From positions 1-32,232 of the forward strand of contig JACMPR010000046.1 of NCBI GenBank assembly GCA_014377385.1: a DNA stretch of 32,232 nt, written 5' to 3'. The number at the start of each line of letters is the position of its first letter. The first letter of the stretch is position 1. The DNA is from Ferruginibacter sp. Its GTDB lineage: Bacteria; Bacteroidota; Bacteroidia; Chitinophagales; Chitinophagaceae. Both the position numbers and the translations under genes were made by a program. Below are positions 1 to 32,232 of this stretch, piece after piece. The notes under the pieces were generated by a model. It was not told where the DNA came from. It did no database searches and saw only the letters and a program-made list of their open reading frames with translations.

Positions 1-417
1 CTTACAGAAGTGCAGAGGAATGAAAAGAAAGACGCTTTAAAAAAAGAACAAAAATCAAATACACAGGCGCTTCTTACACCTGATCAGAAGGCAAGGATGT
101 CGGCGGCCCGAAAAACAGACCGGCAGGAAAAAAATGAGAACTCCGAAAAGAGAACGGAAGAACTAAAAACCAAACTTTCTTTAACAAATGAGCAGGTTAT
201 GCAAATGAAAGCGCTGAATGTAAGGAATCACAAGAAAATGAAAGATATCAGGAATGATAATTCCCTCGATGAAGCAGCAAAAAACAAAAAAATGGAAGAA
301 ATCAAAGTCAGTTCGGAAGAAAGACGTAGGGCAATTCTCACAGCCGATCAGTTAAAAAAAATGGACGATATGAAGAAAGGCCATAAACTTAAAGCTGCAA
401 GAAGGGCGGCAAAATAA
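1..417 (+). CDS. Partial LTxxQ/Spy-like exported protein (C-terminal part)
   Basis: The reading frame is already open at base 1, so the N-terminus and any signal peptide lie outside the window; the GTG at base 10 in the ORF track is probably internal. About 138 residues are visible. They are very rich in Lys, Glu, Met and Ala, should be almost entirely alpha-helical, and carry three spaced helix-capping motifs of the LTxxQ type (LTPDQ, LTNEQ, LTADQ). This pattern is typical of Spy/CpxP-like periplasmic proteins that are common in Bacteroidota and usually have no assigned role; in enterobacteria such proteins act as envelope-stress chaperones. A strong terminator follows 30 bases after the stop, so the gene ends a transcription unit. 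The family call is by motif and composition only; the function is inferred weakly. Confidence 0.6.
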   Translation, partial: LTEVQRNEKKDALKKEQKSNTQALLTPDQKARMSAARKTDRQEKNENSEKRTEELKTKLSLTNEQVMQMKALNVRNHKKMKDIRNDNSLDEAAKNKKMEEIKVSSEERRRAILTADQLKKMDDMKKGHKLKAARRAAK

Positions 418-444
418 AGCACCTGTATAACTACTTGAATGATA

Positions 445-480
445 CAAAAAAGGACACAAATTTTATTGTGCCCTTTTTTA
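445..480 (+). terminator. Intrinsic terminator after the Spy-like gene
   Basis: An A-rich stem AAAAAAGG.CACAA pairs with TTGTG.CCTTTTTT around a short ATTTTA loop, with a single A-C mismatch. The descending arm ends in a run of T. This closes the unit upstream of the pseudouridine synthase genes. Confidence 0.8.
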
Positions 481-574
481 TTTTGAAAAGCTGCAGGTAA
501 ACAGAAGCCCTGATTGTGAAGGCAACGATATCACTAAAGTCAGGAGGAACGGGGCTAGCGTGTGTCAAAAACCT

Positions 575-582
575 TACCTTTA
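575..582 (+). promoter_or_regulatory. Candidate -7 promoter element for the rluB/rluA pair
   Basis: TACCTTTA matches seven of eight positions of the Bacteroidota -7 consensus TAnnTTTG. It lies 39 bases before the ATG at 622 but downstream of the GTG at 562 that begins the ORF-track frame, so it supports translation from 622. No clear -33 TTTG is visible. Confidence 0.4.
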
Positions 583-621
583 CCATTCATTACTGTTGCA
601 AAACAGCATAAACTTACCTTC

Positions 622-1842
622 ATGAGCCAGTCGCCATTCCAGAAATTTGTATCTCCCAAAAAAAATAGTGTTACTAAAGAAGAGATCCGCCAAGACAAAA
701 AAAAAGCAAGAAAAGAAAAGAATGCCTATTTCGATAAGTTAAAAGAAGAAAAATACCAGGCGAGAATGGCGGCGAAAAACAAAGGCTTTTCCAAAGCTGA
801 AGTGGATGACAGTAAACCTAACAATGTCAGCAAAAAAAACCATGGCAATGCTGAAAAGCCCGTAGGTACGGTAACAACCGATGTAGTGATGCCATTAAAT
901 AAATTCCTGGCCCACTGTGGCGTGTGTTCCCGGAGAGATGCAGTAGCTATTATCAGCGAAGGTAAAGTAAAAATAAATGGCGTTGTAGCCACTGAGCCAG
1001 GGTACAAAGTGCAGCCTGCAGATGAAATCATTTACAACAATAAAAAATTATTTGTCACAAAGAACCTTGTGTATATCTTATTGAATAAGCCAAAAGATTA
1101 CATTACTACCACCGATGATCCTCAGGGAAGAAAAACGGTGTTGGAACTTATAAAGAAGGCAACCAATGAAAGAGTCTACCCTATCGGAAGATTAGATAGG
1201 AATACATCGGGCGTTTTACTGCTGACAAATGATGGTGACCTCACTCAAAAATTGTCACATCCCAGCTACGAAATAAAAAAGATCTACGAGGTAAAGCTGG
1301 ATAAGATATTGAACAAAGCAGATTTTGAAAAAATAATAGATGGTCTTATACTAGATGATGGGCCGGTGTTGGTGGATAGCCTTGCTTATGCAGATTCAAA
1401 AGATAAGTCGATCATCGGTATTGAAATCCACAGTGGCCGCAACCGCATCGTCAGGCGTATTTTTGAGAAGCTGGGCTATGATGTAAAGGGCCTGGACCGG
1501 GTGATGTACGCTGGTCTTACTAAAAAAAACGTAGAACGAAGCAAATGGCGTTACCTAAGTGATAAAGAAATTCGCTTGCTTAAATACATGAATGAATCAA
1601 AAAAGAAAGCGAATAAGATATCTGTTGCAGGTTCTGCTGTGACGGAAAACAAAGTCGTAAAAAACGAAAAACCGAAAGAAAAAAAATTAACCGATAAGGA
1701 AATTGCGACTGCAATTGGCGAACCTATGCCGACAACCAAAAAGGCGGCTCGCGAAAAAGAGGTAAAAGTTCCGCAACCGAGGAAATTTAAAACCCACTCT
1801 GAAAAGAAGAACTTCAAAAACCAGCAAGTTGGCAAAAAATAA
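622..1842 (+). CDS. rluB: RluB/RsuA-type rRNA pseudouridine synthase with S4 domain
   Basis: The protein has 406 residues from the ATG at 622. The GTG at 562 is in frame, but a -7 promoter element lies between the two and the extra 20 residues have no family features. A Lys-rich N-terminal extension (about 1-88) precedes an S4 RNA-binding domain (about 91-140, starting MPLNKFLAHCG) and then the pseudouridine synthase domain. The catalytic motif GRLDRNTSG is at about 189-197, with the nucleophilic Asp in GRLD. The family isomerises uridine in 23S rRNA helix 89 (RluB) or in neighbouring sites. A basic Lys-rich tail of about 80 residues ends the protein. Such low-complexity basic tails are frequent in Bacteroidota RluB homologues and probably bind RNA. 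The stop overlaps the next synthase gene. The exact target base is inferred. Confidence 0.88.
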   Translation: MSQSPFQKFVSPKKNSVTKEEIRQDKKKARKEKNAYFDKLKEEKYQARMAAKNKGFSKAEVDDSKPNNVSKKNHGNAEKPVGTVTTDVVMPLNKFLAHCGVCSRRDAVAIISEGKVKINGVVATEPGYKVQPADEIIYNNKKLFVTKNLVYILLNKPKDYITTTDDPQGRKTVLELIKKATNERVYPIGRLDRNTSGVLLLTNDGDLTQKLSHPSYEIKKIYEVKLDKILNKADFEKIIDGLILDDGPVLVDSLAYADSKDKSIIGIEIHSGRNRIVRRIFEKLGYDVKGLDRVMYAGLTKKNVERSKWRYLSDKEIRLLKYMNESKKKANKISVAGSAVTENKVVKNEKPKEKKLTDKEIATAIGEPMPTTKKAAREKEVKVPQPRKFKTHSEKKNFKNQQVGKK

Positions 1843-2548
1843 TTTAACGATCGTTTTTGAAAATGACGATTTTGTTGCAGTAAACAAACCTGCAGGCCTG
1901 CTGACCATTCCTGACCGGGAACAATCAGAAAGATCACTGAAAGAAATTCTCCTAAATAAATACGGCAGCATATTCACGGTGCACAGGCTGGATAAGGATA
2001 CAAGTGGCCTGATATTGTTTGCTAAAAATGAAACTGCACACAAATATTTTTCAAGGTTATTCGAAGAAAGGAAAATTGAAAAACATTATTTGGGAATCGT
2101 ACACGGCTCTCCCGAAAATAAAACCGGTAGCATTGATGCGCCCATTGCAGAACACGCCGTAAACAAAGGCATGATGACCGTGAACAGGAATGGAAAACCT
2201 TCTCTCACAAGTTATGAAGTGCTGGATGCAAACCAGGCTTATTCACTCGTTTCATTTCAGCTACATACCGGCCGTACGCACCAGATAAGGGTTCATTCAA
2301 AAAATATTGGTCATCCCCTCGCTTGCGATCCACTTTATGGAGATGGAAAACCCTTGTTGCTATCCTCTATAAAAAAGAAATTTAAATTAAGCAAGCATGA
2401 TGAAGAGGAAAGGCCGATGATCAGCAGGCTTGCATTACATTCCTATAAACTGGCCTTTATCAATGAACAGGATGAACGGGTGGAGCTGGTAGCAGAGATG
2501 CCAAAAGAATTCAGGGCGTTTATGCAACAACTCAAAAAGAATAAATAA
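1829..2548 (+). CDS. RluA-family pseudouridine synthase
   Basis: This 239-residue protein has the RluA signature HRLDKDTSG at 52-60, with Asp55 as the expected nucleophile. It also has the second conserved block HTGRTHQIRVH near 143-153 and the LACDPLYGD block. There is no S4 domain, so it resembles the short RluA/RluC/TruC-like branch that modifies rRNA or tRNA; the substrate cannot be told. No ATG lies near the N-terminus. The only start that keeps the first conserved strand (IVFENDDFVAVNKPAG) is TTG at 1829, which overlaps the end of rluB by 14 bases in another frame. That implies translational coupling of the two synthases. The gene is convergent with the peroxiredoxin gene downstream, with 49 bases between them and no evident hairpin terminator. 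Confidence 0.88.
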   Translation: MAKNNLTIVFENDDFVAVNKPAGLLTIPDREQSERSLKEILLNKYGSIFTVHRLDKDTSGLILFAKNETAHKYFSRLFEERKIEKHYLGIVHGSPENKTGSIDAPIAEHAVNKGMMTVNRNGKPSLTSYEVLDANQAYSLVSFQLHTGRTHQIRVHSKNIGHPLACDPLYGDGKPLLLSSIKKKFKLSKHDEEERPMISRLALHSYKLAFINEQDERVELVAEMPKEFRAFMQQLKKNK

Positions 2549-2597
2549 AAAATCCCGGAGTACCCAGGACCTTATTGAATTATTAAACTAAAAAAAC

Positions 2598-3236
2598 TTA
2601 ATCGATATTTGGCTGCGGTGTGTAGCGCAGGTAAGGCTTTACAATTGTTACTCCTTTTGTAAACCTTTTTTGTGCATCTTCTGTACTAACGGCCGGCACC
2701 ACAATAACATCTTCACCAGGCTTCCAGTCTGCAGGAGTTGCAACACTATATTTAGCCGTCAATTGTAATGAATCGATCACCCGCAGTACTTCGTTAAAAT
2801 TTCTACCGGTGCTTGCGGGATAGGTAAGCGATAATTTCAGTTTTTTATCCGGACCAATGATAAATAATGAACGAACAGTGAAAGTCTCTGATGCATTTGG
2901 GTGAATCATATCATATAAACCGGCTACTTTTCTATCCTCATCTGCAATGATCGGGAATTCCACGCTGCAGTTTTGTGTTTCATTGATATCGTTGCGCCAG
3001 CTTAAATGCTTATCTATACCATCAACACTCACTGCAATTACTTTCACATTGCGTTTATCGAATTCATGTTTAAGCAATGCTGTTTTACCGAGTTCAGTTG
3101 TGCATACCGGCGTATAATCGGCAGGATGGGAAAATAATACTCCCCAACCATCTGCAAGAAATTCATAAAAATCTATTTCTCCTTCCGTGGTATTGGCCGT
3201 AAAATTCGGAACTGTGTCTCCTAATCTTAAACTCAT
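2598..3236 (-). CDS. Peroxiredoxin, 1-Cys (Prx6) type
   Basis: The 212-residue protein belongs to the AhpC/TSA thioredoxin-fold family and reduces hydrogen peroxide and organic hydroperoxides. The peroxidatic motif is PVCTTE at 43-48 with Cys45, preceded by the HPADYTP strand typical of Prx6 rather than AhpC. The C-terminal extension (about 160-212: WKPGEDVIVVP, then a TPQP end) is also Prx6-like. One further Cys occurs near residue 89 (QNCSVEF) but not in the C-terminal resolving position, which agrees with a 1-Cys mechanism. There is no signal peptide, so it should be cytoplasmic. It is divergent from an Rrf2-family regulator, and a 23-bp dyad overlaps its predicted promoter, which suggests redox control by that neighbour. 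The control is inferred. Confidence 0.93.
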   Translation of the reverse strand: MSLRLGDTVPNFTANTTEGEIDFYEFLADGWGVLFSHPADYTPVCTTELGKTALLKHEFDKRNVKVIAVSVDGIDKHLSWRNDINETQNCSVEFPIIADEDRKVAGLYDMIHPNASETFTVRSLFIIGPDKKLKLSLTYPASTGRNFNEVLRVIDSLQLTAKYSVATPADWKPGEDVIVVPAVSTEDAQKRFTKGVTIVKPYLRYTPQPNID

Positions 3237-3253
3237 AAAAAAAAATTGAAGAG

Positions 3254-3261
3254 TAAAGATA
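3254..3261 (-). promoter_or_regulatory. Candidate -7 element of the peroxiredoxin promoter
   Basis: Read on the minus strand this is TATCTTTA, seven of eight matches to TAnnTTTG. It ends 18 bases before the ATG at 3236, giving a short leader. The same octamer precedes the RRM gene and the CDGSH gene in this window. Confidence 0.5.
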
Positions 3262-3262
3262 A

Positions 3263-3285
3263 TACTCTACTTAATAAGTAGACTA
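3263..3285. promoter_or_regulatory. 23-bp dyad, candidate operator for the Rrf2 regulator
   Basis: TACTCTACTTA-A-TAAGTAGACTA is an inverted repeat with 11-bp arms and one mismatched pair; its core CTACTTA-A-TAAGTAG is perfect over 15 bp. It abuts the peroxiredoxin -7 element and so sits in the -7/-33 spacer, where a bound protein would block RNA polymerase. An odd-length AT-centred dyad of 20-25 bp is the usual form of an Rrf2-family operator (IscR, NsrR, CymR). Assignment to the adjacent Rrf2 gene is inferred from position. Confidence 0.6.
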
Positions 3286-3307
3286 ATATTTTATTGATTA
3301 ATGTAAT

Positions 3308-3315
3308 TATTTTTG
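3308..3315 (+). promoter_or_regulatory. Candidate -7 element for the Rrf2 regulator gene
   Basis: TATTTTTG is a full match to the Bacteroidota -7 consensus TAnnTTTG. It lies 65 bases before the ATG at 3381. The dyad at 3263-3285 is just upstream of the region where RNA polymerase would contact DNA, so one site could serve both directions. Confidence 0.45.
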
Positions 3316-3380
3316 TAACAAGCTTGGCCGGCCGGTAAGCCGCAGAAGCTACGCTAAATACTTTTTACTATTGTACTTAT

Positions 3381-3800
3381 ATGCTTTCTAAAAAAACACA
3401 ATATGGCTTAAAAGCGCTGGGCTATCTTGCTGCCCGATATGGGAAAGGGCCTGTACTTATTGCTGATATTGCTGAAAACAAAAAAATACCTGTCAAATTC
3501 CTGGAATCCATTCTTTTGTTATTAAAGCAAAACAATATCCTCGACAGCAAAAAAGGAAAAGGCGGAGGATATTTTCTCGCCGAATCACCGGGGAATATTT
3601 CACTTGCTGCGGCATTGCGTGTGATTGAGGGACCGATTGCGCTGCTTCCTTGTGTCAGCCTTAATTTTTATAAGAAATGTGCCGATTGCAATGAAACGGT
3701 ATGTGCCCTGAACAAAATAATGGCCATTACCAGGGATGCGACTCTTAAAATACTGGAGAAAAAAAGCTTACAGGATCTTATAGATGACTCATCAGCCTGA
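3381..3800 (+). CDS. Rrf2/IscR-family transcriptional regulator with Cys cluster
   Basis: The 139-residue protein has the Rrf2 winged-helix start (MLSKKTQYGLKALGYLA) and the conserved IPVKFLESIL recognition region, followed by the GGGYFL wing. A cysteine set follows the dimerisation helix start: Cys91, Cys100, Cys103 and Cys108, in PCVS...CADC....C. In IscR and NsrR three cysteines in this region bind an iron-sulfur cluster, so a cluster-sensing or redox-sensing role is likely, though four cysteines leave the ligand set open. The gene is divergent from a peroxiredoxin and very probably regulates it through the dyad between them. The stop overlaps the dinB stop region on the other strand by nine bases. 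Confidence 0.88.
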   Translation: MLSKKTQYGLKALGYLAARYGKGPVLIADIAENKKIPVKFLESILLLLKQNNILDSKKGKGGGYFLAESPGNISLAAALRVIEGPIALLPCVSLNFYKKCADCNETVCALNKIMAITRDATLKILEKKSLQDLIDDSSA

Positions 3801-4937
3801 GGAAGCCCGTTTTACAAAAGACTTACCAAACCTGTTTTTAACTTCATCGATTGCCTTGTATAGATCCAACTTTCGTTCAATATCATCAAAGAGATTCGTT
3901 TGCACCGCATCATTTGTAAGTTCACTCAGTTTTACGCCGAGCAGGCGGACGGCACGGTCTTTTTTATATAATTTTTGGAAGAGGTCTTTTACAACTGGGA
4001 TAATCGCATCATCTGCATTTGTGTAGGATATAGTTGTTTGACGGGATGTTGTTTCAAAATCAGGATACCGGATCTTTACCGCTACACAGCCTGCAACCTT
4101 TCCATCCTGCCTGAGTTCAAAGCATATTTTTTCGGTAAGCCGAACCAATTCCTTTTTTAGAAAGGAATTATCTGTCTTATTTTCTTCAAATGTATTTTCA
4201 GAAGAAATTGATTTTGCCTCGTGATAGGGTGTCACTTCACGCAAATGAATTCCCTGGCTTTTGTGCCAAAGATCAATTCCCCATTTACCAAATTTATTCT
4301 CCATTATCTCTGGTCCGGCTTCTTCAATTTGCCGGATCTTTTCTATTCCCATGGCCCTCAGAATAAGGTTTGTCTGCTCCCCTACCCCAGGTATATCGGC
4401 AACGGGTAAAGGCGCTAAAAAATCTTTTTCTTTTCCGAATGGGATCTGTAGAAAACCATTTGGCTTCGCCTGGTTCGTGGCCATTTTTGCCATCATCTTG
4501 TTGCTGGCAAGTCCAAAGGAAATTGGAAGTTTCGTCTCCTCAATAATCAGCTTTCTGAGATCGATAGTCCATTGCAATGGTTTGAAAAATTTATCCATTC
4601 CCGTGAGGTCAAGGTAAAATTCGTCAATAGATGCCTTCTCAAATAAAGGCGCTTTAGATGCAATGATCTGTGTTACCCATCTTGAATATTTACTATAGTC
4701 TGCGTAATGTCCTTTTATAAAAATTGCGTGCGGACAAAGTTGCTTTGCTTTAGCCGATGGCATGGCTGAGTGTATCCCAAATTTCCTCGCTTCATAACTA
4801 CAGGCAGCCACTACACCTCTTTCGCTTCCTCCTACAATTACAGGTTTACCTTTCAATGAAGGATCATTCAAAACTTCTACTGAAACGAAGAATGAATCGA
4901 GATCGAAATGTGATATGATGCGATGGGGGGAATTCAA
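3792..4937 (-). CDS. dinB: DNA polymerase IV (Y-family)
   Basis: The 381-residue protein performs error-prone translesion DNA synthesis. The first metal-binding motif is HFDLDSFF (10-17) with Asp12, and the second is SIDEFYLDL (from 103) with Asp105 and Glu106. The helix-hairpin-helix ADIPGVGEQT is in the thumb region. The little-finger domain occupies about 235-340. A beta-clamp binding box QTNLF is at about 346-350, inside the last 36 residues, as expected for Pol IV. Translation must begin at TTG (4937), because an in-frame stop lies two codons upstream and no ATG precedes the first catalytic motif. The 3' end overlaps the convergent Rrf2 gene by nine bases. No LexA-like box was recognised upstream. 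Confidence 0.93.
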   Translation of the reverse strand: MNSPHRIISHFDLDSFFVSVEVLNDPSLKGKPVIVGGSERGVVAACSYEARKFGIHSAMPSAKAKQLCPHAIFIKGHYADYSKYSRWVTQIIASKAPLFEKASIDEFYLDLTGMDKFFKPLQWTIDLRKLIIEETKLPISFGLASNKMMAKMATNQAKPNGFLQIPFGKEKDFLAPLPVADIPGVGEQTNLILRAMGIEKIRQIEEAGPEIMENKFGKWGIDLWHKSQGIHLREVTPYHEAKSISSENTFEENKTDNSFLKKELVRLTEKICFELRQDGKVAGCVAVKIRYPDFETTSRQTTISYTNADDAIIPVVKDLFQKLYKKDRAVRLLGVKLSELTNDAVQTNLFDDIERKLDLYKAIDEVKNRFGKSFVKRASSG

Positions 4938-5044
4938 CAGTTAAGAATTGTCAATGGTGGAATTATAAAGTGAGAAATGTTTTGTCTCTCACAGGTATTT
5001 GGAAGTAAGACAAATGTCAATTGCCAATTTTTAACTTTCAACTA

Positions 5045-5560
5045 CTACCCATATATTTCTAACAATCCTTCCGGCAATTCTACATATACTTTTTTATTTT
5101 TCTTATCCAGCTTTATAAGATTTGCTTCATGCACCGGCAAAAGTGCTTCTTTGCCCTTGTAAAGAATGCTGCATAATATCTGGTGAGGTTGTTCAATAAC
5201 TTCAATTATCTCCCCAAGGTTTGTGTCGCCGTCAATCATTGAAAACCCCAATAATGCGATAGGTGCGGCCTTTGCAGCAAATTTTTTAAAATCCACTTCT
5301 TCCAGCCAGGCTTCCTTTGGTGTTAATTTACGGGCTATCTCCTTCGTATCAATTCCTTCCAGTTTAATGTAAGTTTCCGTGTCACTTTTGATGCTGGTCT
5401 TCTCAATAAAATAAGGTAAAAAATTATCTGTTGTTTGTTCAATAAAAATAGTTTCCAATCCCTTTAGCGTTGTTTTTTTGCCAAGGCTGTGTTGTAAAAC
5501 CAGTTCCCCGTGCAGGCCATAACTGGCTGCGAATTTTCCTATTTTGAAGTATTGCGGCAT
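5045..5560 (-). CDS. rimM: Ribosome maturation factor RimM
   Basis: RimM assists maturation of the 30S head domain by binding S19. The protein has 171 residues from the ATG at 5560. The ORF track starts four codons earlier at a TTG, but that TTG lies inside the predicted -7 promoter element, so the ATG is preferred. The N-terminal RimM beta-barrel begins YFKIGKFAASYGLHGEL, matching the family signature (IG.I...HGI.GE). The C-terminal PRC-barrel part contains LGEIIEVIEQPHQILCSILYKGKEALLPV and ends VYVELPEGLLEIYG, as is usual. It lies downstream of rpsP on the same strand, but 306 bases with a terminator and a separate promoter intervene, so it is probably not cotranscribed with rpsP. trmD is not in the window. 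Confidence 0.92.
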   Translation of the reverse strand: MPQYFKIGKFAASYGLHGELVLQHSLGKKTTLKGLETIFIEQTTDNFLPYFIEKTSIKSDTETYIKLEGIDTKEIARKLTPKEAWLEEVDFKKFAAKAAPIALLGFSMIDGDTNLGEIIEVIEQPHQILCSILYKGKEALLPVHEANLIKLDKKNKKVYVELPEGLLEIYG

Positions 5561-5568
5561 AATGGGAT

Positions 5569-5601
5569 GCAAGATAACTTATTCTGAATTCCGGATACAA
5601 A
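5569..5601 (-). promoter_or_regulatory. rimM: Candidate rimM promoter (-33 TTTG, -7 TATCTTGC)
   Basis: On the minus strand TTTG (5601-5598) is followed after 21 bases by TATCTTGC (5576-5569), close to the Bacteroidota layout of TTTG, about 19-21 bases, then TAnnTTTG. Transcription would start just ahead of the ATG at 5560, giving an almost leaderless mRNA. Confidence 0.45.
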
Positions 5602-5810
5602 CGCTGTATACAAGCGACGAATAAGGTGGGCCGGCTATTGCAGGTTAACAATTTAAAAAATCGATTTTTAATTTTAACAGCAAATCTTACGGAGGCATTG
5701 AACCTGGCAGTTATACAATATGGGCAGATAGGCAAACTAAAAAGCATAGAATTTGTAAAAAAAATCAAAACAGTATTATCAACGACCCGTGTTTGATCAA
5801 ACATGTTTCC

Positions 5811-5842
5811 ATAAAAAAAGTCCTCCATAAAGAAGGACTTTG
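5811..5842 (-). terminator. Intrinsic terminator after rpsP
   Basis: Read on the minus strand, AAAGTCCT and AGGACTTT form a perfect 8-bp stem around a 9-base loop, directly followed by a run of T. It begins 26 bases after the rpsP stop and separates rpsP from rimM. Confidence 0.85.
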
Positions 5843-5867
5843 AATGAATTGACTGGAACAGATGGTA

Positions 5868-6362
5868 TTAATCTTCTGCTTTGGTTTCTTCTGATGCAGC
5901 AGCTTCCAGTGATGGTTCAGCAGCTACGGGTACATTTTCTGTTTTTTCAGCAACTTTTCTAACTACCGGAACATCACGGCGTTCGTTACGTGCTTTTTTA
6001 TGAGCACCCTGGCGCCTGTTAATGTTGGCATCGTGTTCCTGGCTCCATTTGGTGAATTTCTCCATGGCGGTAGCTTCATCAAATAAACCTAAACCTACAC
6101 CACGTAATAAATGCTTAAGGAACAATACGCCTTTGAAAGAAAGGATACGGCGAACAGTATCAGTGGGTTGAGCACCTTTCTGCAACCAATCCAAAGCTTT
6201 CTGACGATCGATCTGGATTGTGGCCGGAACGGTCAGGGGATTGTAAGAACCTAATTTTTGAATAAATTTTCCATCACGTGGGGCGCGGGCATCCGCGATA
6301 ACGATGAAATAGAATGGTCTCTTCTTGGAGCCATGTCGTTGCAATCTCATTTTGACAGCCAT
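5868..6362 (-). CDS. rpsP: 30S ribosomal protein S16
   Basis: The first 80 or so residues are a clear S16 domain ([42 protein letters not shown] at the start). S16 is a primary assembly protein of the 30S body. At 164 residues it is about twice the length of the E. coli protein. The extra part first carries a basic linker with [25 protein letters not shown]. It then has an Ala/Glu/Val-rich acidic tail. Long tails of this type are common in Bacteroidota S16. It has its own well-formed promoter and terminator and so looks like a single-gene unit. Confidence 0.96.
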
Positions 6363-6424
6363 AAAAAATAGAAATTTTCTTGGTTGTGAATAAATAGGGT
6401 TTCTAGCCTTTTAAAAAAGGAAGG

Positions 6425-6456
6425 CGAAGATAAGAACCCTGCCTAAATTATCCAAA
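6425..6456 (-). promoter_or_regulatory. rpsP: rpsP promoter (-33 TTTG, 20 bases, -7 TATCTTCG)
   Basis: On the minus strand TTTG (6456-6453) is followed exactly 20 bases later by TATCTTCG (6432-6425). This is the best complete Bacteroidota-type promoter in the window. The leader of about 55 bases contains a possible small hairpin GCCTT...AAGGC. Confidence 0.7.
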
Positions 6457-6490
6457 ATAAATTATTGAAAATTATTATAAAATGAGTGTT

Positions 6491-7813
6491 TTAACGTTTT
6501 CCCATTCCCGGCATCCTGCCCATTGGCATCTTATTCATTGTTTTCATCATTTCTTTCATCTGCTCAAATTGTTTCAGGAATTGATTTAATTCAGCAATAT
6601 CTTTCCCGCTGCCTTTTGCAATTCGCTGCTTGCGGCCAGGGTTGATAACATCCGGGTTACGACGTTCTTCCACTGTCATGGAATTGATCATCGCCTCAAT
6701 TCCTTTGAATGCATCATCATTGATGTCGAGGTCTTTTATCTGCTTACCTACGCCCGGTATCATGGCCATAAGGTCTTTTAAATTACCCATTTTCTTGATC
6801 TGCTGCAACTGATTTTTGAAATCCTCAAAGTCAAACTGGTTCTTGCGGATTCTTTTTTCAAGTTTTGCAGCTTCAACTGCGTCAAACTGTTCCTGGGCTT
6901 TTTCTACAAGGCTCACGATATCACCCATACCCAGAATCCGCTGCGCCATCCTCTCGGGATAGAATACATCCAGCGTATCCATCTTTTCACCACTGCTGCT
7001 GAACTTGATTGGTTTATTTACTGTGTATTTGATAGATAATGCAGCACCGCCCCTTGTATCACCATCCAATTTTGTAAGCACTACCCCACTGAAATCGAGG
7101 CGCTCATTAAAAGCAGCAGCAGTATTTACCGCATCCTGACCGGTCATGCTATCCACTACAAATAAAATTTCCTGGGGGTTTACAGCAGCTTTTACATTGG
7201 CAACTTCAGTCATCATAACTTCATCCACCGCCAAACGGCCTGCGGTATCTATAATGATTACATTTTTATTTTTTGCTTTCGCTTCTTTGATTGCATTTTG
7301 TACGATGGAAACGGCATCCTTATTTTCTCTTTCGCTGTAAACATCCACGCCGATTTGACCTCCCAACACTTCCAGCTGGTCAATTGCCGCAGGGCGGTAA
7401 ATATCTGCCGCAACCAGTAAGGGAGATTTTCCCTTTTTAGTTTTCAGGTAATTAGCAAGTTTACCGCTAAAGGTTGTTTTACCGCTACCCTGCAAACCTG
7501 CTATCAGGATAATTGCCGGATTTCCCGAGATATTAAATTCGCTTTCCTGCCCGCCCATAAGTTCGGTCAATTCATCCTGCACAATTTTAACCATAAGTTG
7601 CCCGGGACTAACTGCGGTTAATACTTTTTCACCGAGAGCCTTGTCTTTTATCCTGTCGGTAAATTCCTTTGCAATTTTATAATTCACATCGGCATCTACC
7701 AATGCACGGCGTATGTCTTTTATTGTATTGGCGATGTTAAGGTCCGTAATTCTTCCCTGGCCCTTAATATTTTTAAACGCCGATTCTAGTTTTTCACTGA
7801 GACTTTGAAACAT
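6491..7813 (-). CDS. ffh: Signal recognition particle protein Ffh (SRP54)
   Basis: Ffh is the GTPase that binds 4.5S RNA and hydrophobic signal sequences and delivers ribosomes to FtsY. The 440-residue length is normal. The N domain is about 1-95. The NG domain has the P-loop GLQGSGKTT at 106-114, DTAGRL at 189-194 and TKLDGDTRGG at 247-256. The M domain, about 300-440, contains the RNA-binding helix-turn-helix region (RKQRIAKGSG) and ends in the Met-rich segment MKTMNKMPMGRMPGMGKR. It lies downstream of sucA on the same strand, 114 bases away, with no T-tailed terminator between them, so partial readthrough is possible. The 4.5S RNA gene was not found in this window. Confidence 0.97.
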   Translation of the reverse strand: MFQSLSEKLESAFKNIKGQGRITDLNIANTIKDIRRALVDADVNYKIAKEFTDRIKDKALGEKVLTAVSPGQLMVKIVQDELTELMGGQESEFNISGNPAIILIAGLQGSGKTTFSGKLANYLKTKKGKSPLLVAADIYRPAAIDQLEVLGGQIGVDVYSERENKDAVSIVQNAIKEAKAKNKNVIIIDTAGRLAVDEVMMTEVANVKAAVNPQEILFVVDSMTGQDAVNTAAAFNERLDFSGVVLTKLDGDTRGGAALSIKYTVNKPIKFSSSGEKMDTLDVFYPERMAQRILGMGDIVSLVEKAQEQFDAVEAAKLEKRIRKNQFDFEDFKNQLQQIKKMGNLKDLMAMIPGVGKQIKDLDINDDAFKGIEAMINSMTVEERRNPDVINPGRKQRIAKGSGKDIAELNQFLKQFEQMKEMMKTMNKMPMGRMPGMGKR

Positions 7814-7927
7814 GTGTTCTTTCTATTATTCTTTTAGTAATGTATAATTTAGTTTGGTCCTTAGCGGGAAACTATAAGCGGTTGGCTGCAAGCTATTATG
7901 GTGCAACCAGAAGCTTAGCGCTGGTGG

Positions 7928-10675
7928 CTACATCGTAAACGCCGCATTTAAAATTTCCGCCTGTTCTTTCGCATGTATTTTTGAATAACCCGTAGCCGTA
8001 GCCGCACTTGCCTGCCTGCTGATGATATAAAAGTTAATATTCTTTAGATTCATGCGAAGGAAGGTAGCAGCACCCATGTTCATAGGTTCTTCCTGCACCC
8101 AATACCATATTGCTTTACTATATTTTTTGTATAATATGTCCAGTTGATTTTGTGGTAAAGGATACAGCTGTTCCAGGCGTATGATGGCAATGTCCGTCCT
8201 GTTTTCTTTCTGTTGTTTTTCTAAGAGGTCAAAATAAACCTTTCCGCTACAGAGTAGTACTTTGTTGATGGAAGCTGGCTCGGTAACTGCCGCATCGTCA
8301 ATTACTTCTTTAAAACCACCGTTCGTAAAATCCGATAAATCACTGAAACTTCCCGGCAGGCGAAGGTTTGCCTTTGGCGTAAATTCGATCAAAGGTTTTC
8401 TAAACGGCCACGCCAACTGGCGGCGGAGTGCATGAAAGAAATTAGCTGCGGTTGTGATATTCGTTATCACCATGTTTAGTTCTGCACATTGCTGCAAAAA
8501 TCTTTCCATACGGGCGCTGCTGTGTTCGGGGCCTTGTCCCTCGTAACCATGTGGCAGCAACATTACAATTCCGTTCATTCGTTGCCATTTTGTTTCCGAA
8601 GCAGAAATAAACTGGTCGATGATGATTTGAGCGCCATTTACAAAATCCCCGAACTGTGCTTCCCAAAGCACCAATGCATTTGGATTGGCCATGGAATATC
8701 CATATTCAAAACCAAGTACTGCATATTCGCTTAATAAAGAATTGTAAATCCGGAATGGTGATTGGTTTTCATTAAAATGATCCAGCCTGTTGTACTCGGC
8801 ATTGGTATTTTCATCATATAAAACTGCATGCCGGTGGCTAAAAGTTCCCCGTTTAATGTCCTGCCCGCTCATCCGGACATCCTTTCCTTCCGTTAAAAGG
8901 CTTGAATAGGCAAGCAATTCTGCAGTTGCCCAATCAATTTTACGTTGGTCGGTATATAGTTTTACTTTATCCTGGATCAGCTTTTCTACTTTTTTCAACG
9001 GCTTAAAACCGGTTGGCCATTGCATCAGCCCATCGAATAATTTTTTAAGCTCACTCTCTTTAATGGCGGTTACAGGAGACCCAATAAAGTCTTCTGCTGT
9101 TGCCCTGCGAAGGCTTTGCCACCAGGTTTCTGATTTTTGGTATGTGTATGGTAAAGGATTTTGCTTGATTTCGTCCAGCCGGTTTTGTAATTCCGATAAA
9201 AAGTGTTGCTCCATTTGTTTAGCCAGGGCTTTGGCATCAGGTTCTCCATTCTCAATCAGGAATTGTGTGTACACTTCCCGCGGATTGAGGTGTTTGTCTA
9301 TCAGCGCATATAACTGTGGCTGCGTAAACTTTGGTTCATCGCCTTCGTTATGGCCATGCCGGCGATAACACACCATATCAATAAATATATCGCTATTAAA
9401 TTTCTGCCTGTAGAGGGTGGCTACTTCTGCTGCCTTCACCACAGCTTCGGCGTCATCACCGTTTACATGAAAAACGGGCGCCTGTACCATTGCTGCTACA
9501 GATGTACAATAATCTGCACTGCGGGCATCGTCAAAATCTGTGGTAAACCCAATCTGGTTGTTAATAACAAAATGAATGGTGCCGCCCGTGTAATACCCTT
9601 TCAATTTACTCATCTGTAAAACTTCATACACAATACCCTGCCCGGCCACAGAAGCGTCGCCATGAATAAGCAATGGAAGTATTTTATCAAAATCGCTGTT
9701 ATACAATACATCTGCTTTACTCCTGGCAAACCCGATGACCAATGGGTCTACTGCTTCCAGGTGAGACGGATTAGGACAAAGTTTTAAATGTATTTTCTTG
9801 CCTGAAACAGTATCAACATCACTACTGAATCCCAGGTGATATTTTACGTCACCCGTTCCCATCGTGGTATCCGGTGTAGCTGTTCCCTCAAATTCTGTAA
9901 ATATTTGTTCGTATGTTTTGCCTAAAATATTAGCGAGTATGTTTAACCTTCCCCTGTGGGCCATGCCAATAACAACTTCCTCTACATTGTTGGCAGCCGA
10001 CGTATTGAGTATGGCATCCAGCGCAGCGATGGTTGTTTCGCCCCCTTCAAGGCTGAATCTTTTTTGACCGACGTATTTTGTGTGCAGGAATTTTTCAAAT
10101 ATAACTCCCTCATTTAACTTTTGAAGGATACGTTTTTTCTGTTCTATGGCAACCGGTTCGAGGAACGTTTTTTCTATGGCATTGGTTAACCACTCAACCT
10201 TTTCAGCATTTTTAATGTAAGTAAATTCTGCACCGATGTGATGGGTATAAGCCCGCTGAAGATGTGCTACAATATTCTTGAGTGTGGTTTTACCAATATT
10301 TGCGAATTTACCGGCTTCAAATTCTGTATTTATATCCTGGTCTGTTAGCCCAAAGTCGGACAATTCCAAATTCGCATGACGGTTTTTTCTTTCCCTGATA
10401 GGATTCGTCTTTGCAACCAGGTGCCCTTTTTTCCGGTATGCCTGGATCAATTTGTAGACGGCAAACTCTTTCTCTAAACCACCACTATTGGTTGCAGCAG
10501 GCTGGCCGTTCTGTTTACCAGGCATAAGGGTAGTTGAAGCGGAGACGGCAAAATCGAAACCCTCAAAAAATTTACGCATTTCAGTATCAATACTTTCCGG
10601 ATCTTTTACAAAATCGTTGTACATGTTTTCAATGTAACCAGGATGAGCATTGGTAATAAACTGGAAATCCTTCAT
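7928..10675 (-). CDS. sucA: 2-oxoglutarate dehydrogenase E1 component
   Basis: SucA is the thiamine-diphosphate decarboxylase of the 2-oxoglutarate dehydrogenase complex in the TCA cycle. The protein has 915 residues from the ATG at 10675. The ORF track begins 26 codons earlier with residues that match nothing in the family, whereas MKDFQFITNAHPGYIENMY is the usual Bacteroidota start. Visible blocks are the N-terminal FFEGFDF segment, EEVVIGMAHRGRLNILANI, HGDASVAGQGIVYE, NNQIGFTT, HVNGDDAEAV (the thiamine-diphosphate/metal region), CYRRHGHNEGDEP, and the C-terminal LLPHGYEGQGPEHSSAR. The E2 gene (sucB), often adjacent, is not next to it here: upstream is the divergent rpsT and downstream is ffh. 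Confidence 0.97.
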   Translation of the reverse strand: MKDFQFITNAHPGYIENMYNDFVKDPESIDTEMRKFFEGFDFAVSASTTLMPGKQNGQPAATNSGGLEKEFAVYKLIQAYRKKGHLVAKTNPIRERKNRHANLELSDFGLTDQDINTEFEAGKFANIGKTTLKNIVAHLQRAYTHHIGAEFTYIKNAEKVEWLTNAIEKTFLEPVAIEQKKRILQKLNEGVIFEKFLHTKYVGQKRFSLEGGETTIAALDAILNTSAANNVEEVVIGMAHRGRLNILANILGKTYEQIFTEFEGTATPDTTMGTGDVKYHLGFSSDVDTVSGKKIHLKLCPNPSHLEAVDPLVIGFARSKADVLYNSDFDKILPLLIHGDASVAGQGIVYEVLQMSKLKGYYTGGTIHFVINNQIGFTTDFDDARSADYCTSVAAMVQAPVFHVNGDDAEAVVKAAEVATLYRQKFNSDIFIDMVCYRRHGHNEGDEPKFTQPQLYALIDKHLNPREVYTQFLIENGEPDAKALAKQMEQHFLSELQNRLDEIKQNPLPYTYQKSETWWQSLRRATAEDFIGSPVTAIKESELKKLFDGLMQWPTGFKPLKKVEKLIQDKVKLYTDQRKIDWATAELLAYSSLLTEGKDVRMSGQDIKRGTFSHRHAVLYDENTNAEYNRLDHFNENQSPFRIYNSLLSEYAVLGFEYGYSMANPNALVLWEAQFGDFVNGAQIIIDQFISASETKWQRMNGIVMLLPHGYEGQGPEHSSARMERFLQQCAELNMVITNITTAANFFHALRRQLAWPFRKPLIEFTPKANLRLPGSFSDLSDFTNGGFKEVIDDAAVTEPASINKVLLCSGKVYFDLLEKQQKENRTDIAIIRLEQLYPLPQNQLDILYKKYSKAIWYWVQEEPMNMGAATFLRMNLKNINFYIISRQASAATATGYSKIHAKEQAEILNAAFTM

Positions 10676-10742
10676 TGGAGCGTTTAATTTTATTCTAATT
10701 GTATTAAATGGGTGGCAAATATCGGTTTTTAAATTCAGGAAA

Positions 10743-10801
10743 TTGAGTGACAACTCATAAAAAATAAAGGCATTATGCCTGTTGTTGAGATGTCAACTCA
10801 A
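10743..10801. repeat. Pair of TTGAG...AACTCA elements flanking a palindrome
   Basis: TTGAGTGACAACTCA (10743-10757) and TTGAGATGTCAACTCA (10785-10800) are imperfect direct copies, and each is itself a partial inverted repeat. Between them is the inverted repeat AGGCAT-T-ATGCCT (10768-10780). The group lies 68-126 bases upstream of sucA in the sucA/rpsT divergent region, where regulatory sites would be expected. No known regulator is recognised. Confidence 0.45.
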
Positions 10802-10898
10802 GGGATTACATTGATCCAACGGAAACTGCCAGGATTGCCAGGCTTTGGTATTTTGGAAAAAAAATCTGCCGAATGGCATATTATCAAATGTGATTCCC

Positions 10899-10906
10899 TA
10901 TCTTTG
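10899..10906 (+). promoter_or_regulatory. rpsT: rpsT promoter -7 element
   Basis: TATCTTTG is a full match to TAnnTTTG and ends 20 bases before the rpsT ATG, implying a very short leader. No -33 TTTG is seen at the usual distance. Confidence 0.55.
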
Positions 10907-10926
10907 CAGCCCAAAAAAAGAATTAA

Positions 10927-11184
10927 ATGGCAAACCATTCAGCAACTAAGAAAGATGTCCGTCAAAGCACCAAACGCAATGAGCGCAACCGCTATTACGG
11001 AAAAACTACCCGTAATGCGATTCGCGACATCAAGGCTTTAGAGGAAAAGAAAGCAGCCACAGATAAATTACCAACGGTTGCTTCGATGATCGATAAACTG
11101 GCAAAACGCGGCACCATTCATAAAAACAAAGCCTCTAATCTTAAAAGGAAACTTGCATTAAAGGTGAACGCTTTAACCAAGTAA
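10927..11184 (+). CDS. rpsT: 30S ribosomal protein S20
   Basis: The 85-residue basic, all-helical protein starts MANHSATKKDVRQSTKRNERN, which is the typical S20 N-terminus, and continues with conserved spacing to GTIHKNKASNLKRKLALKVN. S20 is a primary binding protein of the 16S 5' and 3'-minor domains. The single gene has its own -7 element and a strong terminator 26 bases after the stop, and is divergent from sucA. The overlapping ORF at 10775-11041 in another frame is a shadow. Confidence 0.96.
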   Translation: MANHSATKKDVRQSTKRNERNRYYGKTTRNAIRDIKALEEKKAATDKLPTVASMIDKLAKRGTIHKNKASNLKRKLALKVNALTK

Positions 11185-11210
11185 CTACATTGATGTGTAA
11201 ATTTATATTG

Positions 11211-11239
11211 AGCCTGCTACCCGTAGCGGGCTTTTTTTT
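11211..11239 (+). terminator. Intrinsic terminator after rpsT
   Basis: AGCCTGCTAC and GTAGCGGGCT form a 10-bp stem (one G-T pair) with a tight CC loop, followed by a run of eight T. Confidence 0.88.
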
Positions 11240-11310
11240 ATGCCCGGTGCGGCCGCAAACCCAGGTAAATCTGAAAATTGAAATATCTTGTAACAGCTAA
11301 ATAATACCTG

Positions 11311-13035
11311 ATGAAATATTTCTACCTGTTAATAATTGCAAGTTGTTTCTCTTGCCCAACTAATGCGCAGCAATCTTCCTTTGAAAAAAGCGACGGCCAG
11401 AAGACCGCAACTTATTTTGAAGCAATTAGCTGGTATAAGGAACTCGACACCAGGTCACCCAAAATACTTCTAAAAAAAATGGGTAATACCGATGCAGGCT
11501 ATCCATTGCATTTGATAATGGTTAGTGCGGATGGGAAATTTGACCCACCGAAGTGGCATAAACAGCGCAAGGTGGTGATCCTCATTAACAACGGCATACA
11601 CCCGGGCGAACCTGACGGGATAGATGCGAGTATGATGCTGGTGAGAGATATTGGAAACGGAAAAGTGCACTTACGACCGAATGTGGTCTTGGCGGTTATC
11701 CCCGTCTACAATATCGGCGGTTGCCTTAACCGAAACGCACACACGAGGGTAAATCAAAATGGGCCGGAAGAATACGGCTTTAGGGGGAATTCGCAAAACC
11801 TTGACTTAAACCGGGATTTTACAAAATGCGATAGCCGGGAAGCCAGGTCCTTTGCACAGCTCTTTCATTACCTTGATCCTGACATTTTCATCGATAACCA
11901 TGTAAGTGACGGCGCCGATTACCAGCATACAATCACGCTCATCACTACGCAGTACAACAAGCTGGGGCCAATACTGGGAAAATGGCTCAAAGAAAGTTTT
12001 GAGCCGGGCATTTACAAAGGCATGTCTGTTAAAAAATGGGACCTGGTTCCTTATGTTGATTTTGAGTCTACGGATCTCAGCAAAGGAATGAATATGTTTA
12101 ATGAAACACCCAGGTATTCATCTGGCTATGCGGCACTTTTTAATACCCTTGCGTTTATAACCGAAACGCATATGCTAAAACCGTATGATCGAAGAGTTAG
12201 ATCAACTTACGACATGCTAAAAACCTTCATTGAGCAGGCGGCCCCAAATTCGGAAACACTCATCAGTTTCAGGACAATAGCAAAACAGTCATCCTTGATA
12301 CAAAGAGAATTCCCGCTAAGCTGGAGCCCTGATACGACGAGGTTTTCTGAAATCTCTTTTAAAGGCTACGAAACTGATTCTGTAAAAAGTGAAGCGACAG
12401 GTTTGCGAAAAATGTTTTATGATCATAGCAAACCTTATACCCGAAAAATAAAATTTTTTGATGTCTTCAATCCGGATAATGTAATAAAAAAACCTGTGGG
12501 ATATATTATTCCGCAAGGTTGGTATGCAGTGATTGATTTATTAAAATTAAACGGTGTTGTTCTAAAACAGTTTGCCCATGACAGCAGCATGCTGCTCGAC
12601 GTTTATCACATCGCTGAATACAAATCGTATACACGACCTTATGAAAAGCATCACAAAAATTATGGTGTAAAAACATCGTCTTCCAAGCAATTGATTTCTA
12701 TTTTAAAAGGCGATTTTTTAATTGAATTAAACCAACCAGCCAACAGGTATATTATTGAAATGCTGGAACCAACCGGCGACGACAGTTTTTTTGCCTGGAA
12801 TTTTTTTGATGCCATACTACAGCAAAAGGAAGGATATAGTGATTACCGTTGGGAAGATTTGGCTGCGGAGGTTTTGAAAAATGATCCTGTTCTAAATGAA
12901 AAACTGGAGATAAAAAAAACTGCTGACCCGGCTTTCGCAGCAAACGCAAGTGCACTTTTGGATTACATTTATAAAAATTCGATATACTATGAAGCAGCCC
13001 ATCTCAGGTACCCCGTTTACAGGATCAACAATTAA
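11311..13035 (+). CDS. Exported M14-family zinc carboxypeptidase
   Basis: The 574-residue protein begins with a signal peptide (MKYFYLLIIASCFSCPTNAQQ, cleavage after NAQ). The M14 peptidase fold follows. The zinc ligands HxxE are in GIHPGEPDG, the substrate-binding Asn-Arg region is NLDLNRDF, the third ligand His is in DIFIDNHVSDGADYQ, and a likely catalytic Glu is in FITETHMLKPY. The C-terminal half (about 330-574) has no motif I can name and is longer than the minimal carboxypeptidase domain. It should act in the periplasm or outside the cell on peptide or peptidoglycan-derived substrates; the true substrate is unknown. It stands alone between rpsT and the rpsF operon, and the weak -7-like TATCTTGT near 11284 may drive it. 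Confidence 0.82.
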   Translation: MKYFYLLIIASCFSCPTNAQQSSFEKSDGQKTATYFEAISWYKELDTRSPKILLKKMGNTDAGYPLHLIMVSADGKFDPPKWHKQRKVVILINNGIHPGEPDGIDASMMLVRDIGNGKVHLRPNVVLAVIPVYNIGGCLNRNAHTRVNQNGPEEYGFRGNSQNLDLNRDFTKCDSREARSFAQLFHYLDPDIFIDNHVSDGADYQHTITLITTQYNKLGPILGKWLKESFEPGIYKGMSVKKWDLVPYVDFESTDLSKGMNMFNETPRYSSGYAALFNTLAFITETHMLKPYDRRVRSTYDMLKTFIEQAAPNSETLISFRTIAKQSSLIQREFPLSWSPDTTRFSEISFKGYETDSVKSEATGLRKMFYDHSKPYTRKIKFFDVFNPDNVIKKPVGYIIPQGWYAVIDLLKLNGVVLKQFAHDSSMLLDVYHIAEYKSYTRPYEKHHKNYGVKTSSSKQLISILKGDFLIELNQPANRYIIEMLEPTGDDSFFAWNFFDAILQQKEGYSDYRWEDLAAEVLKNDPVLNEKLEIKKTADPAFAANASALLDYIYKNSIYYEAAHLRYPVYRINN

Positions 13036-13120
13036 TAATGAACTAAATCCGAATGTTTGATATGGCTTAAAAACTATTAAAATAGCAGTTCCTGGTACAG
13101 CATTTCTCATCATTTTCCCC

Positions 13121-13128
13121 TACCTTCG
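13121..13128 (+). promoter_or_regulatory. rpsF operon promoter -7 element
   Basis: TACCTTCG matches seven of eight positions of the -7 consensus and nearly equals the rpsP element. The predicted start of transcription lies at or in the hairpin at 13131-13151, 35-55 bases before rpsF. Confidence 0.5.
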
Positions 13129-13130
13129 CT

Positions 13131-13151
13131 GCCCGTTCAGAAAAAACGGGC
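13131..13151 (+). promoter_or_regulatory. Leader hairpin upstream of rpsF
   Basis: GCCCGTT and AACGGGC form a perfect 7-bp stem with a 7-base A-rich loop. No T run follows, so it is not a terminator. Leader RNAs bound by the S6:S18 complex, recognised partly through a CCG element, are known in several phyla. This hairpin is in the right place and contains CCG in its stem, but equivalence is a guess. Confidence 0.35.
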
Positions 13152-13185
13152 TAACAATTTTATTTTACAAACAAAAAACAGGGAA

Positions 13186-13542
13186 ATGAGCAACTACGAA
13201 TTGATGGTGATTTTTACCCCTGTGCTTTCTGAGGAAGAATACAAAGCTGCCCAGAAAAAATACGAAGCCCTCGTTAAAGAAAACGGCGGAGAAGTAACGC
13301 ACAGCAAACCATGGGGACTAAAATCACTGGCGTATCCTGTAGCCAAAAAGACAACAGGTCTTTATTGGGTTATGGAGTATACAGCGCCAACCAGCTTCAA
13401 TGAAAAGTTGAAAATTCAACTTTTACGTGACGAATCAGCAATGCGTCACATGTTCACTGTACTCGATAAATACGCCGTTGAGTACAATAACAAAAAGAAA
13501 AGTGGCGTACAATATTCAGGAAACGAAAAAGCGGAGGCATAA
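13186..13542 (+). CDS. rpsF: 30S ribosomal protein S6
   Basis: The 118-residue protein begins [19 protein letters not shown], as S6 does, and has the [23 protein letters not shown] block and the [10 protein letters not shown] region. S6 binds S18 and sits on the 30S platform. It is the first gene of a compact rpsF-rpsR pair; the intergenic gap is two bases. Confidence 0.96.
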
Positions 13543-13544
13543 TC

Positions 13545-13811
13545 ATGGCAAAGACTAACGAAATCAAGTACTTAACAGCCATTAAGGCTGAGAAGCGTCC
13601 AAAGAAATATTGCCGCTTTAAGAAAATGGGCATTCACTACATTGATTATAAAGATGGTGATTTCCTAAAGAAATTCCTGAACGAACAAGGTAAACTATTG
13701 CCACGCCGTATTACCGGAAACTCCTTGAAGTTTCAGCGTAAAGTGAGCGAAGCAGTTAAGAAAGCCCGCCAAATGGCCATCTTACCTTATGTAACGGATC
13801 TAATGAAATAG
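13545..13811 (+). CDS. rpsR: 30S ribosomal protein S18
   Basis: The 88-residue basic protein has the S18 core [29 protein letters not shown] and the [21 protein letters not shown]-terminus. It forms a heterodimer with S6, encoded two bases upstream, on the 30S platform. rplI follows 202 bases later rather than immediately. Confidence 0.96.
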
Positions 13812-14013
13812 AATTGATGACGACTAGAAAGGTCTGGTTGAGATCATTTAGTTGATTGAGTCAACAATAAAGTTTTTTAAATATCAGGGTCTTTTCCGTC
13901 TATCTCCTTTTAAGGGTAGGACTAGGGTAAGGCTTATTTTTCACCACCCTAACCCCTTGTAATTATCGGGAGAAAGTTTCGCTTTCGGCGGGATTGGGTA
14001 AAAATGCAACAAA
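13812..14013 (+). other. Structured spacer between rpsR and rplI
   Basis: The spacer splits what is often a tight S6-S18-L9 operon. It contains an interrupted inverted repeat: AAGGG...TAGGGT pairs with ACCCTA.CCCTT around a T-rich loop (about 13911-13960). A second small one, GAAAG...CTTTC, follows at about 13972-13986. There is no T-tailed terminator and no clear -7 element, so rplI may be read from rpsF. The sequence resembles dispersed intergenic repeats, but only one copy is in this window. Confidence 0.35.
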
Positions 14014-14460
14014 ATGCAGGTAATATTAATTCAAGACGTAAACAATCTGGGTGGCGTAAATGAACTCGTGACAGTGAAGAATGGTTATGGCCGTAACTAT
14101 CTAATCCCCAGTAAATTAGCAATTGAAGCCAGTCCGTCCAACATGAAAATGATGGAGGAAAAAAAGAAACAACAAGCTAAGAAGGAAGCTAAATTATTAG
14201 CTGAGCTTAATAGTGTAATTGCAGTTCTTAAAGAAGGCACATTGAAAATAGGGGCTAAAACAGGCACCAGTGGTAAAATCTTTGGTAGCGTTACGTCCGT
14301 TCAGATAGCACGCGCTATCAAAGAGCAAAAAGGGTATGAGATCGATCGTCGACGCATCAGCATTCTTGATGAAGTGAAGGAGTTGGGCAGTTTTAAAGCC
14401 AAAATCGACTTCGGAAATGGAAACGAGACTGAAGTTGAGTTTGAAGTAATTGCAGAATAA
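14014..14460 (+). CDS. rplI: 50S ribosomal protein L9
   Basis: The 148-residue protein starts MQVILIQDVNNLGGVNELVTVKNGYGRNYLIP, the L9 N-domain signature. It continues with the long connecting helix (about 45-75, Lys/Glu-rich) and the C-terminal RNA-binding domain (GKIFGSVTSVQIARAIKEQKGYEIDRRRI). L9 binds 23S rRNA near the L1 stalk. A strong terminator 20 bases after the stop ends the S6-S18-L9 group. A second ATG at 14004 is out of frame. Confidence 0.96.
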   Translation: MQVILIQDVNNLGGVNELVTVKNGYGRNYLIPSKLAIEASPSNMKMMEEKKKQQAKKEAKLLAELNSVIAVLKEGTLKIGAKTGTSGKIFGSVTSVQIARAIKEQKGYEIDRRRISILDEVKELGSFKAKIDFGNGNETEVEFEVIAE

Positions 14461-14480
14461 CTTTTCTAAGAGATAAAATG

Positions 14481-14514
14481 AAAGGCTCACTTAAAATAGT
14501 GGGCCTTTTCTTTT
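14481..14514 (+). terminator. Intrinsic terminator after rplI
   Basis: AAAGGCTCACT pairs with AGTGGGCCTTT over 11 bp (one G-T pair) around a TAAAAT loop, followed by a T-rich tail. Confidence 0.88.
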
Positions 14515-14594
14515 CGCGAATACTGGCACAAACGGCAGCCAAATAGTGCATATTAATTTTAATAAAAAAACTACCTGTTTTAACCGGAAATACC

Positions 14595-14602
14595 TATCTT
14601 TA
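14595..14602 (+). promoter_or_regulatory. Candidate -7 element for the RRM gene
   Basis: TATCTTTA, the same octamer as at the peroxiredoxin and CDGSH genes. Starting here gives an unusually long leader of about 115 bases before the ATG at 14724. Confidence 0.45.
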
Positions 14603-14630
14603 TTATGTACTTAATGGTTTTAGTTTCTTT

Positions 14631-14654
14631 GCTATTGGCTGAAGTAGCTTTTTT
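14631..14654 (+). promoter_or_regulatory. Terminator-like hairpin in the RRM gene leader
   Basis: GCTAT and GTAGC form a 5-bp stem around an 8- to 9-base loop, followed at once by six T. It lies between the predicted transcription start and the start codon, so it could act as an attenuator or a temperature-dependent structure. The stem is short and the call is tentative. Confidence 0.3.
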
Positions 14655-14723
14655 GAAGTCGGATTCAGTTCATTGTTAACAACTAAATCATTCTTTTTTT
14701 ATTATTTTTTAAACGTTTTTACA

Positions 14724-15179
14724 ATGAACATTTACGTAGGAAATCTAAGTTGGACAATGACCGATGAAGATTTAAGCAATCTTTTTACTCAGTATGGTAG
14801 TGTTACCAGCGGTAAAATTTTGAAAGACAAAATGAACGGCCGTAGCAAAGGTTTTGGTTTTGTTGAAATGGAAGACGATGAAGCAGCTCGTACTGCAATC
14901 GCCAACCTAAACGAAACAGAAGTTATGGGTCGTAAATTAATCGTTAACGAATCACAACCACGCCAGGAAGGTGAAGGTGGGTACAAGAAGCGCACTGGTG
15001 GCGGTGGCGGATATGGCGGCGGCGGTGGCGGACGTAGCAGCGGCGGAGGGTATGGCGGCAGCGGTGGCGGTGGCGGACGTAGCAGCGGTGGTGGATACGG
15101 CAGCGGTGGTGGTCGCAGCAGTGGCGGCGGCGGTGGTCGTAGCAGCGGCGGCGGCGGCGGATACAACAGGGATTATTAA
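14724..15179 (+). CDS. RRM RNA-binding protein with glycine-rich tail
   Basis: The 151-residue protein from the ATG at 14724 is one RNA recognition motif (about 1-80) plus a low-complexity tail (about 92-151). RNP2 is IYVGNL at 3-8 and RNP1 is KGFGFVEM at 42-49, with the expected aromatics. The tail is almost only Gly, Ser, Arg and Tyr, in GGGRSSGGGYGG-type units. The ORF-track start at 14673 adds 17 hydrophobic residues ahead of the RRM and is rejected. Such small RRM-Gly proteins occur in cyanobacteria and Bacteroidota, bind single-stranded RNA and often respond to cold. The repetitive GGC/GGT/AGC tail DNA is prone to length changes. A terminator follows. Confidence 0.93.
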   Translation: MNIYVGNLSWTMTDEDLSNLFTQYGSVTSGKILKDKMNGRSKGFGFVEMEDDEAARTAIANLNETEVMGRKLIVNESQPRQEGEGGYKKRTGGGGGYGGGGGGRSSGGGYGGSGGGGGRSSGGGYGSGGGRSSGGGGGRSSGGGGGYNRDY

Positions 15180-15199
15180 TATTCAAGTTATCTCCTAAT

Positions 15200-15237
15200 A
15201 AAAAAAATCCTTCACTGAAAAGTGGTGGATTTTTTTT
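15200..15237 (+). terminator. Intrinsic terminator after the RRM gene
   Basis: AAAAAATCC..CACT pairs with AGTG..GGATTTTTT around a GAAA tetraloop, with a small internal mismatch, followed by a T run. Confidence 0.8.
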
Positions 15238-15369
15238 GCGTTTTTTTAAATCAGCGTACTTCAGCGCGCTGTCTGCAAAGTCTTACAATAAATATTACCT
15301 ACATCTTTTTACATGCTGTATTTTTCGACATCTCACTTGTAAATAAAATTGCTTACTTTTTCCAGCCTT

Positions 15370-16560
15370 ATGCAGAAAATATATTTCATTTTATTCTTTC
15401 TTTTGGAACATCAATTGATTACTGCCGCCAATGATACAAGTTGGTTAAATAAAAAATGGCATGCCTGCAATAAAGATACTGCAGTCTATTACAGCCTTTC
15501 AAATAAAGTGGATACAAGCTGGCATAGGAAAATTTATTATGTTACCCCTTGTAAACTTTATATGGAAGGAAATTATACAGATTCATTGTGTAGGATAAAA
15601 ACGGGGCATTTTAATTGGTTCAATAAGGATGGAGGACGGGAAAGCTCGGCCTTGTATCAGAAGGGTAAGCCCCTTAACATTACTCATTTTCATTCTAATG
15701 GAAAAATAAAAACCAAGCTTGATTACGATAACGCTTACGGTGCAATCTATGTAAATTCCTGGGACGCAAATGGAAATGAATCTCTGATAGATAGCTTTTA
15801 TAATGATGTATTTGGGCACGAATGCCATGAGGATACTGCTTTTTCAAAAGGCATTATCAATAAAGAAGATGACATTTGGCACCTGCGATTTTTTTATCGA
15901 AGGAATGACAGTATCATGATTAATTCATTTTATAAAGAAAGGCTTTGTAAAACAAGAATAAACTATTGGGTGCGGTATTACAAAGGAATTGCAATTGATT
16001 CAATAACCTACAGCAGTAATGGAAAAAAAATATTAGAATGGTTATATACCAATGAAGGGATTAAGAACAAGATAAAAACCTTCGATTCCGGAAAGCTGGT
16101 GAATGAATTATATTTTCATAAAAACGGGCAGAAAAATTACTACAAAGAATATGACAGCACCTGGAAAATAACCATGGCAAAAAACTGGGATGAGCATGGA
16201 CAGGAAATAGCTGTGGATAGCCTGATAAAATACCCGCAACCAATCGAAAATGAAGGGAAATGGAAACAGCAATTGATTAAAAAGATTAACGACAATCAAT
16301 CGTTTAGCCGAAAAGAAAAAAAAGATTTCTACGGAACAGTTTATATCGGTTTCATCATTGACAGCAACGGCAATCTTGACAGTGCCCTAATAACAACAGC
16401 TTCAACTTTCCCGAAAATGGATACAGTTATTTTAAATATTTGCAGGCAGGAGCATACATGGAAGGCCGGTACATACCATGGAAGAAGGGATTTATTTCGG
16501 ATGAGGGCCTATTTTTCTTTTGTAGCCGGAAAACTGGTTGATTATAAACCTTACTATTGA
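15370..16560 (+). CDS. Exported repeat protein with TonB-C-like C-terminus
   Basis: The 396-residue protein from the ATG at 15370 begins with a signal peptide (MQKIYFILFFLLEHQLITAAND); the TTG start at 15349 in the ORF track would break it. The middle (about 60-290) holds degenerate repeats of the MORN/YwqK kind, with recurring cores such as FHSNGKIK, YSSNGKKI, FHKNGQKN and SWDANGNE. The last 100 residues resemble a TonB C-terminal domain (VYIGFIIDSNGNLDSALITTAS, then a TW...HGRRDLFRMRAYFSF end). Proteins with this layout are frequent in Bacteroidota and have no proven function; a periplasmic or surface scaffold is a guess. A decayed copy of the same gene starts seven bases after its stop. 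Confidence 0.65.
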   Translation: MQKIYFILFFLLEHQLITAANDTSWLNKKWHACNKDTAVYYSLSNKVDTSWHRKIYYVTPCKLYMEGNYTDSLCRIKTGHFNWFNKDGGRESSALYQKGKPLNITHFHSNGKIKTKLDYDNAYGAIYVNSWDANGNESLIDSFYNDVFGHECHEDTAFSKGIINKEDDIWHLRFFYRRNDSIMINSFYKERLCKTRINYWVRYYKGIAIDSITYSSNGKKILEWLYTNEGIKNKIKTFDSGKLVNELYFHKNGQKNYYKEYDSTWKITMAKNWDEHGQEIAVDSLIKYPQPIENEGKWKQQLIKKINDNQSFSRKEKKDFYGTVYIGFIIDSNGNLDSALITTASTFPKMDTVILNICRQEHTWKAGTYHGRRDLFRMRAYFSFVAGKLVDYKPYY

Positions 16561-16567
16561 TAAGTAA

Positions 16568-17445
16568 ATGAAAAAATCATTTTAAGTCTTTTTGTGTTTG
16601 TTTGCTGATACTTTTGTTTGTGTCGAAAATGACAGCACATGGCTAAATAAAAAATGGCATACCTGGAATTAAAGACAGCGCAACCTCTATTCACTCGTAA
16701 CAACAAAAGAAACGACCTGGCGGCTTCAGATCTTTTTTGTTAGCAATACTGAACGCTTCATGATTGGATATTTTGAAGCTGCGGCACGTTCAAAAAAAAA
16801 CGGAATGTTCCCGAGGTATAACACCAGGGATTCCATTACGAATTCTATGTTTTATGAAAAAGGAATACCAGGATATATTTGCAATTTTCACGAAAATGGA
16901 AAAAAAATGGTGGTCGTTGACAATGAAAAAAATATCACCACTTATTTAAATTCATGGGATGCTGACGGCAACGATGTAACAGCCGATACTTTTTCCAATA
17001 ACGGCCTGAGCCGTAATTGTCATCAGGACACCGCATGCAGTAAACAAACAGTAAACCTGAATACAGTTTTTGGTATTGTCATTTTTACAATGTGAAAGCT
17101 GATACACGCTTCTACGCATATTTTTTCAAGAAACGATCAGGCAAAACCCAATTACAATATTTGAGAGAATTAATAAGAGATGATACGGTAAAAAAGTAAG
17201 CCCTTTAAGCTTTTTATGGCAATGCTTTTATTGATTTTTTTACTGAGGAAAATGGGAATATCGGGGATATTTTTGTAGAGGAAAGTTTGATTTATCCACA
17301 AAAGGTCAGCCTGATATTAAACGCCTGCAAGACAATTTAACATTGGAACCCATGCACTGTCCATGGAAGACCGGAAAGATTTTTCGGAGTTCATTACTTT
17401 TCTTTTATAAATGGAAAAGTGATTCAGTATCAAACCCTGTATTAA
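16568..17445 (+). pseudogene. Decayed tandem paralogue of the preceding gene
   Basis: Translated in pieces, this region matches the gene at 15370-16560 from end to end. The start ATGAAAAAATCATTT meets TAA after five codons. WLNKKWHTWN (near 16640-16670) matches WLNKKWHACN and is followed by an extra T that creates a stop, then a compensating loss that restores the frame at YSL. MIGYFEAAARSKKNGMF... through YLNSWDADGND matches the paralogue up to a frameshift near 17058, after which WYCHFYNVKADTRFYAYFFKKR continues in another frame. Roughly 100 codons of repeats are then missing, and the end NGNIGDIFVEES...HGRPERFFGVHYFSFINGKVIQY matches the paralogue's TonB-C end. The terminal TAA is at 17443-17445. 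The ORF at 16760-17095 is one fragment. Confidence 0.85.
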
Positions 17446-17482
17446 ATGCTTTAATATTTTCACCATTATCATTGCGCATTGC

Positions 17483-17511
17483 ATAAAAAACCCGGCATGA
17501 AGCCGGGTTAC
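17483..17511 (-). terminator. Intrinsic terminator after the alpha/beta hydrolase gene
   Basis: AACCCGGC and GCCGGGTT form a perfect 8-bp stem with a 5-base loop. On the minus strand it is followed by TTTTTT, and it lies 22 bases after the hydrolase stop. Confidence 0.85.
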
Positions 17512-17532
17512 AAAATACAAATCGGTGTAACG

Positions 17533-18846
17533 TTATTCCTTGTACCAATCTTCTGTGGTGGGCATGGCAAATGGCTTTGTAAAAAAGTTATTCATTATTT
17601 CAAGGAATTGTTCCCTTTTCTCCCATGCCCCGCCGTGAGTAGACCCTGGCAGAATACACAATTGCGAATTGGGTATATTTTGAAATATTTTCAAAAGATG
17701 TTCCGGGCGAATCACATCCCTGTCGCCTCCCATAATAAGACAAGGCGCTTTGATGCTGTTGAGTTTTGAATAAGGGATATTGGGATAATCACGCATCATT
17801 TCGTATAATTTCACCTCGTGTTTATCAGTGGAGGTTTTAATAACCCGGTTGACGGCCGTAACAGCCCAACCAAAAACGGCGGCACTATCCGGTTGAATAT
17901 TTGGTGCATACGCTACGACCCGCTTTACTTTTTTAGGGTAATCCATTGCCAGGAGCAGGCATAGTATAGCACCATCACTTTGTCCCCATATAAATACTGA
18001 ATCAATATTCAGCTGATCGAGAAGCGCATTTACATCAGCGGCCATCTGGTCGTAGGTAAGTGGCTTATCAGTGTCGGTAGAACGCCCCTGCGAACGGCTG
18101 TCGATGGCAATCACTTTGTATTTTTTAATAAGATCCGGATAGTGGCTTGAAGCGTTTTCAATAGAACCGCCGTTGCCATGCAGTACCACCAACGGTGAGC
18201 CGTCACCATAAATTTCATAGTAAAGTTTGATGCCATTCACCTCTGCAAATTTTCCTGCCCTTTTATTGTAACCATAATTTGGAACACCAGTTCCCGTAAT
18301 CTCAAGTACAGCACTTTTTGATACGGCATCCATTAACACGACAGCTTTAAAAAGATCATTGACACCACTTTTACTTTCTGGTCTTCCAACTCCACTTCCC
18401 CATCCCTCCATACCTTTTTCAAAGTCGGCGTTGTAAATAGTTACCCACTTATTCTTTTCTTTTTCTACTTCAACTTTAAAATTATCGTAATAAAATTTAC
18501 CATTCTTTTCTACAAGGGCCCCAATTACAAGCTGGTTGGCAGCCGAATCAATTTTGCCCTGGATAGTATAGGTCTTCCAATTGCTGTTGCGTATAGGTTG
18601 CTTCATCATGTTTTCAAAAAAGCCGGTACGGTTTGGATTGTCAACCCTGGCCCACAGCCTGGCTGATGCGCTGTCGTCTTCTACCGCAGCCTTCACCTGC
18701 GCCTGCAACCTGAAAAGATTTCCTTCGTATCCTTTGGTTGAGATAATGTGAGACCAGGATGCCCAATTTTCCTGTGCAAAACTTTGCTGGCAAAAGCCAA
18801 TACTAATTAACACGGCAAGTAATAATAAATTGCTCCTGTAATTCAT
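17533..18846 (-). CDS. Exported alpha/beta hydrolase with an extra N-terminal domain
   Basis: The 437-residue protein starts with a signal peptide (about 1-25, ending SFAQ). Residues about 30-185 form a separate domain with a beta-rich pattern resembling a jelly-roll carbohydrate-binding-like module (SARLWARVDN, YYDNFKVEVE, ADFEKGMEGWG). Residues about 200-437 are an alpha/beta hydrolase: HGNGG oxyanion loop at 223-227, nucleophile elbow GQSDG with Ser290, acid in GGDRDV (Asp375 or Asp377) and base His404 in GSTHGG. An active serine esterase or similar in the periplasm or outside the cell is likely; the substrate is unknown. It lies tail to tail with the pseudogene and has its own terminator. 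Confidence 0.83.
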   Translation of the reverse strand: MNYRSNLLLLAVLISIGFCQQSFAQENWASWSHIISTKGYEGNLFRLQAQVKAAVEDDSASARLWARVDNPNRTGFFENMMKQPIRNSNWKTYTIQGKIDSAANQLVIGALVEKNGKFYYDNFKVEVEKEKNKWVTIYNADFEKGMEGWGSGVGRPESKSGVNDLFKAVVLMDAVSKSAVLEITGTGVPNYGYNKRAGKFAEVNGIKLYYEIYGDGSPLVVLHGNGGSIENASSHYPDLIKKYKVIAIDSRSQGRSTDTDKPLTYDQMAADVNALLDQLNIDSVFIWGQSDGAILCLLLAMDYPKKVKRVVAYAPNIQPDSAAVFGWAVTAVNRVIKTSTDKHEVKLYEMMRDYPNIPYSKLNSIKAPCLIMGGDRDVIRPEHLLKIFQNIPNSQLCILPGSTHGGAWEKREQFLEIMNNFFTKPFAMPTTEDWYKE

Positions 18847-19141
18847 GACAGCTGTTTTGTGGTTAAAAAATATCGTTCTGATTCCTGTACAAGAAAGAAA
18901 TTACAAATTATTTAAGTTGCATCATTAGCGCCGGCGTTCTTCGAAGTAATGCATTCATTGATACTTTGGAGGCAATCAAGGTGTGCCGTTCGTAGCCTTT
19001 AAAACACTCACCGTAAAACCCGAATGGGCTAATTTCCTGTTAAGAACATCCGTGCTAAGATTAAAAATACAATGTTATTCTAAATTTTGATATATTGTAA
19101 AACGTGAAAATTGATGCAAAATTTGAGTGATTAAGGATACA

Positions 19142-19603
19142 TCAATGCGTCATCGTCACTTTATAATACGGCCCGCCAACCGGGTAATAATATTCATAAA
19201 CAAAAATATCAGCATCGAGTTGAAGGATGGTCCAGTCTTGAGTTTGATTGTAACTTCCGAGATTTTTTATAACTGATAAATGCGTTTGATCATTGGTGAA
19301 TCCGAATGTTCCCATGCCCAGTAGTTGGGGGTCGGAAGGGTTACATTTTTCAGAACCGCCATCTATAATAAAACTATATGTTGAAGTAAAAGATGTTCTA
19401 TTATCGAGGTTGCATGGCTCCAGGCTAAAGTAATCAACCTCCCATGGATCAGTCGGTGCCGATCTTTTAAGAACATTGGTTTCGAACCAGCCACCATTTT
19501 GAGTAAGAAAATTTATCTTCGTAGCATCTGCTGTTGTCTTATCTTTTTTACAAGAAAAACAAAAGAGCGTGGAGATGAAAAGGGCCAGACATAATTTTTG
19601 CAT
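19142..19603 (-). CDS. Small lipoprotein, lipocalin-like size
   Basis: The 153-residue protein begins MQKLCLALFISTLFCFSCKKDK. The stretch FCFS-C is a lipobox with the lipidated Cys at 18, followed by KKDK, which is typical of Bacteroidota lipoproteins. The mature part has beta-strand-like alternation (NGGWFETNVLKR, YSFIIDGGSEKC, GMGTFGFTNDQTHLSVI, WTILQLDADIFVYEYYY). This recalls the small lipocalin-like Bacteroidota families with an N-terminal GxW motif. Two further Cys could form a disulfide. No operon partner is evident, and no specific function can be named. Confidence 0.7.
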   Translation of the reverse strand: MQKLCLALFISTLFCFSCKKDKTTADATKINFLTQNGGWFETNVLKRSAPTDPWEVDYFSLEPCNLDNRTSFTSTYSFIIDGGSEKCNPSDPQLLGMGTFGFTNDQTHLSVIKNLGSYNQTQDWTILQLDADIFVYEYYYPVGGPYYKVTMTH

Positions 19604-19782
19604 ACCGGAAAATTTGTACGGCCCAAGCGCAAGGGGCCTGTAATAAAATGTTTTTTGAAAGATAAGAATTATTTAAATCTAAAAGCGATGGAAGTGAGGC
19701 TATCTTAGTTTGCTTTTGGCCCGTGAACACCAAGGGTGACTTTTTCTACTCCGAACCGCAGTGCCGGTAGCTAGTATTTCTG

Positions 19783-19790
19783 TACATTTG
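19783..19790 (+). promoter_or_regulatory. Candidate -7 element for the small protein at 19812
   Basis: TACATTTG is a full match to TAnnTTTG and ends 21 bases before the ATG at 19812. Because it lies downstream of the ORF-track start at 19761, it supports the shorter protein. Confidence 0.5.
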
Positions 19791-19811
19791 TTTTACAATC
19801 TGTTCACAAAA

Positions 19812-20138
19812 ATGAATTCTACCTCTTCAGCACTCAATACTTTATTCAACAGGATTCCCAGGAGGCATAGTACGGATAATGTAAAAGAGATGTATAGCAT
19901 CCTCAATGATTACGAGGAATGCCTCAAAAATATTGAAGCAGAAAATACCTGGTATGAAAAAAATACGGCAATATACTTCGATGAAATTGAAGCCGTGAGA
20001 ATGCTGGTAAAAAAATCCACGGATAACAAAGCATCAAAAAAGAATAAGGATACATTTTTTGATGAAGCCTCGGGTGCCCTGAAAGACGGCATTCAATCGT
20101 TAATTGAAGTTTACGCTGATGGAACGATGACCGGTTAA
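19812..20138 (+). CDS. Small charged helical protein of unknown function
   Basis: I do not recognise this family. The protein has 108 residues from the ATG at 19812; the frame opens at 19761, but a promoter-like octamer lies between. It has no signal peptide or membrane segment, is rich in Asp, Glu, Lys and Asn, and looks mostly helical (NVKEMYSILNDYEECLKNIEAENTWYEKNTAIYFDEIEAVRMLVKK). Codon use is like its neighbours. It is convergent with the CDGSH gene, with 39 bases between the stops. Confidence 0.6.
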   Translation: MNSTSSALNTLFNRIPRRHSTDNVKEMYSILNDYEECLKNIEAENTWYEKNTAIYFDEIEAVRMLVKKSTDNKASKKNKDTFFDEASGALKDGIQSLIEVYADGTMTG

Positions 20139-20177
20139 GTGTTCATGCACTTTAATCTTCATTCCCCAAAAAAATCA

Positions 20178-20405
20178 TTACGCCTGCTTTTTTGGCGGCA
20201 GGTCAAACGCAATTGCATCATGTTCAAAATGATTTCGATGAGATCCATCACAAAATGGTTTGTTTTTAGAAAGGCCACATCGGCATAAACTTACTACTTC
20301 TCTTCCCTGTAGATTGTACAGTACGCCATTTTTATCGGCAATTTCAAAATCTCCTTCAATCTTTAATGAACCATTATTTAATACGGTAATTTTTGTATTC
20401 GCCAT
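20178..20405 (-). CDS. CDGSH-type iron-sulfur protein
   Basis: The 75-residue protein carries one complete CDGSH motif, CRCGLSKNKPFCDGSH, with ligands Cys41, Cys43, Cys52 and His56 for a 2Fe-2S cluster of the mitoNEET type. The N-terminal half (KITVLNNGSLKIEGDFEIADKNG) matches the small bacterial CDGSH proteins in which a beta-cap precedes the motif. There is no membrane anchor, so it should be cytoplasmic; roles in redox or cluster handling are suggested for the family but not proven. A TATCTTTA octamer lies just upstream. Confidence 0.92.
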   Translation of the reverse strand: MANTKITVLNNGSLKIEGDFEIADKNGVLYNLQGREVVSLCRCGLSKNKPFCDGSHRNHFEHDAIAFDLPPKKQA

Positions 20406-20421
20406 ATGTTGATTGTTTATT

Positions 20422-20429
20422 TAAAGATA
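20422..20429 (-). promoter_or_regulatory. Candidate -7 element for the CDGSH gene
   Basis: On the minus strand this reads TATCTTTA and ends 16 bases before the ATG at 20405. Confidence 0.45.
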
Positions 20430-20646
20430 CCGGATATTATGGTATGGAAAATGAAGGCTGGAATTTTGGGCTACGGCGAGGATGAGAAATTGTCCTCCAT
20501 TTCCATTCAGGAGCAATCATAGTGTCAATTCTTGATTAACTTGTTTACACTAATTTACAGCCTCCCAGCTATAAAGAATGGGATCAGGATTGATTTTTAA
20601 TTGGATCGAAAACTACTGCTAACATCACGCTCGTTTAAATTTAAGT

Positions 20647-21828
20647 ATGAATATTCATTTTTCGTTTAGTGTTATTCTCTTAATTATAGGCATACTCGCT
20701 GGTATATTGTCCGCTATTACACTGCTTTTCGAAAAGTCTAACAGGGAAGCTAACAGGTATTTAACTGCATTGGTATTGGTTTCACTCGGCTCTCTCTTTC
20801 ATAATTTCCTGATAGAAACCACTATTTACAACCAGTATCCTCAGCTTTATTTTTTACCCGTCTTATTGTCTTTTGGCATCGGCCCACTGCTTTACCTGTA
20901 TATAAACAGGCTAATCAATCTTAAACCTTTGAGAAGCAGGAGTGTGTTTTTTCATCTGCTGCCGCTGATTATCCAGTTTGTATTTTATGGTATTTGTTTT
21001 GTTCAAAATGGCGCTGCCAAATACCATATCTATTCAAACTTGTACCAACCTCTTATAAACCCTCTTCAAAACCTGGTAGTTTATTGCTCGGTTTCGATCT
21101 ACATTTATCTCTCTTTTAAAGAAATTCATTTTTTCAAACGACAAGTGAATGACTATTATTCCAACAACAGCAAAATTGCATTGCAGTGGCTGAACAGATT
21201 ACTATACCTGTTTATGCTGTATTACATGCTTTCAATATTATTCGTAATCATATCCTATTCTTTTAATATTTCCTCCAATTATTTTCCGGCTGATCTCCTC
21301 CGATGCATCATCATTTTTACCATTGCTGTGTTTGCGGTAAAACAAAACAGCCTTGTTGATATTCAGCATAATCTCCATTCAGTTATTGCAGAACAGGTTG
21401 AACTGCGTGAAGAAGGGTCGACAAAAGCGACTGCTATCCAACTGCCAGAGCGGGAAATAACAGGCGAAGAAGCATCTGCAAAAGCAAAAGAGGTAAATCC
21501 AGCCCTGCTTAAAAAGATCATCGAAGTGGTAGAAGTTGAAAAATTATACCTCCAGGAAGAATTAACTATTGCAGACCTTGCAAATAAACTGGGGTATAGC
21601 ACAAGGACGATTTCTTTTTCCATAAACAGCGGACTAAAAAAATCATTTTCCCTCTTCATAAATGAATACCGTGTAAACCTTTTTAAAGAAAAAAAAGCTT
21701 CCGGGAAATTCGATCACCTAACGATCATGAGCCTCGCTTATGATTGTGGCTTTAATTCAAAGTCAACCTTTAACCGGATCTTTAAAGAAATAACTGGTTC
21801 ATCCCCTAAGGAACAAAAAAGCTCCTAA
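20647..21828 (+). CDS. Seven-TM membrane-anchored AraC-family regulator
   Basis: The 393-residue protein has about seven hydrophobic segments in its first 235 residues (roughly 6-28, 38-56, 65-87, 100-118, 140-160, 185-208 and 217-234). A cytoplasmic linker follows (about 240-290), and then a C-terminal AraC-type double helix-turn-helix: LTIADLANKLGYSTRTISFSIN, then LTIMSLAYDCGFNSKSTFNRIFKEITGSSPKEQK. This 7TM-AraC layout is common in Bacteroidota and presumably couples an envelope or small-molecule signal to transcription. The next gene in the same direction, a YceI-domain lipoprotein with its own -7 element, is the obvious candidate target. Ligand and target are not known. Confidence 0.88.
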   Translation: MNIHFSFSVILLIIGILAGILSAITLLFEKSNREANRYLTALVLVSLGSLFHNFLIETTIYNQYPQLYFLPVLLSFGIGPLLYLYINRLINLKPLRSRSVFFHLLPLIIQFVFYGICFVQNGAAKYHIYSNLYQPLINPLQNLVVYCSVSIYIYLSFKEIHFFKRQVNDYYSNNSKIALQWLNRLLYLFMLYYMLSILFVIISYSFNISSNYFPADLLRCIIIFTIAVFAVKQNSLVDIQHNLHSVIAEQVELREEGSTKATAIQLPEREITGEEASAKAKEVNPALLKKIIEVVEVEKLYLQEELTIADLANKLGYSTRTISFSINSGLKKSFSLFINEYRVNLFKEKKASGKFDHLTIMSLAYDCGFNSKSTFNRIFKEITGSSPKEQKSS

Positions 21829-21945
21829 AAATAGGTGCCAGATCCGGAACTGGTTCATCCAACCAACTATCAATCAGTCATATAAATGTTATCTCGTCAT
21901 TTGTCCCAGATCACGATTCAGGGCGTTAAAGGCTATGCACCGATC

Positions 21946-21953
21946 TATTTTTG
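21946..21953 (+). promoter_or_regulatory. Candidate -7 element for the YceI lipoprotein gene
   Basis: TATTTTTG is a full match to TAnnTTTG. It ends 26 bases before the ATG at 21980 and after the ORF-track start at 21935, which supports the later start. Confidence 0.45.
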
Positions 21954-21979
21954 TGTTTCAACATTCAAAAGAAAACATC

Positions 21980-23041
21980 ATGAAACACATTATTATCAAT
22001 CTCGTTATTCTGTTATTAACCCTGGCTTCCTGTCAGCAAAAAAATGCCCGGCCTTTGGAAAATACGGTAAGGGAAACGAAGAATTTTTCCGCAATAGAAT
22101 TAAATTACGAAGCAGGCAAAAGCGCTGCCGGGCGGCTATTCCCGGACAAATTAAGAGATTTACCGAACGAAATAATCGCAACACATTATCCCAATCCCTG
22201 TTCTGCAACCCTGGAAGACAGTATGTATATCTGGAAACACAATACAAGCATTCAGACAAAAGAGGACATGCAAATCGTTGAATATGGCAGTTTTGTTTTC
22301 ACTGAAAAAGGATGGTATCTCAGAGTGAGCATGTCGCCGGCAGATTTTGAAAAATATTATAACTGCAAAGGAGGACTGCTTAAAAAAGGCATGTTATATA
22401 CAGACGATGCCAGCTGGCGAAGGGATAAGAGACTTATTGCCGGTGATGCCATGTGGTATTATATCGCAAAGGATAAAAACGGGCGGTTGCTGAAGGGAAC
22501 TGCCCCAATTGAAACAGAAGGCAAACTTGTAAATTCAACTGTAAAAACCGCAGCTGTAGCGAAAGCGTCTATTGCCTGGACAGGTTACGGGGAGATCGGA
22601 AACTATAGCCTGACCGGAAATATAAAATTAAAAGGTGCTGAAGTGTCTATGGAAGCGGGCAGAATTATACAGGCAACTATCATCATAGATATGAAGAGCA
22701 TCACGCACGATCAAAAACAACTGGAAGAACATCTAAAGGACAAGGATTTTTTTGATGTTTCCAGGTTCCCTGTAGCTATTTTTAAAACCGAAACGGTGGA
22801 TTATAAAAATGCAGGCAACGCCATAGCGAAAGGTAGTCTAACCATCAAAGGAGTTACGAAACCAATTTCCCTTTCTTTGCAAATTAGCAACGCCGGAGAT
22901 ATTACTGTGCTCAAAAGTGAGATCAGCATCGACAGAACTGTCTTTGGTATAAAATACAATTCAAAAAGTTTTTTTGGAAATTTAGGTGACCAGGCGATTA
23001 AAAATAATTTTGACCTGGCTTTTGAGCTTAAATTAATGTAA
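21980..23041 (+). CDS. Lipoprotein with unknown N-terminal domain and YceI domain
   Basis: The protein has 353 residues from the ATG at 21980. It begins MKHIIINLVILLLTLASCQQ, a lipoprotein signal with the lipidated Cys at 18. Residues about 30-170 are a domain I do not recognise (it contains THYPNPCSATLEDSMYIWKH and GSFVFTEKGWYLRVSMS). Residues about 180-353 are a YceI domain, a lipocalin-like barrel: ASIAWTGYGEIGNYSLTGNIKLKG, SITHDQKQLEEHLKDKDFFDVSRFPVAIFKTE, KGSLTIKGVTKPISLSLQI and IDRTVFGIKYNSKSFFG. YceI barrels bind polyisoprenoids or other amphiphiles in the periplasm. It lies 151 bases behind the 7TM-AraC gene. Confidence 0.82.
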   Translation: MKHIIINLVILLLTLASCQQKNARPLENTVRETKNFSAIELNYEAGKSAAGRLFPDKLRDLPNEIIATHYPNPCSATLEDSMYIWKHNTSIQTKEDMQIVEYGSFVFTEKGWYLRVSMSPADFEKYYNCKGGLLKKGMLYTDDASWRRDKRLIAGDAMWYYIAKDKNGRLLKGTAPIETEGKLVNSTVKTAAVAKASIAWTGYGEIGNYSLTGNIKLKGAEVSMEAGRIIQATIIIDMKSITHDQKQLEEHLKDKDFFDVSRFPVAIFKTETVDYKNAGNAIAKGSLTIKGVTKPISLSLQISNAGDITVLKSEISIDRTVFGIKYNSKSFFGNLGDQAIKNNFDLAFELKLM

Positions 23042-23242
23042 TCCAGAAACGGGATAATTCACCGCTCACGCCGTCACCTACGCTTTAGTTAGTCAAACCA
23101 ACTTCGGCTAACCAATGGCTGCGGTATGTGTTTCCTTCACGAATCATCAACACTCAAAAGACCGGCTGATGGGAATTTTTAACGCAAATGAATGTTAGCC
23201 TTTAATTAACCAGGGATGCGATAAAGTATCATTTTTTAAGTA

Positions 23243-26200
23243 TTAATAACATACCGTCATATTTATATTATTTCCTGCTGGTTCTGTTAAGTTCAACTGG
23301 TAGATGCCATGAGGTAACTTTTTATCGAATGTAATTGTTAGCGTACCACTTCCAACTTCATTTTGTATTCTACTAACAAGTAGCTCCTGTCCAAAGTTGT
23401 TGAGCAATCTGGCAACATATAGCCCCACTGGCTTATTGGTCAATTGCAATTTTACAATGCCATCAACAATAGGATTGGGAAATATTTTTATTTCCTGCTT
23501 TTCTTTTTCAAAAAACACTTTTACAATATTTGTATATGTTTTCTTGCCATCCTGATCGACGGCTTTTATACGATAATAATTCCAACCCGCCAATGGCTGC
23601 TTATCCAAAACAACGTAATTCTGACAACCGTTGTTCCTGTTGGGTAGAGTAACTGAAACGGTTTCGAATACTAAACTGCTTCCTGCACGTTCAGTTTCAT
23701 ACTGCTGTATGCTTATTTCATGTTGCACCTTCCAGTTGATATAGATGTCGTTATTTTTACGAATAGCATTTATTGATGTAAAAGTCACCGGCACCGGCGC
23801 AAGCGTAGCAGAGAATATGATCCTGAATCGGTCGGCTGCATAAGAACCTGCGACATTGTCTACTAAGAAACTGACCACACTGTTTCCATTAAAATCTAAT
23901 GCAGTTACCGTTTGAAGGTACTTGTCCTCCAGGAAACAAATTGATCCGGGATGCATTATTTGATTTGCATTAAACTCAAAACGGTAACGTTGACGTTTTG
24001 TATTTGTAAGGTTAAGCACCAATGTATCTTGTCCGGTTATACTATGTCTTTTTTCGACAACCAATAAAATATTAGCTTTTCTTATTGATAAGTTTTCAGC
24101 GTTATTTAAAGATTTCAGCGCATCATGGTCATCAATATTATTGCTATAGTTTTCATCAAAATTTATAAGCAGGCCGTCCGCCATGTACTCTGTATTATCA
24201 GCCTTCAAGCCAAATAAATTGATACGTAATTGCGCTGTTGCTGCCGCAGTATTTACAATAGCTCTGGAGTCGCTGCCAATTTTAGCAGCTTCATTAAAAT
24301 TAATACTGCCGCCTAACGCAGTTGCCTGTACAAGAAATGCCTGGCTACCTTGTATTAAATTTTGGGCGCTGCCGGCAGGTCCATAACTTCCCATTCCGGG
24401 AGTGACGGTATAATTACTCCCATCATAAGAAAATGTCTGGTAAGCTCCATAACCCGAGCTGTTTCCGAGAAATGGGTCCCATATGTAGAAAAAATCTTTT
24501 AAGCCGGATTTCGCTATGTTGCGCAAATCCACGAGCGAAGTATAAGGATTCCCTACGGAGATAAATTCGTTGGCATTTGCAACGATTGCCGGTTGATCTC
24601 CTGTAAACAGGTAGCCTTTGGTACGTAGAATAGTTGGGGTAGCAGGTGAAGTAAAAGAATTTGCAGTTCTATCGCCTCTTATAAATGTCATATATCCACC
24701 GGGAATTTCAATATCGCTGGCATTTGTATTGGTGATGCCTACCCAACTGCCTGTAGCTTGATCCAATTTTTTGATCGACGGGCCATTTGGAGAATAGCGG
24801 TCAAAACCATCGACATCCCATGTAGGACGATCACTGGTGATTTGGATTCCATAACCTGCCACGGGGTTAGAGCCAGTATTGGTTGCTCCTTCTTGCCAGC
24901 TATCCTTAATCGTTTGTGTGCTGTTTGTTGGGATAGACAGGAAGTACCATGCCTTACGTGCCGGGATATAATGCTCTACAGTTACTTCCCCAGTAATGGT
25001 ATTTCCCGTAATTACTCCAACGGTTGCAGTGTTAGATGCGGTTGATTTTAACGTCAACGCATCATTCGTATTCAATGTCATGCCGGTAGCACTGTAAGTA
25101 AGGGAATTATAAATATCCAGGGGGCCTGCAAGGGTAACTCCGGCTGCACTCAGGTTACTTATTATCAGATTATTTACCGCGTTATTTTGAAAAGTATTTT
25201 CAGCGATTACCTGGGAGGATGCACCGCTCATTTCTATGGTACCACTCCCGGCATTTAAAACGCCGGCATTTAAAATGGCTGCTTTTATTTGAAGCGTTGA
25301 ATTGATGGTTAATGAGGCATCGGCTTGTATGACTAACGAGTCAACAACTGCAACACCTGAGTTGATGATAGGGAATACTCTTCCGGGTAAGAGGGTTGTT
25401 GGTATCCATGTTCCCATGACACCATCGGGAACGCCCCTTGTCCAGTTAACCGCTGCAAACCAATCAGCAGTTTCCCCGGCTCCTGTCCAGGTCGTGTTTA
25501 TGGTACAACCCATAGGTATAGACGCAGTTACGCCATAAACAGAAACCGCGCCCGTGGTTGAAAACATCCTTCCATCCAGGATACCACCGGCACCCATAGA
25601 AATGGCACCATTGTGGGAGATCATTGTTCCTTTCATTGAAGTGGAAGCGGCCATAGATATGGCACCTTCTGCTACCCAAAATACGTTACAGGCCGAAGCG
25701 CCATCGACCAGCATGACTGAAGCAGAAGCTGCTGTAGTAAAGGCTCCTCCAATCTTAAAAATAAATATTGAATTGGGATCTCCCTGTCCATCCAACGTAA
25801 GTGTGTCGACGAACGATCCTGCTGCCGCCAACGCATATACGCCGGCATAAAGTATTTCCCCATTTCCCAGTACGGGCAGGTGAGCAGCAGTAGCCGTAAT
25901 AAAGTTCAACTGATTATATGCTGCCAGCAAGTCTATTGAACATTGTGTCGTGGTGGGATCTGCTGTATGCAGGTTACCATTTACAGCAGCGGAATTAAAG
26001 CCGGTGATAGCTCCTTCGTTTGTACCAATATCACCTGTAAACTGAGAAATGCCCGTATTGCCTACTGCCCCTGTAACGGTGAATAATACAAACTTAGCGG
26101 CTGTGCCTAAGTTGGGCGCCTGCAGAACAGCTGAATCAGCAAAAGGCAATTGAAGGGTTGTTGATACATTATCAACCGCAACCGCACCGGTAGTAGATAA

Positions 26201-26824
26201 CATTCTTCCTTCCAGCCTGCCACCTGCGCCAAGAGAAATAGCGCCATTATTGGCGATCAAAGTTCCTTTCATCGAAGTCCTTGCGGCCATAGATATTTCT
26301 CCCTCTGCTATCCAAAATACCCTACCCGCAGATGCCCCATTTACCAAGAGTATTGTTGCAGCAGCAGCAGTTGTAAATGCACCTCCTACCTTAAAAATAA
26401 ATACTGCATTTGTATCAGCTTGCGCATCAAGTGTTAAAACGGAAACCACAGATCCCGCTGCCGCTAACTGATATACCCCGGCATATAAGGTCTCCCCGTT
26501 CCCAAGTACAGGTACATGGGATGCCGTTGTAACGGCAGCGCTTAATTGGGTATAGGCAGAAAGTAGGTCGGCAGTACATTGAGCTGTTACTGCATCAGCT
26601 ATGTGTATGTTGCCGGAAACCACGGAGGTACCGAAGCCGGTAACAGCACCACTGTTGGTACCAATATCTCCTTTAATCCTGGAAATAGCGGTATTACCAA
26701 CGGCCCCCCCGGAAGTATAGAGTACGAAACTTGCTACACTGCCTAAGTTTGGCGCCTGGGCAAAAATGTTGTTATAAAAGAATAACAGCAAAATGATGGT
26801 ACCGACACTAAACACGTTTTTCAT
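23243..26824 (-). CDS. Large T9SS-exported protein with two DUF3494 (ice-binding-like) domains
   Basis: The 1193-residue protein from the ATG at 26824 has a signal peptide (MKNVFSVGTIILLLFFYNNIFAQ); the ORF-track start 20 codons earlier would disrupt it. Two DUF3494 domains follow at about 24-226 and 236-438, each with DIGTN, LTLDxQxDxNxxFIFKxGGAFTTAA, VFWxAEGxISMAAxTSMKGT and a closing STTGAV. This beta-solenoid family includes ice-binding proteins and adhesins. The middle (about 445-1000) is long and beta-rich and resembles typical T9SS exoproteins. A C-terminal T9SS type A sorting domain (about 1112-1193, from IKIFPNPIVDG) directs outer-membrane export. Ice binding itself is not shown by the sequence; adhesion is equally possible. 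Confidence 0.88.
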   Translation of the reverse strand: MKNVFSVGTIILLLFFYNNIFAQAPNLGSVASFVLYTSGGAVGNTAISRIKGDIGTNSGAVTGFGTSVVSGNIHIADAVTAQCTADLLSAYTQLSAAVTTASHVPVLGNGETLYAGVYQLAAAGSVVSVLTLDAQADTNAVFIFKVGGAFTTAAAATILLVNGASAGRVFWIAEGEISMAARTSMKGTLIANNGAISLGAGGRLEGRMLSTTGAVAVDNVSTTLQLPFADSAVLQAPNLGTAAKFVLFTVTGAVGNTGISQFTGDIGTNEGAITGFNSAAVNGNLHTADPTTTQCSIDLLAAYNQLNFITATAAHLPVLGNGEILYAGVYALAAAGSFVDTLTLDGQGDPNSIFIFKIGGAFTTAASASVMLVDGASACNVFWVAEGAISMAASTSMKGTMISHNGAISMGAGGILDGRMFSTTGAVSVYGVTASIPMGCTINTTWTGAGETADWFAAVNWTRGVPDGVMGTWIPTTLLPGRVFPIINSGVAVVDSLVIQADASLTINSTLQIKAAILNAGVLNAGSGTIEMSGASSQVIAENTFQNNAVNNLIISNLSAAGVTLAGPLDIYNSLTYSATGMTLNTNDALTLKSTASNTATVGVITGNTITGEVTVEHYIPARKAWYFLSIPTNSTQTIKDSWQEGATNTGSNPVAGYGIQITSDRPTWDVDGFDRYSPNGPSIKKLDQATGSWVGITNTNASDIEIPGGYMTFIRGDRTANSFTSPATPTILRTKGYLFTGDQPAIVANANEFISVGNPYTSLVDLRNIAKSGLKDFFYIWDPFLGNSSGYGAYQTFSYDGSNYTVTPGMGSYGPAGSAQNLIQGSQAFLVQATALGGSINFNEAAKIGSDSRAIVNTAAATAQLRINLFGLKADNTEYMADGLLINFDENYSNNIDDHDALKSLNNAENLSIRKANILLVVEKRHSITGQDTLVLNLTNTKRQRYRFEFNANQIMHPGSICFLEDKYLQTVTALDFNGNSVVSFLVDNVAGSYAADRFRIIFSATLAPVPVTFTSINAIRKNNDIYINWKVQHEISIQQYETERAGSSLVFETVSVTLPNRNNGCQNYVVLDKQPLAGWNYYRIKAVDQDGKKTYTNIVKVFFEKEKQEIKIFPNPIVDGIVKLQLTNKPVGLYVARLLNNFGQELLVSRIQNEVGSGTLTITFDKKLPHGIYQLNLTEPAGNNINMTVCY
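25505..26758 (-). repeat. Tandem duplication of the DUF3494 coding unit
   Basis: Two units of 212 codons (636 bp) lie head to tail inside the exoprotein gene: copy 1 at 26758-26123 and copy 2 at 26122-25505. Both begin at QAPNLG and end after the STTGAV strand. The proteins are clearly alike across the whole unit but well diverged, so the duplication is old. Confidence 0.85.
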
Positions 26825-27596
26825 TTTATTTGGATTATATGGAAAAAAAGTATAGCCTGACCTAAGCCGGCAGAAGTGTAGCAAAGTTTACTTGTTGCTT
26901 AAAAAAGCAGCAAGTGCATAGCCTTAATAGTACATAAATTTTGCCCGGCTGTATGCCGGTGATGAGGTGTGTTAATGTGCTGAGGTTTATATGCTTCGCT
27001 TGCTTGCGGCTTGCCTGAACTAAAGAAAAAAAAACTTCATAGGTATGAATATGAATAAAGAAATTAAGATTTTGGTATGCAGTTGTGTTGAAGAGCACGT
27101 TATATAACACCAGGATAACTTATTTATTGTTTCTTTTGACTTTAAATATATTATCACTCCTGTATGAAACGGCATTTTTTAAAAATATGCTTTTACACAT
27201 GGAGCCGGGAGATTTTCTAATGAACGGTCAATGCCGCAACGGCGTGTGAAGATTTAAAGATAGCTGAGCTCACTGGCATCGAGTTTAGTTAAGCTGAAGA
27301 AGGGTTTTATAGCTTTTTTGCATGCTGTGCCTAAAAGGCAAAATAGATTTACAGAAAATGAAATTGGGTTTTCGCTAATCAAGGTCTGGCCCAGAATTTA
27401 TTTAGTAACTGGAGTTCCGTACAAGCCCGGGCTATTTTAATTTTAAGAGCCAATACTTTTTTCAAGTCCTTTTACATTCATAAAAGGATGTAACATATTT
27501 TACCATGATTATTACAGCCTGCACAGCGTGTTTTGAAGCTACAAAGCTGTGCTACATCTGTTATATATGTATTTAACGGCAACAAGTAGTTGTTAT
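26825..27596. other. Gene-free stretch between the exoprotein and the beta-lactamase-like gene
   Basis: About 770 bases with no convincing gene in any frame. An AAACTTTG octamer (minus strand, 26889-26882) is a seven-of-eight -7 match and may start the exoprotein mRNA. A small hairpin CCGGC-TGTAT-GCCGG lies at 26945-26959 and a looser CACAGC...GCTGTG pair at about 27523-27552. Nothing recognisable as an RNA gene was found. The ORF at 26862-27110 overlaps the promoter and lacks protein-like composition. Confidence 0.5.
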
Positions 27597-29417
27597 TTAT
27601 AGCTTGACGACTTTAGCAGCTTTAAAACTTCCATTGGGTTGTATGAAAGTAAGCTCGGCAATTTCTCCTTTGACATTGCCGGAAAACAAAAGACTGTAGC
27701 CGGTTAAGCTCTTTATTATAAATTTGTCTTTCCCGGTTGGTGCCAGTTCATATTCCGGTTGCCCAGGCACAAATACATATAGGGTATTTTCTCCTTTTAC
27801 GTAAACTTTTACCACGGTACCACCCAAAGAATAATCGCCCGTATATCTTTGAAGACTATCCTTAGGCAGCGGTGTTGTTTTTATCCCTTTTGTAAATACG
27901 ATGGGTTTTACTGAACCTTCCAAAGGAAGAGATGCGGAGACAATATTCCCGGCTTCGTCCATCTGGAACATAATTTTCAGTCCTTCGGCACCGGAGGTAT
28001 CATTATCGGCCACATTTTTATTATCCCAAAGATTAAATACATCATAATTGTTATGCCTCAGGTAAAATTGTTGACGCGGTAAATTGATAAAGAGGGAATC
28101 TTTTTGTGCAACAATCTCAAAAGTTTCTTTGCCACCTGAAGTATAGGAACCGGTGTATTCTTTCAATGGATGCGTAGGGGAAGTTTCTCTCTTACGATCA
28201 GCGGCTGCAGATTTCTTTGCTTCCTTCGCCTTGTTTCTTCCTGCAGTATCTGCACTAAAAAATTGCGATTGCCAGTCGCGGTATTTGAGGCCAAGCAACC
28301 GATCGGCCATCAGGTTCCTTATCATCCCCGGGACATTGGATCCATTTTGGTTGCACAACACCACGATGCCGATACTGTCTGACGGGAAAAAACAGGTACT
28401 GGCGCTAAAGCCATCGATATTGCCGCCATGCTCTACCCGGTAATGGCCACGGTAACTTGCAATCATCCAGCCGAACCCATAATTCGACAGGAAATTATCG
28501 GGCCTTTCTTTAGAAGGCAATGCGCCGCCGATTACCATTTGCGAACTTATTGCTTCGCCAAGATAGGGAGCAGGTAAGATTTCTTTGCCGTTATACTTTC
28601 CGCCGTTAACCCAAACCGTTAGCCATTTGGCCATATCGTTTACGCTGCTGTTTATACTTCCGGCAGGTGCCATTCCGCTTATATCGTAGTATTCCGACCT
28701 CTTGATGATACTGTCCTGCTTTAATCCATATCCTACGGCGATATCTTTTGCTTTCATCCATTCCGAAAGGGATACATTTGAATTGGTCATTCCCAATGGT
28801 TCAAACAGCCGCTCGCGGATATTATCCTCCCAGCTTTTACCAGTGATCTTTTCAACCACAACTCCCTGGAGCAGGTACATGAAATTATTGTATTGCCATT
28901 TGCGCCGCAAAGGTTCAGATGGCTCCATGTATTGTATCCGCTGCATTAATGTATCACGTGAAGCGGAAGGAAAATAATACCACGAATAATCATAACGCGA
29001 AATACCGGTCCGGTGACACATCATGTCACGCAACGTTATGTTATTATTCATATCATTGTTGAAAAAATTAAGTGCCGGTAAATAATTGCGTACAGGTTTA
29101 TCAATGTCTGCCTTACCATCATTGGCAAGTAACCCCACCAGGGAAGCCGTAAATGCTTTTGTGCAGGAGCCGATGGCAAATTGCGTATTGGCCGTTACAG
29201 GGGTTTTTGCTTCCCAGTCTTTATACCCAAAGCCTTCAGCATATACCAGCTTGTTTTTTTCTATAACTGCTACCGCAAAACCCGGGGCCTTCCATTCTTT
29301 AAGTACACGGGCAAAAGCGGTATCAAGTCCGGCGAAACGTTTCTCCGTAAAGTTTTTCTTTTGGGCAACGCAGGTCAGCGCAATCATGCAAAAAAGTAAA
29401 GCAGTTATTCTCTTCAT
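27597..29417 (-). CDS. Exported serine hydrolase, class C beta-lactamase family
   Basis: The 606-residue protein starts with a signal peptide (MKRITALLFCMIALTCVAQ). The serine beta-lactamase/penicillin-binding fold occupies about 28-375: SxxK in GSCTKAF (Ser84, Lys87), YxN in QYNNF (Tyr176, Asn178) and the KTG-equivalent HGG at 330-332 in EHGGNIDGF. A Lys/Ala-rich linker (about 390-415) leads to a C-terminal region (about 418-606) with two beta-rich repeats starting EYTGSY and RYTGDYS, resembling DUF3471-type modules. Such proteins are usually esterases, D-aminopeptidases or peptidoglycan-related hydrolases rather than true antibiotic beta-lactamases. Its substrate is unknown. It appears monocistronic. 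Confidence 0.88.
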   Translation of the reverse strand: MKRITALLFCMIALTCVAQKKNFTEKRFAGLDTAFARVLKEWKAPGFAVAVIEKNKLVYAEGFGYKDWEAKTPVTANTQFAIGSCTKAFTASLVGLLANDGKADIDKPVRNYLPALNFFNNDMNNNITLRDMMCHRTGISRYDYSWYYFPSASRDTLMQRIQYMEPSEPLRRKWQYNNFMYLLQGVVVEKITGKSWEDNIRERLFEPLGMTNSNVSLSEWMKAKDIAVGYGLKQDSIIKRSEYYDISGMAPAGSINSSVNDMAKWLTVWVNGGKYNGKEILPAPYLGEAISSQMVIGGALPSKERPDNFLSNYGFGWMIASYRGHYRVEHGGNIDGFSASTCFFPSDSIGIVVLCNQNGSNVPGMIRNLMADRLLGLKYRDWQSQFFSADTAGRNKAKEAKKSAAADRKRETSPTHPLKEYTGSYTSGGKETFEIVAQKDSLFINLPRQQFYLRHNNYDVFNLWDNKNVADNDTSGAEGLKIMFQMDEAGNIVSASLPLEGSVKPIVFTKGIKTTPLPKDSLQRYTGDYSLGGTVVKVYVKGENTLYVFVPGQPEYELAPTGKDKFIIKSLTGYSLLFSGNVKGEIAELTFIQPNGSFKAAKVVKL

Positions 29418-29638
29418 AAAAAAGTAGTTAGTATGTTAACATCTAAAACGTAAGTTATAGAATACAGCAGGAATACTCGTACAAAAACTAATTTATTGTT
29501 TCTTTCAGGTATTTGAGGCCTGCACGACTATACAATTTTCGTGGATGAGTGACGTATGGACACCGGTCAGAAGCAGTGCGCCAATAAAAACATGAAATAA
29601 AATTGATCCCTTAAAGATAAACCCTGATGTTTTTTTAA

Positions 29639-30380
29639 TTATTTAATACCAATGGTTACCCATCTAAGTCCATTTCCAATCCCACCAAATCCCCTTATTT
29701 TTTGCATCGGAACCATCAGAGAATTTTTTGAAATATCCTTCATTACTTCTGTTAGTGCAAGAAAACTTTCTTGTTGCAGGTCGACAGCAACCGTTCGTTT
29801 TACGGAACCATCGGGGCTAATAATGGCGGCAACAAGCACTAAGTTTGAGTAATTTCCCGAGCCCGAAGCACTCTCTGATAAATCTTTTTTGAGGTTAGCC
29901 GGATTATCAAAGTAGGGCACACCAAATTTTAATTTACTATCAGTTGTTGCTATAGGAGAAATTATTTTAGATGAACCAACTTCAAGTGTTTCAGGATTTA
30001 TTTCCAGAGCCAATACATTGGCAACTTCGCTTTTTTCCGGTTTCCGTTTTATGAATTAAAAAAAGCTTACCATTACTCTTTTTGAGCACCCGCAAATCTG
30101 TATAATATATCCCCTGGCGATCAGACAAACCAACACGCTTTAACCCGTGCATGGTTGAATCAAACTGAATAATTTCAGCTCCCCTGTAATAGGGTGTTCG
30201 CGTTCTTCCCTCTGTTGTAATTTCATGAGCAATCCACTTGCCGCCAATGTTAATCAGGTCTCTCCCTTCATATTTATTATCACTAAGTAGTGAAAGCGAA
30301 CTTTAGATTTCCTGAGAATTGCTATACATAGGCAAAAGAAAAAAGCAGCATAGAAGCAGGGTATCTCCTTTAAAAAACAT
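29639..30380 (-). pseudogene. Interrupted gene for an exported protein of unknown family
   Basis: Only the fragment 29639-30013 is in the ORF track, but homology-free reading on the minus strand shows a longer gene. It starts at the ATG at 30380 with a hydrophobic signal peptide (MFFKGDTLLLCCFFLLPMYSNSQEI). It meets TAA at 30305-30303 and continues in the same frame as SSLSLLSDNKYEGRDLINIGG, through IQFDSTMHGLKRVGLSDRQG to LFLIHKTE. Near 30031-30036, a run of six A on this strand, the frame shifts into SEVANVLALEINPETLEVG and on to the end at GIK. So one nonsense change and one single-base indel separate it from an intact protein of about 247 residues. The family is not recognised. Sequencing error could explain the homopolymer indel but less easily the stop. 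Confidence 0.72.
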
Positions 30381-30473
30381 AAAAGAATTTTAGAATAAAT
30401 ATTATTTCGAAAATATATACGGATTTTAATTTCAATGCTACATTAAGAATCTATAACGGAGAACTGTTACAAA

Positions 30474-30953
30474 TTATAATTGATCGTGCTTTGCCTTAAG
30501 AATATCGTCAATGATGTCAAGATGATGCTTGGCATGAATACACATAAACCGAATACTGGATTTATAATTCAGTAAACCCAGATATGGGTGATCAATAAAA
30601 CTCCTGGGGTTTAATCCATCAGTCGCATTAATTTTTTCCTTTGCTATTTCCATGTATTTTTCAATTCTTGCCAGGCTTGACTTCTCCTTTGGCACAACCG
30701 ATTTTGGCGCTTTTCCTTTTCCTCTCGGAATTTTGCACATCCCAAGTACAAGGAGCCGGTTTTTATTAAAATGACATTTATAATTAGCCGGATCCGATCT
30801 TACTAATTGCTCGGTGATGATGATGGTTGCTATTAAAGTATGCTCGATATGCCAGGCAACATTCACCGACGACAACTGCGGGTTGATAACTTCTCTGTGA
30901 GGAATTTTGGTTTCAAGTTTTTGTATCAGCAGTAATAATGTATTTAGCTTCAT
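30474..30953 (-). CDS. DinB/DUF1569-like small metalloprotein
   Basis: The protein has 159 residues from the ATG at 30953; the TTG at 30959 only adds two residues. It is a helical-bundle protein with His placement like that of the DinB/YfiT (DUF1569) superfamily: WHIEHTL in the second helix and IHAKHHLDIIDDIL in the last helix, plus HPYLG before it. These residues would bind one metal ion. The superfamily includes thiol-dependent and bacillithiol transferases, but most Bacteroidota members have no known reaction. It is not the polymerase dinB found earlier in this window. No signal peptide is present. Confidence 0.75.
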   Translation of the reverse strand: MKLNTLLLLIQKLETKIPHREVINPQLSSVNVAWHIEHTLIATIIITEQLVRSDPANYKCHFNKNRLLVLGMCKIPRGKGKAPKSVVPKEKSSLARIEKYMEIAKEKINATDGLNPRSFIDHPYLGLLNYKSSIRFMCIHAKHHLDIIDDILKAKHDQL

Positions 30954-30959
30954 TTCCAA

Positions 30960-31474
30960 TTTTTGGAGTTAGTAATCATCCTACAACAGGTCAAGAAGAT
31001 TTATTGTTCGCAGGAATACTGCTGTGGATGGTAGTTATAATTTCACCCATAAACAGGTTGATATTTTACGTCTCCGGTTTAGTGTTTATCAACTTACAGG
31101 GAATCGAAATATCATTTGTATTTGCGGGTTTAAACCCTTTAAATTTTAAATGGGTCAATCCTAATGCCGTGACGTTTACCAGCGCAGTAGCCGTGCTACC
31201 TTGGTAGCCTGCACGTATCAATATTACACTGATTCTACAAACACCGCTTTAAAGTGTTTTTTGCTGCTGCAAATTATTTAATCTTGTTATTAAAAGGCGC
31301 CTGCCGATTCTTCAACAGCTGCAAACAATCTTTTAATTTAATTAAAAACAATAATAGCAATGGCCATCCGTTATATATAAATAATTGGGTTTATGTACGT
31401 GATTTAACTTTAGAAAAGAAAAACGTGTCAGTAGTCCCTGCTAAAAGTACTTTACAATTTAAATAACCTTACTC
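30960..31474. other. Intergenic region ahead of the right-edge gene
   Basis: About 515 bases without a convincing gene. The ORFs at 30938-31207 and 31254-31466 have no family character, and the first overlaps the DUF1569-like gene. GCTACC-TT-GGTAGC at 31195-31208 is a compact inverted repeat without a T tail. TAACTTTA at 31405-31412 matches seven of eight -7 positions and lies 62 bases before the ATG at 31475. Confidence 0.5.
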
Positions 31475-32232
31475 ATGAAAACAAATGTTGCCCTTGCAAT
31501 CGTATTATCATTTTTACTAAATGTAACTTCGGCTCAAACAGTACAAACCTGTTTGACGGAAAGTTTTAGTGGTCAAACTGCAGGCTGGACCTATTCACAG
31601 GGAGCTCACGTAGGAAACTATACAAATCCTACAGCTGCATGCGCTGAAGACCGTGGAATTATTACACCCGGCGTAGGTGGCAATAACCCCTGCAATATTC
31701 AAACACCAGAATTCATTTCTACAGGTGCGACAATGGTAGGTTTAACTTTTGACATCATCGTACTTAATGCAAATTTAAAATGTGATACCTGGAAGAATTA
31801 TGCCTGTGAGACTTCTATTGATGTATTCTATTATGTGGCGGGGATAAGATACACCGGCATCATTGACCAGCCATTGCCACCAAACGGACCAGGAAATCCT
31901 ACATCGGTTTCCTTAAGCTTTAACCCTGGAAATAATTTACAGCTTGGCACAGCATATAAAATTGAGATGTGCTTCAAACCTAAAAGTGGCGTGGGAAATT
32001 GTATCCAGCAAAACACCAAATATGTGTTTGATAATTTCAGGAATTGCGAAACATCCAGCCGGGCTATAACCCCAAATGAACGTTCAGCAAGCAATGGACA
32101 TACTCAGCAGAATACGCCCATGAATGTAACGTCGGCTCAAACAGTGCAAACCTGTTTGACGGAAGGTTTTAGTGGTCAAACTGCTGGCTGGACCTATTCA
32201 CAGGGAGCTCATGTAGGAAACTACCCGAACCC
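31475..32232 (+). CDS. Cys-rich exported protein with internal duplication (partial, open at right edge)
   Basis: This gene is missing from the ORF track because it has no stop inside the window. From the ATG at 31475 it encodes a signal peptide (MKTNVALAIVLSFLLNVTSAQ). A unit of about 195 residues follows, beginning TCLTESFSGQTAGWTY and ending YVFDNFRNC, with eight Cys (26, 56, 73, 103, 111, 166, 176, 191). The alternating beta pattern and the xxFSGxxAGWTY start resemble jelly-roll modules of T9SS exoproteins, but I cannot name the family. From residue 217 the sequence restarts with NVTSAQTVQTCLTEGFSG, including the end of the signal peptide, and continues past the edge. A T9SS C-terminal domain would be expected downstream but is not visible. 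Confidence 0.72.
   Translation, partial: MKTNVALAIVLSFLLNVTSAQTVQTCLTESFSGQTAGWTYSQGAHVGNYTNPTAACAEDRGIITPGVGGNNPCNIQTPEFISTGATMVGLTFDIIVLNANLKCDTWKNYACETSIDVFYYVAGIRYTGIIDQPLPPNGPGNPTSVSLSFNPGNNLQLGTAYKIEMCFKPKSGVGNCIQQNTKYVFDNFRNCETSSRAITPNERSASNGHTQQNTPMNVTSAQTVQTCLTEGFSGQTAGWTYSQGAHVGNYPN
31520..32232 (+). repeat. 110-nt in-frame direct repeat, 603-bp period
   Basis: Copy 1 is 31520-31629 and copy 2 is 32123-32232, at the window edge and likely continuing. They differ at about nine positions, most of them synonymous. The period of 603 bases is exactly 201 codons, so the frame is kept. Each copy begins inside the signal-peptide coding region. Confidence 0.9.

Follow-up and report, generated by a model that had tools for sequence, protein, structure and literature searches.

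The 23-bp dyad lying between a 1-Cys peroxiredoxin gene and a divergent rrf2 gene in a Ferruginibacter sp. contig (hereafter the window, the whole stretch of 32,232 nucleotides that was analysed) is quite probably bound by the Rrf2 protein encoded next to it. As predicted from comparison of genomes, the dyad would be one member of an operator family by means of which sulfate assimilation, cysteine synthesis and a 1-Cys peroxiredoxin are repressed in Chitinophagaceae and other Bacteroidia. The regulator may be described as a putative CymR-like repressor of a sulfur/cysteine regulon with the 1-Cys peroxiredoxin Prx6 as core target, set apart from CymR by an invariant C-x8-C-x2-C-x4-C loop. To our knowledge, the regulation of cysteine synthesis in Bacteroidota has been little described. 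The analysis provides a defined operator, a regulator, a list of targets, and genomes in which the regulon is either full or reduced, making binding, cofactor and signal directly testable, and it would connect sulfur nutrition with a 1-Cys peroxiredoxin whose role is unclear.

The Prx6/rrf2 intergenic region

The peroxiredoxin has the AhpC-TSA and 1-cysPrx_C domains, the PVCTTE motif, and a single invariant cysteine, C45, among 82 Prx6 homologues. In all these features it is the same as other 1-Cys Prx6-type peroxiredoxins, from which it differs in being the predicted core target of an Rrf2 protein controlling a sulfur regulon. Its divergent neighbour belongs to the Rrf2 family (PF02082 at 110 bits, for a cut-off of 30). 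The span 3254-3315 extends from the candidate -7 octamer of the peroxiredoxin promoter, which matches five of the six fixed letters of TAnnTTTG and reads TATATTTG in most Ferruginibacter-like relatives, through that of rrf2, which is a perfect match to the consensus (Table 1).

Table 1. Coordinates of the features in and around the Prx6/rrf2 intergenic region of the window
Feature	Position	Strand	Basis
1-Cys peroxiredoxin, Prx6 type, catalytic C45; predicted core regulon target	2598..3236	-	Pfam
Candidate Bacteroidota -7 octamer of the peroxiredoxin promoter, TATCTTTA	3254..3261	-	Inferred from TAnnTTTG consensus
Predicted operator dyad TACTCTACTTAATAAGTAGACTA	3263..3285	.	Conservation and genome-wide operator search
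Conserved 21-mer core ACTCTAC TTAATAA GTAGACT	3264-3284		Within dyad 3263-3285
Candidate -7 octamer of the rrf2 promoter, TATTTTTG	3308..3315	+	Inferred from consensus
Rrf2-family regulator, 139 aa	3381..3800	+	Pfam; AlphaFold model closest to CymR
Codons of the four-cysteine loop C91-x8-C100-x2-C103-x4-C108	3651..3704	+	Invariant in orthologues

The dyad, TACTCTACTTA-A-TAAGTAGACTA, is exactly as an earlier note on this DNA had described it, with 11-bp arms, one mismatched pair and a 1-nt spacer, and it is located where the note had placed it, in the spacer upstream of the peroxiredoxin -7 octamer. As a single base separates it from this candidate octamer, the operator would occupy the -33/-7 region, the usual site for a repressor that excludes polymerase. 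We propose that an Rrf2 dimer on the dyad covers the -33/-7 spacer of the peroxiredoxin promoter and blocks RNA polymerase, and that the same dimer may in addition tune rrf2, the -7 box of which is located 23 bp past the dyad.

Palindromic shape was rejected as evidence for function. The window has eight inverted repeats of the same quality (11-bp arms, at most one mismatch, spacer of 0-7), and 20 shuffled versions have 1-13, averaging about 5.5, so that shuffled sequence gives about as many equally good ones. As a palindrome the dyad is at chance level, so that its significance comes entirely from conservation.

The rrf2 leader contains a GC-rich stretch (GCTTGGCCGGCCGGTAAGCCGCAGAAGC, 3319-3352) that is missing in close relatives, where the spacer between Prx6 and rrf2 is shorter by about 50 bp. 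No significant RNA fold was found in this leader (z 0.88).

Operator conservation and co-occurrence with the Rrf2 orthologue

Searches for the divergent Prx6/Rrf2 pair yielded 38 loci, or 30 once near-identical intergenic regions are removed. Nearly all of these pairs have, in the same place, a 21-bp operator (7+7+7) of the form WNTCTAC-N7-GTAGACT, which in most cases lies 2-7 nt from the peroxiredoxin -7 box. Columns of the operator have a relative entropy of 1.00 bit each and those of either flank 0.26, and the alignment of orthologous intergenic regions, suggested earlier as a check, therefore shows a conserved dyad between diverging flanks. When its own and near-identical sites are excluded from training, 37 of the 38 intergenic regions score above 60 shuffles. 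Two loci labelled Saprospiraceae (L067, L072) carry long inverted repeats with CACATAG units in the spacer between the two genes.

For an independent test set, a weight matrix trained only on the divergent pairs was applied to Prx6 in 26 genomes where the Rrf2 orthologue and Prx6 are separated or arranged in a different order. In all but one of them (25/26, scores 9-30) the operator is found at a distance of 50-81 bp upstream of the start codon of Prx6; twenty of these positives exceed the maximum of 800 shuffles, and the other five, at 9-13.5, fall within the range of the most extreme shuffles (maximum 13.5). By contrast, it precedes Prx6 in none of 11 genomes without an Rrf2 orthologue (best score 4.2, for a null 99th percentile of 7.3). 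The difference between the two groups (Fisher p about 1e-8) is uncorrected for phylogeny, the genomes representing many genera that are not phylogenetically independent. Prx6 itself is present in all 26 genomes with the orthologue versus 11 of 32 without. Moreover, a sequence model built from the Prx6 sites was searched genome-wide. Its best E values ranged from 2.7e-4 to 0.026 among ten genomes that have the orthologue; among ten that lack it, the model gave either no match or none better than 0.14.

This co-occurrence is strong evidence, at the level of sequence, for the pairing of Rrf2 with the predicted operator, and it much strengthens the regulator-operator link that the earlier note had inferred, as the operator tracks the orthologue even where the two are unlinked. 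A different regulator might bind the dyad, with Rrf2 merely a neighbour, given that the pairing is drawn from sequence comparison; however, the operator follows the Rrf2 orthologue across 20 genera, unlinked cases included, and is gone from Prx6 where the orthologue is absent, which makes this very improbable. A chance palindrome in an AT-rich spacer would fit the abundance of equally good palindromes in shuffled sequence, but conservation and genome-wide specificity rule it out, and the co-occurrence of operator and orthologue refutes it; we give it practically no credence.

Two genomes scored as lacking the orthologue (G024, G038) still have sites near cysH. The orthologue may be missing from these drafts, since sister genomes of the same genera have it. 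Another genome without the orthologue (G011) contains one match that is a perfect palindrome, ACTCTATCAATTTGATAGAGT, and no gene begins close to it (L336, G011:C4:117572); this match reflects either chance or another Rrf2.

Target genes in relatives and in the window's genome

In relatives, the operator scan places sites before cysH, cysD, sulfite reductase, cysM and O-acetylhomoserine (OAH) sulfhydrylase, before the siroheme genes for precorrin-2 dehydrogenase and uroporphyrinogen-III methyltransferase, and before a YeiH-type transporter and TonB-dependent receptors, and the target gene families at the sites were confirmed. Across the class, Rrf2 orthologues have cysH-cysD, sulfite reductase or siroheme genes as neighbours, and sites occur close by. 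Several lineages have the order OsmC-Rrf2-Prx6-CysH with a site directly before Prx6, which is the most constant target of the operator. The sites before sulfate-assimilation genes, together with the location of Rrf2 beside cys genes, point to a CymR-like role, and peroxide defence seems to be coupled to sulfur nutrition through this regulator. The intergenic region had been proposed to form a compact peroxide- or iron-sulfur-sensing switch. As a self-contained unit this does not hold, since in relatives the operator also precedes sulfate-assimilation and cysteine genes, and what had been taken for a private peroxide switch is now better interpreted as the putative Prx6 branch of a Bacteroidia sulfur-assimilation regulon.

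Upstream of cysH and TonB-receptor genes, operators often form tandems with a separation of roughly 75-215 bp (L158, L159, L160, L162, L163, L320), and one member of such a tandem sometimes lies just inside the reading frame. General autoregulation of rrf2 was rejected because most rrf2 genes of the dapB-linked type have no operator site.

The genome of the window (G000) is a Chitinophagaceae draft of 84% estimated completeness. No cysH, cysD or sulfite reductase was found in it, for which assembly loss is possible at this completeness, or in the complete genome G067. In each of these two genomes the model detects a single operator, the one between Prx6 and Rrf2. No further regulon members were found in G000, where matches with up to three mismatches are no commoner than those of a reversed-pattern control. 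G000 appears to retain only the Prx6/Rrf2 part of the regulon. A third genome (G172) keeps Rrf2 and Prx6 with no cysH, cysD or sulfite reductase detected; its operator separates rrf2 from a divergent gene that was judged sterol-desaturase-like by inspection, and Prx6 lacks one (L013, L074).

The two genomes with a single site, both without detectable cysH, cysD and sulfite reductase, and the constancy of Prx6 as a target would suit a local peroxide switch in which the cysteines of Rrf2 sense peroxide and the dyad controls Prx6 only. However, in most relatives the operator sits at sulfate-assimilation genes and the regulator in or beside the cys cluster, and we judge such a switch improbable.

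The four-cysteine loop and its relation to known Rrf2 regulators

The earlier note had remarked on four clustered cysteines in the regulator, and these are C91, C100, C103 and C108, kept with their C-x8-C-x2-C-x4-C spacing in all 97 Rrf2 orthologues. The set differs, as the note had stated, from those of IscR and NsrR, and also from that of RirA. In the AlphaFold model (mean pLDDT 83) the winged helix is confident, and the cysteine loop, of low confidence, precedes the dimer helix. The best Foldseek match of the model is CymR (2y75, E 6e-9), followed among solved folds by Thermincola IscR, RsrR and NsrR. None of four equivalog models accepts the protein: it scores 63.3 of 195 bits for CymR (NCBIfam NF047409), 59 of 207.55 for IscR (TIGR02010), 37 of 182 for NsrR (PRK11014) and 52.6 of 193 for RirA (PRK11920).

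IscR holds its [2Fe-2S] cluster through three cysteines plus a histidine. The window's Rrf2 shares with IscR, RisR, NsrR, RirA and RsrR a winged helix and a cysteine loop before the dimer helix, but it differs from IscR-type Fe-S sensors in having four cysteines at x8-x2-x4 rather than three, in failing the equivalog cut-offs of IscR, NsrR and RirA, and in its predicted targets, which are sulfate assimilation and Prx6. Its operator is similar in length to that of ScNsrR, which is 23 bp (PMC9338935).

With CymR, the Rrf2 regulator of cysteine metabolism in Bacillus and Staphylococcus, it shares the fold, and its orthologues share a sulfur/cysteine gene regulon, as seen in the operator scan of relatives rather than in G000. 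It is nonetheless far below the CymR equivalog cut-off, belongs to another phylum, and has another operator; moreover, B. subtilis CymR has a gap where the four-cysteine loop lies. CymR of B. subtilis binds no Fe-S cluster and works with O-acetylserine thiol-lyase, and CymR of S. aureus no longer binds DNA once a cysteine has been oxidised (PMC9338935), so that cysteine and oxidation are already linked in CymR.

We propose that the Rrf2 dimer would be released from the operator when the four-cysteine loop reports sulfur or cysteine shortage, or oxidation. The loop would most likely do so through a labile Fe-S cluster, otherwise through thiols. Because the loop occupies the position in which Fe-S Rrf2 proteins carry their cluster ligands, we favour a labile cluster that would report sulfur or redox status over sensing by thiol/persulfide or by a metal, and by this analogy we put the chances of such a cluster at about even.

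The protein might also be read as a regulator of Fe-S homeostasis of the IscR/RisR kind, with Prx6 and the cys genes as secondary targets. Four invariant cysteines where IscR, NsrR and RisR have their ligands, the Fe-S nature of the cysH product and sulfite reductase, and published Fe-S Rrf2 regulators such as RisR, which uses C92, C102 and C108 (PMC9973013), are consistent with it. However, the NCBIfam equivalog cut-offs of IscR, RirA and NsrR are far from reached, and no suf or isc gene was recognised among the genes inspected at the sites, in a non-exhaustive survey; we hold this reading to be unlikely.

The sulfur-regulon reading can be taken further, although tentatively. A search of the open-licence literature found no published description of a matching Bacteroidota Rrf2 with a peroxiredoxin, cysH or CymR. 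It is quite possible, with odds a little below even, that this previously undescribed four-cysteine Rrf2 is the master repressor of sulfate assimilation in Bacteroidia, that it senses sulfur status via a labile Fe-S cluster or a persulfide at C-x8-C-x2-C-x4-C, and that the 1-Cys peroxiredoxin is its most conserved target, kept even after loss of sulfate assimilation.

The genome of the window also encodes a second Rrf2 protein (L002, G000:C340), 31% identical to the first and with its cysteines arranged as C-x6-C-x5-C.
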